Assembly: GCA_002839825.1 (NCBI GenBank)
Contig: PGYU01000004.1
Span: 62,001 to 126,000 of the forward strand
Length of the DNA: 64,000 bases
From: Ignavibacteriae bacterium HGW-Ignavibacteriae-1
Lineage (GTDB): Bacteria > Bacteroidota > Ignavibacteria > Kapaibacteriales > UBA2268
Reading direction: 5' to 3'
In this document: positions 1 through 64,000 of the stretch, piece by piece
Layout: each line of letters opens with the position of its first letter
Position numbering within the stretch: position 1 is the first letter of the stretch
The notes under the pieces: model-generated
Told to the model about the DNA's origin: nothing
Database searches by the model: none
Seen by the model: the letters and a program-made list of their open reading frames with translations, nothing else
Translations under genes and position numbers: made by a program

Positions 1-821
1 CTTCATCGGAAAGAATTTTCAGCCTCTTGGATACTGAGGAATTCTTGGAAGATGCTCCCGATGCTCTGGAAAAATTTGATTTTAACGATAAGATTGAATT
101 TGAAAATGTCTCATTCAGCTATGACGATAACAAATGGGTGCTTAAAGACATATCGTTCGAAATTAACAAGGGTGAAACAGTGGCAATCGTTGGAGCGACA
201 GGCTCCGGCAAAACTTCTATTATAAATTTGCTTTGCCGTTATTATGATTATCAGTCCGGCACAATCAAAATTGATGGCATTGAACTGAAAAATATTAAGC
301 AAAAAGCCTTAAGAGATAAAATCGCACTTGTAATGCAAGATGTTTACTTGTTTTCCCGAACAATCAAAGAAAATATCAACCTTAACTCTGAAGAAATTTC
401 GGATTTAGACGTTCGGAATGCTGCAATTGCTCTCGGAGCGGCACCTTTTATCGAAGCCAATCCCGACAGTTTTGATTATCTCTTGAACGAACGCGGGCAA
501 TCACTTTCCACAGGGCAAAGACAATTAATTTCATTTTGCCGTGCTTATGCAGCCAAACCTGAGCTTTTGATTCTTGATGAGGCGACTTCAAGCATTGATA
601 CCGAAACTGAAAATGTAATCGAAAAATCTCTCGAAAAGCTATTGGAAAACAGAACTTCAATAGTCATAGCGCATAGGCTTTCGACTATCAAGCGTGCCAA
701 CAAGATTTTGGTATTGCACAAAGGGCAAATTCGCGAGCAAGGCACTCACGAAGAATTATTGCAGTTGAACGGTCTATATGCCAAATTATATATGTTGCAG
801 TATAACGAAGTGTCGGCTTAA
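1..821 (+). CDS. ABC exporter ATP-binding half (5' truncated by window edge)
   Basis: The frame is open to the left edge, so only the C-terminal part is present: the end of the membrane domain linker (SSERIFSLLDTEE, typical of MsbA-like exporters) and a full nucleotide-binding domain. Visible motifs, in order, are Walker A GATGSGKTS, Q-loop VMQDVYLF, signature LSTGQ, Walker B LLILDEATS and the H-loop histidine in IVIAHRLST. The signature reads LSTGQ rather than LSGGQ, a tolerated variant. The protein hydrolyses ATP to drive export of an unknown substrate, probably lipid, drug or peptide, across the inner membrane. TTG at 27 would be an internal codon, not a start. The stop overlaps the stop of the convergent VWA gene by 4 bp. 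The substrate cannot be told from this half. Confidence 0.93.
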   Translation, partial: SSERIFSLLDTEEFLEDAPDALEKFDFNDKIEFENVSFSYDDNKWVLKDISFEINKGETVAIVGATGSGKTSIINLLCRYYDYQSGTIKIDGIELKNIKQKALRDKIALVMQDVYLFSRTIKENINLNSEEISDLDVRNAAIALGAAPFIEANPDSFDYLLNERGQSLSTGQRQLISFCRAYAAKPELLILDEATSSIDTETENVIEKSLEKLLENRTSIVIAHRLSTIKRANKILVLHKGQIREQGTHEELLQLNGLYAKLYMLQYNEVSA

Positions 822-2992
822 AGCATTCCCGAACGTTTGCGTATAAACCATTCGACCGAAAATAGCAAAATCGCTATTATCAACAACCAAGGCTGACTCC
901 ACAAGGCAAATTCGCTCCTTTCTGTCACAGGGCGAGCTTTGAAATTCTTGTGATTTTTAATTGCATCCAACAATTCATTTGCATTATCGGGAGTGAAAAA
1001 TTCGCCACCCGAAATATATGCCAAACTACGCAGCAAACTTGTGTTCATCCTCAAATTGAGATATTCCGCAGGAGTTTCGCCTACCGAGAATCTGCCGTCA
1101 TCAGTGCCTAATATGTTCTGCCCCAATTTTGCAATTCCTTTGAATTTGTGGTCTCCTGCAGGTAAGGATTCCATTGCACCGAAATATCGCCCATTGTTGA
1201 TTGGAGACATTATTATTGTGCGAGTTTCATCCGGCGATTCAATTTGCAATTCAACTATAGCATTATCAACAGTTTGGTATGATGCATCATAAACCTGAGC
1301 AACGAATTCGATTCGCTCGCCAACATTGTATAATTGCTTTGTGGGCTTAATGATGAGTTGTTTTGCCTTATATTTTAGTGATAGCCAACGAATTGAATTT
1401 TCCATAAACAGTGTAAATATATCCGTTGCTTCGTTCCGTCCGCGAGAAACTTCAAGAGCATGCCCGCCTAATTTCCATCGGAATAATCCGTAGCCCATCA
1501 CTGCAATACTCTTTGTTTGCTGGAATTCGCGCGTCATGATTAATGGCTCGGCAATCGGCACATTATTTACTTTCATCGAAGCCACAAGCTCGGATTCCGA
1601 TTTGATTCTGACAAATGTCTCGGTTTTATATATTGGAGGCAAATTATTCCACAAAGTCAAATCTTCATCAGTGCCGTTGATTCTAATCAAAGGATTGGAC
1701 AAGGCTCTTGGATTGAGGTCAAGGTTGACCATAAATTCTTTTGCTCGAGTGGAAGCCACATTGAATGGCAAAAATTCTTCAAACTTTTTGAGTTTATTGT
1801 AATCAGTTTCCCGTCCGGCAACAAATAATATTGATTTACCTTTGGAAATGTGGTTCACCAAATTCTGTACCGTTGCATCGGAGGTGTTAATTGTTGGGAA
1901 ATTTACGAAAATAAAGACTTCGGTTTCGTTCAAATCTTTTTGAGTCGGCTCAGTATAAAAGCTCGTTCCCAGACTTTGGATGAACTCTCTGATTTCGATA
2001 CCTTCCTGATTCTTAATCGCATTTTTAATGAACGAAATATCTGCCACAGCCGAACCCGAGAAAAATGAAATTATCCTCTTGTTCTTGAGCACTTTGACAA
2101 ATTTCGCCATTTGATTATTTTTGTGAGTTATCTCGCCCTCGAGATTTTCCACTTTGATGCTCAGTTTTTTGTTGCCTTCGGTTTTCGGCTCGTAGGTAAA
2201 ATCAACCGAGTATTCAGTCCTATTCGGAGTCAGTTCAACAGTTGTTTCACCAATTGAAATGTTTTCCTCGAACAATTGTACTTTTACACTTTTGTCTTCA
2301 AATCCATTCGCATCAAATCTGAGATTGACAGGAACTTTGTCGTTGATATAAACTGCATCATTGGTGATAATATTGACTATTGCCACATCTTTTGGATAGG
2401 TCGAATCGCCGATACCGACAATGAAAATCGGTTTTCCAAGTCGCTCGGCAGTATAAATAGGATTGTCGCCACTATTGAAGGCTCCATCGGTAAATATTAC
2501 GATGCTTCGCAAATTTTCATCGGTCATTGAGCGATTGATATTGCCCAAAGCATTCGATAAATCTGTATTGCTCCCATCCAATTCTAAAGCATCAAACTCG
2601 AATGACTCGCTTTCTTGCACCGAACTCGAAAATTTCCGCACGATTAAGTCATCACTAAGTAGTTCCAATTGCGAATCATCAATTGCTCTTTTATAGCCCG
2701 ATTTGCGGTCACCACCTGCATCATCTAATGACATCGAAAGCGAATTATCCAGCAATGCTACTACGACGGGCTCCTTCATGCTACCACGGATAGCAGTATA
2801 AACAGGCTCGAATAATGCAAAAAGCAAAAGCACTAAAGCCACAGACCGCATGACCATCAAAAGGGTTTTACGTCGAGGAGTGATTTCAGGAACAGTTTTG
2901 CGATATGACCAAAACGAAAATGCTATCAAAGCTAACGAAATTATTATTAATACTGCCCAACTGCCACTTATCCCGAAATAATATGAATTCAT
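818..2992 (-). CDS. Membrane-anchored von Willebrand factor A domain protein
   Basis: A 724-residue protein with two N-terminal membrane segments (about residues 10-30 and 45-65), a VWA domain starting near residue 75 and one C-terminal membrane segment (LLIIAILLFSVEWF). The metal-site motif DNSLSMS (DxSxS) and IVIFTDGAFNSGD are intact, so metal-dependent ligand binding is expected. The centre (about 220-320) looks like an Ig/CARDB-type beta domain, followed by a Rossmann-like stretch often seen in large BatA-like VWA proteins. Such proteins usually lie beside MoxR ATPase, DUF58 and BatA/B genes; none is visible here. ATG start. The stop overlaps the ABC gene's stop. The role is probably envelope-associated, but the ligand is unknown. 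Confidence 0.8.
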   Translation of the reverse strand: MNSYYFGISGSWAVLIIISLALIAFSFWSYRKTVPEITPRRKTLLMVMRSVALVLLLFALFEPVYTAIRGSMKEPVVVALLDNSLSMSLDDAGGDRKSGYKRAIDDSQLELLSDDLIVRKFSSSVQESESFEFDALELDGSNTDLSNALGNINRSMTDENLRSIVIFTDGAFNSGDNPIYTAERLGKPIFIVGIGDSTYPKDVAIVNIITNDAVYINDKVPVNLRFDANGFEDKSVKVQLFEENISIGETTVELTPNRTEYSVDFTYEPKTEGNKKLSIKVENLEGEITHKNNQMAKFVKVLKNKRIISFFSGSAVADISFIKNAIKNQEGIEIREFIQSLGTSFYTEPTQKDLNETEVFIFVNFPTINTSDATVQNLVNHISKGKSILFVAGRETDYNKLKKFEEFLPFNVASTRAKEFMVNLDLNPRALSNPLIRINGTDEDLTLWNNLPPIYKTETFVRIKSESELVASMKVNNVPIAEPLIMTREFQQTKSIAVMGYGLFRWKLGGHALEVSRGRNEATDIFTLFMENSIRWLSLKYKAKQLIIKPTKQLYNVGERIEFVAQVYDASYQTVDNAIVELQIESPDETRTIIMSPINNGRYFGAMESLPAGDHKFKGIAKLGQNILGTDDGRFSVGETPAEYLNLRMNTSLLRSLAYISGGEFFTPDNANELLDAIKNHKNFKARPVTERSEFALWSQPWLLIIAILLFSVEWFIRKRSGML

Positions 2993-3055
2993 TTATGTAT
3001 TTTCCGATTTTAAAATTTTGTTCATCAAGATACTAATCAATAACGTTGTAGTGTG

Positions 3056-3361
3056 CTATTTCTTTTGATTATCAGCTATGAGTTGCATTGCAATTGACTC
3101 AAATTCTGCTTCAAAATCCATTTCCAAAAATTGCTTTCCGGCTCTGGAATACCAATACTGAGCATTCCAAATATCGCCTTCTTTGCGATGCAAGTAAGCA
3201 TGTACCCAAGCTGCGTTTTGGCTGCTGAGATTTTGTACGATATTATGAGCCATGTCCCAATTTCCCTTGTAATCATACCAAAGCGACTCGAGTTCTTTGC
3301 TGAAATCGCTACTCGGAGCATCAGTCATAAAAATTCGATCAATTTCGTTTTCAAGTTTCAT
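3056..3361 (-). CDS. Small conserved protein of unknown function
   Basis: A 101-residue soluble protein with no signal peptide or membrane segment. The core stretch AWVHAYLHRKEGD followed by NAQYWYSRAGK is rich in Trp, Tyr and His. It resembles a family of short uncharacterised bacterial proteins in which a histidine-containing helix is followed by a WYRRAGK-like motif. The predicted fold is helical, possibly one or two TPR-like hairpins. It lies 63 bp upstream of the VWA gene on the same strand, so co-transcription is possible. Family recognition is from memory of the motif; function is not known. Confidence 0.7.
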   Translation of the reverse strand: MKLENEIDRIFMTDAPSSDFSKELESLWYDYKGNWDMAHNIVQNLSSQNAAWVHAYLHRKEGDIWNAQYWYSRAGKQFLEMDFEAEFESIAMQLIADNQKK

Positions 3362-3530
3362 TTCAAATTTGTAATATTAATTTTATATTGACGAATAAAT
3401 GCAATAAATTGAGACAAATATGCCACTTTTTACGAAACATTTCTTGCAAAATTGATGATAGTTTCTTAATTTAGATTAATTGAAATGTCAATTTGAAAAT
3501 AAATGATTTAAAATCAATGTTGGAGAAATA

Positions 3531-5525
3531 ATGTCAGAGAAAAAATTTGTACCTTTTGTTTCACCTGATTCCAATATGCTTGAATTTTCAGTCAAAGCAT
3601 TAGTCATCGGCTTAGTGATGTGCGTCATCTTGGGGGCTGCTAATGCCTACTTGGGTCTGAAAGCAGGTATGACAATCGCAGCGACCTATCCTGCGGCTGT
3701 AATTGGAATGGCTGTACTCAGAGCCTTCAAGGGAACAATCTTAGAAGAAAATTTTGCTCGTACAGTTGGTTCTATCGGCGAATCTGTTGCTGCCGGAGCT
3801 ATTTTTACGTTACCCGCCTTTTTCATAGCAGGTATATGGACCGATTTCTACACTCCCACAAATTATATGATAGCGGCTGCTATCATGACTGTTGGTGGTG
3901 TACTTGGTATTATGTTCGTAGCTTTGTTACGTCGAATTATGGTTGACGACAAAGAGTTACCTTTCCCCGAATCTGTCGCTGCGGGAGAAATCCACAAAGC
4001 AGGTCAAACCGGAACCGGTGGCAGTAAATTCTTGTTCTTCGCTATGATTGGCGGCGCTTTAATCAAAACTCTTGGCGAAATGAAATTATTCTTGGCAAGT
4101 TTCAAACACTTTTTCGTATTCCCGACTCAAACTATCCCCGGAACAACTTTTGTCGGCTCAGGTGGTTTGCTCTTTACTTCGATGACCATCAGCCCTGCAT
4201 ATATGGGCGTTGGATACATTATCGGACCGAAGCTCGCAGGTCTTGCCTTTGGTGGTGGGTTGATTGCATGGGGCTTATTGACGCCGATTATTCAGTATTT
4301 TATTCAACCTCATTATGCCGGAGACGGTATTCTGACAGCACAAACTGTTTGGAACAACATCGTGCGTCCGATTGCAATCGGTGGCATGTTAGTAGGTGCA
4401 ACTTACACTTTGTTCCGTATGCGAAACAGTTTGATGACAGGGATTTCTCGCTCAGTCGGCGATGTGAAGAAAGCTGCAAGCGGACAAAATGTTGACCAAA
4501 TCCGAACCGAGCGCGACATCAGCTTCACTTGGATTTTGGTTGGTATCGCATTCGTCGCTATTTCTACTTTCTTAATCACGTTCTTGGTATTCAACACTTC
4601 ATTTTTGATAGCTTTTGTCGCAGCAACTGTAATGATAATCTTAGCATTCTTCTTTGCTGCAGTTTCGGGCTATCTCGTTGGGATTATGGGCTCGAGTAAT
4701 AACCCAATTAGTGGACTTACTCTTACCGCGCTCGTCGTTACTGCTTTAATCCTCGTAGCATTGGGCGCCACAGGCAACGAAGGTGTTGCTGCCGTGCTCG
4801 GTGTAGCTGCAATCGTTTGTGTTGCCGCTGCAGTAGCAGGAGAAATGCTCCAAGACCTAAAAGTAGGGCATATTCTCGGCGGTACTCCTTGGAAAATGCA
4901 AGTTGGTGACATTGTCGGCGTTGTAGTTGCAAGTGCTATACTTTTCATTCCACTATTCATCTTGCACGAAGGGGATATCGCAACGGGACTCAAGGAAGGC
5001 TACGTCGGCGGTTTCGGTAGCAAGGAATTGCCCGCACCTCAAGCAAGTTTGATGGCGATGCTCTCGCAAGGTATTGTCGGTGGTAACATGACTTGGCCCC
5101 TTATCATTGTGGGTATGCTCATGGGATTAGCGATGATTTTGATTCGCGCCGGAAGCCCGATGCTTATCAGCGTTGGTATGTATCTGCCATTTGGAACCGT
5201 ATTTGCTATTTTCACGGGTGGCGTTATCAAAGGTGTGCTTGATTGGCTCACCAATAAATATAATATGAATGAGGCGCAAAAAGTTCGTGTGGAAAATATC
5301 GGAGTGCTGCTCGCTGCAGGATTTATTGCCGGTGAAGCCTTGATTGGCTTACTCTTTGCCGGATTTGCCTTTGCAGAAGTGGATCTGTTCACTTTCTTTG
5401 AGCAACCTTCATTCCTCGTCAGTATAATTGTATTGCTTATTATAGCTGCAATTTTGATTTACTTGCCATTCAAGAATGCCGGTAGTCCTGACGAACCTGC
5501 TCCACCTTCAGCCGGTGGTCATTAA
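3531..5525 (+). CDS. OPT-family oligopeptide (or metal-chelate) transporter
   Basis: A 664-residue, very hydrophobic protein with about 14-16 membrane segments. The N-terminus contains NAYLGLKAGMTIAATYPAAVIGMAVLR, the family hallmark of bacterial OPT proteins, followed by ENFARTVGSIGESVAAGAIF and PFPESVAAGEIHKAG. These place it in the oligopeptide transporter superfamily, which moves small peptides or metal chelates into the cell by proton coupling. A good ribosome site (GGAG, 3522-3525) precedes the ATG. A strong hairpin terminator lies just after the stop. The gene looks monocistronic. The substrate cannot be predicted from sequence. Confidence 0.92.
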   Translation: MSEKKFVPFVSPDSNMLEFSVKALVIGLVMCVILGAANAYLGLKAGMTIAATYPAAVIGMAVLRAFKGTILEENFARTVGSIGESVAAGAIFTLPAFFIAGIWTDFYTPTNYMIAAAIMTVGGVLGIMFVALLRRIMVDDKELPFPESVAAGEIHKAGQTGTGGSKFLFFAMIGGALIKTLGEMKLFLASFKHFFVFPTQTIPGTTFVGSGGLLFTSMTISPAYMGVGYIIGPKLAGLAFGGGLIAWGLLTPIIQYFIQPHYAGDGILTAQTVWNNIVRPIAIGGMLVGATYTLFRMRNSLMTGISRSVGDVKKAASGQNVDQIRTERDISFTWILVGIAFVAISTFLITFLVFNTSFLIAFVAATVMIILAFFFAAVSGYLVGIMGSSNNPISGLTLTALVVTALILVALGATGNEGVAAVLGVAAIVCVAAAVAGEMLQDLKVGHILGGTPWKMQVGDIVGVVVASAILFIPLFILHEGDIATGLKEGYVGGFGSKELPAPQASLMAMLSQGIVGGNMTWPLIIVGMLMGLAMILIRAGSPMLISVGMYLPFGTVFAIFTGGVIKGVLDWLTNKYNMNEAQKVRVENIGVLLAAGFIAGEALIGLLFAGFAFAEVDLFTFFEQPSFLVSIIVLLIIAAILIYLPFKNAGSPDEPAPPSAGGH

Positions 5526-5550
5526 GCCAATTATTTAGCAATTTAATTTT

Positions 5551-5583
5551 AAGGGTTGCCCAATCATGGGCAACCCTTTTTTT
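5551..5583 (+). terminator. Rho-independent terminator of the OPT transporter gene
   Basis: A perfect 9-bp stem gggttgccc / gggcaaccc (5553-5561 and 5568-5576) with a 6-nt loop is followed by seven T. It starts 26 bp after the stop codon. A-T pairs can extend the stem. Confidence 0.9.
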
Positions 5584-5682
5584 ATCCACATTTAAAAATT
5601 TATTTTTTTGCTTTTCGTTCGTTATATAGGAGAGATGAAGACAATTTGGCATTTATTTTTAAAAAATTATTGAGGCAATCTT

Positions 5683-6192
5683 ATGAAAAAAATGTTTTTA
5701 GCATTTATGGCAACTTTGCTTATGGTGATTACCATTAGCGAATCAAATGCTGCGGGACCTCGTGGGAAAGACTTCGGTTTCGGTATTATGCTCGGCGACC
5801 CGGTCGGAATCTCAATTAATTATTATGTAAGCAACGATGAATCGTTAGCGGCATATCTTGGTGCTTCCTATTTTGGCGGCTTGCGAGTAGGAGCTGATTA
5901 CTTATTCCATTTTGATGCATTCAATTCCAAAATTGTAAAAATGTATGCCGGACCCGGTCTTGCATTTGGATTTGGGCGTGGACGCGGTATAATTTACAAA
6001 GAAAACAAAAATAAATTCTATTATTGGGAAGAGGACGACACAGGAATTGGTGCACGCGTGATTTTCGGGATAAATATAATTCCAAGAAGAGCACCACTCG
6101 AGATATTTTTCGAGGTAGGACCACTAATTGGAATTACGCCCGGCTTCGGTGTCAATGTTGATGCTTCAGTCGGCATTAGGTTTTACCCCTAA
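5683..6192 (+). CDS. Small secreted beta-barrel-like outer membrane protein
   Basis: A 169-residue protein with an N-terminal signal peptide (MKKMFLAFMATLLMVITISESNA). The mature part alternates hydrophobic and glycine/aromatic residues and ends in GIRFYP, as in small outer-membrane beta-barrels. FGFGIMLGDPVGISINYYV resembles the start of DUF3996/BAPKO_0422-like barrels (inference from motif memory). GAGG lies 11 bp before the ATG. No neighbour suggests a role. The gene follows the OPT terminator and precedes tRNA-Pro on the same strand. Confidence 0.7.
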   Translation: MKKMFLAFMATLLMVITISESNAAGPRGKDFGFGIMLGDPVGISINYYVSNDESLAAYLGASYFGGLRVGADYLFHFDAFNSKIVKMYAGPGLAFGFGRGRGIIYKENKNKFYYWEEDDTGIGARVIFGINIIPRRAPLEIFFEVGPLIGITPGFGVNVDASVGIRFYP

Positions 6193-6197
6193 GATTT

Positions 6198-6226
6198 TTT
6201 GCAGTGCGAAATTATTCGTATATTTG
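6198..6226 (+). promoter_or_regulatory. Possible Bacteroidota-type promoter for tRNA-Pro
   Basis: TTTG (6198-6201) and TATATTTG (6219-6226) match the Bacteroidetes -33 TTTG and -7 TAnnTTTG boxes. The gap is 17 bp, slightly shorter than the usual spacing. The tRNA starts 39 bp further on. This is a pattern match only. Confidence 0.3.
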
Positions 6227-6264
6227 CAGTCCGATATAGGGCATTTTTAGCAAATATCGAGGTT

Positions 6265-6341
6265 CGGGATGTAGCGCAGCCCGGTAGCGCACCACTTTGG
6301 GGTAGTGGGGGTCGGCGGTTCAAATCCGCCCATTCCGACCA
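6265..6341 (+). tRNA. tRNA-Pro, anticodon GGG
   Basis: A 77-nt cloverleaf with encoded CCA (6339-6341). The acceptor stem pairs CGGGATG with CATTCCG, with one G-T wobble. The D-arm contains AGCGCAGCCCGGTAGCGC. The anticodon stem is CCACT/AGTGG with loop TTGGGGT, so the anticodon is GGG at 6299-6301. The T-arm GGCGG-TTCAAAT-CCGCC is perfect. Repeats begin about 20 bp after its 3' end. Confidence 0.97.
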
Positions 6342-6360
6342 AAACTAAAAACCCATCATG

Positions 6361-6387
6361 TAGGGACAGAACAGCGTTCTGTCCCTA
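6361..6387. repeat. 27-bp palindromic repeat (TAGGGACAGAAC type)
   Basis: Arms tagggacagaac and gttctgtcccta (12 bp, perfect) flank the trinucleotide agc. The core ggacagaac/gttctgtcc recurs at 53780-53800. No T-run follows, so it is not a plain terminator. Confidence 0.85.
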
Positions 6388-6400
6388 TTATATTTATACC

Positions 6401-6423
6401 CGCTCCCTGAGCCTGTCGAAGGG
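6401..6423. repeat. 23-bp repeat with core ccctgagcctgtcgaaggg, intergenic copy
   Basis: An identical 23-bp sequence occurs at 6773-6795, inside the sorting-domain coding sequence. The ends ccct/aggg can pair. The core resembles a short interspersed sequence (ttcgacaggctcaggg) found in many bacterial genomes (recalled, not searched). Confidence 0.8.
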
Positions 6424-6461
6424 TCGAGGTGAGGTGAATTAATATTATTTCACTAATTTAT

Positions 6462-6562
6462 GTCCCGTCAGTTGTTATAATTGACGTATAGGGATGAATC
6501 TGAATTATAGTCGTCATTTGTAATTATTGACGATACACAAACTTTAAAACAACTGACGGGAC
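6462..6562. repeat. 101-bp element with 15-bp terminal inverted repeats
   Basis: gtcccgtcagttgtt (6462-6476) is the exact reverse complement of aacaactgacgggac (6548-6562). The 71-bp interior is AT-rich, has a further cgtca/tgacg pairing and no ORF. The shape is MITE-like or a long hairpin. No second copy is seen in the window. Confidence 0.6.
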
Positions 6563-6597
6563 GGTAAAATCATTGTTCAGACAAACAAATTGGAGTT

Positions 6598-6676
6598 AGA
6601 CTTCGGAAGTCTTTATAATTAAATTCAAGAAACTTATTATATTAATATACTTTAGAAAATTAGACTTCCGAAGTCT
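6598..6676. repeat. Pair of inverted 15-bp palindromes downstream of the broken T9SS gene
   Basis: agacttcggaagtct (6598-6612) and its reverse complement agacttccgaagtct (6662-6676) are each 6-3-6 palindromes, separated by 49 AT-rich bp. The unit design is the same as in the 33-bp elements, but with a longer spacer. The second unit ends 7 bp before the sorting-domain stop codon. Confidence 0.75.
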
Positions 6677-6772
6677 TCATTTGTCACATCTTCACAAACA
6701 TCTTCGACCGACTACCAATACGAATGTAATATACTCCACGAGGGAGATGCGAAATATCAATTCTTAAATTAT

Positions 6773-6795
6773 CGCTCCCTGAGCCTGTCGAAGGG
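6773..6795. repeat. 23-bp repeat, copy inside the sorting-domain coding sequence
   Basis: Identical to 6401-6423. On the coding strand it encodes HPSTGSGS and fills the loop before RIDIS (site B of the sorting domain). Confidence 0.85.
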
Positions 6796-6853
6796 TGAGC
6801 GGTCGGGGCGGTCATTACACATTCACCAAGCATATTGAAAATTTTGACATCAG

Positions 6854-6886
6854 AACCTTCCGAAGGTTCGAAACCTTCGGAAGGTT
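6854..6886. repeat. 33-bp double-palindrome element inside coding sequence (15-3-15)
   Basis: aaccttccgaaggtt (6854-6868), spacer cga, then the reverse complement aaccttcggaaggtt (6872-6886). Each arm is a 6-3-6 palindrome. It encodes PSEGFEPSEG in frame, at the loop after EYITI (site A). Nearly the same element lies between genes at 53687-53719. Confidence 0.9.
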
Positions 6887-7037
6887 TCGAAATTGTAATA
6901 TATTCCGATGCGGGATTCGGAAAGAGTTTGTACTGTAGTTCATCAGCAACTTCAATAACGCTTGTGGCAATATCGAATGTAAATTTGTACAATAAATGAC
7001 CTGCCCAAGTATTTCGCAGGAATATTGTATTATTATT

Positions 7038-8156
7038 CTAGTAATAGCCTGCATTTGGAGTTAATTGCATTATACTACTTTCAAATTTAGGAAATTCTAT
7101 CCAATCTTTGCCACCATTGTTTGTTATATATTGACGTCCTCCTGAATAATTCAGCCAAATATTATCGTCATCATAATATATGAATGACGCCAAGTAAATA
7201 CGCTCTGCATCCGATTTTGTGATGAAGCTCCCAATATTAATTTTATTCCATGATATCCAACCATCTTTGGTATTTATTAGAAATAAATCCTGCTTAATAG
7301 TACTATCATTCACCTCAGTTATTTCAAAGAGTGGAATCCATGCAACATTTTTGCTAGTGTGTTTTATAGAGATATTTTTGAAAGGAATTTCGAATGAATT
7401 CCACGTTATACCGGAATTAAGAGTATGATAATTATAAATTATGGAAATTAAACTATCTTCCTGAACTTTTTGATATAGATTAACATTAAAATTATATTCT
7501 TTATCGTTGTAAATTCTTAAATTATATATATATGAGCTATCTTGAATAGTTGGTAATGGTATCTCTTCCCATGAATTGTTTGTTTTCGAAAATTTAAAAA
7601 TACCCTTTCTGGTAGAAGTCTTTTTTCTAAAATCCCAGTTTGTACCGAGAATATATAGATTTCCCGATTCATCGAATTGTGGATAATTAAGCAAAAGTTT
7701 TTCAGGAAAATTGTTTACCTCCCATGTTTCTCCAAAATCATAAGACATCATATACACTCCTGTATCAGCCGGAGGTTGCGGTCCAAAAAGAGCAAGATAC
7801 GGCTGGGTAGTAATGCAAATGAAATCACCGTAACAACTAATTCCTGTTACAGCGGGTGGAGCAATTCCTTTCATTACCCAACGGTCGTATATGTCAATCT
7901 CGCTTATAAATTCCCATGAATCTCCTGCATTTGAAGTCCGGAAAATATAAAATTCATAATCTTGATTTCTAATTAGAGCAACCCCATTTACCGAATCTTT
8001 GAAGGTAATGCCATCGAATGATTTAGCACCGTCAGATATTTGAAAATCCGCTACTTGCTTTATTTCATAATCTACAATTGGGCTGCTGAAAATATTTTGA
8101 ACTGAACCTAAAAGGTTTGCTAAGATGAAAGCGAAAAGAAGTATAAATTTTTTCAT
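7038..8156 (-). CDS. Secreted BNR/sortilin-like beta-propeller protein, T9SS cargo, ended by a premature TAG
   Basis: A 372-residue product with a signal peptide (MKKFILLFAFILANLLGSVQ). It carries propeller-type motifs such as FRTSNAGDSWEF, MSYDFGETWEV and ITNNGGKDWIEF, each an Asp-box-like (N/D)GG.(S/T)W repeat. The frame stays open for 117 more codons after the TAG (7038-7040) and then encodes a T9SS sorting domain, so the natural protein was probably about 490 residues, close to its paralogue at 52145-53554 (469). As it stands the product would be exported to the periplasm but lack the signal for surface secretion. TAG is an ordinary stop in this genome (it ends speA and topA). Repeats flank the gene on both sides. 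Confidence 0.8.
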   Translation of the reverse strand: MKKFILLFAFILANLLGSVQNIFSSPIVDYEIKQVADFQISDGAKSFDGITFKDSVNGVALIRNQDYEFYIFRTSNAGDSWEFISEIDIYDRWVMKGIAPPAVTGISCYGDFICITTQPYLALFGPQPPADTGVYMMSYDFGETWEVNNFPEKLLLNYPQFDESGNLYILGTNWDFRKKTSTRKGIFKFSKTNNSWEEIPLPTIQDSSYIYNLRIYNDKEYNFNVNLYQKVQEDSLISIIYNYHTLNSGITWNSFEIPFKNISIKHTSKNVAWIPLFEITEVNDSTIKQDLFLINTKDGWISWNKINIGSFITKSDAERIYLASFIYYDDDNIWLNYSGGRQYITNNGGKDWIEFPKFESSIMQLTPNAGYY

Positions 8157-8395
8157 AATTTAAAACTTTATAATTGTTAAATATAATTTACAATGTTGAA
8201 AATCGCAACACATGGGAATGGAGTGTTTAACGGACAATCATAAGCAACCTCTCTCATCAGTGAGCGGATTCGATATAAGCCCTATGTAGCAAATTCTCAA
8301 CATCAAATTTCCATTTTGAAATTGTACTCTTTCATCTATGTAATAAACAAGTAAAAGTTTGTTTTGTTACATTTCTAACAAAAAAAATTTGAAAA

Positions 8396-8473
8396 AACAT
8401 AGCCCACGGTTTCAACCGTGGAAAGGGGAAATGAACGTTATCCTCACCCTCGAAGAAATTCATGGGCTATGTT
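8396..8473. repeat. Inverted-repeat element of the catagccca type
   Basis: aacatagccca (8396-8406) pairs perfectly with tgggctatgtt (8463-8473). Nested inside is ccacggtt-tc-aaccgtgg (8404-8421). Related pieces lie at 51992-52004 and 53750-53774; the run aaattcatgggctatg is shared with the latter. The 8157-8395 stretch before it, upstream of the T9SS gene, shows no gene. Confidence 0.75.
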
Positions 8474-8483
8474 TTGACTTAAA

Positions 8484-8600
8484 TTCCCCTCTTGAGGGGT
8501 GTCTGCGCCAGCAGACGGGGTGGTGGTTTTGTATTTTTAGTCCTAAAACAAGTTGTCGTAACACCCCCTAACCCCCTCTTGAAAGAGGGGGGATAAGACT
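8484..8600. repeat. C/G-rich intergenic repeat (cccccta-accccc family), copy 1
   Basis: Contains ttcccctcttgagggg, a gtctgc-gcca-gcagac hairpin, the tail gtatttttagtcctaaaa, and accccctaaccccctcttg followed by agagggggg. Tail and C-runs recur at 44265-44347, 45696-45783 and 52029-52098. It lies downstream of aconitase (minus strand) and has no coding potential. Confidence 0.75.
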
Positions 8601-8620
8601 TTTGGGGTGTATTATTTTTT

Positions 8621-10885
8621 TTACATAAACTTTTTCTTGATGATATTCAATGCCGAGCCGGCGCGGAACCATTCGATTTGTTGCTCATTATACGAATGAT
8701 AAACCTCGAATTCATCTCTGGTACCATCTGCATGATGTAGCACTACGGTCAAATTCTTGTCAGGGGTGAATTCAGTCAATCCGATTATATCAATTGTGTC
8801 GTCTTCTTGGATTTTTGTGTAATCTGCCGGATTGGCAAAAGTCAGAGCCAACATACCTTGCTTCTTGAGATTGGTTTCATGAATGCGGGCAAATGAACGA
8901 ACGAGAATAACTTTCATGCCCAAATGTCGCGGTTGCATCGCTGCGTGTTCACGTGATGAGCCTTCTCCATAGTTTTCGTCGCCCACTACAATTGTACCAA
9001 TTCCTGCGGCTTTGTACGCACGTTGAACGGTTGGCACTTCGCCATATTCGCCTGTAAGTTGGTTCTTCACGTAATTAGTTTTTTCGTTGAAGAAGTTCAT
9101 AGCTCCGGTCAAAGTATTATTTGCAATATTATCCAAATGCCCTCTGAATCGAAGCCATGGACCTGCCATCGAAATATGGTCAGTAGTGCACTTGCCTTTT
9201 GCTTTGATGATTAATTTCAAACCTGTATAATCACTTCCATTCCATTCGGGAAATGGGTCTAGAAGTTGCAGCCTGTCCGAGTCCGATTGGACTACCACTT
9301 GGATTGATGATCCGTCTTCGGCAGGTGCTTGGTATCCCGCATCTTCAACGTCGAAGCCTCTTGCGGGCAATTCCAATCCTACGGGCGGCTCGAGCATTAC
9401 TTGTTCGCCATTTTCATTGATTAATTTGTCGGTCATCGGATTAAATTTCAAAGTTCCGGCTATCGAAAGCGCCGTGACGATTTCCGGTGAAGCTACAAAT
9501 CCGTGTGTATTTGGATTGCCGTCATTCCGTTTTGCAAAATTGCGATTGAATGAGGTAATGATTGTATTTTTTTCCTTTTTATCGGCTCCGTGTCTTGCCC
9601 ATTGACCGATGCAAGGTCCGCAAGCATTTGCAAGCACCACACCGCCAATTTTCTCGAAATCATCTAACAATCCGTCGCGCTCAATTGTGAATCGAATCAT
9701 TTCTGAGCCGGGAGTAATTGTGAATTCGGATTTCGCCAACAAATTCTTCTCCGAAGCTTGTCTTGCGACTTCAGCTGCACGAGTCAAATCTTCGTATGAG
9801 GAGTTTGTGCATGAGCCGATTAGCCCCACTTCGATTTTTTCGGGCCAAGCGTTTGCTTCTACAGCTTCCTTCATTTTCGAAAGAGGTGTAGCCAAATCGG
9901 GGGTGAATGGTCCGTTTACGTGTGGTTCGAGTTCGGATAAATTTATTTCAATTACTTGGTCGAAATATTTTTCGGGATTTTGGTAAACTTCAGCATCGCC
10001 GGTCAAATGGTGAGCTATTGATTTTGCTAATTCGGCAACTTCTTGTCTGCCTGTCGCATTCAAATATCTGACCATAGATTCATCGAATCCGAATAGCGAC
10101 GTTGTAGCGCCAATTTCAGCCCCCATATTACAAATTGTGCCTTTACCGGTACATGAGATTGAATCTGCTCCTTCACCAAAATATTCGACAATATGCCCTG
10201 TGCCACCTTTAACAGTCAAAATATCCGCAACTTTGAGTATGACATCTTTTGCGGACGTCCAACCGCTCATTTTTCCGGTAAGTTTGACACCGATTAACTT
10301 AGGAAATTTCAACTCCCAAGGGAATCCTGCCATTACGTCAACGGCATCAGCACCGCCGACACCAATCGCTACCATGCCCAATCCGCCGGCATTCACTGTG
10401 TGCGAATCCGTGCCAATCATCATTCCACCCGGGAAAGCATAATTTTCGAGTATAACTTGATGGATGATTCCGGCTCCCGGTTTCCAGAATCCAATTCCGT
10501 ATTTGCTCGAAACGGAGGAAAGAAAATCGAATACTTCCTTGTTCACGTCTTTTGATTCGGCAAGGTCAGCCACAGCGCCATTTTTTGCTAATATCAAATG
10601 GTCGCAATGAACTGTTGAAGGAACTGCCACCTGTGGCATTCCTGCTTGCATGAACTGCATTAGTGCCATCTGTGCAGTGGCGTCTTGCATCGCAACTCTA
10701 TCAGGATTGAAATCAACGTAGTCGTTGCCACGTCCAAAATCCTTGAGTTGCTGCTGTTTGTCCAAGTGAGAGTATAGAATTTTTTCAGTAAGTGTCAGTG
10801 GGCGTCCCAAAGCGGTTTTGACTTTGGTAATCTTTGATTCTAAATCGGCATAAACCGTTTTAATCATATTCAAATCGAAAATCAT
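8621..10885 (-). CDS. acn: Aconitate hydratase
   Basis: A 754-residue [4Fe-4S] dehydratase that interconverts citrate and isocitrate in the TCA cycle. The three cluster cysteines are visible: Cys359 in GSCTNSS, and Cys422 and Cys425 in [38 protein letters not shown] is the substrate-binding region. The C-terminal swivel domain carries [17 protein letters not shown] with its conserved Arg. Length and sequence style match the mitochondrial-type aconitase common in Bacteroidota, not AcnB. ATG start at 10885; a second Met at residue 7 is possible. Single-gene unit. Confidence 0.96.
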
Positions 10886-11037
10886 AATAAAACCTTTATT
10901 GTTATTTGATTATGTAAATTATTATAACTACTAATTTAAAACTATCTGAATTTGAAATCAAATTAAATTACAATTTGCTAACACTTTCGTAAATTTGTAC
11001 TATATATTTTTGTATTTTCTTGAAAATAAGGTATAAA

Positions 11038-12363
11038 ATGTCATACGAAATAGCAGTAATCGGAACCGGATATGTCGGATTAGTAACCGGAACATGTTTC
11101 GCTTCCACAGGAATTAAAGTAATTTGCATTGATATAGACGAAAAAAAGGTAGAAATGATGCAAAATGGGAAATGTCCAATTTTCGAACCCGGACTTGAAC
11201 CTTTGCTCGTGAAAAATTTACGTGACGGGAGATTGCATTTTTCAACAAATTTGGTTGATGCTGTCGAAAATGCCTCAGTCATTTTCCTATGTTTACCCAC
11301 TCCGCCCAACGAAGACGGTTCGGCAGATTTGCAACATGTTCAAAAAGTTGCATCGGATATAGCACTAATTATTAAAAATAAGAATCTTACCGAAAACAAA
11401 ATTATCGTGAACAAGAGCACAGTACCCGTAGGAACTTCGGATGTTGTGAAAGCAATTTTTGATGAAATTTTGCCTGATAACAAGGTGACAGTTGCCTCGA
11501 ACCCTGAATTTTTGCGAGAAGGATTTGCCGTCGAGGACGCTATGAAGCCGGAAAGAATTGTTATTGGTACTTCCGACGAATACACTGCTAAGACTTTACG
11601 CGACTTGTACCAACCTTTTGTTCGTTCCGGCAACCCGATTTATATAATGGATGAAAAAAGCTCTGAATTGACAAAATATGCAGCAAATGCTTTTCTTGCT
11701 ACTAAGATTTCGTTCATGAATGACCTCTCGGCATATTGCGAAGCAGTTGGCGCTGATATTGAAAAAATCAGAATCGGCATTGGTTCAGATACTCGCATCG
11801 GCAAACGATTTTTGTTTGCAGGAATTGGATATGGTGGCTCCTGTTTCCCGAAAGATGTTCGTGCTTTGATGTATTCAGCCCAAGCAAAAGGCATCGAGTT
11901 GGATATAGTCAAGGCTTCTTACGAAGTTAATGACAAGCAAATCCGCCGATTTTTCGATACAATTTCCAATAGATTTGGCGGTAAACTCGCAGGGTTACGA
12001 TTTGCATTGTGGGGTTTGGCATTCAAACCCAACACTGATGACACGCGCGAAGCTCCTGCTCACAGGTTAATCGAATTATTGCTCGGAAAAGGTGCCGAAA
12101 TCATTGCTTTCGACCCGGAAGCCATTGAAAATACGAAAGTAGTTTTTGGTGATAAAATTGCTTATTCAAGCAATATGTACGATGCTCTGGAAGGTACCGA
12201 TGCTTTGGTGATTGCTACCGAATGGAACGAATTTAGAAATCCTGATTTGGAGAAAATCAGTTCCACCTTGAAGCAAAATATAATTTTCGACGGTAGGAAT
12301 CTATTCGAGCCGGCTTATATGAAAGAACATGGATTTGAGTATTTCTGCATCGGACGAAAGTAA
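11038..12363 (+). CDS. ugd: UDP-glucose 6-dehydrogenase
   Basis: A 441-residue enzyme that oxidises UDP-glucose to UDP-glucuronate with two NAD, supplying precursors for surface polysaccharides. Visible are the N-terminal NAD-binding IGTGYVGLVTG, the central helix region (SELTKYAANAFLATKISFMND) and the catalytic cysteine Cys269 in YGGSCFPKD. The C-terminal UDP-binding part includes LWGLAFKPNTDDTREAP. The ATG at 11038 is preferred because AAGG precedes it and the residues from the upstream TTG (11020) are not family-like. No glycan genes are adjacent. Confidence 0.96.
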   Translation: MSYEIAVIGTGYVGLVTGTCFASTGIKVICIDIDEKKVEMMQNGKCPIFEPGLEPLLVKNLRDGRLHFSTNLVDAVENASVIFLCLPTPPNEDGSADLQHVQKVASDIALIIKNKNLTENKIIVNKSTVPVGTSDVVKAIFDEILPDNKVTVASNPEFLREGFAVEDAMKPERIVIGTSDEYTAKTLRDLYQPFVRSGNPIYIMDEKSSELTKYAANAFLATKISFMNDLSAYCEAVGADIEKIRIGIGSDTRIGKRFLFAGIGYGGSCFPKDVRALMYSAQAKGIELDIVKASYEVNDKQIRRFFDTISNRFGGKLAGLRFALWGLAFKPNTDDTREAPAHRLIELLLGKGAEIIAFDPEAIENTKVVFGDKIAYSSNMYDALEGTDALVIATEWNEFRNPDLEKISSTLKQNIIFDGRNLFEPAYMKEHGFEYFCIGRK

Positions 12364-12443
12364 TTCGGGAATTCCCGGTGACTCTCAGACTACGGAGCAA
12401 GAGCACAAATATGTAGAAGCTAAGGATTTGACCATTGTTGAGT

Positions 12444-12749
12444 ATTGCAAATCCTAAAATGGAATTGCTATATGGTTTGCAATTGACGGCTTCTATCAAA
12501 CTTGGCAGGAATGTTTGTTAGAGACATTCATTGGCTTGGTAGAGGCTCTGTGGTCGAATTCGACAATTAGTTAGCGAGCCGGTTGACGTGTTGATTAATG
12601 GCAAAAAAGTAGCCGATGGCGAAGTCGTTTTTGTGGACAAACATTTCGGTAAAAAGCAAGTGCGTGATTGGCGGAATCAAACCAAAGCAGGCGATAATTT
12701 ATCATTCAAAGCTTTTATCAGAAACGTACTCAAAAAGCAAAGCAATTAG
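12444..12749 (+). pseudogene. Frameshifted remnant of a FliN-like (SpoA domain) flagellar switch or type III protein
   Basis: Three pieces in different frames line up with the SpoA domain of FliN/YscQ proteins. 12444-12518 gives NPKMELLYGLQLTASIKLGR; 12520-12564 gives RDIHWLGRGSVVEFD; 12564-12749 gives QLVSEPVDVLINGKKVADG followed by EVVFVDKHFG. Family members read like LGRT..vrDiLeLgpGSVVELDklagEPVdilVNgklIAkGEVVVidenFG, so the order and spacing fit. A stop (12519-12521) plus a frameshift, and a 1-nt deletion at about 12564, break the gene. A 12-bp palindrome cgggaattcccg (12366-12377) lies just after ugd. The end overlaps the convergent phosphodiesterase stop. No other flagellar gene is in the window. 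Confidence 0.7.
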
Positions 12750-13504
12750 GCTCTGATTTCTTCCAACCATTTGAAAATCTTACCCGGATAATTTGTCGCT
12801 ACTGCTCTGACTTTGTACTCCAAAGCTATTTCGAGATTTGCTTTAGTATCAACCGAATAAACGCCAGTGAAAAGTTCTTCCCGAATTGCCGATTCCATCA
12901 ATTCTTTAGTTAGTTCCTCCACCGAGAAAATGAATACTTCGCATTGAGTTAATTCTTTGATTTCTTTCGGAGTCTTGTCGTCACCGGGAATTTTGATTGC
13001 AGCAGTTTTGATATTCGGATTCAATTGTTTCAAATCCCTCAGAACTTTGTAATTGAAGGAGCCGAATATTGTGCGCTCCAGATTGTTATATTCCTCGATT
13101 AATTCAATCAAATGCTTCATATTTGCTTGAATTTTGTCACCTGTCCAAGTTTTGATTTCAATCATTAGCAGAGCCTTGTCGCGAACCAATTCCAAGACTT
13201 CCTGCAACAGTGGAATCTTTTCTCCTGCATAAATACTGCCATACGCCGAACCAATATCAATATCTTTGATTTCATCGAAATTCAATTCCGAGATACGTTT
13301 GATATGTCCCGGTGGCACAAAATCGTGATAAACGACAAATTTATTATCAGCGGTGATTTGAATATCAATTTCGACCATCTTCGCACCGGATTCTATTGCT
13401 TGACGGAAAGCCGAAATTGTATTTTCGGGGGCTGTCCCTGATGAGCCTCTGTGTGCTACTACGAGAAGTTCGCCGGATTTTGATACATCTAATAAACTAT
13501 TCAT
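12746..13504 (-). CDS. Glycerophosphodiester phosphodiesterase
   Basis: A 252-residue TIM-barrel GDPD enzyme that cleaves glycerophosphodiesters from phospholipid turnover to glycerol-3-phosphate and an alcohol. Visible are VAHRGSSGTAPENTISAF (catalytic His, Arg and the ENT metal ligand), MVEIDIQIT (metal-binding Glu and Asp) and VVYHDFVPPG (second catalytic His). No signal peptide, so it is probably cytoplasmic like UgpQ rather than periplasmic GlpQ. The ATG at 13504 is chosen over a TTG at 13525 that adds seven unsupported residues. Confidence 0.9.
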   Translation of the reverse strand: MNSLLDVSKSGELLVVAHRGSSGTAPENTISAFRQAIESGAKMVEIDIQITADNKFVVYHDFVPPGHIKRISELNFDEIKDIDIGSAYGSIYAGEKIPLLQEVLELVRDKALLMIEIKTWTGDKIQANMKHLIELIEEYNNLERTIFGSFNYKVLRDLKQLNPNIKTAAIKIPGDDKTPKEIKELTQCEVFIFSVEELTKELMESAIREELFTGVYSVDTKANLEIALEYKVRAVATNYPGKIFKWLEEIRA

Positions 13505-13659
13505 GTATTTTTGAAATTTGAACAAACTTAAATATATATAAATTAAAGCACATAACTAAGAAAAATATTTTTGTTTTTGAAAATATCTTTCTTGATTTAT
13601 AAAGAAAATTGTGTTAAATTAACATTTAGAATTTGTGAATTTTTTAAAATGAGGTTATT

Positions 13660-14100
13660 ATGCCATTGTTAAGAAGAGTCTCGGAAATCATGACCACTAA
13701 CGTGTTCAATGTAAGTATTGAGGAAACAATCCACGATGCAGATGAAATAATGAAGAGGGAGAAAATCAGACACATACCCGTACTTGAAGGACGCAAAATT
13801 GTTGGCGTAATAACAGATTTGAAAATTCGCGAATACAGTCTCAGAAATATCTATGATGATGGACAGAATTTCGGCGAAAACGGTTTCAATAAGATTATTG
13901 ATTATGCCAAAATAATGAATCCGATTACTCACGTCATCTACCCTGAAGATAGTGTAGCAAAGGCTGTAGCACTTATGGCGAAGTACAAATTGGATTGTCT
14001 TCCTGTGGTAGATTGGGAAATGAATTTGCTCGGTATTCTGACTCATACCGATATTTTGCTATTTACTCACTCGCTTCTTATGGATATGCAAAAGCAGTAA
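13660..14100 (+). CDS. Two-CBS-domain regulatory protein
   Basis: A 146-residue stand-alone pair of CBS domains. The first runs over about residues 7-60 (VSEIMTTNVFNVSIEETIHDA, then KIRHIPVLEGRKIVGVITD) and the second over about 85-140 (IMNPITHVIYPEDSVAKAVALM, then LDCLPVVDWEMNLLGILTHTDIL). CBS pairs bind adenine nucleotides or other adenosyl ligands and usually act as energy sensors for a partner protein. No partner domain or gene is evident. GAGG precedes the ATG. Confidence 0.88.
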   Translation: MPLLRRVSEIMTTNVFNVSIEETIHDADEIMKREKIRHIPVLEGRKIVGVITDLKIREYSLRNIYDDGQNFGENGFNKIIDYAKIMNPITHVIYPEDSVAKAVALMAKYKLDCLPVVDWEMNLLGILTHTDILLFTHSLLMDMQKQ

Positions 14101-14104
14101 TACT

Positions 14105-14178
14105 GTCGTCATTCTATCCAGCAGGCGAAGAATCAAGCTTTCTAAAAAACATGGATTCCTCACTTCGTTCAGAATGAC
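14105..14178. repeat. Interspersed inverted-repeat element (gtcattct ... agaatgac)
   Basis: gtcattct (14108-14115) and agaatgac (14171-14178) are inverted ends. Inside, gaagaatc and ggattcctcacttcgttc form an imperfect stem. The sequence resembles a short repeat seen in many Bacteroidota and Chlorobi genomes (recalled, not searched). No coding potential. Confidence 0.55.
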
Positions 14179-14304
14179 AAAACAAATCATATTTGAACTA
14201 TTCTTGAGTAAATCTTATATTTTTTTGAGTATTGCACTAATCTTATTTTCTCATGTGGAAAAAAAGTGATAGTTTTATAAGTTAGATTAATACAAGAAAG
14301 AAAA

Positions 14305-15786
14305 ATGAAAAATTTGCTCTCAATTTGCGAGTCGCTTAGTTCCGAAAAAAACGTCATCGGGCTATTAGACAAATATGTTTCCGGTGTCGAATATGATTCC
14401 CGTAAATGTGAACCCGGCTCTTGCTTTGTAGCCATTAAGGGTTTGGTTTACGACGGTCACGACTATATCAAACAAGCGATTAGATACGGAGCCAAAACGA
14501 TTATTTGCGAATCTTTCCCGAAGCAGGATTTGATTTCACCCGATGTTACATTCATTATTGTAACTGATTCGCGCTTAGCTTTAGCCGAACTATCTCATGC
14601 TTTTTTCGATTTTCCTTCCACCAAGCTCAATATTATCGGCATAACAGGCACAAATGGCAAAACGACAATATCGTTTTTGCTAAATTCGATTTTTAATGCG
14701 GCAAATTCCAAAGGTGGGATTATCGGTACAACGGGTGCATATTTCAACCATCATTTCATCCCACTCGTGAATACTACGCCCGAATCGCGTGATATAGCCG
14801 AAATATTGCATAAAATGCTGCAAGAAGGTGTAGAATGGGTGGCTATCGAAATTTCTTCGCATGCTTTGAATCAAAAACGCGCCGAATGCATCAATTTCAA
14901 GGGAGCCGTTTTTACAAACTTGACTCACGACCATTTGGATTATCATGATTCGATTGAAAATTATGCTCTTGCAAAAAAAATATTGTTCGACATGCTTGAC
15001 AAAAATGCCGTTGCAGTAGTTTTCGGCGATGATGAATATGCTGAACTCATTGTACGTGACACTGCAGCAAAGGTTTATACTGTCGGGCGAAATAAGAAAA
15101 ATTATTACAAAATTTTGAAAGAAACAGCAGGAATTCTTTCTACTGACTTCGTTCTCTATGGCGGTGAAAGAATCATTGACGGCAAAACTGCTTTACTCGG
15201 CAAATTCAACATTGAGAATGCTGCTCTGGCTGCTGCTGTTTGTAATTCATTGAAGATTGAATATGGTGCTATCCAAAAAGGCTTATCGGTTGCAAAGGGT
15301 GCTCCGGGCAGAATGCAAAAAGTTGTTTTGTTCAACGAAGCAGTTGCATTGGTTGACTATGCCCACACTCCCGACGCCTTAGAGAAAGCCATTAACGCTT
15401 GCAAAGGTGTAATAATTTCTGAATCTAACAATTCAAAAATAATTTGTGTGTTTGGTTGTGGTGGTGATAGAGACCGAAGCAAACGTCCCGTGATGGGAAA
15501 AATCGCCTCTGAAAATTGCGATATTGTTATCATTACAAGCGACAATCCACGAACCGAATCAACCGGAAATATTATTAAGCAAATTTTAGAAGGTACAACT
15601 AAAGCTACATCGCAAATAATTGTTGAACCGGACAGAAAAAAAGCAATCGAAAAAGCTGTCGAATTATCTTCAAAAGATGATATAATTCTGATTGCGGGCA
15701 AAGGTCACGAGAAATATCAAATTATAGGCACTACAAAGCACGATTTCGATGATGTGGCAGAAATCGAAAAATTCGGCAAATTATAA
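14305..15786 (+). CDS. murE: UDP-N-acetylmuramoyl-tripeptide synthetase (meso-DAP-adding)
   Basis: A 493-residue Mur ligase that adds the third amino acid to UDP-MurNAc-L-Ala-D-Glu in peptidoglycan synthesis. The ATP-binding loop GITGTNGKTT spans residues 112-121, followed by TTPES and EISSHAL for substrate binding. The specificity motif DNPR (413-416, SDNPRTE) marks meso-diaminopimelate ligases; lysine enzymes have a different motif. Full length for the family. It is alone here, outside a dcw cluster. The 3' end overlaps the convergent 141-residue gene by 6 bp. Confidence 0.95.
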   Translation: MKNLLSICESLSSEKNVIGLLDKYVSGVEYDSRKCEPGSCFVAIKGLVYDGHDYIKQAIRYGAKTIICESFPKQDLISPDVTFIIVTDSRLALAELSHAFFDFPSTKLNIIGITGTNGKTTISFLLNSIFNAANSKGGIIGTTGAYFNHHFIPLVNTTPESRDIAEILHKMLQEGVEWVAIEISSHALNQKRAECINFKGAVFTNLTHDHLDYHDSIENYALAKKILFDMLDKNAVAVVFGDDEYAELIVRDTAAKVYTVGRNKKNYYKILKETAGILSTDFVLYGGERIIDGKTALLGKFNIENAALAAAVCNSLKIEYGAIQKGLSVAKGAPGRMQKVVLFNEAVALVDYAHTPDALEKAINACKGVIISESNNSKIICVFGCGGDRDRSKRPVMGKIASENCDIVIITSDNPRTESTGNIIKQILEGTTKATSQIIVEPDRKKAIEKAVELSSKDDIILIAGKGHEKYQIIGTTKHDFDDVAEIEKFGKL

Positions 15787-16206
15787 TTCCTGACGACGAC
15801 TGCGACTTTGTATATCTTTGAAAACTGATAGGTCGTGACCCAAATCTATAAGATTCTTCAATGCTCCGCTTGTTTCGGGGAAGTAAATATCGTCGAATCT
15901 TTTTTTTACTTCAATTTCAGCAAATTCAGAAATCTTCCTCAACAATCTTATCATTTCATCAATGTTGCGGAGCAATTCTTTCTCTAATAGTTCAATTCCT
16001 TCGGTTCCCGGGACTACTTTCCTTAGCTTCGAAGCTATGTTCCATACTGATTTTCCGGCAAAAACGAGCCTGTTCAGCTCTTCATTTCCGTCATAAGTTG
16101 CCGCAATCTCAAAAAGATATTCCAAATCATTAACTTTGCGGAGATTTCCCTTTGTGTATTCGTTCAAGAATTGCACTACAGCCTTAGTATCATCTGATAT
16201 TTTCAT
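15781..16206 (-). CDS. Hypothetical helical protein
   Basis: A 141-residue soluble protein with no signal peptide, predicted largely alpha-helical (ELLEKELLRNIDEMIRLLRKISEF is strongly amphipathic). I do not recognise the family. Composition and codon use match the neighbours, and the frame is fully open with an ATG start. The stop overlaps the end of murE by 6 bp in convergent orientation. Confidence 0.65.
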   Translation of the reverse strand: MKISDDTKAVVQFLNEYTKGNLRKVNDLEYLFEIAATYDGNEELNRLVFAGKSVWNIASKLRKVVPGTEGIELLEKELLRNIDEMIRLLRKISEFAEIEVKKRFDDIYFPETSGALKNLIDLGHDLSVFKDIQSRSRRQEL

Positions 16207-16376
16207 TCTTCTCCTATTTTAGATTTATCTTATAAACTTGATTTTGGTCAATTTATTTTAGTTGATAGTGAAATCATATTCGCTAAATACAATCTTTCAA
16301 TCATCAAAAAAATTTATCAAATCTATTTCGTCATTACATTTTTGTTTTTTCTTCATTCTTAATATTTTTAAAAAAA

Positions 16377-18263
16377 ATGCGCAAATGGAAAATCGAAGAC
16401 TCCGCCGAGCTTTATAATATCCAAGGTTGGGGAGTCAATTATTTTAAAATCAACGACAAAGGCAATGCTTGCGTTGTGCCCAAAGACGGGGTAGAAGTTG
16501 ACCTAAAAGCAGTTATTGAAGAACTGCAACTTCGTGACGTCTCCACACCGGTTTTGCTCAGATTTCCGGATATTTTGCATCACAGAATAGCAACTATTAA
16601 CAATTGCTTCAAAGTGGCAACACAAGAATATGATTACAAAGGCGAAAGTTTTGTGATTTACCCTATAAAAGTAAATCAGATGCGTCCGGTTGTAGAGGAA
16701 ATCATCAAGCATGGCGAGGAATTCAATATTGGGCTCGAAGCAGGGTCGAAGCCTGAATTGCACGCCGTTTTGGCTATCCAAGACAATCCTAATGCGCTTG
16801 TAATTTGCAATGGCTACAAAGATGAGGATTTCATCGAATTGGCTCTGTTGGCAAAGAAAATGGGCAAAAACGTTTATCTTGTAGTCGAAAAATTAAACGA
16901 ATTGAAATTGATTTTAAACATAGCGAAGAAATTGAATGTTTCTCCAAATATTGGAATAAGAATCAAACTTGCTACCTCAGGTAGTGGCAAATGGGAAAAC
17001 TCAGGTGGCGACAGAAGCAAATTCGGATTGACCGCCAGTGAGCTTGTCGAAGCCACAACTTTGCTCCAAGATGCCGGCATGACTCATGCTTTGAGATTGA
17101 TACATTTCCATCTTGGCAGCCAAATCACAAAAATCGGCAAAATCAAAGTAGCTCTTCGTGAAGCAGCACAATTTTATGTACAATTACGCAATATGGGCTT
17201 CGCTGTGGAATTTGTTGATATCGGTGGCGGACTCGGCGTGGATTACGATGGCTCTCGCTCTTCGAATTTGAGCAGTATTAACTACACAATTCAAGAGTAT
17301 GTAAATGATGCCGTTTTTAACATCGTTGACGTTTGTGAAAAAAATGAACTTCCTCATCCGAATATCATCACGGAATCGGGGCGCTCAATTACAGCACATC
17401 ATTCGGTTCTCGTATTTGATGTACTTGAAACGACTTCTTTGCCTGTTTGGGATGATTCCTACAAAATTTCCGAAGATGATGATGAATTGGTTAAAGAATT
17501 ATACGATATTTATCAAAATCTCACCAAAAATAGAATGCTCGAAGCTTGGCATGACGCTCTTCAAATTCGTGAAGAATCATTAGACCGCTTTTCGCTCGGA
17601 ATGCTTGATTTGAGAACGAGAGCTTTGATTGAAATGCTTTATTGGTCTGTAGCTCGAGAAATACATGACGTTGCTCAAAATATGAAACATTCGTATGAAG
17701 AGATTAAGCTATTATCCAGACAAATGGCAGATAAGTATTTTTGCAATTTCTCGCTTTTCCAGTCTCTGCCTGATTCATGGGCGATTGACCAAATATTTCC
17801 GATTATGCCGATTCACAGATTGAACGAAAAACCTACTAATTATGCCACTTTGCAAGATATAACCTGCGATAGTGATGGCAAAATTGACCATTTTATTGGC
17901 ACCGGAGAGTATTCTTACAATTTGCAGGTTCATCCGCTCAAAAAGAACGAACCGTATTACATCGGCGTATTCCTCGTGGGGGCTTATCAAGAAATTCTCG
18001 GTGATTTGCATAATTTATTCGGCGATACAAATGCAGTTCATATTGCTATCGAAAATAATAAATATGTCATTAAGCAAGTGATTGACGGTGAAACTGTTGA
18101 GGAAGTATTGGATTATGTTCAGTATAATTCCAAAAAATTAGTTCGCACAATGGAATCATGGGTTACTACTGCTGTAAAAGAAGGGAAAATTACTGCTGCC
18201 GAAGGGAAGGAATTTTTGGCGATTTATCGCTCGGGACTGTACGGCTACACTTATTTGGAATAG
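16377..18263 (+). CDS. speA: Biosynthetic arginine decarboxylase
   Basis: A 628-residue PLP enzyme of the alanine-racemase fold that decarboxylates arginine to agmatine, the entry to putrescine and spermidine synthesis. The PLP lysine lies in VIYPIKVNQMRPVVEEI, followed by GLEAGSKPELHAVLA. RLIHFHLGSQI and FVDIGGGLGVDYDGS are typical barrel motifs. The C-terminal domain has FSLFQSLPDSWAIDQIFPIMPIHRL, diagnostic of SpeA. Length matches bacterial SpeA (about 630-660). No agmatinase gene is nearby. A terminator follows the stop. Confidence 0.96.
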   Translation: MRKWKIEDSAELYNIQGWGVNYFKINDKGNACVVPKDGVEVDLKAVIEELQLRDVSTPVLLRFPDILHHRIATINNCFKVATQEYDYKGESFVIYPIKVNQMRPVVEEIIKHGEEFNIGLEAGSKPELHAVLAIQDNPNALVICNGYKDEDFIELALLAKKMGKNVYLVVEKLNELKLILNIAKKLNVSPNIGIRIKLATSGSGKWENSGGDRSKFGLTASELVEATTLLQDAGMTHALRLIHFHLGSQITKIGKIKVALREAAQFYVQLRNMGFAVEFVDIGGGLGVDYDGSRSSNLSSINYTIQEYVNDAVFNIVDVCEKNELPHPNIITESGRSITAHHSVLVFDVLETTSLPVWDDSYKISEDDDELVKELYDIYQNLTKNRMLEAWHDALQIREESLDRFSLGMLDLRTRALIEMLYWSVAREIHDVAQNMKHSYEEIKLLSRQMADKYFCNFSLFQSLPDSWAIDQIFPIMPIHRLNEKPTNYATLQDITCDSDGKIDHFIGTGEYSYNLQVHPLKKNEPYYIGVFLVGAYQEILGDLHNLFGDTNAVHIAIENNKYVIKQVIDGETVEEVLDYVQYNSKKLVRTMESWVTTAVKEGKITAAEGKEFLAIYRSGLYGYTYLE

Positions 18264-18285
18264 AAAGTAAAAATAGAAAAAAAAA

Positions 18286-18321
18286 ACACCCGAAGGTAAT
18301 TGCTTTCGGGTGTTTTTTTTA
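18286..18321. terminator. Bidirectional terminator between speA and the symporter gene
   Basis: Stem acacccgaa / ttcgggtgt (18286-18294, 18305-18313) has an A-run on its left and eight T on its right, so it can end both convergent transcripts. Confidence 0.88.
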
Positions 18322-18332
18322 CTTAGAAATGA

Positions 18333-20327
18333 TTATTTGGAATTATACCCAAATTTTTTATTTTTGTCAATCCCACCACCATTATTGTCATCATCGTTAA
18401 TTGCGTTTATGCCGTTCTTTCTGTTTTTTTGAGTCAGAATAGAAACCACAACTAAGGATATAAAACTAAGAGGCACGGAGAAAATCGCCGGATTATTGAT
18501 TTGAACCGGAGCATGAACTCCTACCAATCCATAAACGTTGTTGTATGTTTCCTGCGATAGCAAAATCAAACCCAATGCAGAGACTAAGCCAACAGTAACA
18601 GATGCAATTACACCTTGTGCAGTTGTTTTCTTCCAGAATAAAACCATCAAGATTGCAGGAAGATTTGCCGACGCTGCAATAGCAAATGCCCAACCTACGA
18701 GATATGACACATTCATTTCCTTGAATAGTATGCCGAATCCGATTGCAATAGCTCCTACAACTACTGAAGCAAATTTACCGTACATAACTTTTTTATGGTC
18801 AGATAAGTTTTTATTACGCAATTTGTCCATCAAATCGTGTGCTACTGCACCGGCAGAAGCTACTATAAGCCCGCTGACAGTTCCTAATATCGTCGCAAAA
18901 GCTAATGCCGATATTATTGAGAAAATCAACACCCCAAACGACTTAGCCAACAGTGGTGCCGACATATTGTCATTTGTTAAGTCAATTACACCGTTGACCA
19001 TGGCTCCCAATCCCATGTAAAGAGTCAGAACGTAGAACAAACCGATAACACTGATAGCCACAATTGTAGATTTTCTTGCTGCCGACGGACTCGATACAGT
19101 ATAATACCTGATAAGGATATGCGGCAAAGCGGCTGTCCCAAAAAACAATGCAATCATAAGCGAAATAAAATCAATTTGGTTGGTTAAAGTTGCACCTTTT
19201 TCGGCATCAACTTTGAATTTCTGCCCGGGTTTTAGTACTTCTCTTCCCGGCGTAGGATTTTGGTAATATATTGATAATTTATCGGCTCCATCCATTAAAA
19301 CATGTTTGCTCCATCTGACAACAGTTCCATTTTTGATTTTTTCGATAAATGAAAACACATCCAAAGTACCTGTTTTACCATCGGGTTCGTCACCAATTTG
19401 GCTCATGTGTCCTACTTGATAGAACTTTTTCGCTTCTTTCGGAGCCCCGTTGTAAAGAGTTGTTCCGTCACTTTTGTCCAACACATAGAGTGTTTCATCA
19501 ATCAAAGAATCCGCTTCATTGACTCTCCAAATCGTAACTTCACCGTCTTTTTCTAACTTGAGAAACCTTAATTTTTTTTCTTTGTCTGTGTATTCCCGTA
19601 TTAGCTTATATGTCGAATCTTCGAGCACTATTCCATAGGGCTCCAAAGAAATTGTTTTGATAGTTGTGAATCCCCGAAATGGAACATCACCACCTTGGTC
19701 CGGCTCAGTCGAAATACCACGGGCAAAAATCAGGAAAACGAGTGCAATAGAAAAGATGATTAACATTCCACCTTTCATAAATTGGACGTAAGTTGTAGAA
19801 GCCATACCGGCAGTTGCCACAATTATTGTCACAATTGTCCCAACTAATACAACACCAACCCAGTGGGGCATTCCCAACAAAGGCGTAATAAGCGAACCTG
19901 CTCCAACCATTTGTGGAATAAGATAAAATATGGATACCATCAGAGTGCTGATGGCTGCTACTAATTTAATCCCTTTTGAATCAAATTTCGCATCCAAAGC
20001 ATCTGTAAAAGTATATTTACCGAGCTTTTTCATAGGTTCGGCAACGAGAAACAACGCTACAATCCACCCTGCAAGATAGCCGATGGAATAAAGAAATCCA
20101 TCATATCCTGAAACGGCAATCATGCCACAAATACCAAGGAATGACGCTGCAGAGAGATAATCACCTGCAAATGCGATTCCGTTTACAGACCAGTGAATGT
20201 TGCCACCTGCGGCATAATATCCGGAGGAAGTTTTGGTTTTTCTGCCAAAGTGATATGAAATCAGCAATACGACAAGAACAATAGCAACAAATATGAGTAT
20301 TGACCAACCTGATGCTTCGTAATACAT
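18333..20327 (-). CDS. Sodium:solute symporter, acetate (ActP)-like, with a large hydrophilic insert
   Basis: A 664-residue member of the SSS family. The N-terminal part matches cation/acetate symporters: YYAAGGNIHWSVNGIAFAGDYLSAASFLG and GKYTFTDALDAKF. About 13 membrane segments are expected. Residues 204-384 form a hydrophilic, beta-rich insert between two membrane segments, absent in classical ActP; related inserts occur in some symporter subfamilies. A DUF485 gene lies directly upstream with a 1-bp gap, the usual yjcH-actP arrangement, and GGAGG precedes the ATG. It probably imports acetate or another short carboxylate. Confidence 0.9.
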   Translation of the reverse strand: MYYEASGWSILIFVAIVLVVLLISYHFGRKTKTSSGYYAAGGNIHWSVNGIAFAGDYLSAASFLGICGMIAVSGYDGFLYSIGYLAGWIVALFLVAEPMKKLGKYTFTDALDAKFDSKGIKLVAAISTLMVSIFYLIPQMVGAGSLITPLLGMPHWVGVVLVGTIVTIIVATAGMASTTYVQFMKGGMLIIFSIALVFLIFARGISTEPDQGGDVPFRGFTTIKTISLEPYGIVLEDSTYKLIREYTDKEKKLRFLKLEKDGEVTIWRVNEADSLIDETLYVLDKSDGTTLYNGAPKEAKKFYQVGHMSQIGDEPDGKTGTLDVFSFIEKIKNGTVVRWSKHVLMDGADKLSIYYQNPTPGREVLKPGQKFKVDAEKGATLTNQIDFISLMIALFFGTAALPHILIRYYTVSSPSAARKSTIVAISVIGLFYVLTLYMGLGAMVNGVIDLTNDNMSAPLLAKSFGVLIFSIISALAFATILGTVSGLIVASAGAVAHDLMDKLRNKNLSDHKKVMYGKFASVVVGAIAIGFGILFKEMNVSYLVGWAFAIAASANLPAILMVLFWKKTTAQGVIASVTVGLVSALGLILLSQETYNNVYGLVGVHAPVQINNPAIFSVPLSFISLVVVSILTQKNRKNGINAINDDDNNGGGIDKNKKFGYNSK

Positions 20328-20328
20328 A

Positions 20329-20613
20329 CTATATTACCTCCTCATCGTCTTCCGGTTGCATCATTTCTTCTGCACGTGTGCAAAAGTGATTATATGCAAA
20401 TGCCAAAACAATAGCAATTATTATCAATAAAAAACCATAAGCTATAGCTACATTCAAACTACCAACATCAGTAGCCATCAAACTGGGGCTAAGAACGCTG
20501 ATTAATATGAAGCTGGCATAAACTATGGAATATAATATAAAGAACCATTTGCCGAAAAGCTCTTTCAATGGCGAAGAATAGTCCTTCTTCCAATCGGTAG
20601 AGGGTCCGTGCAT
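20329..20613 (-). CDS. DUF485 small membrane protein, symporter partner
   Basis: A 94-residue protein with two membrane segments (about 22-42 and 55-75). SPSLMATDVGSLNVAIAYGF fits the DUF485 (YjcH) signature. These proteins are encoded just before acetate permeases and are thought to assist them. It is the first gene of a two-gene unit with the symporter. The tail is acidic (QPEDDEEVI). Confidence 0.88.
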   Translation of the reverse strand: MHGPSTDWKKDYSSPLKELFGKWFFILYSIVYASFILISVLSPSLMATDVGSLNVAIAYGFLLIIIAIVLAFAYNHFCTRAEEMMQPEDDEEVI

Positions 20614-21038
20614 AAAGCCTCCAAAAGTTGATTTTAAAAAAATAAGACATATTATACATATCTTGTTATGATTATGTTCGTTTCAAATAAAACTTCATTC
20701 AAATTTCATCAAATTCATCTATGAGACTTTTGCAAAAACATAAAATCTTTTTATGATTTTAAATCATCTCTGTTGGTAATTTAGTGATTTAATTTGATTT
20801 AACAAAGAAGATTATTGTGAAAATAAGAATTATATATATAGATATCGTTGTGAATGTTGCCATTTTATTCATAATATGTTTTCAATATCTTCGAAATCAA
20901 TTGACTGTTTGATTCATAGTTTGTTTAAAAATTTGATGGTATCTACAATTTTGATATAATATTTGAATATTCATTTTTGCTTTCTCACCAAATATGTTTA
21001 ATTTAGCTAAAAGAAGTTGGAATAATTATAGAAAAATT
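20614..21038. other. AT-rich divergent intergenic region, no gene seen
   Basis: Separates the divergent DUF485/symporter unit from the adenylate kinase gene, so promoters for both must lie here. The sequence is AT-rich and includes taatatttg near 20960, but no promoter pair is clear enough to call. No RNA gene or repeat is seen. The stretch 20994-21038 could add 15 residues to the kinase if the upstream ATG is used. Confidence 0.6.
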
Positions 21039-22208
21039 ATGCTGAACGTCGCATTATTTGGTCCTCCCGGTGCCGGTAAGGGTACTCAATCTGAATTTTT
21101 AATTGAAAAGTACAAACTCTTTTACATTTCTACCGGCGATTTGCTCCGTAAAGAGATTGCAAATAAGAGTAAATTCGGACTCGAAGCTCAAAGCACTATC
21201 GCTGCGGGCGGCTTGGTCTCGGACGAAATTATTGTCCAAATAATCGAAAAAACTATCACCGATAATCCGGATTCCAACGGCTTTTTGTTCGATGGGTTTC
21301 CCAGAACCTATATTCAAGCCTATATACTCGAAGGCTTGATGCTGAAATTAAATACTTCGCTTGATTGCTTGATTTGCTTAGATGTACCGGAGGAAGAATC
21401 TGTCAAAAGGTTGCTAAATCGCGGAAAAAGTTCCGGTCGCTCTGACGATAACGAAACAGTTATCCGCAATCGTCTGAAAGAATACGAACAAAAAACGCTC
21501 CCGGTTCTGCAATTTTACAAGGAAAAAGAGATTTATATCGGCGTTGATGGAACGCAATCAATTGAGGATGTAAATGCGCAAATCACAGACACCATCAAAC
21601 AAATACTAAGTAAAAAATTACTTAACATCGTTTTGTTCGGCTATCCCGGTTGTGGGCGCGGTTCGCAGGGCAAGGCATTGGCAGCTCATTTCGGATTGGA
21701 ATATGTTGCCACTGGTGCTATGCTCGATGAAGAAATCAAAATCGGCAGCGATGTCGGTCTCAAAATCAAAGAGCTTTACGAAAGCGGTCAACTCGTGCCT
21801 GATGAAATCGTAGTGCCATTGATGGAGAAAAAATTATCCAATTCTAAAGATGCCAAGGGATTCATTTTCAAAGGATTCCCGCGAACATTGGTTCAATCAT
21901 ATATACTCGATGGATTGCTCCGCAAGCATGGCTCTTCGATATCGAAAATTATCGAAATTGAAGTCCCGACGCTTGAACTAATCAGTCGTTTAGACGCTAG
22001 AAGCAAAACCGATAAGAGTATGCCTTATGATTCGAGTACGGCAAAAATCGTAAAGCGATTGCAGGAACACGAAACCAAAACCGTTCCGGTTATCGAGAAG
22101 TACAATCAATTGCATGGTGTAACCAAAATCAACGGCATGGGCGATTTCGACGAAGTATTCCAACGTCTTGCTTTCGAAATCGAAAACGGCTTCAAAAATA
22201 TTCGCTGA
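21039..22208 (+). CDS. adk: Tandem adenylate kinase fusion with a degenerate second domain
   Basis: Two adenylate-kinase-like domains are fused in one frame. Domain 1 (residues 1-190) keeps GPPGAGKGTQ, STGDLLRKEI, FDGFPRT and a short LID (GRSDDNE), so it should catalyse ATP + AMP to 2 ADP. Domain 2 (about 195-389) has GYPGCGRGSQ, with the Walker A lysine replaced by arginine. It also has ATGAMLDEEI without the AMP-binding arginine, and FKGFPRT in place of FDGFPRT. It is therefore probably inactive or has another nucleotide role. Both halves share length and order, so the gene looks like an internal duplication. The ATG at 21039 gives the normal Adk N-terminus; 20994 is an alternative. Confidence 0.9.
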   Translation: MLNVALFGPPGAGKGTQSEFLIEKYKLFYISTGDLLRKEIANKSKFGLEAQSTIAAGGLVSDEIIVQIIEKTITDNPDSNGFLFDGFPRTYIQAYILEGLMLKLNTSLDCLICLDVPEEESVKRLLNRGKSSGRSDDNETVIRNRLKEYEQKTLPVLQFYKEKEIYIGVDGTQSIEDVNAQITDTIKQILSKKLLNIVLFGYPGCGRGSQGKALAAHFGLEYVATGAMLDEEIKIGSDVGLKIKELYESGQLVPDEIVVPLMEKKLSNSKDAKGFIFKGFPRTLVQSYILDGLLRKHGSSISKIIEIEVPTLELISRLDARSKTDKSMPYDSSTAKIVKRLQEHETKTVPVIEKYNQLHGVTKINGMGDFDEVFQRLAFEIENGFKNIR

Positions 22209-22212
22209 TTTT

Positions 22213-22923
22213 TCAATTCAAATTTGTTTTCACTAATAACCATTCAATCTCCGATACATTCCTATCAGAGCCAATTCGTTTGGAAAAATTCTCAATATGC
22301 TTATTGTTTCGACCTTCAGAAATTATTTGAGCCTCAAATCTAACATGTCCTGATTTTTCATCACGTGTACTTCTGAGAGATTGTAATTGCAAATCATTTT
22401 CGGAAATTGCCTCCATAATCATAGGTCTGATTTGCGATTCAGCTTCAATATTGCAACTGATTTTCATCGAATAATGAGAATCAAGATAATCTTCATTTGA
22501 ATGTTTCTCTTTGCGGCGGCTTAAATACATCGCCAATGGACGCAAGATTATTAGTGTAATAACCACAGAAAGGGCTGTAACTATTCCATATGTGTAAAAA
22601 CCTGCACCAACCAAAGAGCCAACTGCAGCAGAGCACCATATAGTCGCAGCAGTATTGAGCCCTTGTACGTTTGCTCCTTCGCGAATGATTACACCTGCAC
22701 CCAGAAAGCCGATACCTGTTACGATTTGCCCAACAACACGAGAAGGGTCGCCGGTTTCACCTGTCAAAGCATGCGAAAGCATTACAAAGGCTGCCGAACC
22801 AATCGCAACCAAAGTGTTGGTTCGCAGTCCGGCGCTTTTTTGCCTGTATTGCCGCTCGAATCCAATCATTCCTCCGAGGAAGAATGCAATTCCAATTCGC
22901 AAAGTATATTCCCAAACTTCCAT
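22213..22923 (-). CDS. MgtC/SapB-family membrane protein
   Basis: A 236-residue protein with about four to five N-terminal membrane segments, including FLGGMIGFERQYRQKSAGLRTNTLVAIGSA and VGQIVTGIGFLGAGVI, the MgtC family signatures. A C-terminal soluble part of about 80 residues resembles the ACT-like domain of MgtC. The family is linked to magnesium limitation, acid stress and control of ATP synthase, but transport has not been shown for MgtC itself. ATG at 22923 is chosen over a TTG four codons upstream. It is the last gene of a minus-strand run, 27 bp after the oxidoreductase gene. Confidence 0.88.
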   Translation of the reverse strand: MEVWEYTLRIGIAFFLGGMIGFERQYRQKSAGLRTNTLVAIGSAAFVMLSHALTGETGDPSRVVGQIVTGIGFLGAGVIIREGANVQGLNTAATIWCSAAVGSLVGAGFYTYGIVTALSVVITLIILRPLAMYLSRRKEKHSNEDYLDSHYSMKISCNIEAESQIRPMIMEAISENDLQLQSLRSTRDEKSGHVRFEAQIISEGRNNKHIENFSKRIGSDRNVSEIEWLLVKTNLN

Positions 22924-22950
22924 ATCGAACACCAATCTATTGTAAAAATT

Positions 22951-23982
22951 TTATGAAATTTTCAATACGATTTTTCCGACGTAATTGCCGCTTTCCAATA
23001 GGCGATGAGCATCGGCAGCATCTTTCAAATCAAATACTTGATGAATGTGCGATTTGATTTGACCTTGATTTTTCATTTCGACAAATTTCACAAATTCATT
23101 CATTGGTCCCAAGAAGATGCCTCTCAAGTTTAAATGGCGGAAATAAAATTGTTGATAATGCAATTTAACTTCCATGCCTGTTAACATTCCACATGCTACG
23201 ATAGTCCCATTCTTGCGCACGAGCGAAAAGCTCTTTTCAAAAGTTGCCGGACCAACGTAATCAATCAACAAATCAACTCCTTTGGGAGCAAATTTGCGTG
23301 TTTCGGATACGACGTCGTCTTCGTGATGATTTAGCACTAAATCAGCACCCAAGCTCTCAAGCACGCTTTTCTTATCATTTTTGCCAACGGTTGCGATTAC
23401 TTTTGCACCTTTTTGTTTAGCCAATTGAACCGCAAATGTTCCCAAGCCGCCTGAGCCGCCCCAAATGAAAAATACATCATCGGGCTTGAGGTCAACAGTT
23501 CCGAAAATTGCATGATAGGCTGTCAATCCGGCGATAGGCAAAGCCGCAGCTTCTTCAAATGATACATTGTCTGTTATTTTGACCAAATTTTCTTCCGGTA
23601 CTGCGATATATTCAGCATAGGCGCCGTGGCGCTGCATTCCGAAAAATTGCCATCCGTCATTCAAGAAAGAATTTTCACCATAGTGTGGGTCGCGCTCTTC
23701 AGGCAATTTAATCGGATAAACGACAACTCTGTCGCCAACTTTGAATTTGTCCGAATTTTTTGCAGTTTGCTCCACAACTCCTGCCATATCGCCACCGAGA
23801 ATGTGAGGCATCATTGTTGTTTGTCCTGGATATCCCTTCCGAACAACGGTGTCAACGCGATTTAGCGAAACAGCGTGAACTCTGAGCAAGACTTCATTAT
23901 CCGCCGGAGTAGGTGTCGGGAAATCTTCAGTATATTGCAGTACATCTGCTGAACCATGTTCATTTATTATAACAGCTTTCAT
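22951..23982 (-). CDS. Medium-chain NADPH:quinone reductase-like oxidoreductase
   Basis: A 343-residue MDR-superfamily protein. The GroES-like N-terminal domain contains GGDMAGVVEQ, and the Rossmann domain has WGGSGGLGTFAVQLAKQKGAKVIATVG for NADPH. The catalytic zinc Cys/His set of alcohol dehydrogenases is not evident, so it is closer to quinone or enone reductases. A loop with PHYGENSFLNDGWQFFG is slightly longer than in QorA. The substrate is unknown. Same strand and close to MgtC and PurB genes; co-transcription is possible. Confidence 0.85.
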   Translation of the reverse strand: MKAVIINEHGSADVLQYTEDFPTPTPADNEVLLRVHAVSLNRVDTVVRKGYPGQTTMMPHILGGDMAGVVEQTAKNSDKFKVGDRVVVYPIKLPEERDPHYGENSFLNDGWQFFGMQRHGAYAEYIAVPEENLVKITDNVSFEEAAALPIAGLTAYHAIFGTVDLKPDDVFFIWGGSGGLGTFAVQLAKQKGAKVIATVGKNDKKSVLESLGADLVLNHHEDDVVSETRKFAPKGVDLLIDYVGPATFEKSFSLVRKNGTIVACGMLTGMEVKLHYQQFYFRHLNLRGIFLGPMNEFVKFVEMKNQGQIKSHIHQVFDLKDAADAHRLLESGNYVGKIVLKIS

Positions 23983-23996
23983 ATTTTATCCTTATT

Positions 23997-25289
23997 TTAT
24001 AATCCACATTTCTTGAAAATATAATCTACGCTCTCGAAAACCTTGTCGTAGCTTAGTAATGCGCTTAATTCTTCTGCCGTAATATTTTGCATTAATTCGG
24101 CATCTTCGATGAGTGATTCGTAGAAGGGTTTCTTCTCGTCCCAAGTTCTCATGGCACATCGCTGAACAATTTCATATGCCTTTTGGCGAGGAAATCCGCG
24201 ACGAGCAAGCTCCAGCAATACTTTTTGGGAATGAATCAATCCGAATGTCAAATTCAAATTATCCAACATCCTGTCAGGATATACGACGAGATTACCCAGC
24301 AGTTTTGAAGTGCGCTGAATAATGTAATCGAGCGTAACAGTTGCATCAGGGAAAATGTTGCGTTCTACGCTACTGTGCGAAATGTCGCGTTCGTGCCAAA
24401 GTGCATTGTTTTCCATCGCCGCAATTGCATAGGACCTGATTAAACGTGCTTGTCCACAAATATTTTCAGAGGCAATCGGGTTGCGCTTGTGTGGCATTGC
24501 GGAACTGCCTTTTTGCCCTTTGGAGAAAAATTCCTCAGCTTCACGCACTTCAGTTCTTTGTAAATGCCTGATTTCAACCCCAATTTTTTCTAATGTTGTG
24601 GCAATTACAGCTAAAGTTGCAATGAAAAAAGCATGTGAATCGCGCTGAATCACTTGCGATGAAACATTGACAGGCTTCAGTCCGAGCTTTTCGCACACAT
24701 ATTCTTCCACTTCGGGAGATAAATGCTCGTATGTGCCGACTGCACCGCTAATCATACCGTAGCGGCAATCTTCGAGTGCATGTTTGAGCCGCTCAATGTT
24801 GCGTTTATTCTCATCGTACCAAATTGCGATTTTCATCCCGAAAGTCATAGCTTCGGCATGAATACCATGGCTACGCCCAACGCAAACAGTATGCTTGTAC
24901 TCGCGAGCTTTGATTGCCAGAACTTCGGAAAGCACGTTTAAATCTTCGAGCAAGATGTCTCCTGCGTCTTTTATCTGCACGGCAAGGCAAGTATCCAAAA
25001 CGTCGCTGGAAGTCATCCCAACGTGCATATAAGCCGATTTATCGCCAATGTACTCTTCGACGTTCGTCAAGAATGCAATTATATCGTGCTTGGTGGTTTC
25101 TTCAATTTTGTTAATACGCTCGATGTCAATTTTTGCATTTTCGCGAATAAATTTTGCCGCTTCTTTGGGAATAATTCCTAATTCTGCTTGAGCTTCGCAA
25201 GCTAAAATTTCGATTTCGAGCCAAATTGCATATTTCGTTTCGTCGGTCCAAATTTTGCCCATTTGGGGCAATGTATATCGTGCTATCAT
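23997..25289 (-). CDS. purB: Adenylosuccinate lyase
   Basis: A 430-residue fumarase/aspartase-superfamily enzyme that acts twice in purine synthesis, releasing fumarate from SAICAR and from adenylosuccinate. The signature GSSAMPHKRNPIASENI (with the flexible catalytic loop) is intact. MHVGMTSSDVLDT and GRSHGIHAEAMTFG are the other two conserved regions. N-terminal IARYTLPQMGKIW is typical of PurB. It lies 15 bp upstream of the oxidoreductase gene on the same strand. Confidence 0.96.
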   Translation of the reverse strand: MIARYTLPQMGKIWTDETKYAIWLEIEILACEAQAELGIIPKEAAKFIRENAKIDIERINKIEETTKHDIIAFLTNVEEYIGDKSAYMHVGMTSSDVLDTCLAVQIKDAGDILLEDLNVLSEVLAIKAREYKHTVCVGRSHGIHAEAMTFGMKIAIWYDENKRNIERLKHALEDCRYGMISGAVGTYEHLSPEVEEYVCEKLGLKPVNVSSQVIQRDSHAFFIATLAVIATTLEKIGVEIRHLQRTEVREAEEFFSKGQKGSSAMPHKRNPIASENICGQARLIRSYAIAAMENNALWHERDISHSSVERNIFPDATVTLDYIIQRTSKLLGNLVVYPDRMLDNLNLTFGLIHSQKVLLELARRGFPRQKAYEIVQRCAMRTWDEKKPFYESLIEDAELMQNITAEELSALLSYDKVFESVDYIFKKCGL

Positions 25290-25345
25290 TTAATTTTATC
25301 CAATAATATTTTATTCTAATTCATTTTTTCAAAAATACACAAATA

Positions 25346-26017
25346 TCAAATATTCAATTTTTTAGTGGCTGTTTTGGGTATGAATTCGCTGACATAAATC
25401 GGCTCGAATGTTTCGATTTCGGCAAATTCTTCATTGGCAATCATTTGTAAAGCGTAATTGCAGATTATTCTCGAATTCGGGAAAATGCTTGTAGCCGCTA
25501 AATTCAATTCTTCCGGAATTATCCCACAAATGAAATCACCGTCAGTAATTATATTTTGGAAAATCTCGTAATTTTCGAACTCAATATCACCGAGAGGAGT
25601 TGAATTTAAGTCAAAAAGTTGGAAATAAACCTGCTCTTTATGCGAAGGCAGCACACTGATTATGCGTTTGTGCTCGCTTTTTAAATGTGATTTAGCTTCG
25701 AGAGCAATGGCTTGCAAGGTTGGCACAGCAAGGATTTTAATCTCCGAGCCGAAACAAAGCCCTTTGGCAAATGCTGCTCCAATCCGCAATCCCGTGAATG
25801 AACCCGGTCCCGCTGACAATGCGACATAATTCAGCTTTGAAAAATCCCCGCTTAGGTGGTCAGCTATTAGCCTTTGGGCATAGAGTGCGAGCAATTTGTC
25901 ATGTGCATTCGATGAATAGCAGCTATACTCGGCAATTACATCATTTCCGAATGATAATGCCACGGAAAGCGTTCTTTGGGAGGTTTCGAGAGTCAATATT
26001 ATTTCATTATTTTTCAT
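25346..26017 (-). CDS. tsaB: tRNA threonylcarbamoyladenosine biosynthesis protein TsaB
   Basis: A 223-residue ASKHA-fold protein that partners TsaD and TsaE in making t6A37 on ANN-decoding tRNAs. The N-terminal ILTLETSQRTLSVAL and LSAGPGSFTGLRIGAAFAKGL are family signatures. It ends without the full metal site, as expected for TsaB. It starts 6 bp after the mfd stop, so it is translated from the same message as mfd and hflX. Confidence 0.92.
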   Translation of the reverse strand: MKNNEIILTLETSQRTLSVALSFGNDVIAEYSCYSSNAHDKLLALYAQRLIADHLSGDFSKLNYVALSAGPGSFTGLRIGAAFAKGLCFGSEIKILAVPTLQAIALEAKSHLKSEHKRIISVLPSHKEQVYFQLFDLNSTPLGDIEFENYEIFQNIITDGDFICGIIPEELNLAATSIFPNSRIICNYALQMIANEEFAEIETFEPIYVSEFIPKTATKKLNI

Positions 26018-26022
26018 ATTCG

Positions 26023-29000
26023 TTACAAAGTTTCTAATGTTTTTTTAATTTTCCACAAAAATTCTATTGCATTATCTCGCGAATCAATCATTACTTCAAG
26101 TGTCAGACGGTCTTTTGTTTGGTTCAATTTGCAATCATCCAAACTATTGATATAATCAATCACGACCGAGAAAGCATTTTCGTAATAATATGTGTCATCC
26201 TTTGGTGGAAATTCGCAAATGAGTTTCTGCCCTTTTTGAATGATACGAGAAAAGCCCGAACCGATTGCAGCGATTCGCAATTTGACTGCGTAAATCAATT
26301 CATTCGCTTGCTTGGGCAATTTGCCGTATCTATCAGTGATTTCACGGACTAAATCTTGCAATTCGCCATTGTTTTTCAGATTATATAATTTTTTGTAATA
26401 TGAGAACCTATCGGTATCGCGTTTGATGTAATCTTCGGGGAAGAATGCGTCCGAGTCAATTTCGATAGCAATATCTTGAGTGTAGAATTTGGGTTTTTCA
26501 GCCATATCGCCAAAAATATCCGAAAATTCTTCATATTTCAATTCTGTAACTGCCTCGTCCAAAACCTTTTGAAATAGCTCGAACCCGATGTCAATGATAA
26601 ATCCTGATTGCTCGGCGCCCAAGAGATTCCCTGCACCCCGAATTTCGAGGTCACGAAGTGCAAGTTTCAAGCCGCTTCCAAGTTCAGAAAATTCTTCGAT
26701 TGCTTGAAGTCGCCTCAAAGCGTTCAGAGGCAATTTGTACGAATTGGGAATGATTAAATAGCAATAAGCCTGTTTGTTTGTTCTGCCGACTCTGCCGCGT
26801 AATTGGTAGAGCTCTGCCATACCGAAATTTTGCGCCCGATTGATAATTATCGTATTCGCATTTGGAATGTCAATGCCTGATTCGATTATTTTTGTCGAAA
26901 CAAGTACATCATACTTGCCTTCGATGAAGGATTCCATAATATTTTCAAGGTCAGCGGGCTTCATTTGCCCGTTCGCTGAAGCAAATCTGAGATTTGGCAT
27001 CAACATATTCATATGGATTTTTAGCTTATCAAGGTCTTCGATTCGGTCCGAGACGAAAAAGACTTGTCCTCCTCTTTCGACTTCTTTTTTGATATGATGC
27101 GTAACGATTTCATCATTCCACTCAATTATTTCCGTACTTACCGGAACGCGGTTTCTGGGCGGAGTTTCGATTGTACTCAAATCTCGCGCACCCATCAAGG
27201 AAAAATTGAGTGTTCTCGGAATTGGTGTTGCAGTCAATGTCAAAGTGTCCACAGTAGAGCGGAATTGCCTTAGCTTCTCTTTAGCCGAAACCCCGAAGCG
27301 ATGCTCCTCGTCAACAATCAACAATCCCAAATCGCGAAATTGAATATCTTTGCTCAAAAGTCGGTGTGTGCCTATTAGTATGTCAATTTTTCCATCAGAA
27401 TTTTTCGCAACGATGTCCTTTTGCTGAGATGCGCTCCGAAAACGCGAAATCACTTCCACATTTACGGGATATTTGGCTAATCGGTCGCGGAATGACATAA
27501 AATGCTGTTGCGCCAATATTGTTGTAGGCACCAAAACTGCCACTTGTTTGCCCGATTGCACCGCTTTAAAAGCTGCTCGAATTGCAACTTCAGTCTTGCC
27601 GAAGCCGACATCGCCGCAAATCAGCCTGTCCATCGGCGAATCATTTTCCATATCAACTTTCAATTCGGCAGTAGCGCGTGCTTGGTCGGGAGTATCTTCG
27701 TAAATGAATGATGCTTCAAATTCCTTTTGCCATAGACTGTCTTCGGGATAGGCATATCCTTTTTCGGATTTGCGCTTTGCGTATAATTTTATCAAATCTC
27801 TTGCAATATCTTTAAGTCGCTTTTTGGTTCTGGCTTTTTTCCGGTTCCAATCGGCAGAGCCGAGCTTGGATAGCACAGGCATTACGCCTTCTCGGGCAGC
27901 ATATTTGCTGATTTTGGCAATATAATTCAAATTTACATAGAGCACATCTTCATCTGCGAAAAGCAATTTGGCGCAATCTTGCATCGAACCGCCCATGCTC
28001 ACTTGGCGGAATCCGTCAAATACTGCGATGCCTTTGTCCTCATGGACAACGTAATCGCCGATTTGTAAATCCTGCAATTCTTTCAAAGTTATGCTCGTCG
28101 AACCTGTTGCTTTCCGAGTGTCGCGGACTCTATTTCGCTCGAAAACCTGATGCTCGGTAAAGCACGCAATTTTCAAATCTTCCCAAATAAATCCTTCGGA
28201 AAATGTGCTGTCGAATAATCTAATTGCCTTGAAAGTGATGTTTTTGATTATTTCCGGTGAATATTCAAAATCGGCAAAATCAATTTCCCCAAGGGATTTT
28301 TCGATTATTTCTTTAAATCTGTTTAAGTGAATGTCGCCATCAGCACAAAAGAGTATTTTGTAATCATTTACGGCAAGCCTTGTCAGTTCCTTGATGAGGA
28401 TTCCGACTGAAGCTTTTACCGAAGGTTGCGAAGTAGATTTTACTTTGTAAACGGATTTTTCGAGCGGATTGACCTCAATTATTCTGAATTTTTCGAGCTT
28501 TTGTTTAGTGCTTTCGTCAAATTCTATGGAATCTGGATGATACAAAATGATAATCGTATCATTGGGCAAATAGTCAAATATATTGTACTCGAATTTCTCA
28601 TCGTCCGAGTTGTACAATCCCGCAATGAATTCAATTTGCTCCAAATCGCGGATACTGCGTTGCGAAAGTATATCGAATTCGCGAAGTGATTCGATTTCAT
28701 CGCCCCAAAATTCAATTCTGAATGGATTGTTTGCCCCAACAGGGTACAAATCTACTATCCCGCCGCGAATGGAAATATCGCCCGGAACAGCGACGTAATC
28801 ACGTCTTTCAAATCCGTTCAAAATCAAAGATTTGACAAATGCATCAAAATCTAATTTCAAATCTTTAGTAAGAATTTTCTTATCGCTATGAAGTTTTTGC
28901 GGATTCGGTAGCAATGTCATTAAAGTTTCATCTGTGGCAACGAGTGCTCGTGGGTCGGAGCTAAAATTTGTCAAGCCCTCAATCATCCAATCTACACGAT

Positions 29001-29316
29001 TTTCCTTGTTGTCAATTTTTGTTCTCAAGGAGCGAGAAGGCTCTTTGAGAAGCGACACATTGTTTTCACCAAATAGGATTTGCAAATCGTGGTAACGGTC
29101 TTCGGGTTTGGATTTATCGGATTCGATTACTAAAATATCGTTGCCCGAAAACTCGCTCAATGCCTTTACAAAAAATGAAACCGATGAGCCTGCAAGCATT
29201 TTGACCGATGTTTGCTTTTTGTTGCTATTTTCAAACTCTTTGAGCAAGTCTTTAAGTATAGGCTCTAAAATTGAATAGCTTCTGCCGACTAAATCCTTGT
29301 AAGAAATCTTTTTCAA
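26023..29316 (-). CDS. mfd: Transcription-repair coupling factor
   Basis: A 1097-residue SF2 translocase that removes RNA polymerase stalled at DNA damage and recruits UvrA. In order: UvrB-homology region (about 1-330); RNAP-interaction domain (GDYVVHEDKGIAVFDG, about 400-470); helicase motor with Walker A CGDVGFGKTEVAIRAAF, DEEH box in LLIVDEEHRFG, and TATPIPRTL; then ESGIDIPNANTIIINRA and QLRGRVGR; last, the TRCF C-terminal domain. The start is a TTG; an in-frame TGA lies just upstream. It overlaps the hflX stop by 4 bp (TTGA), indicating coupled translation. Confidence 0.96.
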   Translation of the reverse strand: MKKISYKDLVGRSYSILEPILKDLLKEFENSNKKQTSVKMLAGSSVSFFVKALSEFSGNDILVIESDKSKPEDRYHDLQILFGENNVSLLKEPSRSLRTKIDNKENRVDWMIEGLTNFSSDPRALVATDETLMTLLPNPQKLHSDKKILTKDLKLDFDAFVKSLILNGFERRDYVAVPGDISIRGGIVDLYPVGANNPFRIEFWGDEIESLREFDILSQRSIRDLEQIEFIAGLYNSDDEKFEYNIFDYLPNDTIIILYHPDSIEFDESTKQKLEKFRIIEVNPLEKSVYKVKSTSQPSVKASVGILIKELTRLAVNDYKILFCADGDIHLNRFKEIIEKSLGEIDFADFEYSPEIIKNITFKAIRLFDSTFSEGFIWEDLKIACFTEHQVFERNRVRDTRKATGSTSITLKELQDLQIGDYVVHEDKGIAVFDGFRQVSMGGSMQDCAKLLFADEDVLYVNLNYIAKISKYAAREGVMPVLSKLGSADWNRKKARTKKRLKDIARDLIKLYAKRKSEKGYAYPEDSLWQKEFEASFIYEDTPDQARATAELKVDMENDSPMDRLICGDVGFGKTEVAIRAAFKAVQSGKQVAVLVPTTILAQQHFMSFRDRLAKYPVNVEVISRFRSASQQKDIVAKNSDGKIDILIGTHRLLSKDIQFRDLGLLIVDEEHRFGVSAKEKLRQFRSTVDTLTLTATPIPRTLNFSLMGARDLSTIETPPRNRVPVSTEIIEWNDEIVTHHIKKEVERGGQVFFVSDRIEDLDKLKIHMNMLMPNLRFASANGQMKPADLENIMESFIEGKYDVLVSTKIIESGIDIPNANTIIINRAQNFGMAELYQLRGRVGRTNKQAYCYLIIPNSYKLPLNALRRLQAIEEFSELGSGLKLALRDLEIRGAGNLLGAEQSGFIIDIGFELFQKVLDEAVTELKYEEFSDIFGDMAEKPKFYTQDIAIEIDSDAFFPEDYIKRDTDRFSYYKKLYNLKNNGELQDLVREITDRYGKLPKQANELIYAVKLRIAAIGSGFSRIIQKGQKLICEFPPKDDTYYYENAFSVVIDYINSLDDCKLNQTKDRLTLEVMIDSRDNAIEFLWKIKKTLETL

Positions 29317-30605
29317 TTCTCATTCCGTGTGATAAACTTTGCAAATCTGCTTGTGAAAAATTCTGTGTCGTCGGCATGTACTTTAACTTTGTATTCAATG
29401 CCATGGTCTGTTTCTTCCGAATCAATCACATCAGCTACTTTATACAAGACCGAAAGTAAATTCATTTGGTCGTAAGGCAATACAAATTCGATTAATTTCG
29501 CCTTCAAAATATATACTTCGAGCATTTTTTCCATCAAATTGCGAATGTTGATTCCGCGCTCGGCGGAGATAAAAATCGAGTCTTGAAATTCCTTTTCGAT
29601 TGCTCTGAATCCGAGTGATTTATCAATCAAATCCAATTTGTTAAGCACGAGTATCGTCGGTTTATCGGTAATTTTGAGAGATTCCAAAGTTTCTTCTACG
29701 ACGGCAATATGGTCGCGGAAGTATGGGTTTGAAACATCAACAACGTGAATCAACACGTCTGCCGACGAAGCCTCTGCCAATGTACTCCGAAATGATGCAA
29801 TCAAATGTGTTGGCAATTTGCGAATAAAGCCTACTGTATCTGAAAGCAAGGCTTCTTGACCGGAAGTCATCGTGAAGTGGCGAACAGTGGTATCCAATGT
29901 TGCGAATAATTTATCTTCTATATAAACATCAGCAGACGTGATTACCCGCATCAAAGTTGATTTGCCGGCGTTCGTATATCCAACAAGAGCGAATCTCGGC
30001 ATACCTGAGCGGTGTTTGCTCTGAACTTCTCTTTGCTTATCAATATCCAAAAGCCGCTCTTTGAGTTGCTGGATTTTAGTTTTGATTATCCGTCTATCGG
30101 TCTCAATCTGGGTTTCACCCGGACCTTTTGTCCCGATTCCACCGAATTGTTTAGATAAGTGGGTCCACATTCTGGTCAATCTCGGCATCAGATATTGCAT
30201 CTGTGCAAGTTCTACCTGAGTTTTGGCTTCGGTGGACCTTGCTCTTCGGGCAAAAATATCCAAAATCAGGGCGCTACGGTCAATTACTTTGACTTCGAGC
30301 TCTTTTTCGAGATTTCTGGTTTGTATAGGCGCCAAATCGTCATCGAAAATTACAAGTTTGATTTCATTCTCTTTGATGTATTCTTTGATTTCTTCAACTT
30401 TCCCTTTGCCAAGATAGGTCCTGGCATTTGGATTCTGAAGCTCTTGTCTGAATGTTTCAGTTACTTCAGCGCCCGCTGTCAGAGCCAAAAATGCCAATTC
30501 TTCGAGATGCTCGCGGGCTATTTCGCGGTCCGAACCTTTCAGTATCAATTGTACTGCTATTGCTTTTTCTGTAATTATATTTGCTTGTGTCAACAAATTC
30601 CTCAA
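29313..30605 (-). CDS. hflX: Ribosome-associated GTPase HflX
   Basis: A 430-residue GTPase that splits stalled 70S ribosomes during stress. The N-terminal subdomain contains PNARTYLGKGKVEEI, and the linker GPGETQIETDRR is diagnostic. The G-domain has ALVGYTNAGKSTLM (G1), LSDTVGFIRKLP (G3) and VLNKLDLID (G4). Start is TTG at 30605; the frame upstream reaches a TAA three codons before, so no ATG is available. It is the first gene of an hflX-mfd-tsaB group with overlapping ends. Confidence 0.95.
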   Translation of the reverse strand: MRNLLTQANIITEKAIAVQLILKGSDREIAREHLEELAFLALTAGAEVTETFRQELQNPNARTYLGKGKVEEIKEYIKENEIKLVIFDDDLAPIQTRNLEKELEVKVIDRSALILDIFARRARSTEAKTQVELAQMQYLMPRLTRMWTHLSKQFGGIGTKGPGETQIETDRRIIKTKIQQLKERLLDIDKQREVQSKHRSGMPRFALVGYTNAGKSTLMRVITSADVYIEDKLFATLDTTVRHFTMTSGQEALLSDTVGFIRKLPTHLIASFRSTLAEASSADVLIHVVDVSNPYFRDHIAVVEETLESLKITDKPTILVLNKLDLIDKSLGFRAIEKEFQDSIFISAERGINIRNLMEKMLEVYILKAKLIEFVLPYDQMNLLSVLYKVADVIDSEETDHGIEYKVKVHADDTEFFTSRFAKFITRNEN

Positions 30606-30661
30606 ATATATTCGTTAATGAATATGATAGATTGCAAAAGTATTAAGTAATAACGTATTTG

Positions 30662-31348
30662 ATGAAAAATTCTTTACAGCCCGAATTTAAAGTTATACGA
30701 TCGAATCGTAAAAGTTTGGCTATTGAGCTTGGTCATAACTCGATGAAAATTCGAGCTCCATACCAAATGAGCGATGCCGAAATTTCTCGATTTATACTTG
30801 CGAAACAAGATTGGATTAGGGAAAAGCAACTTTTACTAAGCAAAAAATCACCACTAAAACATCAGTTTGTCGAAGGTGAAAAATTTTTGCTGTATGGAGA
30901 AGAATACCCCTTAAAATTTGTCGAAAAACAGCCCTTTGCTCTAAAATTTGACGGCAATGAATTTTTGCTCAACACTCGCGATATGCACCGCGCAATTTTT
31001 CTTTTCAAAGCTTGGTATATCAATCAAGCAAAGTTTTCATTCCCGAAAAGGGTCGAGGATTATGCGAGTAAACATGGATTCAGCTACAAAACCGTCCGCA
31101 TTTCGGATGCTGCGCGTCGTTGGGGTTCATGCTCGTCATCAGGTTCGATTAATCTGAATTGGCGGCTTATGCGAGCAATGCCAGAAGTGATAGATTATGT
31201 CGTAGTTCATGAGCTGGCACATACTCAACACATGGACCATTCACATAGGTTTTGGGCTTTGGTAGCAGATGTAATGCCCAATTATGCATCTTATCGCAAA
31301 TGGCTTAAAGAACACGGATATATGTTAGATTTTTTGGCTGAAAGTTAA
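30662..31348 (+). CDS. YgjP-like zinc metalloprotease (M48-type fold, DUF45)
   Basis: A 228-residue soluble protein of the YgjP/DUF45 family. The zinc motif HELAH occurs in VVHELAHTQHMDHSHRFW, the usual family context with a downstream H..FW as third ligand region. AARRWGSCSSSGSINLNWRLM is the second signature. The N-terminal half (about 1-90) is a conserved beta-rich region. The family is only loosely characterised and the substrate is unknown. The ATG at 30662 is used rather than the overlapping TTG. Divergent from hflX. Confidence 0.9.
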   Translation: MKNSLQPEFKVIRSNRKSLAIELGHNSMKIRAPYQMSDAEISRFILAKQDWIREKQLLLSKKSPLKHQFVEGEKFLLYGEEYPLKFVEKQPFALKFDGNEFLLNTRDMHRAIFLFKAWYINQAKFSFPKRVEDYASKHGFSYKTVRISDAARRWGSCSSSGSINLNWRLMRAMPEVIDYVVVHELAHTQHMDHSHRFWALVADVMPNYASYRKWLKEHGYMLDFLAES

Positions 31349-31439
31349 TTTTTTGAATTATTTTCGTTTAATTTTAATTTCTCGGTAACATTTTTGAAAA
31401 TAATGTGTTTATATTATTGAAAGCGAAACAAGTAGGAAA

Positions 31440-32006
31440 ATGTTAAAAAGCGTAGATGAATATAGTGATACAGAATTGTTCTATATGTTGTGTGATGACA
31501 AGAAGACCGCTGAGAAAGCTTTTTCTGAACTATTCACACGACACTCATCTAAAGTTTATGCTTTCTGTAGAAGGTTCCTTGGCAACAAAGAAGAAGCACA
31601 AGACTTATTTCAAGAAACATTTATAAAGTTTCATCAAAGTGCTGCAAAAGATAGAGTCATGACCAATGTGTCGGCTTTTCTGATAACTATCGCCCGTAAT
31701 TTGTGCGTAAATTACAGAAGAAAAGACAAACCGGCAGTTTCTTATGAAGATTATATGGCTCATAGCGACGATATGTCCGATGACAAAAATGAATTGCTTG
31801 AATTGGTGAAAAGTTCTTTGGAATTACTACCTGATGAATATCGAGAGATTTTCATTCTTCGCGAATACGACGGAATGTCGTATAACGAAATCGCAAAGAT
31901 GATTAATCAACCTCTGAATACTGTTAAAGTACGAATTCATAGGGCTAAACAAAAAATGAGAGAAATCTTGCAGCCATATTTGGCTGAAATGTCTAAATAC
32001 GAATAA
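31440..32006 (+). CDS. ECF-type RNA polymerase sigma factor
   Basis: A 188-residue sigma factor with only regions 2 and 4. Region 2: YAFCRRFLGNKEEAQDLFQETFIKFHQ. Region 4: LLPDEYREIFILREYDGMSYNEIAKMI followed by NTVKVRIHRAKQKM. It directs RNA polymerase to a small stress or envelope regulon. The next gene, 27 bp downstream on the same strand, is an anti-sigma-like membrane protein, so the pair is a likely sigma/anti-sigma system. AGGA precedes the ATG. Confidence 0.94.
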   Translation: MLKSVDEYSDTELFYMLCDDKKTAEKAFSELFTRHSSKVYAFCRRFLGNKEEAQDLFQETFIKFHQSAAKDRVMTNVSAFLITIARNLCVNYRRKDKPAVSYEDYMAHSDDMSDDKNELLELVKSSLELLPDEYREIFILREYDGMSYNEIAKMINQPLNTVKVRIHRAKQKMREILQPYLAEMSKYE

Positions 32007-32033
32007 AATAAATATTATAAATAATTGATTGAT

Positions 32034-33266
32034 ATGAATAATTACTTAAACAACACAAACTCGGAACTACTGACTCAGCTTCTCGATGGAGAGTTGAACG
32101 CAATGAACGAAGAGTCTTTGTATGCCGAACTCGGCAAAAGCAAAGAGCTCCAAGAGGAATTGCGCCAACAACTCTTGATTAGAGAATCTATCAGAAAGGA
32201 TACCGAAGCTTTTACACCGCCGGCAGCTGCCGTAACCGGACTTTTTGATAAGTTAGGTTACGCTACTCCGTATTCTGTGGTGTCAGGTAATACTGCTCTG
32301 AAAACACCTTTCTGGCATACAATGTTCAAGAGAGCTACAGTTTCGATAGCAGTTCTTGCCTTGTTGACTTTTGGCGGATACAACCTAATCGGTGTATTCA
32401 ACGATGGTGATGCTGATTCGGCAATTGCTGATAGCAATTCGATTGTTTCCGAAAGCAAGCAATCCAATGATGCTTATCAACAAGTAAATGAAATCAAAAA
32501 TGTTGACGAAGTTGCTGCAGTCAATAATGTAAAGCAGATTCCAACTGTTAGCTCATATGTTGTAGAAAAAGCTTCCGATACTAAAATCGTAGCAACTGAA
32601 AAAACTGAAACTGTAATCAGCCCGAAAACTGAATTGCTTGCTACAAATAATAGTAATAGCAATTTGCTCGCTACAAATTATGCTGATAACAGAGCTTTGG
32701 TCAATCCGGTTTACGCATCAAATCCGAATAGTTCCGCACTCAATATGAATTTGACTATGAATGATGGATTGAATAATGTTGAATTCACAAAATCTGAATT
32801 CACAAAGCCATCTAACATTTCTGCTTACATGAAAGCAATGCCTATGTCTTCACTTGATAATAATATGCCTCTAGTAGGTGGGATTAGATTTGAAACAAGT
32901 AAATACTTTAGTATTGCCATAGAAGGTGGTCGTCAAACTTATTCAGCAATTGTAACAAGTGATACTGATGATAACATTCTAATAAATAAAAATATGCCTG
33001 TCAATTTTGTTGTAATTGTCGGACGCTACGACGTAAAACAACTTGAATTTTTGAATGTTCACCCTTATGTCCAAATCGGTGTTGGTGCCGGTAACTTTGG
33101 GAAGTATATGTATCGTTTAAATGGTGGAATTGAATACCCACTTTTTGAAAGCGGCATTTCATTGATGTTAGGTTTGGAAGAAAGCAATTTGATCTATCCA
33201 ACTCAGAACAAATCTTATAAAACAAGTAATCTTGATGTGATATTCGGAATATCCTACAAATTTTAA
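32034..33266 (+). CDS. Anti-sigma-like membrane protein with a C-terminal beta-barrel-like region
   Basis: A 410-residue protein in three parts. Residues 1-95 are a cytoplasmic helical region (SELLTQLLDGELNAMNEESL) resembling anti-sigma N-termini. One membrane segment follows (about 101-122). Then comes a long Ser/Asn/Val-rich linker and, from about 270, an aromatic/glycine-rich beta region (VGGIRFETSKYFSIAIEGGR, VHPYVQIGVGAGNFGKYMY) ending in DVIFGISYKF, as outer-membrane strands do. No zinc HxxxCxxC motif is seen. Position after the ECF gene suggests it holds that sigma factor. The join to a barrel-like end is unusual. ATG at 32034 is preferred to TTG at 32025. Confidence 0.72.
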   Translation: MNNYLNNTNSELLTQLLDGELNAMNEESLYAELGKSKELQEELRQQLLIRESIRKDTEAFTPPAAAVTGLFDKLGYATPYSVVSGNTALKTPFWHTMFKRATVSIAVLALLTFGGYNLIGVFNDGDADSAIADSNSIVSESKQSNDAYQQVNEIKNVDEVAAVNNVKQIPTVSSYVVEKASDTKIVATEKTETVISPKTELLATNNSNSNLLATNYADNRALVNPVYASNPNSSALNMNLTMNDGLNNVEFTKSEFTKPSNISAYMKAMPMSSLDNNMPLVGGIRFETSKYFSIAIEGGRQTYSAIVTSDTDDNILINKNMPVNFVVIVGRYDVKQLEFLNVHPYVQIGVGAGNFGKYMYRLNGGIEYPLFESGISLMLGLEESNLIYPTQNKSYKTSNLDVIFGISYKF

Positions 33267-33307
33267 TAAATAGCCGAAACAAGAGCAATGTAGAATGCTC
33301 TTAAAGG

Positions 33308-33340
33308 TAAAGGGTTGCTTTTGGCAACCCTTTACTTTTT
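33308..33340 (+). terminator. Rho-independent terminator of the sigma/anti-sigma unit
   Basis: A perfect 11-bp stem taaagggttgc / gcaacccttta (33308-33318, 33324-33334) with a 5-nt loop is followed by cttttt. It ends the two-gene unit about 40 bp after the stop. Confidence 0.88.
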
Positions 33341-33372
33341 GTATAAAATTGAATATTAGCGGCAAAATTTTT

Positions 33373-34290
33373 TTAGTACCAATCTACTCTCGTATTTGAA
33401 AGCATAGAATTAATCTTTTGCTTTTCGTTTTCGTCGAATTCATTCCTTGTTAAACTGATAAAACGCAATTTACCAAGTTCGCCAATCGAAGCAGGTAATT
33501 CGGTGAGGTAATTGAAACCAAGCTCGAGTTCAATCAATTTGCTCAAATTGCCGATTGAATTCGGTAAAGTCTTCAACTCATTTTCATAAAGCAACAATTT
33601 CTGAAGACTTGTCAGGTTACTAAAACTTTCCGGCAATTCTACGATTAGATTTTTATACAATCTTAACTTTTCCAACTTAGTCAAATTGCCGATGTCGCTA
33701 GGCAATTCGGTCAAAGTGTTTTCGTGAATTTCAAGTTTGGTCAAATTTGTCAATTTACAAATCGAATCGGGCAACTTCGACAATGCGTTTCCTGGGGCTC
33801 TGAATTTTTCTAGCTTAGTCAAATTGCCGATTGAATCCGGTAATTCGTGCAATTCGTTTTCACTCAGCACCAATTCAGTCAATTCCGAAAGATTACCAAT
33901 CGTATCGGGCAAAGATTTGATTCTGTTGTTATTCAAGCCCAAACGCTTGAGATTGGACAAATTGCCGATGCTTGCAGGCAATTCTGTAAGCCTATTCCAG
34001 CTGACGACCAAAATTCGTAGCTCAGTCAATTCCGCAATCGAAGCCGGCAAAGTGATGATTTGGTTACCACTGAGGTCGAGTTTACGCAATTTTTTGAGGC
34101 TCGAAATTCTCTCGGGGATGTAGGTCAGTTGGTTGTTCCATATGATGAGTTCTTCGAGGTTGGGCAATTTGAATATATCATCTGGGAATTCGTCAAGGTC
34201 TTTGTAGTGTAGGTCGAGGGATTTAACATTGTTCGGCTCGAGAAGTGCTTTCTCGAGCGAATAAAAAGTTTTGATATCTGAGTCTTCCAT
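33373..34290 (-). CDS. Leucine-rich-repeat protein
   Basis: A 305-residue protein made almost wholly of about ten 23-residue leucine-rich repeats of the form LPxSIGNLxxLxxLxLxxN, from about residue 20 to 290. This is the plant/Roco/SHOC2-like bacterial class. There is no signal peptide, membrane segment, kinase or GTPase domain, so it is probably a cytoplasmic scaffold or a fragment of a Roco-type lineage. A strong ribosome site (GGGAGG) precedes the ATG. It is convergent with the anti-sigma gene and separated from it by the terminator. Confidence 0.88.
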   Translation of the reverse strand: MEDSDIKTFYSLEKALLEPNNVKSLDLHYKDLDEFPDDIFKLPNLEELIIWNNQLTYIPERISSLKKLRKLDLSGNQIITLPASIAELTELRILVVSWNRLTELPASIGNLSNLKRLGLNNNRIKSLPDTIGNLSELTELVLSENELHELPDSIGNLTKLEKFRAPGNALSKLPDSICKLTNLTKLEIHENTLTELPSDIGNLTKLEKLRLYKNLIVELPESFSNLTSLQKLLLYENELKTLPNSIGNLSKLIELELGFNYLTELPASIGELGKLRFISLTRNEFDENEKQKINSMLSNTRVDWY

Positions 34291-34480
34291 AATCTTTTCC
34301 TCCCATTATATTTTTTCTATATTAATCGTATTCGGTTATAACCGATTTTAATTTTAAATATAATGAAATTATTTCAAATACAGCATCAAAAATTTTTGAA
34401 ATTGTAATTTTTTTATGAATGCCGAAATTGATTTTTTTTTTCTTAATTTTGAAATCTTACTAAATCACTATAAGTTTGTT

Positions 34481-36436
34481 ATGAAAAAAGTCACTTTGAA
34501 ACTTGCTTTTTTGATATTTTTTGCACAAATATCGGCTGCGTTTTGTGAATTCAATTTGCCGCCAAACCCTGTAAATTATTTTGAACAACCTTTCAATGTT
34601 GTCAACTACGATTTCCATATTACATTTGACAATCCCGCAGATAAATATATAGAAGGAATTTGTCAAATCACTTTTATTAGCAAAAGCCTATCGCCGGAAC
34701 AAAGATTCTATTTCCACTTGTGGGGACCCGAAATAGACTCGGTTTTCCTCAATTCGGAGCGAGTGGAATTCTACGAAGCAGGAGATGTCGAATCCGGTAC
34801 GGCATGTTATTTCATCAATTACGTTCCGACGGAAGCAGACGAACGCTTCGTTGCCAAGATTTATTACCGTGGAAACATGATTTCCGAAGGTGGTGATATG
34901 GATTTCGGTGGAGTGCATTATGATGATGAGATTTTATATTCGATAGGCGTGGGTTTCAATAATAATTTTGTTTCTGCTACACGCGCGTGGCTTCCATGCT
35001 TCGACCATCCTTCCGACAAAGCGGAGGTAGTTGCCCGATTCGACGTTCCTGCAAAATATACTGTTGCTTCTATCGGCGCATTTGCTTCCAAAAGTGAAAC
35101 TGATAATGGCAGAAGTGTATATACGTACAAAAGTTTTGACGACATCGCCACTTATCTGATGACATTTGCTGTCGGTGAATTCGACACAGTTCGCATTCAA
35201 CATCCTACCAAAAATTTACCGATGACAATTTATGCAAAAGCTAATCAAGTCGAAGCCGTTAGATATGCTTTTGAGACTTTGCCCGAAATTCTTGATGCTT
35301 ACGAAAGCTATTTCGGCGAATATCCTTTCGATAAATTGGACTACGTTCTGACGGAAAAAGGTTCGATGGAACATCAAACTTTGGTAAATATCGCGAGTTC
35401 AATTGTGATGAATGCCTATAATTCTCAAAACAAATATAATTCGACAATCATCCATGAACTCGCTCATATGTGGTTTGGGAATTCAGTTACGCCCTTTGAC
35501 TTCAGAGACGCTTGGTTGAATGAATCTTTTGCTTCATTTTGCGAAGCTTATATTTATGAGAAAATTTTCGACAAACCACGATACATCAAGCATCTTCGCG
35601 ACCAAGGCGTGATTTACTTCAATTATGGTGTTCCGCGAGAAGGAGCCCAACCGCTCTATGATTACGACAGAGCCAAAGCGAGCAACTATCCGATTACCAT
35701 TTACTACAAAGGCTCCAACGTGCTCAGCATATTGAGATATTTGGTAGGTGACGTAAAGTTCTTGGGTGCGCTCAATCACTATATCAGCAAGTATGCTTAT
35801 GGCAATGTAAATACCGAACAATTTATCAGCACTTTTGAGGAGTTCACCCAAACCGATTTTACCGAATTTTTTGACCAATGGGTCTATGAAGCAGGGTGGA
35901 TAGAGTTGCATTTAGACGTGATCTCGGTCATTGACAAAGGTGACGGGTCGTTTGAATCAAATGTGACACTCAGCCAAACACAAGCAAGTCAGGGCTTTCC
36001 CATTATTGAAACATTGATAGAGTTTTCGTATAGCCAAGTTGACATGACTCCGATTCACAAACTGCTTATGCTCGATGAAAATGAACAAACTGTTCAATTT
36101 GTCAGCGATGAGGTCACTTTCTCCTCAATTTCATCGTATAGAGTGAATTACGGGAATGATTTTGTTGTTCCCGCAAGAATTGTAAGATATACTTCAGTCG
36201 AAAGCCCTGAAATTGCGAAACCTTACGAAATCAACGATAATCAATTTACATTTGAAATTACAAGCGACTACACAGGTGGAATCGCTCTACTAACAGACCT
36301 CAACGGCAAACTTATCGAAAGTGTGAATTTTGACAAACAAAGTATTTCCTTCGATAAAAATATTTTCGCAAATGGTCTTTACTTCGTCATAATCAATTTG
36401 AATAATCATATTTACATCGAAAAATTTATTAAATAA
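34481..36436 (+). CDS. Secreted M1-family aminopeptidase with a probable T9SS tail
   Basis: A 651-residue zinc peptidase. A signal peptide (MKKVTLKLAFLIFFAQISAAF) fits the ATG at 34481, so upstream residues from 34415 are excluded. The gluzincin motif HELAH (325-329) is followed after 18 residues by Glu348 (AWLNESF), and KGSMEHQTLV is the exopeptidase (GAMEN-like) loop. The last 80 residues (LLTDLNGKLIESVNF then FANGLYFVIINLNNHIYIEKFIK) look like a type A sorting domain, so it is probably displayed on or released from the cell surface to trim peptides. It precedes yggS by 12 bp. Confidence 0.9.
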   Translation: MKKVTLKLAFLIFFAQISAAFCEFNLPPNPVNYFEQPFNVVNYDFHITFDNPADKYIEGICQITFISKSLSPEQRFYFHLWGPEIDSVFLNSERVEFYEAGDVESGTACYFINYVPTEADERFVAKIYYRGNMISEGGDMDFGGVHYDDEILYSIGVGFNNNFVSATRAWLPCFDHPSDKAEVVARFDVPAKYTVASIGAFASKSETDNGRSVYTYKSFDDIATYLMTFAVGEFDTVRIQHPTKNLPMTIYAKANQVEAVRYAFETLPEILDAYESYFGEYPFDKLDYVLTEKGSMEHQTLVNIASSIVMNAYNSQNKYNSTIIHELAHMWFGNSVTPFDFRDAWLNESFASFCEAYIYEKIFDKPRYIKHLRDQGVIYFNYGVPREGAQPLYDYDRAKASNYPITIYYKGSNVLSILRYLVGDVKFLGALNHYISKYAYGNVNTEQFISTFEEFTQTDFTEFFDQWVYEAGWIELHLDVISVIDKGDGSFESNVTLSQTQASQGFPIIETLIEFSYSQVDMTPIHKLLMLDENEQTVQFVSDEVTFSSISSYRVNYGNDFVVPARIVRYTSVESPEIAKPYEINDNQFTFEITSDYTGGIALLTDLNGKLIESVNFDKQSISFDKNIFANGLYFVIINLNNHIYIEKFIK

Positions 36437-36448
36437 AGCACCGGAAAA

Positions 36449-37162
36449 ATGAACGAAAGAGTTAAATTGCTCAAACAAAGATTTGATATAATTACACAAA
36501 ATGCCGAAAAAGCGGCATTGGAAGCCAATAGGAAAATTGAAGACGTTAAGATTATTGCAGTGTCCAAAATTCAAAAATTCGACCATGTGGCTGATGCTGT
36601 CGAAGCCGGATTGAAATACTTCGGCGAAAATTATGTTGCAGAGTTGCGCGAGAAGCACGACCAATTGACAGAAATCGGCGTCTCAGTGCCGGAATGGCAT
36701 TTCATCGGACATTTGCAATCAAATAAAGTCAAATACATTGCCGAATTTATCACAATGATTCATTCGGTGGATTCGCTCAAATTAGCTGAAGAGATTGACA
36801 AACGTGCACTGCAACACGAGCGGATTATTGATGTTTTAATCCAAATCAACACAAGCGGCGAAGATTCCAAATCGGGGATTGAACCTGAGGACGCTGCCGA
36901 ACTTGCCGAACAAATAATGAAACTGAAAAACGTGAAATTGAAAGGATTGATGACTATTGGCACTTTCACGGATGACGAGAGCCTGCAACGCGGCGAGTTC
37001 ACACTTTTGAGAAATACTTTGAAATCAATCAATGAAAAATTAGGCACAGATTTGGTAGAGCTTTCTATGGGAATGACCGGTGATTATGCCGTTGCAATCA
37101 GCGAAGGAGCCACAATGGTGCGCATCGGAACTGCGATTTTTGGTGAACGAGTTTACAATTAA
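36449..37162 (+). CDS. YggS-family PLP homeostasis protein
   Basis: A 237-residue single-domain alanine-racemase-fold protein. The PLP lysine lies in IIAVSKIQKFDHVADAVEAGL, followed by YFGENYVAEL, FIGHLQSNKVKYI, and GLMTIGTF with the C-terminal SMGMTGDYAVAISEGATMVRIGTAIFG. The family has no catalytic domain and balances PLP levels. It sits between an M1 peptidase and a purine nucleoside phosphorylase, all on the plus strand with short gaps. Confidence 0.94.
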   Translation: MNERVKLLKQRFDIITQNAEKAALEANRKIEDVKIIAVSKIQKFDHVADAVEAGLKYFGENYVAELREKHDQLTEIGVSVPEWHFIGHLQSNKVKYIAEFITMIHSVDSLKLAEEIDKRALQHERIIDVLIQINTSGEDSKSGIEPEDAAELAEQIMKLKNVKLKGLMTIGTFTDDESLQRGEFTLLRNTLKSINEKLGTDLVELSMGMTGDYAVAISEGATMVRIGTAIFGERVYN

Positions 37163-37179
37163 TATTTTTTTGAGGAAAA

Positions 37180-37992
37180 ATGCTTACTAAAATTAAAGAA
37201 TCTTTACAGTCAATCAGAAACGTTACAAATTTCATCCCCGAAGTGGGTATCATTCTCGGTACCGGATTGGGCAATCTGGGTTCTGAAATTATCATAGAGA
37301 ACGAATTATCGTATCACCATATTCAACATTTCCCGATTTCGACAGTCGAATCTCACGCAGGGAATCTCATATTCGGCAAATTAAGCGGTAAAAATGTCGT
37401 AGCAATGAGCGGCAGATTCCATCTTTACGAAGGTTATTCAATGTCTGATATTACTCTGCCCGTCAGAGTGATGAAGGAATTAGGCGTAAAAACCTTGCTC
37501 GTATCGAATGCTTGCGGCTCGGTCAATACATATTTCCGCAGATGCGACTTAATGATTATTGATGACCATATCAATTTGATGGGTTCAAGCCCGCTTATTG
37601 GCAAACATTATGATGAATTCGGTCCGCGATTTGTTGATTTGAGCCAACCTTATTCGCAAAGATTAATCAAATTCGCCGAAGATATCGCCTTAGAGCATCA
37701 TATTCCGGTCAAAAAAGGCGTCTATGCAGCTATGTCCGGACCCAATCTGGAAACACGAGCAGAATATAGAATGTTGCAAGTTATCGGAGCTGATGTTATT
37801 GGAATGAGTACGATTCCCGAAGTAATTGTTGCCAATCAAATCGGGCTCGAAGTCTTTGCTGCATCTATTATCACCGACGAGTGCTATCCCGATGCTTTGA
37901 CGGCAATTAGTTTCGAAGAAATGGTGGAAGCTGCAAATCTGACTGTTCCGAAATTAACTGTGATTTTCCGTGAACTAATAAAACGACTTTAA
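37180..37992 (+). CDS. Purine nucleoside phosphorylase (trimeric class)
   Basis: A 270-residue enzyme that splits purine nucleosides with phosphate to base and ribose-1-phosphate. Visible are GIILGTGLGNLG (phosphate loop), VESHAGNLIFGKLSGKNV, VSNACGSVN, MSGPNLETRAEYRML and GADVIGMSTIPEVIVA. The residue equivalent to Asn243 of mammalian enzymes appears to be Asp (SIITDECYPD), a form I recall from Bacteroidota enzymes, which might alter 6-oxo versus 6-amino preference. GAGG precedes the ATG. Confidence 0.93.
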   Translation: MLTKIKESLQSIRNVTNFIPEVGIILGTGLGNLGSEIIIENELSYHHIQHFPISTVESHAGNLIFGKLSGKNVVAMSGRFHLYEGYSMSDITLPVRVMKELGVKTLLVSNACGSVNTYFRRCDLMIIDDHINLMGSSPLIGKHYDEFGPRFVDLSQPYSQRLIKFAEDIALEHHIPVKKGVYAAMSGPNLETRAEYRMLQVIGADVIGMSTIPEVIVANQIGLEVFAASIITDECYPDALTAISFEEMVEAANLTVPKLTVIFRELIKRL

Positions 37993-38053
37993 TTGCAACT
38001 TTTTTCGATTCGATGTGTCTTTAGAATATTGAAAGATAATCAACAATAAAAAA

Positions 38054-39088
38054 ATGAAAATATTTACTCTTTTAATATTAATTGCACTAATTGCCTCGTG
38101 CAGTGCGAAAGAAAAAGTCGTCAATCCCATTGATGAGAACCGTTCTTTCATGATTTCTACCGATGTCGGTGGATATTCGCTCAAGGGTATTAATTTACCA
38201 TCCGGAAATATTCACGAGGAAGATTACTATCGTAAATTTTTCGCTGAAGAAGCTAAAAACAAAATAACTGCCATCGCCGATAATGGAATGGATGTTTTTT
38301 TCTTTGTGCCGGAGGATATGAAAATTCTTGTGGTAGGGAAGTCGGACATGCTGATGAAAGCAGTTATTGATTTCGCTCCATACGGATTAAAACCGGTCTC
38401 TATTACATTTGCAAATGCAACTGACGCATATGTACTCAACCAAGAAAGCAATGATGTATCAATAGTTGACCTTACCGTTTACGAAGTGGCAAGAAATATA
38501 AAATGTGGCATTCAACCAGTCGGGATAAGCTCCTACGGCAATCAAGTTTATATTACAGACAAAGTTGCCAACCTAGTTCACGTAATTGACACTCGCACGA
38601 GAGCAGTTGAAGAATCAATACCAGTGCATCCCGGTCCCACTTTCATTCGATTCACCGACGATGGCAAAAGCGCGATTGTGATATCATCAGGGGTTAGCGG
38701 CACCGAAGAAAATCCTATGAAAGACAATGCTATGGTGACATATATTGATGTGGAAACAAGAACTGTGTCGTCAACACTTGATTTAGGCTTTGGGCAAATG
38801 GCAGCTCTCGACCAATATCCGCGGGGATTTGAAGTTACCGAAACGGAATGGGGATTTGTGCAAACTCAAATGGGGCTATTCAGATTGGATCTGCGAAATC
38901 CCGATAAAATCGCTCTGATGTTGAGAATCGCTTACGACGGAATTGCATATAATCGTGTAAATTCTGAACTGATACTATATACTTCAGGCGATAATTCCGA
39001 AATTTCCTTAGCTGATGATAGTACGGCAGAAATTTTTCAAAAGGGTAAGTTCGCCGGTAAAATTTTCGCAATTTATCCCAATAATTGA
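38054..39088 (+). CDS. Lipoprotein with YncE-like beta-propeller
   Basis: A 344-residue protein with a lipoprotein signal ending LIASC (Cys16 would be lipidated). The rest resembles surface-protein propellers of the YncE type: VLNQESNDVSIVDLTVYEVARNIKCGIQPVGIS and VYITDKVANLVHVIDTRTRAVEESIPVHPGPTFIRF. Such propellers usually bind proteins or other partners; no catalytic site is seen. Its TGA overlaps the ATG of the following phosphatase gene by 1 nt, so the two are translationally coupled. Confidence 0.85.
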   Translation: MKIFTLLILIALIASCSAKEKVVNPIDENRSFMISTDVGGYSLKGINLPSGNIHEEDYYRKFFAEEAKNKITAIADNGMDVFFFVPEDMKILVVGKSDMLMKAVIDFAPYGLKPVSITFANATDAYVLNQESNDVSIVDLTVYEVARNIKCGIQPVGISSYGNQVYITDKVANLVHVIDTRTRAVEESIPVHPGPTFIRFTDDGKSAIVISSGVSGTEENPMKDNAMVTYIDVETRTVSSTLDLGFGQMAALDQYPRGFEVTETEWGFVQTQMGLFRLDLRNPDKIALMLRIAYDGIAYNRVNSELILYTSGDNSEISLADDSTAEIFQKGKFAGKIFAIYPNN

Positions 39089-40758
39089 TGGCTAATTCGA
39101 ACTTTATAAATCTGAGTTCTTTGCTCGAACTTAGCGCCAAACTCTACGAAAGTGGCGACAAATCATCAATCTTGAATATTTCCCTTCTAAGTTTGATGGG
39201 CAAATTACTCATCACAAGCGGCGTTATCCTCTCGAACGAATCGGGTAGACTAGTTCCGATTATCCAAAAAGGTCACACAGCGCTCGATTTTTATAAGCTG
39301 ATGAATAAATTCAATCCCGACAAATATGTTTCAATCACCGAATCCACCGAATTAGACAGTATAAGATACATAATTCCAATTCGCAAACAAGATAAACTCT
39401 ATGCTTTGATTTGTTTGAGCAACCCGCTGATACCTCATGATTTGAGCGAAGATGAGAAAAAGTACATCGAACTATTGTCCTCGATTACTGCTAATGCTAT
39501 CAATAATTCATTTATGCTCGAATCCTACAAACGCGAAAGAAGCGTCGCAGAGCGGCGTAGTCAGCTTCTTTCGGCATTGTACGAAGTGAGTCGCGATTTT
39601 GGGAGTTTGCTCTCCCACGATGAAATTATCAAAACGCTCTCTTTGACCGTGATGGGACAATTGACCGTTTCAAAATTTGCCGTTTTTATCGAAAACGACA
39701 AGAAGCAATTCCATAAAATTATTGATAGAATCGGACTGGAAGTTTCCGAATCTCTATTGCGCGAACTGCTTGTATGCGAGACTGCGACTCCAATCGAAAA
39801 ATCTGATTTGAGCCACGAAGCCTATCAATTCTGTGTCAAAAAGCATATCGCTGTGATTTCGCCGATGAAAGTGCAGGGGAACAAAAGCGGAGTTTTGCTG
39901 ATTGGCAATCGGATGAACGAGCAACCTTTTAATTCCGATAATTTGATTTTTATCGAGGCAATTGGCAATACTGCAATGGCAGCGCTCGAAAATGAAAGGC
40001 TATTTACGGAAGAAATCGAGAAAAAACGGCTTGAAAGCGAGATTTCGATTGCTCTCGAAATTCAGAAAAATTTATTGCCCAAAAGCCCACCTGTCACAAA
40101 GAATTTCGATATTTTTGGCTTTTCCTTGCCAACTTATCAGGTTGGGGGAGACTATTTCGATTATATCAAAATTGACGAAAATCGCCTTTTGCTTGCTATT
40201 GCTGATGTTTCGGGGAAAGGAATCCCTGCATCTTTGATTATGGCAAACACTCAGGCGGCATTGAGAGTGCTCGCACACAACCAAATTGACCCAGTTTCGA
40301 TTGCAAATCAAATTAATTCATTACTTTACGAAAACACAAGTCCCGACAAGTTTGTTACTTGCTTTTTTGGTGTGCTCGACCAAACTAATAACCAGTTCAC
40401 GTATTTAAATGCGGGGCACAATCCACCATATTTGTTCAAATCCGACAATACGATGCACGAATTGCACGAAGGCGGGCTGATACTGGGTTTTATGGAGCAT
40501 GATTTTGGCTATAACACCGGAAATATTGTTTTGGAAAGTGGCGATTTAATCATAATGTTCACCGACGGCGTGACCGAGTCGCACAATGAAAAAAAAGAGG
40601 AATATGGCGAAGAAAGGCTGATTAATCTAATCAAGGAAGTGAAGCACCTCAATTCATTCGATATCGCTCAAGCAATTTCAGCCGATGTAAAGAAATTTGC
40701 CGGTAATGCACCCCAATTCGATGATATTACAACTATAGTGTTGAAATGTTTGGGGTAA
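39088..40758 (+). CDS. GAF-type sensor with SpoIIE/PP2C phosphatase domain
   Basis: A 556-residue cytoplasmic protein. Two N-terminal GAF-like regions (about 10-145 and 165-300) are followed by a short coiled linker (EKKRLESEISIALEIQKNLLP) and a SpoIIE-type PP2C domain. The latter has YQVGGDYFDYIKI and LLAIADVSGKGIPASLIMA (metal-binding Asp residues), NAGHNPPYLF, and IIMFTDGVTESHN. RsbU-like phosphatases activate partner-switching cascades by dephosphorylating anti-anti-sigma proteins. No STAS or kinase gene is close. Coupled to the upstream lipoprotein gene. Confidence 0.92.
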   Translation: MANSNFINLSSLLELSAKLYESGDKSSILNISLLSLMGKLLITSGVILSNESGRLVPIIQKGHTALDFYKLMNKFNPDKYVSITESTELDSIRYIIPIRKQDKLYALICLSNPLIPHDLSEDEKKYIELLSSITANAINNSFMLESYKRERSVAERRSQLLSALYEVSRDFGSLLSHDEIIKTLSLTVMGQLTVSKFAVFIENDKKQFHKIIDRIGLEVSESLLRELLVCETATPIEKSDLSHEAYQFCVKKHIAVISPMKVQGNKSGVLLIGNRMNEQPFNSDNLIFIEAIGNTAMAALENERLFTEEIEKKRLESEISIALEIQKNLLPKSPPVTKNFDIFGFSLPTYQVGGDYFDYIKIDENRLLLAIADVSGKGIPASLIMANTQAALRVLAHNQIDPVSIANQINSLLYENTSPDKFVTCFFGVLDQTNNQFTYLNAGHNPPYLFKSDNTMHELHEGGLILGFMEHDFGYNTGNIVLESGDLIIMFTDGVTESHNEKKEEYGEERLINLIKEVKHLNSFDIAQAISADVKKFAGNAPQFDDITTIVLKCLG

Positions 40759-40761
40759 CTA

Positions 40762-42666
40762 TTATTCTTTGACAGCTTGCTCCAAAAAGCCAAACACAAA
40801 CTCAAATGAATTCAAGTTGAAATTCAATCTGCCATCTTCCACTTCCAATGATTGACCGGAATAGCTCTCGAAACGAATATTTCCTTCCATACTGGAAATC
40901 TGCACTGATTGCGGCGATTCGGGGTTGAAATTTGCAACGAACAATAACTCCGAATTACAGCTTTTTGCTCGTCTCAAAAATGCGACGATGTCCTGTGAGC
41001 TTTCCAATAGCATGAATTCATAGTCTTGCGAGAATATTTCCGGATATTTTGCATAAAATTCGTTCACGGATTTAATCGCATTTATAATATTTTGCCTATT
41101 TAGCCAATTCATCTCAATATTTGAAAAAAGTGGCAGAGTTTCAGCAGGGAATTTCTCAATTTGCTCAATTGTAAATCCCAATCCCGTATTTACCGGATTT
41201 TTTTCGCCCAACTCGAATCCCGAATGAATAAATTGTGGCACCGGAAGCACCATGCAAAGTGCATATATCATTGCGGAAAAATTTGAATCATCGAATCGGC
41301 TCGCGGCTCTTGGAGTATTATGATTTTCAGGCGTCGCAAAGAAATCAACGGCAAAATCATTGAATTGGAATCGTTTAATCAAATCTTTGATTCGTTCGGG
41401 ATTATGTGCGTCGAAAGGCAAATATCCCACTACGCAATCATAGCCTTCATCGGCTGATTGCTTCGATGGGACAAAATTTTCCTCCCAAATTATGAAATCT
41501 GCTTTGTCTTTTCGAGCTTCGCTGATTATTCGTTTGCGAAGTTTTTCGGGGAGAGCATGCCCCATATCAATCATCATTCCGTCCAATCCAAAATTTTGTT
41601 GCCAATGGGGAATGATGTCGGCGATGAAATCCCAAAGCTCTTTCACTTCGTAATTTTCCTTCGCCAATGCCAAATCGTACATCCGCACAGTATTATAAGC
41701 GATATAATTAAAATTGCTATGCTCGTACATTCGTGTGTAAGTGACGTCGCTCCAGACGGGCTGCACATCGTCGGGGGGCCAATCCGCAAATGCACACGGT
41801 ATCCGCACTTCAATCTTTTTGTTGAGAAGCCCACGAATCTTTGTTTCGACGCGTGCCACTTTCTTGGGTGTTTCGGTGAACATATCCTTGAAAACTTGGT
41901 GCGGTTGCGGCAAGTTCTTTAAGTCGCCGGATTCAATTTTGTTTTTAATCGTTGCAAGTTCAGAATTATTGAAAATTGGCGGACCGTATTGCTTCTCATT
42001 TTTCGCATCTTTGGCTCTGTTGTTGATTTTATCGCTTATCCAGTAGAACCAATCGGGATGCTCGAGCGAAAGGTCGCTATCCACAGACGCAGTCCTGAAT
42101 ACAAATTCCGTGACCAATTTAATTCCCGCCATATGAACGGCTTCGACAAATGCTTTAAATTGCACTTCGATATCAATGTCCAAAATTGTCTCGCCGAGTG
42201 TCTCTTCAATTTTCAGAGGATTGCGAATAGCGTATGGCGAACCAAGCGTTCCTTTCTTCTCGTCAATTCCGATTGAAGTCACCGGGAGTAAATATATGAT
42301 TGTAGTGCCGAGCGATTTGATATAAGGTAGTAATGCGATGCCCTTCAAGAATGTGCCTGTCTCTCTGAAACCCGTGTCAAGTGGCTCTATACCGATTGTA
42401 CCGTCCGCATTATGGTCAAAAGTTGCTGTATATCTCAAGAACATATTATAAATAATCGGCTTGTGAGGATTTGTCACGCTTTGATTTTCGGAATTGCGAA
42501 TAGCCTCGATTTTATTCAAATAAAAATCGAATGGATTTACGTTTTCTGAGCCGATTTCATCTGTATCAAGCCATAATTTCGGAATATGATAAGCAAATTC
42601 TTTACGTTTCTTCTTTTTCAGTTCTTTTAGTCTTTTCTCAACAATGCTCAAATAGCCCTGCAACAT
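40762..42666 (-). CDS. GH13 alpha-glucan-active enzyme, GlgE-like layout with an altered region IV
   Basis: A 634-residue TIM-barrel protein of the alpha-amylase family. Region I resembles GlgE (EFVFRTASVDSDLSLEHPDWF). The nucleophile region is GLDGMMIDMGHALPEKL with Asp367, and the acid/base Glu is in FIIWEENF. Region IV reads FFATPENHNTPR, where most GH13 enzymes have an Asp (NHD) and GlgE has TPD; here Glu or Asn replaces it. A C-terminal beta domain (ELLFVANFNPESPQSVQISS) follows. No signal peptide. It may transfer or rearrange alpha-glucans in the cytoplasm, but exact activity is uncertain. The stop lies 4 bp after the convergent phosphatase stop. Confidence 0.78.
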   Translation of the reverse strand: MLQGYLSIVEKRLKELKKKKRKEFAYHIPKLWLDTDEIGSENVNPFDFYLNKIEAIRNSENQSVTNPHKPIIYNMFLRYTATFDHNADGTIGIEPLDTGFRETGTFLKGIALLPYIKSLGTTIIYLLPVTSIGIDEKKGTLGSPYAIRNPLKIEETLGETILDIDIEVQFKAFVEAVHMAGIKLVTEFVFRTASVDSDLSLEHPDWFYWISDKINNRAKDAKNEKQYGPPIFNNSELATIKNKIESGDLKNLPQPHQVFKDMFTETPKKVARVETKIRGLLNKKIEVRIPCAFADWPPDDVQPVWSDVTYTRMYEHSNFNYIAYNTVRMYDLALAKENYEVKELWDFIADIIPHWQQNFGLDGMMIDMGHALPEKLRKRIISEARKDKADFIIWEENFVPSKQSADEGYDCVVGYLPFDAHNPERIKDLIKRFQFNDFAVDFFATPENHNTPRAASRFDDSNFSAMIYALCMVLPVPQFIHSGFELGEKNPVNTGLGFTIEQIEKFPAETLPLFSNIEMNWLNRQNIINAIKSVNEFYAKYPEIFSQDYEFMLLESSQDIVAFLRRAKSCNSELLFVANFNPESPQSVQISSMEGNIRFESYSGQSLEVEDGRLNFNLNSFEFVFGFLEQAVKE

Positions 42667-42750
42667 ATAAATTACCCCTGTCTAACAAAATATGAATGTC
42701 AAAAATACGTATTATTATGTAAAGAATGTTATATTTAAAAATCACCCTCA

Positions 42751-43602
42751 ATGAAAATTATAAGATTAGCGATATTAGTTTTTGTATTTGCTGCGACTCT
42801 ACCGAATTTGCTCTTATCTAATGACCCAAAGCCCAAAGCTGAGGATTTGGTCAAAATCGAACTGTTCACCGACCATGTGAAAGCATTGCCGGGAAGTACC
42901 TTCTTGCTGGCAATCAAATTCACAATCCAAAAAGATTGGCATACATATTGGGTCAATCCCGGTGATGCGGGATTACCGACAGTTGTCGAATTGGATTTGC
43001 CCGAAGGATGGCATTCAACCGAGATAATATTCCCGATACCCCAAAAAATCAAGTTCGACGAATTTGCAAATTATGGCTACGAAAAGGAAGTCATGCACAT
43101 GATGGCTGTAACAATCGCACCCAATGCCGAAATCGGAAATGTGAAGATTGATGCACTCATCAAATTCTTAGTTTGTAAGGAAGAATGTTTGACCGGAAGC
43201 AAGAAGCAGAGCTTTTCTATTAATGTGTCGCATATGCACGAATTTAATATTGATAATTTGCCCATTTTCGGGCAATTTACCTCTGAATTACCACTTAGAG
43301 AGCACCCAATAAATGCTGAGGCTTCGATAATAGGGGATAGATTGACACTCGATTTGTCCGGAATGGAATTAAATTATTCCAAAAATTTGACTTTCTTTCC
43401 AATCGAGGAAGGCTATATGGTCAATGGTGCTGAGCAAAAATTGACGAAAGCGGGCGCTTCGACTACTTTTGGATTGGTATTAGACCAATACAGGGAAGCA
43501 AACCCCGAGAGGATTAAAGGGCTGATTGTCTCCGATACGGCAATAATCGCAGATAAAGCTAATAGGGCTATTTATATTGATATTCCGACAATAAATAAAT
43601 AA
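42751..43602 (+). CDS. Exported DsbD-alpha-like protein
   Basis: A 283-residue protein with a signal peptide (MKIIRLAILVFVFAATLPNLLLS) and an immunoglobulin-like domain matching the N-terminal (alpha) domain of thiol:disulfide interchange protein DsbD. Motifs include WHTYWVNPGDAGLPT and IKFLVCKEECLTG, whose CxxxC pair corresponds to the redox cysteines of the alpha domain. The membrane and thioredoxin parts of DsbD are absent. A redoxin gene follows by 26 bp, so the two may form a periplasmic thiol-exchange pair. Confidence 0.85.
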   Translation: MKIIRLAILVFVFAATLPNLLLSNDPKPKAEDLVKIELFTDHVKALPGSTFLLAIKFTIQKDWHTYWVNPGDAGLPTVVELDLPEGWHSTEIIFPIPQKIKFDEFANYGYEKEVMHMMAVTIAPNAEIGNVKIDALIKFLVCKEECLTGSKKQSFSINVSHMHEFNIDNLPIFGQFTSELPLREHPINAEASIIGDRLTLDLSGMELNYSKNLTFFPIEEGYMVNGAEQKLTKAGASTTFGLVLDQYREANPERIKGLIVSDTAIIADKANRAIYIDIPTINK

Positions 43603-43628
43603 TTATTTTAAAATTTTAAGGGCATTTT

Positions 43629-44243
43629 ATGTATAAATTAATGATTTCGGTAATAGTTTTGCTTTTGATGAGCGTTTCGCTTTCAACAGCGGCAGAAAAA
43701 GCAGAGTTGGGTAAAGCCGCTCCAAAATTCACACTCGTGGACTCCAAAGGTGGAACACATTCTTTGGATAATTTCGCCGGAAAATGGGTTGTTTTGGAAT
43801 GGATTAATTTCGATTGCCCCTTTGTAGTCAGGCACTACAAGGAAAGCAATATGCAAAAGATTCAAAAACAATATACCGATAAAGGCGTGATTTGGTTGGG
43901 AATTTGTTCCTCTGCACCCGGCAAACAAGGTAATTTCGATAATGACGGCATAAACAAACGCTTGAGCGAAATGAGCATCAATATGACAGCATATTTGATT
44001 GATGAAGATGGGGCGGTCGGCAAAAAGTACGAAGCTAAAACGACGCCACACATGTTTATTGTCAATCCCGAGGGCGAGCTTGTGTACCAAGGTGCGATTG
44101 ACAGCATCCGCTCTACAGATATTGCGGACAATGCCAAAGCCGAAAATTATGTCATAAAAGCACTTGATGAAGGAATGGCAGGCAAAGCTATTTCCACCAA
44201 AACAACCACTGCATACGGTTGTTCAGTCAAATACGCAAATTAA
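43629..44243 (+). CDS. Exported thioredoxin-fold redoxin
   Basis: A 204-residue protein with a signal peptide (MYKLMISVIVLLLMSVSLSTAA) and an AhpC/TlpA-like thioredoxin fold: LGKAAPKFTLVDSKG, WVVLEWINFDCPFVVRHY and TTPHMFIVNPEGELVYQGAID. The active site holds one cysteine (CPFV) instead of CxxC, as in a subset of thiol peroxidase-like redoxins. A second Cys lies near the end (TAYGCSVKYAN) and could resolve it. It is the second gene after the DsbD-alpha-like gene. Confidence 0.88.
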   Translation: MYKLMISVIVLLLMSVSLSTAAEKAELGKAAPKFTLVDSKGGTHSLDNFAGKWVVLEWINFDCPFVVRHYKESNMQKIQKQYTDKGVIWLGICSSAPGKQGNFDNDGINKRLSEMSINMTAYLIDEDGAVGKKYEAKTTPHMFIVNPEGELVYQGAIDSIRSTDIADNAKAENYVIKALDEGMAGKAISTKTTTAYGCSVKYAN

Positions 44244-44264
44244 TTCTCCTAATCTAAAAATACA

Positions 44265-44347
44265 AAATCCCCCAAAAGCCGTTCCCCCTCTATCAAGATG
44301 GGGTTAGGGGGTGTGTTGCATTTTTATTAATCCTAAAATATGTTGAC
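44265..44347. repeat. C/G-rich intergenic repeat, copy 2
   Basis: Starts aaatcccccaaaagcc, continues with ttccccctctat and ggggttagggggtgt, and ends with atttttattaatcctaaaa then tatgttgaca. The same layout and tail occur at 45696-45783 in the same orientation, so the two copies bracket the T9SS propeller gene. The rest of 44244-44455 holds no gene. Confidence 0.8.
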
Positions 44348-44455
44348 AGAATTATTTTCCCCCTATTTCCCAACTTTTTTCCCTAATTTTGAGATAAATT
44401 GCACTTTCATGTGTCATAGTATATATACAGAACATGTATTTCAGGGAAAATTTTT

Positions 44456-45691
44456 ATGAAAAGAGCATTTGTTTTATTCGTTGTTGCAATGTTGTATTGC
44501 AACTTCTCACTGGCTCAAGAGCCTGAACCCGAAACCGACCCCAATCTGTTGTGGAAGACGGAGGATTATTATACCCGCTTTCTTGTACACCCCAATGGCA
44601 ATATTCTTGCAGGAAAATACTCAACAGAGGTAGAACTTGACGGCAAAACAGGGGAGGTCATTAGAGAATTCCCTTATCAACTTATCATTTATGATATAAG
44701 CCCTGATGGGAAGTATATCTCTGCACTTACTGACCAACGATGTGTAATTGACTACGAGACACAAGAAGTTGTTGTACGTTTTACAAATGAAAACACTTAT
44801 CCAAAATTTATGCCTGACAGTAAAACTTTGGTTTACTTTGTAATTGAGAAAATCGGAGCATTAAGTGGGAATCTCAGACTTCGATCATATAATATTGATA
44901 CTAAAAGATATTTAACAAGTGAACAGAAAATATCAAATACCACAACTGGTGCTATCTCCATATCTCCAGACGGTAGATTTGTTGCTACGGAAGGATGGTA
45001 CTACAAATATGACGATGAAGGAGTTACACATTTACTATTATGGGATGCCCAAACACTCGAACCAATCAGAGTATTGGGCGAATTCGAATACTTCAACTCG
45101 ATCAACTCTATCAAATTCTCTCCCGATTCAAGATTGGTAGGGTTTGTTGTGTCCGGGCATGGTCTATACATGTATAATACAGACAATTTTTCGCTTTATA
45201 AATTTTATGGCTCAACATATGGTGTGGGATTTATTTCAAATGATTTCATAGCGATTGGGACTTACTGGAATCAACTCATAACTTTTGAAATAATAAATTT
45301 GAATGATGGAAAATCAATATATAAAAGAAATGATTTTACGGGTATGCCAGAATATAATATTTTTAACAACACTCTGATTGTAAATTATGCTTATCTTTAT
45401 TGTTATGACTTTGAAAAAATACTATCAGGTGCAAGTGTAGAACCCGAAACCCCAAACCCATTCACTGTTGAATGTACAAACAATACGCTGAGTATCCGTA
45501 ATTACACATTTGGAGCAAATTCTATCAATTGTACTATTTCGGACATAAACGGTAGAGTGCTTAGCAATATAAATTTGAATACTTCTACGAATGAGATACG
45601 CATTCCAATAAAGCTCCTAAACGGTACATACTTTTTACATATAAAGGATGGTGGAAAGGAATATGTAGCTAAATTTTGTGTGGTGAATTAA
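44456..45691 (+). CDS. Secreted WD40/propeller-like protein with T9SS sorting domain
   Basis: A 411-residue protein with a signal peptide (MKRAFVLFVVAMLYCNFSLA). About six repeats resemble WD40/YVTN blades (DISPDGKYISALTD, SISPDGRFVATEG, KFSPDSRLVGFVVSG, VLGEFEYFNSINSIKFS). The C-terminus (CTISDINGRVLSNINLNTS, then IPIKLLNGTYFLHIKDGGKEYVAKF) is a type A sorting domain, so the protein is predicted to be exported by T9SS. No repeat insertion is seen in this sorting domain. Similar C-rich repeats lie on both sides of the gene. Confidence 0.85.
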   Translation: MKRAFVLFVVAMLYCNFSLAQEPEPETDPNLLWKTEDYYTRFLVHPNGNILAGKYSTEVELDGKTGEVIREFPYQLIIYDISPDGKYISALTDQRCVIDYETQEVVVRFTNENTYPKFMPDSKTLVYFVIEKIGALSGNLRLRSYNIDTKRYLTSEQKISNTTTGAISISPDGRFVATEGWYYKYDDEGVTHLLLWDAQTLEPIRVLGEFEYFNSINSIKFSPDSRLVGFVVSGHGLYMYNTDNFSLYKFYGSTYGVGFISNDFIAIGTYWNQLITFEIINLNDGKSIYKRNDFTGMPEYNIFNNTLIVNYAYLYCYDFEKILSGASVEPETPNPFTVECTNNTLSIRNYTFGANSINCTISDINGRVLSNINLNTSTNEIRIPIKLLNGTYFLHIKDGGKEYVAKFCVVN

Positions 45692-45695
45692 TAAG

Positions 45696-45783
45696 AAATC
45701 CCCCTTAATCCCCCTTTGAAAGGGGGAAAGCGAGCTTGCGAGCAGGGGGATTTGTATTGTTAAGTCCTGAAATATATTGACAA
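45696..45783. repeat. C/G-rich intergenic repeat, copy 3
   Basis: aaatcccccttaatcccccttt plus the matching G-run, a gcgagcttgcgagc inner palindrome, and the tail tttgtattgttaagtcctga then aatatattgaca. It starts 5 bp after the T9SS gene and ends at the stop codon of the phosphohexomutase gene. Confidence 0.8.
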
Positions 45784-45784
45784 C

Positions 45785-47188
45785 TCACTTCAGCTTCAAT
45801 CCGGCATCTAAGAGTTGGCTGACCTTGGTCACTGTATTGGCTTCTGCATAAAATCGAATCAAAGGTTCAGTGCCTGATGCACGGATTAAAAGCCATCCGC
45901 CGTCCACAAAAAATTTGTATCCGTCTGTATCTTGAATCTCCAGCACCTCGAATCTTCCCAATTTCTTGGGCTTTTTGTTTGCCGCATTCAAAATGGAAGA
46001 TTTCACTTCTTCACTTACGTAAACATCTCTGCGAGAAAATCTGTGAATGCCGAATTCTTGGTCGAGTTCATCGCATAAGGCTTTCAACGACATTTTTCTC
46101 TTTGCCATAATTTCGAGAACCAAAAGCGCGTTGAAAAGTCCATCACGCTCCGGAATATGGAGAATGGAGCTCAAACCACCGGATTCTTCGCCACCGATGA
46201 GGATTTTCTCTTCGTTCATCAATTTTGCAATATGTTTGAATCCGACTGGAGTTTCGTACAATTTAATGTTATTCTTCTCGCAATACATATTTACCATTGT
46301 GGTCAGCGAGACCGTTTTGGCAACTGCACCGCGTTTCTTTTTGTGCTCGTACAGATATTTCAACATAATCATAAAAATGCGGTGCGAATCAACGAAGGTG
46401 CCTTCATGGTCAACGAGCCCAAGTCTGTCGGCATCGCCATCGGTTGCAATTCCGATGTCGTACTTGCCTTCGACGACTTTGCTCATCAAAATCCCCAAGC
46501 ATTCTCCGATTGGTTCCGGATGGTCAATTTCCCCGAAAGATGGATTGTATGTACCGTGAATTTCATGCGCATTCGGCAAAAGGTGCTTCATTGTGTTGAT
46601 TCCGGCGCCATACATAGGGTCGAACAAAACTTTGAATTTAGATATGTTGATTGCGTCCAAGTCAATTTTCCGCTTTAAAAGCCTCAAATATGAGTCTGCA
46701 GATGAAAACATGCGAATCAATTTCAATTTGGTGTATTCCTCCAAAGTTCTGAATTTCATCAGTGGTGGCTTGTTCCAAATCTTTTTCAATTCAAGTTCCA
46801 ATTTCGCAATGTCCTCGGGTTTTGCAGGACCTCCAAAATTCGCTTTGATTTTATATCCGTTGTATAGCGGAGGATTATGGCTCGCCGTAATCACAATGCC
46901 CAAATCCACATTTTTTTGCTTTGTATGATACGATACTTGTGGCGTCGAAGCAATGTCATCGGTCAGATAAACTGTAATGCCTTGCCATGCCAACACACAA
47001 GCCGTTTCGATAGCGAATTGCTTAGACAAAAATCGCGTGTCATAGCCAATCACTGCCGAATAATTTTTAGAGTTCGGGTTCGATTTTATAATCAGCCGTG
47101 CAGTAGCCAATGCTACTTTTTGGACATTTTCAAAAGTAAAATCTCTGGCTATCAGACCGCGCCAGCCATCAGTTCCGAATTTTATCAT
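45785..47188 (-). CDS. Phosphoglucomutase / phosphomannomutase family enzyme
   Basis: A 467-residue alpha-D-phosphohexomutase. The phosphoserine loop is VITASHNPPLYNGYK, the magnesium loop DGDADRLGLVD, the sugar loop GGEESGGL, and the phosphate-binding loop RASGTEPLIRFYAE. N-terminal IKFGTDGWRGLIARDFT is typical. It interconverts hexose-1- and 6-phosphates for sugar-nucleotide supply; choice between glucose and mannose cannot be settled by eye. First of four nearby minus-strand metabolic genes. Confidence 0.93.
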   Translation of the reverse strand: MIKFGTDGWRGLIARDFTFENVQKVALATARLIIKSNPNSKNYSAVIGYDTRFLSKQFAIETACVLAWQGITVYLTDDIASTPQVSYHTKQKNVDLGIVITASHNPPLYNGYKIKANFGGPAKPEDIAKLELELKKIWNKPPLMKFRTLEEYTKLKLIRMFSSADSYLRLLKRKIDLDAINISKFKVLFDPMYGAGINTMKHLLPNAHEIHGTYNPSFGEIDHPEPIGECLGILMSKVVEGKYDIGIATDGDADRLGLVDHEGTFVDSHRIFMIMLKYLYEHKKKRGAVAKTVSLTTMVNMYCEKNNIKLYETPVGFKHIAKLMNEEKILIGGEESGGLSSILHIPERDGLFNALLVLEIMAKRKMSLKALCDELDQEFGIHRFSRRDVYVSEEVKSSILNAANKKPKKLGRFEVLEIQDTDGYKFFVDGGWLLIRASGTEPLIRFYAEANTVTKVSQLLDAGLKLK

Positions 47189-47225
47189 AATATTAAATCT
47201 TGTTATTTTTTACAAATTATGTTTC

Positions 47226-48548
<1,323 letters not shown>

Positions 48549-48601
48549 TTACGAAGTTATCAAAAAATTACTGATTTTCGGTTAATTTTCTAAAAAAAAG
48601 A

Positions 48602-49594
48602 TTAATTTTTGTGATTTTTACGAGCTTTTACGATTTTGACGGCTGATATTAGTGCTGCAATCAACGAATCCGGCGATGCAATGCCTTTACCCGAAATTCC
48701 ATAGGCTGTGCCGTGGTCGGGTGAAGTCCTAACGACCGGCAAACCTGCAGTGAAATTAACTCCTGTGCCATGTGCTAAGAGCTTCAATGGCACCAAACCT
48801 TGGTCATGATACATTGCCACAATACCATCGAAGTTTCTGTAATCACCATGTGCGAAAAAGCCGTCTGCAGGATATGGTCCATGAACCAAAACACCTTCCG
48901 TTTTTAATTGCTCTAATGCCACGCTTATGATAGTATTTTCTTCCATCCCAATTTTACCATTCTCACCGGCGTGAGGATTCAGCCCCAGTACTGCAATTTT
49001 TGGTTTGTCAATCCCAAAGTCAATCTTCAACGAATTATTGAATTGGTTAATCAGTGCAGTGAGCTTTTCTTTCGTAATCAAATCGGGTACTGTTCGCAAT
49101 GGTTCGTGAATTGTAGCCAAAGCTACTCTCAAATCATCTTTGAATAATATCATCAAAGGCGATGCTACTTTCGATTTTTCAGCCAACATCTCGGTTTGAC
49201 CGGGATATTTGAAACCTGCAAGATAAGCAGATTCCTTGCTGATTGGCAATGTTACCAATGCATCAAATTTGTGATTAAGCGTGTGTACGATTGCTTTTTC
49301 GAGCGATTCGACCGATAGTGAGCCCGCATTTCGTGTCACTTTGCCGAAATGTACGGGAGAGTAATTGTCGCATTCGAGTATCTTCATGTAATGGTCTGAC
49401 ACGATTACGCGCTCGTTCAAAATTTCAATATCATAACCAATTTTTTTTGCATATTCAAGCAATGATTGAGTATTGCAAGAAAGGTAAAACTCAGTGTCCT
49501 TAAAATATAAACTTGATGACATAACATCGGCGGACTTCAGTAAAGTTTCCAAACCAATGCCATTAACATCTCCACAAGTTAGCACAATTTTCAT
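48602..49594 (-). CDS. pdxA: 4-hydroxythreonine-4-phosphate dehydrogenase
   Basis: A 330-residue NAD-dependent enzyme of the DXP-dependent pyridoxal phosphate route. N-terminal TCGDVNGIGLETLLKS, the metal-binding histidines (one in NPHAGENGKIG, another in VAMYHDQGLVPLK) and HGTAYGISGKG are conserved. It overlaps the permease stop by 4 bp, so the two are likely coupled although their functions differ. No PdxJ or YggS homologue is adjacent. Confidence 0.94.
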   Translation of the reverse strand: MKIVLTCGDVNGIGLETLLKSADVMSSSLYFKDTEFYLSCNTQSLLEYAKKIGYDIEILNERVIVSDHYMKILECDNYSPVHFGKVTRNAGSLSVESLEKAIVHTLNHKFDALVTLPISKESAYLAGFKYPGQTEMLAEKSKVASPLMILFKDDLRVALATIHEPLRTVPDLITKEKLTALINQFNNSLKIDFGIDKPKIAVLGLNPHAGENGKIGMEENTIISVALEQLKTEGVLVHGPYPADGFFAHGDYRNFDGIVAMYHDQGLVPLKLLAHGTGVNFTAGLPVVRTSPDHGTAYGISGKGIASPDSLIAALISAVKIVKARKNHKN

Positions 49595-51021
49595 TCTTTG
49601 TTTCTTTTTCTATAATAATAAAATATCGGAATCCCAATTAAAACCATTAATAAGCCCCAAACTGAATTAATCATTTCACTTTCGCCATTAATGTAATTAC
49701 TAATATCATTAAATAAAGTCAATATTACAAAAATAAGTGAAAAAAGGACAAATAGTATCGGTAATATGGGATAAAAAGGTACTTTATATGGACGGTGGAC
49801 ATCGGGCATCTTCTTGCGAAGTACGATAACTCCATATGCACCAAGACCATAGAATATCCAAGAGACAAAAATGAGCATATCAGTCAAATCATCAAATGAA
49901 CCGCTAAAAACAAATGCACACGACCAAATACATTGCAAAATCAAAGCATTCGCAGGCGTTCTGTACTTTTCGTGAACTTGTCCAAGCCCCGAAAAGAAGA
50001 CCTTTCGCCGCGCCATCGCAAAATAAACTCTCGCACTTACCATGATTGTGCCGTTGGCTGTGCCAAATGTCGAAATCATCACAAGCGCTGTTACTACTCC
50101 TGCAGCTATCGGTCCTAAGGCTCGTTCGGCAGCATCAGCAGCCACAAGATGAGATTGAGCGGCAATTTCAATCGGCAAAACGTAAAATACGGATAGATTT
50201 GTCAATACATAAACTATAATCACAATTACAGTCCCAATCGTCAGTGCTAATGGAATGTTTCGTGCCGGATTTTTCACTTCGCCTGCAATGTAGGTTACGT
50301 TGTTCCAACCGTCGTAAGCCCAAAAGGCTGCCGACAGTGCAGCTACAACGCCACCCAGAATTCCAAGACCTGCGAATGAAAAATTCGGAATGTCATTTGT
50401 CAAATTGTCTGTAGAGCCGTTCCCAAAAGCAAAACCGGCAAAAATCAGCAGCAAAATTGCCAGCACTTTAGTTGTAGTGAATATGTCGGCTATTCGCCCG
50501 CCATTTTTGATGCCGAAGTAATTCGCTATCGTGAGAAATATGATTACGCCTGAAGTCAACATTTTGACGCCAACATTTTTCAGCGGATAAATTGCTCCTA
50601 CGAATGGCATATATAATTTGGAATTATTCTCAATTTCAGCCGCGAATCGCGGAAGCCGGAAAAAGTATTCGCTATATTCGGCAAAAACGTACGCGATTGA
50701 TGCAATCGAAGCTGTTTGAATTACTGCCAAAAGAGCCCACCCGTACAAGTACGCAGTCAAATCGCCATACATTTTCCGAAAATATACATATTGTCCGCCT
50801 GTTTCGGTAATCATTCCGGCGATTTCGGCATTTGTCAATGCACCTGCTAAGGTAATCAACCCTGCTACAATCCATATTAGCATCACAAGCTCCGGAGAGC
50901 CTAAGTACATCGCCATTACAGACGGCTTTTTGAAAATTCCCGAGCCAATTACGGCTCCAACGACTATTGCAATCGTTGTATATAGACCAAGTGCTTTTAT
51001 TAAATCTTTCTTGTCGCTCAT
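49591..51021 (-). CDS. APC-family amino-acid permease
   Basis: A 476-residue membrane protein with about 12 membrane segments. The first segment has the APC consensus GLYTTIAIVVGAVIGSGIF, followed by ALTNAEIAGMITETGGQYVYFRKMYG and WAYDGWNNVTYIAGEVKNPARNIP, close to LAT/SteT-type exchangers. It probably exchanges neutral amino acids; the substrate is not certain. The ATG at 51021 (MSDKKDLIKALGL) is chosen because the 14 residues upstream are not conserved in style. Confidence 0.91.
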   Translation of the reverse strand: MSDKKDLIKALGLYTTIAIVVGAVIGSGIFKKPSVMAMYLGSPELVMLIWIVAGLITLAGALTNAEIAGMITETGGQYVYFRKMYGDLTAYLYGWALLAVIQTASIASIAYVFAEYSEYFFRLPRFAAEIENNSKLYMPFVGAIYPLKNVGVKMLTSGVIIFLTIANYFGIKNGGRIADIFTTTKVLAILLLIFAGFAFGNGSTDNLTNDIPNFSFAGLGILGGVVAALSAAFWAYDGWNNVTYIAGEVKNPARNIPLALTIGTVIVIIVYVLTNLSVFYVLPIEIAAQSHLVAADAAERALGPIAAGVVTALVMISTFGTANGTIMVSARVYFAMARRKVFFSGLGQVHEKYRTPANALILQCIWSCAFVFSGSFDDLTDMLIFVSWIFYGLGAYGVIVLRKKMPDVHRPYKVPFYPILPILFVLFSLIFVILTLFNDISNYINGESEMINSVWGLLMVLIGIPIFYYYRKRNKE

Positions 51022-51258
51022 TCCAAATAAGATTAATGAAAAAATCAACTCCTCTACTTTCAAATATTACGAAAAAGTTTAATTATACAAAATGTTAATT
51101 TAATTTTTGATGAATGAAGAAATGGTTAAAATTTCTTAATGTATAATTTTTATTTGGTGATTTTGAAAAAAATTAATACATTGTGTCATGTTTTTTACAC
51201 ACTTTTTGATTTTCTTTCGTTTAATTGTTATAGTGTTAGAATTATATATGGGAGTACG

Positions 51259-51972
51259 ATGCTAACAGCAATAATCATAGGTGCAGTAATAGGATTTATC
51301 TTGGCAATGCCGCCGGGACCTGTTGCTATGGCTTGTGTCAAAGTCGGACTTCAAAACGGACGTAGAGAATGTTTTGAGTTGTCTATTGGCACAGCACTTA
51401 TGGATACTGTCTATTGTGTGATTGCCATTTTTGCCGCCACAGCCGTTTTAGACTCTTTAAGCAATTTTTTAGATTCAAATCCTCTGATTTACCTCACTAT
51501 CCAAATCGTAATCGTAGCCTTGTTAGTATATTTTGGCTTGTCTCAATTTAAAAAGAAAACAATCGAAACGGAAGAAGCCACCTTGAATAAAGCACCTTCA
51601 TTTATATCTACACTCAAAAGCCGTGGACCATTTTTGTTGGGCGTTGCAATGGCATTGACTAATATTGCAAACCCTTCTTTTATGTCCTCACTGATGTTAA
51701 TGACTGCATGGGTGCACAAATTGGACTTGTTCGTATCTTCATTTGGGACTAATTTGTTGTTTTCTATTGGATTTGGAATCGGGAATTTTTCTTGGCTTTT
51801 CCTTCTTGCCTATATTGTAATGCGTAACAAACACAAACTGTCGCAAACTTCAATGTTGCGTATCAAGCAATTTGCCGGACTGACTTTTATAGGATTCGGC
51901 GGGTTTTTGGGATGGAGATTAGTCGCATTTACAAACTGGGCTCAAGTATTCAAGATAGCCTTCAGTTTCTAA
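51259..51972 (+). CDS. LysE-family amino-acid exporter
   Basis: A 237-residue membrane protein with about six segments. N-terminal AIIIGAVIGFILAMPPGPVAMACVKVGLQNGRR contains the PPGP motif and following loop typical of LysE/RhtB exporters. FLLGVAMALTNIANPSFM is the second conserved region. The start at 51259 has GGAG 5-8 bp upstream; the frame back to 51139 is AT-rich without similarity. Divergent from the permease gene, with about 240 bp between starts. Repeats begin 20 bp after the stop. Confidence 0.9.
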   Translation: MLTAIIIGAVIGFILAMPPGPVAMACVKVGLQNGRRECFELSIGTALMDTVYCVIAIFAATAVLDSLSNFLDSNPLIYLTIQIVIVALLVYFGLSQFKKKTIETEEATLNKAPSFISTLKSRGPFLLGVAMALTNIANPSFMSSLMLMTAWVHKLDLFVSSFGTNLLFSIGFGIGNFSWLFLLAYIVMRNKHKLSQTSMLRIKQFAGLTFIGFGGFLGWRLVAFTNWAQVFKIAFSF

Positions 51973-51991
51973 TCAAGCTCTTTATATAACA

Positions 51992-52098
51992 AACATAGCC
52001 CACGTTTTTAAGCCTGGGCGAAATTTAAAAATCCCCCAAAAGCCTTTCCCCCTCTATTAAGCAGGGGTTAGGGGGTGTTAAGAAAATTTATTTTAGGA
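51992..52098. repeat. Composite repeat block: catagccca piece plus C/G-rich repeat copy 4
   Basis: aacatagcccacg (51992-52004) matches 8396-8408. From 52029, aaatcccccaaaagcc, then ttccccctctatta and ggggttagggggtgtta, repeats copy 2 (44265-44347). The tail tattttaggac appears inverted compared with the other copies. The block ends 46 bp before the stop of the T9SS gene at 52145. Confidence 0.78.
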
Positions 52099-52144
52099 CA
52101 AAGACTTAACAAAAATAAGTCATACAAATCATAGTTCAGACAGG

Positions 52145-53554
52145 CTACATCTTCACAATCATCTGTGTCCGACTACCAATGCGCACGTAATACACGCCGC
52201 GATGCAAATGCGAAATATCAATGCGTTGCAGATGTCCAACATCTCCAAGATGTTGGACATCTGGCAATTCAATAACACTCTCACCAAGCATATTGTAGAT
52301 TTTGAATTCCTCATTATGAACAAGGGGTTGCAACCCCTTGTTTTCAATATTGATTTCAATATACTCCGTTGCCGGGTTAGGGTGGATGGAGAAACTAATT
52401 TGGGGTAAATTGAAATTATCTTTTACTGAAGTGGACTTTCCAACATATTTTAATATCCTTGGACCGTATCCCAATAATGGAGTAGTTGGTGACATAAATG
52501 TATTAGTAAAACTTGTGCTTCCTACCTGATATTCCCCTTCAAAAGTAAAGTATGGACTTTTTTGCCAGCTTATACCACCGTCAGTTGTTCTTAAATGTGC
52601 TCCACTCGTGTTTACAGCAATGAAATTTAATGAATCTGCAACAGTAAAATTCCCAAATCCGCCCCCTTGTTCAATAATTTCGTAAATCTTATTCCAAGTT
52701 AATCCACCATCAGTCGTTTTATAAAAACTTGTTGAGCTTGTGTCTTTTGTACCTTTAAAAATATCTCCTTTTACAAGTAGTTCGAGATGCCGACTGAATC
52801 CTGTTTTTTCATTTATAAAAGTAAAGAATGAGTAAAAATTATCTTTCTTTGAAATTTTATTAATTTGCGACCAAGTTTTACCCCTATCGTATGATTTAAA
52901 AAAATACATAGACGTATCATTAACTGTATTTACCCAACTACTCATTATTAATATATTTGAATCAATAATGTTGAATGTTGCTCCAGGGTATTTTAGTTGA
53001 GGATTTGTATTAAATTGCATTTTTGACCAATTTTCACCACCGTCTGATGTTATAAAGATATTGTCTAACCCACTGTATTGCAAAATCCCAATTTTACCTT
53101 TCATATACATTCTATTTAACTCAAAATAGAACGGTTCTAAAGTTGTAATTTTTTGAGAATAATCCCAATTTTCACCACCGTCTGATGTACGTAGGACATA
53201 GCCGGAATCGCAGCCTATTACAATCAAATCTTTTTCGGGATAAAACACAAATCTCTTGAGTGGATAGTCAGGGGGTCTTGAATCAATCCGGATATCAAAC
53301 CAAGTATTCCCACCATCGGTAGTTTTTCTAATCCTTGAATATTGCGATGCGGACAAGAAGTCTCCGTAATGCCCAATGCAATTTGAGGAATCATAGCAAC
53401 TAATGTTAAAATAGTATGATGGTGAATTTCCACCTTCTGAATATGACAAAACCGAATCAATTGTTATCCAATCACCTCCATCAGGATTTATGTAGAGTTG
53501 AGCATTAACACCGGTACACATTGCAAATAAAAATATTAAAAACAATCGAATCAT
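52145..53554 (-). CDS. Secreted BNR/sortilin-like propeller protein with repeat-bearing T9SS sorting domain
   Basis: A 469-residue protein with a signal peptide (MIRLFLIFLFAMCTGVNA). At least six Asp-box/BNR motifs are visible: TTDGGNTWFDI, TSDGGENWDYS, TSDGGENWSKM, SYDRGKTWSQI, TTDGGLTWNKI and TTDGGISWQKS. These suggest a beta-propeller like sortilin or Ycf48. The sorting domain (about residues 390-469) has HPNPATEYIEI, FKIYNMLGESV and RIDISHLHRGVYYVRIGSR. Two inserted stretches are encoded by palindromic DNA: NKGLQPL (405-412) and DVQHLGDVGHL (about 431-442). It is the paralogue of the broken gene at 6684-8156. Confidence 0.88.
   Translation of the reverse strand: MIRLFLIFLFAMCTGVNAQLYINPDGGDWITIDSVLSYSEGGNSPSYYFNISCYDSSNCIGHYGDFLSASQYSRIRKTTDGGNTWFDIRIDSRPPDYPLKRFVFYPEKDLIVIGCDSGYVLRTSDGGENWDYSQKITTLEPFYFELNRMYMKGKIGILQYSGLDNIFITSDGGENWSKMQFNTNPQLKYPGATFNIIDSNILIMSSWVNTVNDTSMYFFKSYDRGKTWSQINKISKKDNFYSFFTFINEKTGFSRHLELLVKGDIFKGTKDTSSTSFYKTTDGGLTWNKIYEIIEQGGGFGNFTVADSLNFIAVNTSGAHLRTTDGGISWQKSPYFTFEGEYQVGSTSFTNTFMSPTTPLLGYGPRILKYVGKSTSVKDNFNLPQISFSIHPNPATEYIEINIENKGLQPLVHNEEFKIYNMLGESVIELPDVQHLGDVGHLQRIDISHLHRGVYYVRIGSRTQMIVKM
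52230..52262. repeat. 33-bp double-palindrome element inside coding sequence (15-3-15)
   Basis: agatgtccaacatct (52230-52244), cca, then the exact reverse complement agatgttggacatct (52248-52262). Each arm is a 6-3-6 palindrome. In frame it encodes DVQHLGDVGHL at site B of the sorting domain. Same geometry as 6854-6886 but unrelated sequence. Confidence 0.9.
52319..52342. repeat. 24-bp perfect palindrome inside coding sequence
   Basis: aacaaggggttg and caaccccttgtt meet without a spacer (52319-52342). It encodes NKGLQPLV at site A of the sorting domain, the position of the 33-bp element in the paralogue. Confidence 0.88.
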
Positions 53555-53677
53555 TTATCACTCCACTTTACAAATTAAAATATCAATTTTTAATTGTTCA
53601 CTTTATATTTAGTATAAACAAGTGAAAAGTCATTTTGTCACACCTGTATCAAAAAAAGTTGAAAAATTGCTACAAAG

Positions 53678-53735
53678 ACGAGACGAAACCTTCCGAAGGT
53701 TTCGAACCTTCGGAAGGTTAAGAATGTGTCTCGTC
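53678..53735. repeat. 33-bp double-palindrome element, intergenic copy with outer inverted repeat
   Basis: aaccttccgaaggtt (53687-53701), tcg, aaccttcggaaggtt (53705-53719). Both arms equal those at 6854-6886; the spacer is tcg instead of cga. An outer pair gacgagac (53678-53685) and gtctcgtc (53728-53735) encloses it. The 53555-53911 gap has no convincing gene. Confidence 0.88.
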
Positions 53736-53749
53736 CTAAATTATTTCCT

Positions 53750-53774
53750 CCCACGAATAAATTCATGGGCTATG
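53750..53774. repeat. catagccca-family fragment
   Basis: cccacgaataaattcatgggctatg shares aaattcatgggctatg with 8457-8471 and cccacg with 8404-8408 and 52000-52004; cccac and gtggg-like ends are partly lost. It lies upstream of the T9SS gene, while 51992-52004 is on its other side. Confidence 0.65.
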
Positions 53775-53779
53775 AATTC

Positions 53780-53800
53780 GGACAGAACGCTGTTCTGTCC
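53780..53800. repeat. Palindrome ggacagaac-gct-gttctgtcc
   Basis: Arms of 9 bp are identical to the inner arms at 6361-6387, with the trinucleotide inverted (gct for agc). On the right side the match continues through ccta. Confidence 0.8.
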
Positions 53801-53810
53801 CTACATTTCC

Positions 53811-53843
53811 AGATGTGCCACATCTGTCATGTGTGGCACAACT
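53811..53843. repeat. Degenerate 33-bp double-palindrome element
   Basis: agatgtgccacatct (53811-53825) is a perfect 6-3-6 palindrome. After gtc comes atgtgtggcacaact (53829-53843), an imperfect inverted copy. Spacing 15-3-15 matches the other elements; the sequence resembles the copy at 52230-52262. Confidence 0.65.
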
Positions 53844-53849
53844 ACGGAA

Positions 53850-53879
53850 CAAAAAAAAAGCTGCCCAATTGGACAGCTT
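53850..53879 (-). terminator. Rho-independent terminator of the lipoprotein gene
   Basis: On the minus strand, aagctgtcc-aatt-gggcagctt (one mismatch) is followed by eight or more T. It lies about 32 bp beyond the stop of the gene at 53912. Confidence 0.8.
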
Positions 53880-53911
53880 CTTCAGTTTCTAATCTCCACC
53901 CCCGTACCGTT

Positions 53912-54622
53912 TTAGGTCTTAGCTTTTTTCGACTTAGCTATATCCTTACGCAATGTTTCAGCCATATAGATTCCCACTCTTGTTGCAGCATCATTAATCG
54001 CATTGCGAAGTTGGTCTTCGCTCAAAGATGCTAATTCAGTAGTTTGGAGCACATTCTTTAACGTTCGCCCCATCGCAGTTTCTTCGCCACCGTAATAATT
54101 CCTCAATGGGTACGATTCGGATTCTGTGTTTTCCCATACCACTTCACCATCATTACGAGAAGTTATTTGCGTACTTGCTTGCACTTTTATATAAATTGAA
54201 CCGGATGTTGAATGTAGTTGAATTTCCTCTATCGTCGTTGTCGCTACAAATTCGGCATCATCAACCAAATCCCACACAGGTTCTACCATAAGGAATTTGC
54301 GTAAAGTTGTGCCGACTCCGTCAGAGACCGCATAAGCGATTGAATCGGGGTTTACGGCATTGGTCAATTTATTGCCCAATTCAGAGCCAACAAATATATT
54401 TGAAACCGCTAAAGCAACGTTGGCTATAGTTTCGCCGGTTGACTTTTTCTCATTTGTCGGCGGAGCATCATCATGCATAATCTCTACCTGTCGAGCATTT
54501 GTCGAAACGACTTCTTCAAAGTAGATTTTCTTACGGTTCAAATCATAATTTTCGAGATTATTAGTTCGACATCCTGCAAAAGCCAATGTCAATGCAAATA
54601 GTATTAATATTATTTTTTTCAC
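53912..54622 (-). CDS. Lipoprotein of unknown function
   Basis: A 236-residue protein with a lipoprotein signal ending LAFAGC (Cys18). The start is a GTG preceded by GGAAAG. The mature part has a VNPDSIAYAVSDGVGTTL region and a beta-rich segment (ATTTIEEIQLHSTSGSIYIKVQASTQITS). The end is lysine-rich (KDIAKSKKAKT). I do not recognise a family. It is probably anchored in the inner leaflet of the outer membrane. Divergent from uvrC, with a terminator downstream. Confidence 0.78.
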   Translation of the reverse strand: MKKIILILFALTLAFAGCRTNNLENYDLNRKKIYFEEVVSTNARQVEIMHDDAPPTNEKKSTGETIANVALAVSNIFVGSELGNKLTNAVNPDSIAYAVSDGVGTTLRKFLMVEPVWDLVDDAEFVATTTIEEIQLHSTSGSIYIKVQASTQITSRNDGEVVWENTESESYPLRNYYGGEETAMGRTLKNVLQTTELASLSEDQLRNAINDAATRVGIYMAETLRKDIAKSKKAKT

Positions 54623-54694
54623 GTCTTTCCTTTCTGTACAATGTTTAAAATCGTATTACGAATAATTCTTAATTTTAGTTACAATAAAATAAAA

Positions 54695-56569
54695 ATGTCT
54701 GACGAAAAGAAAATTACTGAAAAATATCCGAGTGAAGAATTCAAGAGCAAGGTGGCAAATCTGCCTACTGCACCGGGTATTTACCAATATTTTGACGAAA
54801 ATGAGAAATTGATATATATCGGTAAAGCCAAAAATTTGCGCAGTCGAGTGCGTTCATATTTCCATTTCGGCAGAATTGGCGATGCCAAGACAAATGCAAT
54901 GTTGGGTAAAATTCGGAATGTTGAAGTAATTTTAGTGGATTCGGAAGTTGAAGCTCTGATTCTGGAGGACACGCTCATCAAAAAGCACAAACCCAGATAC
55001 AATGTGCTTTTGCGTGACGACAAAACATATCCTTATATCAAAGTTACAAATGAGCTATTTCCGCGCCTTATCCCTACGCGAAGAGTCGAAAAAGACGGCT
55101 CAAAATATTTCGGACCATTCACGGAAGTTCGGAACATCAAACAACTCATGAAAATCATTCGGACTTTGTTTTACATTCGCAGTTGCGATTTGAATATAAG
55201 CGAAATTAGCATCGAAAAAAAGAAACATCGAATTTGCCTTGATTTCCATATTCACAAATGCCAAGGACCCTGCGAGGGTCTTGTAAGTGCTGATGAATAT
55301 CGAAATAATGTCCGAAATGCGACTAAAATATTGCAAGGAAAAACTAACGAGCTTGAAAAAATTCTTGTATCCGAAATGCAAAAATTTGCCGAAGAAATGA
55401 AATTCGAGCAAGCTGCTGTGATGCGAAATAAATTGGCAATATTGAAGGATTACACAAATAATCAAAAAATTGTTTCAGCTGATTTGATGGACCGTGACAT
55501 TTTCGGTCTGACTCGGACTGATGATTTGGCTTGTACCTTAGTTTTGAAGGTTCGCGACGGCAAATTAATCGGCAAACGCCATTATATTATCAAAAACGCA
55601 ATCGAACAAACTGACGAGCAAATCATGCAACGCACGATTGAAAAATGGTACATGGAGTCTGATTTTATTCCGCGAGAATTGTATTTGCCCTGCGATGTTG
55701 ATGATATTGAGTATATGACTGATTGGCTAACGGAATTGCGAGGCAAATCGCTTGACATTTTGTTGCCAAAAATCGGTGAAAGGCGTAAATATGTCGAAAT
55801 GGCGAATACCAATGCTCATTTCATGCTGAAAGAATATATCATGGCTCAAGAAAAACGCGAGCAAGTTGTGCCTCGTCCGGTGCTTTCATTACAACGTGAT
55901 TTAAGGCTCAAGAATGTACCTCGCCGAATTGAATGCTTCGATAATTCACACCTCCAAGGCACGGATTTAGTCTCTTCAATGGTTGTCTTTGTGGACGGAA
56001 AACCTAAAAAGTCCGAATATCGCAAATATAAGAACCTAACTGTTTTGCGAAATGACGATTTTGAAGCAATGCGTGAAGTCATCAGAAGGCGATACACTCG
56101 GGCAATTAACGAAGAGAGCGAACTACCAGATTTGATTATCGTTGATGGGGGCAAAGGGCAGCTTTCATCAGCTTATGGCATTTTGTATGAACTTGGACTA
56201 ACGGAAAAAATTCAGATTATCGGTCTTGCAAAAAGGCTCGAAGAAGTCTTCATGCCCGGCAAAAGCGAATCAATGATATTACCCCGAACATCGAGCAGCC
56301 TTCGGCTAATCCAACAACTTCGCGACGAAGCCCATAGATTTGCCATAACTTATCACCGTTCATTACGCAAAAAACGCACTTTGCATACGGAGCTACAAGA
56401 CATAAAGGGAATTGGCAAATCAACGGCAGAAAAATTACTCAAACATTTCGGCTCCGTCACAGCTATCAAAATCGCCGGAATACGAGATTTGGAGCGCATC
56501 GTCAATTCAAAAATCGCACTCAAAGTGATGGAACATTTTAGTCAGGAAGAAGCGAAGGGAGAGGAGTAA
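54695..56569 (+). CDS. uvrC: Excinuclease ABC subunit C
   Basis: A 624-residue nuclease that cuts on both sides of UvrB-bound lesions in nucleotide excision repair. In order: GIY-YIG domain (PGIYQYFDENEKLIYIGKAK), the Cys-rich stretch (CLDFHIHKCQGPCEGLV), a UVR motif (EEMKFEQAAVMRNKLAILKD), the RNase H-like nuclease (ECFDNSHLQGTDLVSSMVVF, then LIIVDGGKGQLSSA), and a tandem helix-hairpin-helix end (IKGIGKSTAEKLLKHFGS). The ATG at 54695 is preferred; an ATG at 54641 would add 18 hydrophobic residues. Confidence 0.96.
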   Translation: MSDEKKITEKYPSEEFKSKVANLPTAPGIYQYFDENEKLIYIGKAKNLRSRVRSYFHFGRIGDAKTNAMLGKIRNVEVILVDSEVEALILEDTLIKKHKPRYNVLLRDDKTYPYIKVTNELFPRLIPTRRVEKDGSKYFGPFTEVRNIKQLMKIIRTLFYIRSCDLNISEISIEKKKHRICLDFHIHKCQGPCEGLVSADEYRNNVRNATKILQGKTNELEKILVSEMQKFAEEMKFEQAAVMRNKLAILKDYTNNQKIVSADLMDRDIFGLTRTDDLACTLVLKVRDGKLIGKRHYIIKNAIEQTDEQIMQRTIEKWYMESDFIPRELYLPCDVDDIEYMTDWLTELRGKSLDILLPKIGERRKYVEMANTNAHFMLKEYIMAQEKREQVVPRPVLSLQRDLRLKNVPRRIECFDNSHLQGTDLVSSMVVFVDGKPKKSEYRKYKNLTVLRNDDFEAMREVIRRRYTRAINEESELPDLIIVDGGKGQLSSAYGILYELGLTEKIQIIGLAKRLEEVFMPGKSESMILPRTSSSLRLIQQLRDEAHRFAITYHRSLRKKRTLHTELQDIKGIGKSTAEKLLKHFGSVTAIKIAGIRDLERIVNSKIALKVMEHFSQEEAKGEE

Positions 56570-56604
56570 TCAAAGTCTTAAGAAGGGCTTCTAATAATTG
56601 ATAA

Positions 56605-56901
56605 TCAAATTTTTAGAATTTCGGGGTTTTGCCGATTCGAGAAAAAGGATAAAACAATAATCTTTTCATCTTGAACTATATAGTAAAGAGAATTGAACTT
56701 GGCTATTACTGCCTTTCTGACATCATTCTTGGCTTTTGGATACATTAAAGGGTTTTCTGAAATGAGTTGAAGAGTTTTATCCAATAAATAAGATAACTTC
56801 CTAATTTCCCGTTCAGACCATTGTGATTCAAGGTATTGATAAGTTAGATTCAATTCTTCAATTGCGTTGTCTGTCCAAAGAATTTCAAAGCCATTTTTCA
56901 T
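56605..56901 (-). CDS. RelE/ParE-superfamily toxin
   Basis: A 98-residue protein with the ParE/RelE fold pattern: ILWTDNAIEELNLTYQYLE at the start, then SENPLMYPKAKNDVRKAVIAKFNSLYYIVQDEKIIVLSFF with the conserved Arg and Tyr. It overlaps the upstream 77-residue gene by 17 bp, as toxins do with their antitoxins. The target could be gyrase (ParE) or the ribosome (RelE); sequence alone does not decide. Confidence 0.85.
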   Translation of the reverse strand: MKNGFEILWTDNAIEELNLTYQYLESQWSEREIRKLSYLLDKTLQLISENPLMYPKAKNDVRKAVIAKFNSLYYIVQDEKIIVLSFFSNRQNPEILKI

Positions 56902-57118
56902 AGACTCTTCTTGCTTCCGAATGTGGTTTCAAATTTCCATTATCAAGGTCATCAAGTCCCTTTTTTATAGATTGCTTCTCGGCATCAGTTGCATTGTCCC
57001 ACCATTCATCACTAAAACTATTAGAATCTTTTATAATTTCCAATAGTTCTAAAAGGGTATTGCTTTTTGTCTTACTTACCCAATCGATTAACTCAAGTTT
57101 TCTTTCTGCCAGATCCAT
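56885..57118 (-). CDS. Antitoxin of the RelE/ParE pair
   Basis: A 77-residue acidic protein encoded directly before the toxin with a 17-bp overlap. The N-terminal half is helical (MDLAERKLELIDWVSKTKSNTLLELLEII), and the C-terminal part (KPHSEARRVYEKWL) is the likely toxin-binding tail. It resembles the addiction-module component family in length and layout. The antitoxin should neutralise the toxin and repress the pair's own promoter. Confidence 0.8.
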   Translation of the reverse strand: MDLAERKLELIDWVSKTKSNTLLELLEIIKDSNSFSDEWWDNATDAEKQSIKKGLDDLDNGNLKPHSEARRVYEKWL

Positions 57119-57171
57119 TAATTCAAGTCCTATGTTTTATCTAAATAATCGTAACTGAAGAAAAAATATTT

Positions 57172-57801
57172 TTACTCCTTCTTCCCTTCATCCCCAAAAA
57201 CTAAATGAAAGGCGCCACGTAAATGCCCTGATTTATATCGGGTGGCTAAGTCATCGGGATATAGTTTTTTAATTTTTTCATACAAATCTGCATTTAATTC
57301 CTCGCCCGGAGTGCCGTGACAACTCAAGCAAAAGCTTTGCACTATAATTGGTTTGAAATAATGTAATTTACCTTCTGCTTTTATTAGCATTGGCTGAGGA
57401 GCTTCGCCGACATGCACGTCATAAGTGTAATCGAAAATAACGCCATCTTCCAAATCATCAGGTTTGTTCTGTGGGTTTCGGTAATCTGCCGATACACGTT
57501 TAATCGTCATGCCGGTGCCGTCCACAACATTGGCTGTGAACGGCAAAGCATTGATATTACAAAATTGAATTGCATTCTCATATCCGCCTTCGCTGATAGC
57601 TTTCATCAATTCGGCTTTCAATTTTTCCGCTACTAAAGTTGTTATGCTGTCGCCAATTGCCATATAGCGTTGTTCAGATTCAGAATATGTTCGCTGCTCT
57701 GCCTTGATTACAGGTTCGGGGATCGGTTCTTCTTCCTTTTTCGAACAAGCTGTTAAAACTATCAATGATAGCAAGGCTAAATTAAAAATTGACAATCGCA
57801 T
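57172..57801 (-). CDS. DUF3365 (Tll0287-like) c-type haem lipoprotein
   Basis: A 209-residue protein with a lipoprotein signal (IVLTACSKK, Cys19) and a CxxCH haem c site, CLSCH at residues 158-162. The remainder matches the DUF3365 pattern: YENAIQFCNINALPFTANV, MTIKRVSADYRNPQNKPDDLE and a PAS/GAF-like fold. Members are thought to be haem-based redox or gas sensors or electron carriers. It starts 28 bp after the peroxiredoxin stop, on the same strand. Confidence 0.86.
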   Translation of the reverse strand: MRLSIFNLALLSLIVLTACSKKEEEPIPEPVIKAEQRTYSESEQRYMAIGDSITTLVAEKLKAELMKAISEGGYENAIQFCNINALPFTANVVDGTGMTIKRVSADYRNPQNKPDDLEDGVIFDYTYDVHVGEAPQPMLIKAEGKLHYFKPIIVQSFCLSCHGTPGEELNADLYEKIKKLYPDDLATRYKSGHLRGAFHLVFGDEGKKE

Positions 57802-57829
57802 AAGAGACTCCTGTAAAATTAACGGATGA

Positions 57830-58381
57830 TTAGTTTAAAGTTTTTTCGCCCGGATTCCAATTGCAAGGTGTTTTTTTACCGCTTTGCAATGCTTCTAAGA
57901 CTCTAAGTACTTCGAGCGTGTTACGTCCGACATCCTCAGTTTGGATGACCGAATAAGCTAACATGCCATCAGGTGTAATTATATACAAGCCACGTAATGC
58001 ATATCCGGTTTCTTCTTTCAAAACTTCGTAGTTAGTTGCAGTTTTATGAGTAAAATCAGCAAGCATCGGATAGGGTAGATTCTTCAAGCTCGGATGTGAT
58101 GAACGCCAGGCAAAGTGAGAATGGTGGCTGTCAGTCGAACATGCAATTACTTCGCAATTTAGTTCTTTGAATTTTTCATAATGAATTCCAAAATCTTCTA
58201 TTTCAGTCGGGCAAACAAAGGTGAAATCTTCCGGGTAGAAAAAAAATACTACCCATTTGCCCTGATAATCTTCAATTGCTATGTCAACAAAGGCGTTGTC
58301 GGGTGTAAGCGAATCTGCGTTTCCGCCAACTACTGCTTTACCTCTGAAATCCGGTGCTTTTTTACCTACAAGTAAACTCAT
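57830..58381 (-). CDS. Two-cysteine peroxiredoxin (AhpC/Prx1-like)
   Basis: A 183-residue cytoplasmic peroxidase that reduces hydrogen peroxide and organic peroxides. The peroxidatic Cys57 is in FYPEDFTFVCPTEI and the resolving Cys173 in TPCNWNPGE near the C-terminus. RGLYIITPDGMLAYS and VGRNTLEVLRVLEALQ are family motifs. No AhpF gene is next to it, so the reductant is probably thioredoxin. It is the first gene of a likely two-gene unit with the DUF3365 lipoprotein. Confidence 0.94.
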   Translation of the reverse strand: MSLLVGKKAPDFRGKAVVGGNADSLTPDNAFVDIAIEDYQGKWVVFFFYPEDFTFVCPTEIEDFGIHYEKFKELNCEVIACSTDSHHSHFAWRSSHPSLKNLPYPMLADFTHKTATNYEVLKEETGYALRGLYIITPDGMLAYSVIQTEDVGRNTLEVLRVLEALQSGKKTPCNWNPGEKTLN

Positions 58382-58552
58382 AAATTCTCCTAATAAATTA
58401 TAAATGTTTTTGAAATATATAATAGCATTTTGAACGTAATGTCGAATCCTTTAGTGTTACTTTTTATTCCGATTTGCAATTCTAATATGAGTAATACGTG
58501 AAACTTATTTCTTACTTTGACAATTAGTATTTTTATTAACGAAAATTCAAAC

Positions 58553-60892
58553 ATGGCAAAAACAGCTGAAAATAAAGTTAAATCCTTGGTGATTGTCGAA
58601 TCACCATCGAAAGCAAAGACTATTGAAAAGATTCTTGGTTCAGATTTCTTAGTTACTTCAAGTGTGGGACATATCCGAGATTTACCCAAGAAAGATATGG
58701 GTATTGACATCGAAAACGGCTTCAAACCTACTTATGAAGTAAGTCAGGATAAGCAGAAAGTTGTTACGGAATTGAAAAAATTGGCAAAAAATGCCGAGAC
58801 AGTATGGTTGGCGACGGACGAGGACCGTGAAGGTGAAGCTATTGCATGGCATCTTTTCGAGACTTTGAAACTCAGCGACAAAAAAACCAAAAGAATCGTT
58901 TTTCACGAGATTACGAAAACTGCCATTCTCAATTCAATCGAAAATCCCCGTTCATTAGATAAAAATTTGATTGATGCTCAGCAAGCGCGTCGAGTACTTG
59001 ACCGTCTTGTGGGGTATGAACTATCGCCAGTCTTGTGGCGAAAAGTCCAAAAAGGACTGTCAGCAGGTCGTGTTCAATCGGTAACTGTTAGAGTAATCGT
59101 AGAACGCGAACGCGAAATCGATGCATTCGAATCGGAACCAAATTATCGTGTTGTTGGGGATTTCATCTCTGCTGAAGCCAAAAAATTCAGGGCTGAACTC
59201 AAACAAAGATTCGAAGATTTAAACAAAACGAAAGCATTTTTGGAAAAAATTCGTAACGCTGATTTTAATGTAGGTGAAGTTGTCACCAAACCTTCAAAAA
59301 GGACTCCTTCAGCACCTTTTACGACTTCAACTTTGCAACAGGAAGCTTCACGAAAATTGAGTTTTTCGGTCAAGCAAACCATGACAGTCGCTCAAAAGCT
59401 ATATGAAAACGGATTCATAACATATATGAGAACTGATTCTCTCAATTTGGCAGAATCTGCTCTCGAACAAGCAAAAAATGTAATTAGTGCCGAATACGGC
59501 AGCAAATACTCGCATCTTCGTCATTACAAGACAAAATCTGCATCGGCTCAAGAGGCTCACGAAGCTATTCGCCCGACTGATATGTCCAAATCGGAAATTA
59601 AGGGCGACTCGAATATGATGCGTCTTTATGATTTGATTTTCAAACGTACTTTGGCATCTCAAATGGCTGATGCTCTACTTGAACGTACTACTGCAAATAT
59701 CGAAATTTCCAACGACGAGAATATTTTTGTCGCAACCGGCGAAGTTATCAAATTCGATGGCTTCCTCAAAGTTTATTTCGAATCTACCGACGATGAAAAT
59801 GGAGTCGAAAACGATTCGAAAATTTTGCCTCCTTTGGCAAAAGGTCAAAATATTGATTATTCGCAAATTACTGCCCGCGAAACTTTCAAAAATCCTCCTC
59901 CTAGATATACTGAAGCAAGCTTGGTGAAAAAATTGGAGGAACTCGGAATCGGTCGTCCTTCAACATATGCACCGACCATTTCGACAATTCAAGACAGAGG
60001 ATATGCAGAAAAGCAAGATAGAGAAGGCAAATCCAGATTGTTTTACTATTTTGAATTGACTCGCTCCGGTTTGAAATCCGAACAAAAAACTGAAATCACA
60101 GGAGCTGAAAAATCTAAACTATTTCCTACTGATGTTGGTATGGTTGTAACTGATTTTTTGATGAAATTTTTTACTGAAATTGTGGATTTTAATTTTACTG
60201 CAAAGGTCGAAAGCGAATTTGATGATATTGCCAAAGGTAAAAAAACATGGCAAAAGATGATTCAGGGCTTTTATGGCAAATTTCACAAAACAATCGAAGC
60301 TTCCCAAGATATTAAACGTACCGATGCTGTCGAGAATCGAGTTTTAGGAAATGACCCGAAAACAGGCAAACCAATTATTGCCCGAATCGGCAGATACGGA
60401 CCGATGTTGCAAATTGGCGAATCTGATGATGAGGATAAACCGAAATTCGCCAAAATGCCAAAAAATTCTCGCTTAGACCAAATCACTCTCGAAGAGGCTT
60501 TGAAAGCATTTGATTTGCCGCGTATTATAGGAAATGATGCTAATGGTGTTGAAATTTCGGCTCAAATAGGGCGTTTCGGACCTTATCTAAAGCACGACAA
60601 AACTTTTGTGTCTATCAAAGAGGAAGAGATTCACGAAATTACGCTTGAAGAAGCAATCATAAGAATCCAAGCAAAATCTGACGCAAATAAAGCAAATACT
60701 CTGAAATTATTTCCGTCCAACGACGCTATCAAAGTGCTCAACGGAAGATTTGGTCCATATATCACTGATGGCAAAAAGAACGCTCGTGTGCCGAAGGATA
60801 AAATTCCGGCTGACTTGACTCTCGAAGAATGTCAAGAATTGCTTGATAAAGCTGTTGCCAAACCCAAAGGTCGTGGTGGAAAAAAGAAATAG
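58553..60892 (+). CDS. topA: DNA topoisomerase I
   Basis: A 779-residue type IA topoisomerase that relaxes negative supercoils. The TOPRIM domain starts with LVIVESPSKAKTIEKILG and has TDEDREGEAIAWHL. The catalytic Tyr291 is in GFITYMRTDS. After the core, the C-terminus lacks Cys4 zinc fingers and instead has three or more short repeats (ARIGRYGPMLQIGE, AQIGRFGPYLKHDK, LNGRFGPYITDGKK), the TOPRIM C-terminal repeat type. It ends in a basic GRGGKKK tail. ATG at 58553 is preferred over upstream frame extension from 58517. Confidence 0.96.
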   Translation: MAKTAENKVKSLVIVESPSKAKTIEKILGSDFLVTSSVGHIRDLPKKDMGIDIENGFKPTYEVSQDKQKVVTELKKLAKNAETVWLATDEDREGEAIAWHLFETLKLSDKKTKRIVFHEITKTAILNSIENPRSLDKNLIDAQQARRVLDRLVGYELSPVLWRKVQKGLSAGRVQSVTVRVIVEREREIDAFESEPNYRVVGDFISAEAKKFRAELKQRFEDLNKTKAFLEKIRNADFNVGEVVTKPSKRTPSAPFTTSTLQQEASRKLSFSVKQTMTVAQKLYENGFITYMRTDSLNLAESALEQAKNVISAEYGSKYSHLRHYKTKSASAQEAHEAIRPTDMSKSEIKGDSNMMRLYDLIFKRTLASQMADALLERTTANIEISNDENIFVATGEVIKFDGFLKVYFESTDDENGVENDSKILPPLAKGQNIDYSQITARETFKNPPPRYTEASLVKKLEELGIGRPSTYAPTISTIQDRGYAEKQDREGKSRLFYYFELTRSGLKSEQKTEITGAEKSKLFPTDVGMVVTDFLMKFFTEIVDFNFTAKVESEFDDIAKGKKTWQKMIQGFYGKFHKTIEASQDIKRTDAVENRVLGNDPKTGKPIIARIGRYGPMLQIGESDDEDKPKFAKMPKNSRLDQITLEEALKAFDLPRIIGNDANGVEISAQIGRFGPYLKHDKTFVSIKEEEIHEITLEEAIIRIQAKSDANKANTLKLFPSNDAIKVLNGRFGPYITDGKKNARVPKDKIPADLTLEECQELLDKAVAKPKGRGGKKK

Positions 60893-60898
60893 AAGCAT

Positions 60899-61621
60899 AT
60901 GAAAGTAAAATTATTTTTCATTCGTAAAACGAAAGCAATTTTTTTGAAGCTGAAACTGCACAAATTATTCGGCTTAATGAATGGTTTTATGTTCAATTTG
61001 TCTTATTTGAATGAATTTTCGCGCTGGCGAGCTTCGATAACTAAGCCCGAATTAGACGATTTCTTTAATCCAAATTTTGGGACAGGCAGAAGATTTGAAC
61101 TTTTCGAGTTTATCAAAAATAAGTACGGATTGAATTGCCCGATTGATTATCTCGAATTTGGAGTGGCTTACGGCAGAACTTTCAAATGGTGGGCAGAAAA
61201 TAATACTAATGCCGAATCGAGATTTTACGGTTTCGATACATTCGAGGGACTTCCTGAAGATTGGAATTTATTCAAAAAAGGTGATATGTCCGCAGGTGGA
61301 AAATTGCCCGACATGAACGACAATAGGGCTGAATTTTTAGTCGGATTATTCCAAGACACTTTGCCTGGTTTTCTCCGCACATTCAAAAACGATAAACGCA
61401 AAGTGATTCATATTGATGCCGATTTATACACTTCTACTTTGTTTGTGCTCACTTCGATGGCGCACCTTTTACGCAAAGATGATATTATAATTTTTGATGA
61501 ATTTGGCGTTCCAATGCATGAATTCAAGGCTTATATGGAATTTACAAAAGCATTTCGAATAGAAACCGAAATAATCGCTGCAGTCAACAATTATTTCCAA
61601 GTTGCTTTTATTGTCAAATAA
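60899..61621 (+). CDS. TylF/MycF-like SAM-dependent methyltransferase
   Basis: A 240-residue protein with YLEFGVAYGRTFKWWAENN (SAM-binding glycine-rich loop), FYGFDTFEGLPEDW and VIHIDADLYTSTLFVLTSM with DDIIIFDEFG, the TylF (macrocin O-methyltransferase) family signatures. These enzymes methylate sugar hydroxyls of natural products or polysaccharides. It starts 6 bp after topA and stops next to the subtilisin stop. No glycosyltransferase is nearby, so the acceptor is unknown. Confidence 0.88.
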   Translation: MKVKLFFIRKTKAIFLKLKLHKLFGLMNGFMFNLSYLNEFSRWRASITKPELDDFFNPNFGTGRRFELFEFIKNKYGLNCPIDYLEFGVAYGRTFKWWAENNTNAESRFYGFDTFEGLPEDWNLFKKGDMSAGGKLPDMNDNRAEFLVGLFQDTLPGFLRTFKNDKRKVIHIDADLYTSTLFVLTSMAHLLRKDDIIIFDEFGVPMHEFKAYMEFTKAFRIETEIIAAVNNYFQVAFIVK

Positions 61622-64000
61622 TCATCTTTCGATTACAAATGGGTATGTGTCGCTTGTGGAACCGCTCGTCAATCTGACGAAATATTTCCCGATAGCTAAT
61701 TCGTTCGCATTGAAGCTATATTGATAATACTCCGAAAATTTATTCCCCGAAATTGAGATTATCTCTTTGACTTGTTTGCCAGTTATATCAACTACGTCTA
61801 TTTTAATCAAGTCTGATTCGGTCACGGCGAATTCGATATTGACTTGGTCGCCGGTTGACGGATTAGGATAAATTCTATGAATGAAAGCATTTTTGGGACG
61901 AGAATTATATACACCGTCAGGATTGATTCGAATCGGAAGCAAAGTATTAATATTTTTAGAAGTATTTACGAGTGCGTCATAATCCGCATTTGCAAATACA
62001 ACGAATGTAACCCTTACTGTGTCATCAGGTCTCACTCTTAGTGGACCCGAACCCATCACCATACTTATGTCTTTTACTCCCGATTCTGCTCTTGCAATTC
62101 CATTGCTCATCATGCGCCATTTTTCTATCATTGTGAATCCGTCGTAAACTCCGGGATTTTCCTCGCTTGTGCCGTCATTATCAATCGCAAAAAAGTTGTG
62201 ATTGCCTTGGTTCATCATTTTAACTGCTGCGAGCGGATACGTTTCATTAGCAATATTTTGTACATATCCGAAATCATTGATGGAATCCCATTTTGCAACA
62301 TTATTCGAGCCACCGGGACCAATATCCCAATCGAAATACATCGCCACAAATAATGAATCGCGATATAGCCCTGATTGATTGATAAGGTCGTAATTCAATA
62401 CTAGAGCATCTCGAAGTCCGTCCGAATTGAAAATATAAGCGTTGTTGAGCACCGAAACGCCAACCATCACCGAATCCCATTTCTCTGTGAATTCAGTATA
62501 TGTATGATTGATTTGTTCATTTCGTTCGACAAATTCGATTGATTTCACAATTTCAAAGTGGCGATTAGCATTATTTCCGCTTGAACTTCGGGCAACGTTT
62601 GCTACCATAGAACTGTCGGCAGCTATCATTAAGGCTCCTTCAAACAATAAGCCTGAAGATTGATTCAACGAAAAGCCGTCACCCATCATGTTATGCGGGA
62701 AATCATTGTATGCGATATTGCCTTGGCTTGTCACAGTTGCTTTCAGAGTATTTGATGTGAGCGTTCGCCATGACGGACGAGCCATAAGTTCGATGGAATT
62801 TACATTTGTAAAATAGCCGTCGCGAATGATATGAATTCGGACATTAAATCTGTGGTTGATTGGAATATCATCGGGAATTCGCAATCGTAGCGATTGACCT
62901 GCTTCTACAATCGAATTCTTGAGTATTGTCCCAACCCAAATGCTGTCAACAAGCAACTCGGCATTAAAACTATCTGCATAGGCTTTGATATAAACCGAAT
63001 CAACATCTGCAAGATAATTGCTAAGAGTCAAATTGACCGAAATATAATTTCCGGGCGATACAATGTCGTCACCGTCTTCGTCAATGACTTCTATGGAATG
63101 TAGCGAAACCCATTTTGGGTCTTTTGTTGTGATTGCTTTTAGCAAATTTACTCTGCCTGCACCAAGTTTTCCGATGTAAGATGAATTTTTGTCATAAAAA
63201 TTATCAGAAGTCGCTTTCAGCACTTCGCCAACTTCCTTGTTGGAATACTCGGGAAACATACTTCTAATAACGGCTGCACAAGCTGCAACTACAGGCGATG
63301 CCATAGAAGTGCCGTCCCATGCTGTATATAAATCAATTGGGATTGTGGACATAATTTGAGTTCCCGGAGCCGTAATGTCCACAGATGAGTGGAAATTCGA
63401 GAATCCTGACCTTTGGTCTAATGCGGTTGAAGAAGCGACAGATATGATACCATCGTAAGCAGCAGGGTAAAATGAGGATTCAACTGCATTATTACCCGCA
63501 GCGGCTACTATTACGCTTCCGTAGGTGTTAGCTGAGTCAATTACTTCTTGTTCGGCTTCGGATAAGCCACCGCCGCCCCAACTTAAATTGATGACTTGTG
63601 CACCTTTCATTGCTGCATATAAAACACCATCGTAGCCATTTACTAATGTGCGGCTGAACTGTGAGTCATGTCCTATCTTTATGGGCATAATTTTAACTTT
63701 GTTCGTGATTCCGGCTATACCTTTTTCATTATTCCGGACGGCAGCAATAATTCCTGCAACGTGAGTGCCGTGTGGGTGTCCGGGCATTGGGTCATTGTCA
63801 AATCCACTAGAATCTGAATTGCTCCCGAAATCCCAACCCCTAAAATCATCTACAAACCCATTCATGTCATCGTCAATTCCATTTGTTCGCTTGTCGTTTC
63901 CGTCAGCATCCAAACCGTCTTCTCCCGGGTTTATGTACAAAGTACCCAGCAAATCTTCATGGAGATAATCAACTCCAGTATCAACTACTGCCACGATAAC
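61622..64000 (-). CDS. Subtilisin-like S8 serine protease with T9SS sorting domain (N-terminus beyond window)
   Basis: The frame is open to the right edge, so signal peptide and any propeptide are missing. The catalytic triad is present: Asp in VAVVDTGVDYLHEDL, His in GHPHGTHVAGIIAA and Ser in WDGTSMASPVVAACAA. The oxyanion Asn is in VAAAGNNAVES. A central region (about 300-700) looks like beta-sandwich and accessory domains. The last 90 residues (IHRIYPNPSTGDQVNIEFAV, then YFVRLTSGSTSDTYPFVIER) form a type A sorting domain, so the enzyme is predicted to be a secreted or surface protease. The sorting domain has no palindromic insert. Confidence 0.94.
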   Translation of the reverse strand, partial: VIVAVVDTGVDYLHEDLLGTLYINPGEDGLDADGNDKRTNGIDDDMNGFVDDFRGWDFGSNSDSSGFDNDPMPGHPHGTHVAGIIAAVRNNEKGIAGITNKVKIMPIKIGHDSQFSRTLVNGYDGVLYAAMKGAQVINLSWGGGGLSEAEQEVIDSANTYGSVIVAAAGNNAVESSFYPAAYDGIISVASSTALDQRSGFSNFHSSVDITAPGTQIMSTIPIDLYTAWDGTSMASPVVAACAAVIRSMFPEYSNKEVGEVLKATSDNFYDKNSSYIGKLGAGRVNLLKAITTKDPKWVSLHSIEVIDEDGDDIVSPGNYISVNLTLSNYLADVDSVYIKAYADSFNAELLVDSIWVGTILKNSIVEAGQSLRLRIPDDIPINHRFNVRIHIIRDGYFTNVNSIELMARPSWRTLTSNTLKATVTSQGNIAYNDFPHNMMGDGFSLNQSSGLLFEGALMIAADSSMVANVARSSSGNNANRHFEIVKSIEFVERNEQINHTYTEFTEKWDSVMVGVSVLNNAYIFNSDGLRDALVLNYDLINQSGLYRDSLFVAMYFDWDIGPGGSNNVAKWDSINDFGYVQNIANETYPLAAVKMMNQGNHNFFAIDNDGTSEENPGVYDGFTMIEKWRMMSNGIARAESGVKDISMVMGSGPLRVRPDDTVRVTFVVFANADYDALVNTSKNINTLLPIRINPDGVYNSRPKNAFIHRIYPNPSTGDQVNIEFAVTESDLIKIDVVDITGKQVKEIISISGNKFSEYYQYSFNANELAIGKYFVRLTSGSTSDTYPFVIER

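Follow-up and report, generated by a model that had tools for sequence, protein, structure and literature searches.

Palindromic repeats that reside in frame within genes have been described in different systems. Intragenic REPs of the GTAG- and CGTC-tagged classes are palindromes of 20–40 bp, which are mostly intergenic and in some cases located in frame within genes, where they were suggested by the authors to act as flexible linkers or loops, and in recB, two Xanthomonas species have distinct REPs at approximately the same position (PMC3733652). Rickettsia palindromic elements (RPEs) sit in unrelated genes and are in some cases much longer (PMC3733652 and general knowledge), and PARCEL elements are palindromic coding repeats of surface proteins, which are shuffled within genomes and encode tandem 25-residue domains (PMC2996958). 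The cassettes described here resemble intragenic REPs in being palindromes of 20–40 bp with dispersed copies, some of which are in frame, and they resemble RPEs in being palindromic DNA that is held in frame inside genes. However, whereas intragenic REPs are found at various sites of many unrelated genes, the cassettes occupy two fixed loops in dozens of paralogs, where they occur in combinations and differ between orthologs. Unlike RPEs, with their distribution over many unrelated genes, the cassettes span 23–36 bp and are concentrated in one domain, and in contrast to the tandem domains of PARCEL, they are single units in the loops of an existing fold. The host of every cassette is the C-terminal sorting domain of the Por secretion system (TIGR04183/PF18962), of which other subfamilies in the same genome have ordinary loops.

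While REPs and RPEs have been described as in-frame insertions, there appears to be no account of a single domain family that carries exchangeable cassettes at fixed loops. The use of the two loops as landing sites had been presumed to be undescribed in a first interpretation of the DNA from its letters alone (the sequence-only reading), and our search for literature on T9SS sorting domains in connection with palindromes or gene conversion returned no report of the pattern in a body of work covering few subscription journals. Here, mobile-type palindromic DNA serves as interchangeable in-frame sequence at set positions of a domain throughout a family, with a turnover that is visible between close species, which opens direct tests of the spread of intragenic repeats, of ectopic recombination triggered by palindromes in bacterial genes and of the tolerance of T9SS loops.

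Two cargo genes and their loop cassettes

The window, which comprises the whole analysed stretch of 64,000 nucleotides (C43:62001-126000 of the 3.23 Mb genome G000, assembled in 43 contigs), contains two cargo genes with cassettes in both loops of the sorting domain, and additional elements in their vicinity:

7041..8156, minus strand: cargo part of the first gene, 372 aa, from the ORF list and its translation, closed by an in-frame TAG at 7038-7040
6684..7037, minus strand: 117-aa frame following the TAG, with sorting domain (PF18962, E 2.9e-13) and stop codon at 6684-6686
6854..6886, minus strand: cassette A1 in loop A of the first gene, double palindrome 15-3-15, peptide KPSEGFEPSEG
6773..6795, minus strand: cassette B3 in loop B of the first gene, imperfect palindromic repeat, peptide PSTGSGS
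52145..53554, minus strand: second cargo gene, 469 aa, with Sortilin/BNR repeats (PF15902, E 4.7e-14) and sorting domain (PF18962, E 3e-10)
52319..52342, minus strand: cassette A4 in loop A of the second gene, perfect 24-bp palindrome, peptide NKGLQPLV
52230..52262, minus strand: cassette B2 in loop B of the second gene, double palindrome 15-3-15, peptide DVQHLGDVGHL
53687..53719, plus strand: intergenic copy of A1, upstream of the second gene
6401..6423 (= C43:68401-68423), minus strand: intergenic copy of B3, downstream of the first gene
6600..6674, unstranded: palindromic element downstream of the first gene, arms ACTTCGGAAGTCT and AGACTTCCGAAGT separated by 49 nt, missing in the ortholog L168

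The four loop elements are located where the sequence-only reading had placed them and are translated in frame in both genes, each of which contains a sorting domain detected by Pfam. On its coding strand, A1 reads AACCTTCCGAAGGTT-TCG-AACCTTCGGAAGGTT, with arms of 15 and a spacer of 3 nucleotides, and the other three elements correspond to CCCTTCGACAGGCTCAGGGAGCG (B3), AACAAGGGGTTGCAACCCCTTGTT (A4) and AGATGTCCAACATCT-TGG-AGATGTTGGACATCT (B2). Two details of that reading have to be revised. The region 6684-8156, which it treated as a single gene, is split by the TAG into cargo ORF and domain frame, and the equal lengths of 13 and 15 residues assigned to loops A and B become 14/15 and 17/16 residues in the two genes if counted between its own anchors. 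The TAG between cargo and sorting domain might reflect a recent nonsense mutation or an error of the assembly; the ortholog L168 from the same-genus genome G002, with 92% identity to the cargo across all 372 aa, is open at this position and encodes 494 aa.

In an AlphaFold2 model of the second domain, obtained from six sequences with a mean pLDDT of 79.8, both cassettes reside in low-confidence loops connecting strands 14–21 with 33–36 and 42–46 with 57–62. The top fold match of this model is the T9SS substrate complex 8glk_D (E 2.9e-3), in agreement with the TIGR04183/PF18962 match at the C terminus, and in the solved lipase domain 7pzj, which was identified as a sequence match, both corresponding loops are shorter. 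Further intergenic palindromes of other families are found in the window at 5551-5578, 6361-6387, 33307-33335 and 53780-53800 (AAGGGTTGCCC.., TAGGGACAGAAC.., GGACAGAACGCTG..), indicating that the genome carries many REP-like families.

Distribution and combination of cassettes

A census of the window's genome, based on 730 kb of DNA around sorting domains and repeat copies, returned at least 150 TIGR04183 matches, all above cut-off, a lower bound since 150 of the 216 first-look candidates were scored. Thirty of the 150 retrieved domains contain a palindromic repeat of about 23–36 bp in loop A, loop B or both. A subfamily profile defines about 35–40 close members, including fragments, and about 35 exported proteins of the bacterium and its relatives have a common C-terminal export tag whose two loops are encoded by palindromic DNA. 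Ordinary loops in most domains had been named as an observation that would reduce the pattern to coincidence. Most domains do have such loops, as about 120 of the 150 are devoid of cassettes, but these belong to other subfamilies, whereas the pattern is nearly universal in the affected one. Perfect hairpins (arm of at least 10, spacer of at most 6 nucleotides) occur 43 times inside sorting domains, all starting at model position 12–16 or 39–44, whereas 100 codon shuffles of the 150 domains yield 0.58 on average and at most 3. Chance palindromes are ruled out by codon and base shuffles. Outside sorting domains, no palindrome of a repeat family was found convincingly within a long ORF in the 730 kb of this genome, the matches falling mostly into short or spurious frames and in one case on the edge of a frame of 564 aa. 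Hairpins in other frames include one in a further subfamily domain (C12:124445) and several A+T-rich singletons.

The cassettes group into at least eight families (A1–A4, B1–B4), which are found in many combinations:

A1, loop A: AACCTTCCGAAGGTTTCGAACCTTCGGAAGGTT
A2, loop A: ATCAACCCTACGGTTAACCGTAGGGTTGAT
A3, loop A: AAACTTCGGAAGTTTTGGAAACTTCCGAAGTTT
A4, loop A: AACAAGGGGTTGCAACCCCTTGTT
A5, additional type, loop A: contains CCCCCTCTAATAAGAGGGGG
B1, loop B: TGTAGAGACACGGCATGCCGTGTCTCTACA
B2, loop B: AGATGTCCAACATCTTGGAGATGTTGGACATCT
B3, loop B: CCCTTCGACAGGCTCAGGGAGCG
B4, loop B: ATTCATCCGATGACTCCCAGTCATCGGATGAAT

Within each family, every copy is read in the same phase. In the window's genome, A types are confined to loop A and B types to loop B; in G011, an A3-like element occupies both loops of one gene. 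Across three species, A1 is paired with B1, B2, B3 and B4, and A2 likewise with all four. A1 is found in loop A of about ten domains of the genome and in intergenic copies, A4 also in C26:14094, B2 in identical form in loop B of other domains, and B3 in other loop Bs and between genes. Copies of A1, A3, B2, B3 and B4 are also located outside intact genes, some within orphan domain fragments. Size, palindromy and dispersed copies are as in REPs, whereas the location varies, with numerous intergenic copies of A1 and B4 and nearly all copies of A2 and B1 inside sorting domains. A GTAG tag at one end is present in B1 (TGTAGAGAC...) and absent from the sequences listed here for A1, A2, A3, A4, B2, B3 and B4. 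Cassette type shows no association with either middle segment or tail sequence, which counts against the proposed exchange and implies that its tracts are short or old, and the first strand is the sole part of the domain that is associated with the loop A type.

Cassettes were detected in 26 of 60 related genomes, mostly of the same family, with the caveat that all compared genomes may be metagenome assemblies. Placement in the same loops is found in both same-genus genomes (G001, G002) and in G034, G020, G021, G011, G015 and G033. Among 123 parsed domains of relatives, 93 loop As and 55 loop Bs reach a hairpin score of 9 or more, compared to 0.5 (A) and 0.2 (B) for base-shuffled loops, as do four tails and none of the first strands or middle segments. 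Loop lengths in these domains, as set by the anchors used for parsing, range from 8 to 28 residues in A and from 9 to 22 in B. The proposed occurrence of palindromic repeats in two fixed loops hence extends to about 30 paralogs in the genome and to its relatives. Their exclusive use of these loops does not hold, since the palindromes of the four tails are located in a third loop in another genus (G034), and A1 is found twice in frame, as NLPKVSNLRKV and in a phase unlike that of sorting domains, in an unrelated 805-aa ORF of G015 (L152, 2220-4634), for which a Pfam search identified no family. Two records labelled Desulfobulbaceae (L151, L155; JAGXRP010000053, JAGXRP010000008) apparently belong to genome G001, which represents the window's genus and encodes a T9SS, and the label looks wrong.

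Turnover between orthologs and orphan gene ends

Ortholog pairs between species were defined as reciprocal best matches of the cargo, resulting in 33 comparisons, some with common members, of which 22 differ in the loop A cassette and 18 in the loop B cassette. One pair with 99% identical cargo DNA combines A1/B4 with A1/B1, and the gene at C38:6232 carries A5/B3, A5/B6 and A2/B3 in three species, with a nearly unchanged sequence between the loops and conserved inner flanks. The first window gene (A1/B3) and its G002 ortholog (A2/B3) are about 97% identical in the aligned stretch of the cargo, as judged by eye, and the downstream region is alignable, with an extra palindromic element following the stop codon of the window gene. 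In several orthologs, the replacement, as seen against the cargo, also includes domain sequence beyond the loops. As control, 18 clean ortholog pairs of other sorting-domain subfamilies are collinear with 0 gap columns, and their domain identity equals the cargo identity within a few percent; a nineteenth pair was left out as a doubtful match.

In variants of the same cassette class, dyad symmetry is kept, as illustrated by A2 in G034 (ATCAACCATAGGGTTAACCCTATGGTTGAT) and B1 in G001 (TGTAGAGACAATTCATGAATTGTCTCTACA), while the encoded peptide changes between INPTVNRRVD and INHRVNPMVD or between VETRHAVSL and VETIHELSL. Covariation scores of 0.274 for the B1 class and 0.114 for the A2 class exceed all 500 shuffles and all slid controls. 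Palindromy thus appears to be preserved by paired base changes despite a change in the peptide, a finding that is supportive and not decisive because the shuffles leave relatedness in and the choice of rows by class pattern leans towards symmetry.

Pieces of the 3' end of the domain were found behind other genes in the window's genome, G001, G002 and G021. The pieces inspected run to the stop codon and start in A1 (C38:46872, G001 C6), in one half of A3 (C7:3863), in B1 (G001 C8), in B3 (G001 C43, C77) or in B4 (G001 C21, G002 C7), and C28:46051 begins earlier, just 5' of the first strand. The palindromes thus coincide with rearrangement ends in many cases. Pieces adjoining a terminator that is common to G001 and G002 differ in their cassette. 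In silent-cassette variation systems, an expressed gene is rewritten from donor copies that are not expressed, and the orphan 3' fragments are at most putative donors of this type. G021 (L269-L276) contains many intergenic 3' domain fragments, several of which are followed by the same terminator CCACTAC..GTAGTGG.

Probable origin and reassortment of the cassettes

The cassettes are probably REP-like elements in permissive loops of one T9SS subfamily, which were spread and reassorted by recombination among paralogous gene ends. REP-like palindromes would have entered two exposed loops between strands, which accommodate additional residues as long as the reading frame is maintained, with the first insertion presumably catalyzed by a RAYT-type or other transposase. 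Reassortment might then have proceeded mainly via gene conversion and crossovers among about 35 near-identical gene ends, where homology or break points could be offered by the palindromes and by the conserved stretch separating the two loops. The outcome would be a repertoire in which loop A and loop B cassettes are combined and turn over faster than the cargo, the cassettes themselves being perhaps near-neutral for the protein. Copying and exchange between paralogous gene ends are indicated by the fixed phase, the combinatorial pairing of A and B types, the domain-wide divergence of orthologs and the replacement of cassettes. The description of both loops as fixed landing sites is thus correct with respect to their occupancy and too simple in its mechanism, since such copying and exchange would be superimposed on any first insertion. 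In a more modular scenario, the palindromes would serve as joints at which 3' ends, including silent orphans, recombine at loop A or B, with cargo genes continually gaining new tag ends, a proposal that we regard as rather doubtful.

Recombination between paralogs would be dispensable if every cassette went back to its own transposition event, in which a REP-like element landed in frame in the same loop, with selection purging other phases and positions. The existence of intergenic copies, the RAYT-type genes of relatives, some with other palindromes on both flanks, the different frame of A1 in the unrelated ORF of G015 and the swaps of single loops with conserved flanks in the C38:6232 orthologs and the C40:93434 pair are all compatible with independent insertion. 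It nevertheless appears unlikely as sole process, given that each family has one phase in all copies despite A1 being open in other phases, which are used elsewhere, that sequence outside the loops was also replaced in several orthologs and that old occupants were swapped rather than accumulated.

Possible roles of the RNA or the protein explain less than REP-like insertion combined with recombination. A pair of stable stems close to the 3' end of each transcript might tune its decay or translation and be kept by selection, and the predicted RNA hairpins are indeed strong (z −3.9 and −5.7), with paired changes preserving pairing. We still consider such a function improbable, as palindromes are decayed or missing in several members (C12:21326, C11:315, C43:148006 and L225 of G002), about 120 other sorting-domain genes manage without stems, and the turnover of REP subfamilies also predicts paired changes. 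Selection for peptides that alter T9SS recognition, attachment or surface properties would explain why the exposed loops of exported proteins vary in a combinatorial manner, but is very improbable, since DNA symmetry is held while the peptide varies and the C-terminal sorting domain is generally cleaved off after export by the T9SS, so that the loops would not remain long at the surface.

A point against the insertion of REP-like elements that we favor is that the window's genome yielded no REPtron, a RAYT gene with its cognate repeat on the flanks, since its single and divergent Y1_Tnp gene has none of these palindromes beside it. Pairs of B4 were considered as REPtron and rejected, since they are too far from RAYT-type genes (about 1 kb in G017 and 1.7–1.9 kb in G021). 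RAYT-type or Y1_Tnp genes are present in 8 of 10 relatives, in some cases next to palindromes of other types (CCCACG.. or AACGGGCTTCAGCCCGTT), and those of G002 (L288), G021 (L289) and G005 (L292) have palindromes on both sides (CCCACGAATTTATTCGTGGG; AACGGGCTTCAGCCCGTT). One RAYT-flanking palindrome, CCCACGGTT..AACCGTGGG, has an arm in common with A2-type cassettes.

Follow-up and report, generated by a model that had tools for sequence, protein, structure and literature searches.

That a single lineage of a flagellated group can lose its flagellar genes is known from Xanthomonas fuscans 4834-R, in which, according to the excerpted part of its report, one 33 kb deletion removed 34 contiguous flagellar genes and an insertion sequence stands in their place (PMC3826837). 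For Candidatus Kapabacteria MAG Ch6, genes for flagellar motility and chemotaxis have been reported (PMC7509429), and the flagellar genes of a related hot-spring bacterium do not lie in a single cluster (PMC6338057), both as given in excerpts of those papers. A literature search covering titles and the beginnings of abstracts returned no description of flagellar decay in Kapabacteria. The flagellar gene decay described here is clear but ordinary, in that lineage-specific flagellar loss is already known elsewhere. As in the excerpted account of X. fuscans 4834-R, flagellar genes were lost in one lineage of a flagellated group; unlike the single large deletion described there, the losses in the present genome are spread over four dispersed loci with at least 12 junctions, and no insertion sequence was noticed at these.

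The window is the whole stretch of DNA that was analyzed, 64,000 nucleotides corresponding to G000:C43:62001-126000, where G000 denotes the genome to which it belongs (3,227,209 bases in 43 contigs, 98.84% complete). The nearest named loci carrying its ugd gene are 58 to 69% identical and come from metagenome-assembled genomes (MAGs) titled, for example, Candidatus Kapabacteria, Ignavibacteria or Bacteroidota, which suggests a Kapabacteria-like bacterium. By these nearest named relatives it would belong to the same broad group as MAG Ch6, for which the excerpt reports flagellar motility genes, whereas G000 has lost the flagellum.

In the window, 382 bases without any long reading frame separate ugd (11020-12363, forward strand; an intact ORF of 447 aa) from the convergent GDPD gene (12746-13525, reverse strand, with its stop at 12746; an intact ORF of 259 aa). 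The names, for a nucleotide-sugar dehydrogenase and a glycerophosphodiester phosphodiesterase-like protein, stem from the first reading of the sequence. Both flanking genes appear in the two other genomes of the genus, G001 and G002, where the order is ugd, fliL, fliM, fliN, fliO, GDPD and where the four G002 proteins between the flanks match FliL, FliM, SpoA and FliO in Pfam. The intact orthologue that the first-pass annotation had proposed to seek between ugd and GDPD in relatives is thus present in both. The ugd product of the window shares 95% (G002) and 92% (G001) amino acid identity with the copies that precede fliL, and the dN/dS values relative to G002 are 0.056 for ugd and 0.043 for GDPD.

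The SpoA family (PF01052) matched 101 of the 198 genomes searched and 46 of the 53 other genomes of the same family (G000 not counted). Among 56 ugd loci compared with the G002 proteins (16 plus the first 40 of 80 from a second listing), fliM follows ugd in seven, namely in G001, G002, G007 and the named-MAG loci L120, L121, L128 and L131, a fraction that means little since many loci had only 1.5 kb of flank or lay outside the group. What the distribution shows is that the ugd-fliM arrangement is old.

Comparison with G002 resolved the gap into three ordered fragments, all on the forward strand. The first junction (12370-12373, four unassigned bases between the blastn end points 12369 and 12374) leads from the 3' region of ugd into the interior of fliL, of which 78 of 612 bp are left (12374-12451; 85.9% identity; blastn 1e-21, tblastn 2.8e-7). 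The second junction is one unassigned base (12452, between end points 12451 and 12453), and the corresponding deletion took the end of fliL, the whole of fliM (0 of 1038 bp left) and the start of fliN. The fliN fragment that follows (12453-12651; 84.9% identity; blastn 2e-62, tblastn 3.4e-20) retains most of the SpoA domain in broken frame, with six gap columns in its alignment. At the third junction the blastn end points overlap, so that 2 bp (12650-12651) are common to both sides; this deletion took the end of fliN and most of fliO. The remaining 3' end of fliO comprises 100 of 390 bp (12650-12749; 85% identity; tblastn 3.4e-13) and lies inside a blastn alignment (3e-136) that continues into GDPD; its stop codon overlaps that of GDPD, as it does in G002. 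The damage to fliN therefore consists of large deletions on either side plus small length changes, which leave about 199 to 205 of 432 bp in several frames and no complete open frame for a C-ring protein. The gap thus has the same place and the same order as the G001/G002 operon, with 85 to 86% DNA identity to G002, but lacks fliM and most of fliL, fliN and fliO, and it reads as a deletion scar of fliL-fliM-fliN-fliO for which at least three deletions are needed.

The first-pass annotation had described a broken SpoA-domain gene, and three-frame translation confirms that LGR, RDIHWLGRGSVVEFD and SEPVDVLINGKKVADGEVVFVDKHFG are present, in different frames. Its reading of all three frames as SpoA pieces holds for 12453-12651, which is fliN, and fails for the third frame, which is partly fliO: the 53-aa frame at 12588-12749 runs from the last part of the SpoA piece into the fliO remnant. 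It had also placed no other flagellar gene within 64 kb, a statement corrected by the fliL and fliO fragments that share the gap with fliN. A PF01052 scan of the whole of G000 found the relic in the window as its sole place (E 3.5e-4, 22.3 bits), the score falling under the cut-off of 23.8 because the frame is broken. The last frame alone matched PF01052 with E 1.1e-4; searched singly, neither the fliL piece nor either of the two preceding fliN pieces gave a Pfam match at E 1. The alignment to the intact neighboring genome lies far beyond chance.

The single SpoA match in G000 might also be a SpoA copy that is stray or came by horizontal transfer, or be left over from a non-flagellar type III secretion system; a stray copy and a type III apparatus had been raised in the initial annotation. 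The relic nevertheless lies exactly where both same-genus genomes have the flagellar operon, which is its ancestral place, has fliL and fliO fragments on either side, and shares 85% DNA identity with fliN of the same genus. The intact G002 orthologue, moreover, passes the cut-off for FliN (TIGR02480; 97.4 bits, cut-off 84.05) and stays below that for SctQ (TIGR02551; 58 bits, cut-off 100.8), so that a stray copy or a secretion system component is exceedingly improbable.

Whole-genome profile searches with FlhA (PF00771), Flg_bbr_C (PF06429), FliG_C (PF01706) and Flagellin_N (PF00669) gave no match in G000, whereas all four families match in G001 and G002. With no SpoA, FlhA, FliG, flagellin or rod/hook match elsewhere in the genome and a relic at the ancestral operon place, the earlier suggestion of a lineage that lost motility is borne out. 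A search for pilT, with type IV pili in mind as a substitute for the flagellum, found nothing in G000 or in seven of the eight other genomes searched, a result that does not discriminate; the control matched 13 of 14 genomes, so that the family is not specific at E 0.001.

Three further flagellar loci of G002 were compared with G000 after their flanks had been found there. Of fliP-fliQ-fliR-flhB-flhA, contig C33 has kept 54 bp from fliP and 22 bp from flhA; of the stretch from flgF to motA, C4 has kept 83 bp, all from motA. On C23, 52 bp survive from two flagellin genes, flgE has disappeared, fliK retains 636 of 2004 bp and fliG 61 bp, and the remainder to flgB is gone; flgD is still open at full length (690 bp, 229 aa) and matches FlgD in Pfam. 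Taken together, the four loci retain 1,981 of the 30,420 bp present in G002, in 10 of 36 genes, with flgD the only one of full length. Some of the 36 gene names come from Pfam, NCBIfam or genome searches; others, for example fliI, fliF, fliE, flgJ and flgB, were named by reading gene order and sequence, and some genes are unnamed, among them u130, which matches TIGR02530 (a flagellar biosynthesis family), and u233, which matches MgtE_N. The count excludes another G002 flagellin at the end of contig C24, which was not traced in G000.

Two observations were made beside these scars. The motA scar is adjoined by a gene for a 701-aa BNR/sortilin-like protein with a type IX secretion tail (G000:C4:262114-264219; L112), which has no counterpart at the same place in G002. 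On the same contig, G000:C4:254567-262131 is 94.6% identical to G002 (mtaB dS 0.12), compared with an identity of about 91% and a dS of about 0.4 elsewhere, a hint of recent recombination.

Across the four loci, five of the 12 junctions share 1, 2, 2, 4 and 12 bases and the other seven contain 1 to 33 unassigned bases, junction positions being alignment end points and hence fuzzy. Illegitimate recombination is the probable origin of the deletions. Contig ends are distant from all four scars, by about 18 kb or more. Relatives carry intact copies and the scar is known here from assembled contigs alone, so one may ask whether an assembly or binning error has produced it, the gene being intact in the real organism. 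Misassembly would, however, need to strike four contigs and yield ordered, diverged fragments at four loci, five flagellar families have no match elsewhere although the genome is 98.84% complete, and such errors do not yield relics that evolve evenly over codon positions. Even with the small frame breaks mended the operon would stay lost, since nothing is left of fliM or of parts of fliL, fliN and fliO. In principle, some flagellar locus could be absent from an assembly of 43 contigs at this completeness; as an account of the scar, we judge assembly or binning error to be very improbable.

Loss of constraint was assessed by polarizing changes with G001 as the sole outgroup, whose synonymous distance is large (often 0.7-1.0), so that some changes are miscounted. 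In the pooled fliL, fliN, fliO and fliK relics (1008 aligned bp), changes at codon positions 1/2/3 number 24/28/28 on the own branch and 3/3/23 on the G002 branch (Fisher p 6e-5); leaving out fliK, the counts are 10/8/10 versus 2/0/12 (p 0.003). Seven intact flanking genes show 51/18/281 on the own branch and 32/15/277 on the G002 branch. Relic substitutions are thus even over codon positions, as in unconstrained DNA, and coding constraint was lost on the own branch. The relics have 52 changes at positions 1 and 2 in about 672 sites and the flanks 281 at third positions in about 3,332; these rates are near each other, which entails, as a rough estimate, that most of the branch passed without constraint. 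Flagellar loss would then have come early on this branch.

These counts also bear on whether the scar still encodes something useful, such as a short peptide from the frame at 12588-12749, which is open and overlaps the GDPD stop. On the own branch, changes in the fliN and fliO pieces, counted in the former frames, fall at all three codon positions (5/3/5 and 2/2/3), and the frame at 12588-12749 fuses parts of two unrelated proteins; we regard a useful product as extremely unlikely.

The unbroken flgD is relaxed as well, with 12/11/15 changes on the own branch versus 3/1/13 on the G002 branch (p 0.019) and a dN/dS of 0.255, compared with 0.064 between the flagellated siblings. An open frame of full length, which pure decay would tend to break, speaks against this reading: if flgD has drifted for as long as fliK, the lack of any length change over its 690 bp is somewhat surprising. 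A DnaJ-domain gene directly downstream of flhA (G000:C33:18967-19257; L111) has 26 own-branch changes versus 4 on the G002 branch and a dN/dS of 0.33 versus 0.07 between the siblings; it may have served the flagellum and may now be decaying too.

The ancestral order and the fragments have been observed, as have the genome-wide absence, the erosion of three more loci and the lost codon-position bias; on these observations recent flagellar loss by many local deletions is well supported. We are nearly certain that the gap is the scar of a flagellar operon, left after the flagellum became dispensable on the branch of this species and local deletions were followed by unconstrained drift. On this reading, fliL-fliM-fliN-fliO lay between ugd and GDPD in the ancestor of the genus. 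Once the flagellum was dispensable on the branch to this species, local deletions with little or no shared end sequence would have taken parts of every flagellar locus examined, at least three of them at the ugd-GDPD locus, where fliM would have gone wholly and fliL, fliN and fliO for the most part. The leftover flagellar DNA would since drift without constraint, and the cell is probably non-motile by flagella.

The genome offers a well-preserved intermediate of flagellar loss, with two flagellated genomes of the same genus for comparison, in a group known here almost only from metagenome assemblies. It illustrates how dispersed flagellar loci erode by many small deletions while neighboring genes are spared, and how a flagellum-dependent gene (flgD, now relaxed) can be told apart from independent neighbors such as the chemosensory cluster. 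Automatic annotation would call flgD and might miss the absence of the flagellum.

That cluster adjoins the lost flgF locus (G000:C4:268877-277951; L112/L113) and comprises, in order, a receptor, CheW, CheR-TPR, a second CheW, CheA with a receiver domain, CheB and a receiver-SpoIIE protein. Apart from the receptor gene, all six are equal in length between G000 and G002, with dN/dS of 0.03-0.11, and codon-position changes of 28/18/193 and 25/21/180 give equal patterns on the two branches; the cluster is intact under purifying selection. Its likeness to Wsp systems is limited to layout. Leftover flagellar chemotaxis and then a Wsp system with diguanylate cyclase output were considered and rejected, Pfam showing a receiver-SpoIIE output. 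CheR-TPR fusions occur mostly in chemosensory pathways with alternative cellular functions, according to the excerpted part of one report (PMC3447774), and retention of the cluster therefore does not imply motility. No second CheA was found among the matches listed for G000, G001 and G002 (E to about 9e-20; best five candidates per genome), and the flagellated siblings may have no other CheA array. Somewhat short of an even chance, in our estimate, is the reading as a Wsp-like array whose output is a partner-switching phosphatase and which, being under full purifying selection after loss of the flagellum, would be flagellum-independent. Within the window, a GAF-SpoIIE phosphatase gene (39085-40758) is a possible further part of a partner-switching pathway.

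Elsewhere in the family, profile searches with the five flagellar families found no match in G009, G027, G028 and G042, and SpoA-bearing genomes exist within the genera of G028 and G042. At least three separate losses in the family, including that in G000, are likely, unless genes are missing from those assemblies (95% and 93% complete). In G014, G025 and G033, by contrast, the lack of SpoA was not accepted as a sign of loss, since FlhA, FliG, flagellin and rod genes are present there.

Two minor features concern repeated DNA. A 79-bp stretch before murE in the window (14107-14185) occurs once in G000, but its alignment to G002 covers two copies side by side. Short dispersed repeats of about 50-250 bp are numerous in G000, at C33:17589-18200 and many other places, and are shared with the C2 region of G002 near 115.6 kb and 120 kb.

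Follow-up and report, generated by a model that had tools for sequence, protein, structure and literature searches.

The window analyzed here, i.e., the whole stretch of 64,000 nucleotides, carries palindromes having the same length and plan but not the same sequence, which are present both between genes and, in frame, inside them. Three perfect 15-3-15 palindromes were identified in the window, and each 15-mer in them is itself a perfect 6-3-6 palindrome (Table 1). The earlier note on this DNA had listed four such elements, but the one at 53811-53843 shows three mismatches; of the two sequence types with two elements each described in that note, only one was retained, since the elements at 6854 and 53687 both belong to family A, while that at 53811 is not a decayed copy of the family B element at 52230. 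The assignment of this decayed element to family B was rejected, as its sequence fits the AGATGTGCC family; this fourth family (AGATGTGCCACACCT-3-AGGTGTGGCACATCT) was also found elsewhere in the genome and beside a related RAYT (REP-associated tyrosine transposase) gene. The inverted pair at 6598-6676 is real, but its arms, previously taken to be the same as those of the 33-bp elements, share only the core CTTCsGAAG with family A.

Table 1. Palindromes of the window and the coding sequences associated with them.
Feature	Coordinates	Strand	Remarks
15-49-15 unit, arms AGACTTCGGAAGTCT / AGACTTCCGAAGTCT	6598..6676	.	repeat also flanking the genome's own RAYT
Open frame coding sorting domain that carries cassettes A and G	6684..6992	-	
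Family G imperfect palindrome (CCCTGAGCCTGTCGAAGGG)	6777..6795	-	site 2 of the 6684..6992 sorting domain; within HPSTGSGS
Family A 33-bp element	6854..6886	-	in frame PSEGFEPSEGS, site 1 of T9SS sorting domain
Gene, 469 aa	52145..53554	-	BNR/sortilin-like repeats and T9SS type A C-terminal sorting domain
Family B 33-bp element (15-3-15)	52230..52262	-	in frame DVQHLGDVGHL, site 2 of T9SS sorting domain
Family F palindrome, 12-0-12, 24 bp	52319..52342	-	site 1 of the 52145..53554 sorting domain, reads NKGLQPLV
Family A 33-bp element	53687..53719	.	intergenic
Decayed element, 3 mismatches	53811..53843	.	family AGATGTGCCACACCT-3-AGGTGTGGCACATCT

Palindrome families in the genome

The genome amounts to 3.23 Mb in 43 contigs, and the window is located on contig C43. 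Judging from the relatives of its RAYT, this genome stands close to Candidatus Kapaibacterium/Ignavibacteria. The census was based on whole-genome pattern searches and on 0.97 Mb of stretches, which are enriched for sorting-domain genes, so that the densities given here are not genome-wide averages. Two checks had been named beforehand, a comparison with null sequences and a search for copies elsewhere. No nested 15-3-15 palindromes were present in 60 simulated sequences (first-order Markov copies of the window), and the copies in the genome are many: family A (AACCTTCCGAAGGTT) has 30 at up to three mismatches, 24 of which are perfect, and family B (AGATGTCCAACATCT) has nine, all of them perfect. 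In the 0.97 Mb examined, 40 of the 87 perfect palindromes with arms of at least 12 bases measure exactly 33 bp. The 33-bp palindromes split into several families, namely A, an A variant (AAACTTCGGAAGTTT), B, C (ATTCATCCGATGACT), and the fourth family, AGATGTGCCACACCT. About half of the A and C copies are intergenic and stand in unrelated surroundings, and the B copies of this genome are all coding. Many of the non-coding copies lie 30-350 bp past sorting-domain genes, and the 15-49-15 unit is often located a few bases past a stop codon.

Other palindromes also occur in the window. Those at 6361-6387 and at about 53778-53803 belong to another family (TAGGGACAGAACAGCGTTCTGTCCCTA and kin), the core of which has 13 exact copies in the 0.97 Mb examined, none of them in sorting domains. 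An inverted pair around CCGTCAGTTGTTATAATTGACG ... ACAACTGACGGGAC is present at 6463-6563, and pieces of this motif (GTCAGGTGT) stand ahead of several A copies located between genes. The palindromes at 5551-5578 and 33305-33337, which have the cores AAGGGTTGCC / GGCAACCCTT, are unlike the 15-3-15 families.

In-frame cassettes in T9SS sorting domains

All the coding copies of the three families detected in the 0.97 Mb examined (12 of A, nine of B, and four of C) are located inside T9SS type A C-terminal sorting domains (TIGR04183 / PF18962), of which this 3.2-Mb genome contains at least 150. Of the 152 sorting domains read, 34 contain palindromes or their decayed forms at either or both of two sites, where the residues that they encode enlarge two loops. 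The context is ..PNPATEYITITK[PSEGFEPSEGS]EVKIYNTLGECV.. at site 1 and ..LGECVIELA[DVQHLGDVGHL]QRIDISHLPRGVYY.. at site 2. Seven or eight types of palindromes occur at these sites, the lengths measured for perfect types being 33, 30, or 24 bp, and the cassettes of sites 1 and 2 are paired in many combinations. The reading frame is constant within each type and, as had been observed in the window, the coding copies are in frame and contain no stops. No perfect palindromes with arms of nine bases or more were found in the cassette-free sorting domains.

The window gene at 52145..53554, whose sorting domain carries two palindrome cassettes, scores 40.7 bits with PF18962 (cut-off 27) and 30 bits with TIGR04183 (cut-off 23). 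In the AlphaFold model of this domain, the mean pLDDT of which is modest (71.7), both cassettes are placed in loops between strands, and the best PDB match, with the mirolase T9SS domain 8qb1, is weak (E 0.04). The second sorting domain of the window (6684-6992) is separated by a stop from the upstream open frame 7038-8156 on the same strand, and the two may perhaps form one broken gene.

The elements are much better conserved than the sequences around them. The nine B copies of this genome show no changes at all, while the adjoining 30-36 bases are 82-84% identical; in family A, the identity amounts to 99% inside the element vs. 71% in the flanks. In two other genomes, B and a B-like element are present in frame in long open frames which do not code for sorting domains (L315 and L311), where they are read in the same DVxHL.DVGHL frame as the copies in sorting domains.

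The cassettes were also compared between this genome and two congeners, G001 and G002, orthology being judged by flanking similarity alone. At site 1 of the L004 gene, A is present in this genome and D in G002, the sequence being closely similar on both sides; the orthologs at L005 share A at site 1 but differ at site 2 (C vs. E); and the gene at L039 carries F and B here, A and B in G001, and D and G in G002. The cassettes of L011 and L040 each differ from those of G001, but both loci match one and the same G001 locus, so that one of these two comparisons involves a paralog. Not a single base of family B differs between this genome and G001, within a wider match of about 83% identity. The fact that the tracts differing between orthologs extend slightly past the palindromes speaks for recombination between paralogous sorting domains as the present route of the cassettes. 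No clean empty site of 33 bp was found in the two congeners around the intergenic copies (82-96% identity), where the regions differ wholesale and no 33-bp footprint can therefore be read. In G001, the 1.9 kb corresponding to window positions 51973-53880, which include the sorting-domain gene and three palindromes, are absent; CTTCAGTTTCTAATC is present at both ends of this segment and once in G001, which suggests a deletion or insertion between direct repeats.

RAYT genes and the palindromes beside them

The earlier note had proposed that a Y1/REP-associated transposase be looked for, and a search with two peptide patterns did yield one Y1 transposase in this genome. Its HUH domain scores 26.6 bits with PF01797 (cut-off 23), and its score with NCBIfam NF047646 (64.5 bits) is below the equivalog cut-off of 80; its resemblance to known sequences suggests that it is a RAYT. 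It carries the HUH motif THFH, the motif YIHQNP, and the SS motif. On either side of this gene stand AGACTTCGGAAGTCT/AGACTTCCGAAGTCT pairs whose spacers are related, i.e., the unit present at 6598-6676 in the window, in which the spacer has 49 bases, not 3. For families A, B, and C, this genome yielded no cognate RAYT. The idea that its own RAYT might drive family A was rejected, since A-rich relatives do not have that RAYT: no relative of it was detected in the A-rich genomes G033 and G036. The palindromes flanking other Y1 genes are of kinds other than A.

A set of 80 RAYT relatives from Ignavibacteria, Bacteroidota, Chloroflexi, and Cyanobacteria was sampled, the loci being not independent by descent. 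A 33-bp palindrome with up to two mismatches was found within 500 bp of 45 of these 80 relatives, and on both sides in 22 cases. The perfect palindromes up to 400 bp from RAYTs show a sharp peak at 33 bp (47 palindromes in 24 loci); farther from RAYTs, only three perfect 33-bp palindromes were counted in a 3.4 times larger stretch, and at 29 loci with other types of Y1 genes, no 33-mer was present up to 400 bp away. The sequence of the flanking 33-mers varies between loci, families A, B, and C being represented: A flanks the RAYT at L196, B that at L247, C those at L195 and L197, and the fourth family that at L194. The claim that the geometry is conserved and the sequence is not was thus borne out, as RAYT relatives are flanked by palindromes having the same geometry and unrelated sequences. 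In the tree, the genome's own RAYT groups with loci at which the flanking repeat is the fourth family, C, A hairpins, AGACATCC, or B. In genome G011, where the RAYT is 53% identical, arrays of AGACATCCAATGTCT TCC AGACATTGGATGTCT are present on both sides, which again corresponds to the 15-3-15 plan with nested 6-3-6 palindromes.

Among the 35 different perfect 33-mers, some positions of the 15-mer hardly vary: A1 in 33, T6 in 28, C8 in 27, A10 in 32, and T15 in 33. In 24 of these 35, at least five of the six inner pairs are kept. The earlier suggestion that a REP-type transposase reads the shape rather than the sequence is supported as far as the association with a RAYT clade is concerned, but given these five near-fixed positions and the locus-specific repeats of the RAYTs, the recognition probably does not involve the shape alone. 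A GTAG/GTGG foot was found neither in the flanks examined nor in the 33-mers adjacent to RAYTs.

The copy numbers link family B to its RAYT. The genome in which the RAYT is flanked by B (G149) carries 97 B copies, most of those read being non-coding, vs. one or two in three genomes with other RAYTs. The link between A and a RAYT is weaker: relatives of the own RAYT are lacking in the A-richest genomes, and only three A doublets were counted in the genome whose RAYT is bordered by A hairpins.

Origin of the palindromes and comparison with known systems

In the light of these data, the 33-mers are very probably REPIN-like units belonging to one RAYT clade, which have been kept in the loops of sorting domains as exchangeable in-frame cassettes. 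The unit would consist of two inverted 15-base REP hairpins with 3 bases between them, and the enzymes would be the members of a clade of Y1 (HUH) REP-associated transposases, the nearest known group being TnpA_REP subclass 2.6 (Bertels group 5). The enzyme may recognise a hairpin having a 6-base stem, a 3-base loop, and the near-fixed residues A1, T6, C8, A10, and T15, and may copy or move the doublet in the form of single-stranded DNA. The 15-3-15 plan would then persist while the remaining sequence drifts in step with the enzyme. Several 33-mer families presumably reached this lineage, and the RAYTs cognate to A, B, and C would have been lost from this genome or have always been absent from it. 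The two loops of the sorting domain, which apparently tolerate 8-11 extra residues, would have taken up palindromes long ago; since the search for a RAYT cognate to A, B, or C was negative here, the cassettes would now be exchanged mainly by recombination between paralogous sorting domains. A more far-reaching reading, to which we give slightly less than an even chance, is that a single Y1 clade spanning several phyla uses a fixed 33-base double-hairpin grammar accepting almost any sequence, and that its units were captured as loop modules of a secretion tag, mobile DNA continually rewriting two surface loops of many secreted proteins.

The main rival explanation is that the coding palindromes are simply passengers of sorting-domain genes undergoing duplication and conversion, no transposase being involved now or recently. 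It accounts for the fact that all nine B copies of this genome are in sorting domains with similar flanks, and it is in line with both the lack of a cognate RAYT for A, B, and C here and the differences between orthologs reaching a little past the palindromes. It does not account for the intergenic A and C copies in unrelated surroundings or the B copies dispersed at 97 places, mostly non-coding where read, in the genome with the B-flanked RAYT, nor for the fact that B is unchanged and A 99% identical inside elements outside which the differences amount to about 17-29%. Duplication and conversion are likely to describe the present spread within sorting domains, and recombination between sorting-domain genes is the more likely route of the coding A, B, and C copies, but the origin of the palindromes is left unexplained; as a complete account, this explanation is rather unlikely. 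Copying of hairpins without any enzyme, whereby template switching during replication perfects imperfect palindromes and keeps them so, would explain why the arms are perfect and often nested, their perfection exceeding that of the flanks. It is very improbable, however, since it predicts neither a single total length of 33 bp across unrelated sequences nor a peak at this length that occurs near one transposase clade and is absent near other Y1 genes, nor the presence of identical sequences at many places.

We regard as marginally less probable still the idea that the hairpins have an RNA function, protecting or ending the transcripts of secreted-protein genes near the 3' end of the mRNA. The positions of the non-coding copies past sorting-domain genes and of the 15-49-15 unit just past stop codons are what this idea predicts, but a 3' location is common to the REP elements of other bacteria (PMC3733652), about 118 other sorting-domain genes have no palindrome, and the cassettes of sites 1 and 2, some of which are shorter or imperfect palindromes, are part of coding sequences and are freely exchanged. 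As for chance, or codon choice in DNA coding for loops, its probability is negligible: the null sequences gave none, exact repeats occur at many places and in many genomes, and a chance origin is refuted by these counts.

REP-like units as the origin of the 33-mers can be compared with several systems, among which REPINs (PMC3116915) and intragenic REPs (PMC3733652) are already known. Like REPINs (Bertels and Rainey, 2011), the units described here are dispersed inverted doublets of palindromes folding into one hairpin, each type being probably tied to its own RAYT gene; they differ from REPINs, which measure about 70-80 bp or more, in that they are 33 bp long, have a 3-base spacer and no GTAG/GTGG foot, and include coding copies in frame. 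Intragenic REPs and the palindromic elements of Rickettsia (Di Nocera et al., 2013, PMC3733652) are likewise in frame and do not destroy the genes, but they occur at scattered sites in many unrelated genes, whereas the coding copies found in the 0.97 Mb examined here occupy two fixed loops of one domain family, and several unrelated palindromes share one site. In-frame insertions of REPs tolerated in one region of a protein are also described (Quentin et al., 2018, PMC6006769) for the tnpA_REP genes of subclass 2.4, where the host is the transposase itself and the REPs have GT[AG]G feet.

The closest system is TnpA_REP subclass 2.6 (RAYT group 5), to which the same paper attributes "atypical secondary structures" and the motif set NH[LIV]H, WQ, YIH[QN]NP, and SS. 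The genome's own RAYT fits this description in its YIHQNP and SS motifs, and this subclass, too, is mostly from Bacteroidota and allies and has genes bordered by unusual palindromes that recur at other places in the genome. The differences are that its HUH motif is THFH instead of NH[LIV]H, that the flanking structure has an exact plan here (33 bp, 15-3-15) and a near-consensus, and that the clade sampled extends to Chloroflexi and Cyanobacteria. Units characterized only as "atypical" in the passages of text considered can now be searched for by their length, their plan, and the near-consensus AGAYNTCCNANRTCT, although the 15-3-15 geometry may already be drawn in the figures of that paper. These natural pairs of enzymes and repeats, in which the geometry is constant and the sequence varies, provide a ready system for addressing the long-standing question as to what RAYTs recognise. 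Neither palindromes in T9SS sorting domains nor REPs in Kapabacteria were found to have been reported; in the T9SS cassettes, palindromic repeats have been turned into variable protein modules, the turnover of which is visible between species of one genus.

Some RAYT loci depart from the 33-bp plan. The relatives at L199 and L192 are flanked by direct copies of a stretch containing TGGCAATTCATGAATTGCCA, with no 33-mer. At L208 and L209, the hairpins AGATGGAGTCCATCT are present as inverted pairs about 33-35 bp apart, which means that the spacer length varies in parts of the RAYT clade.
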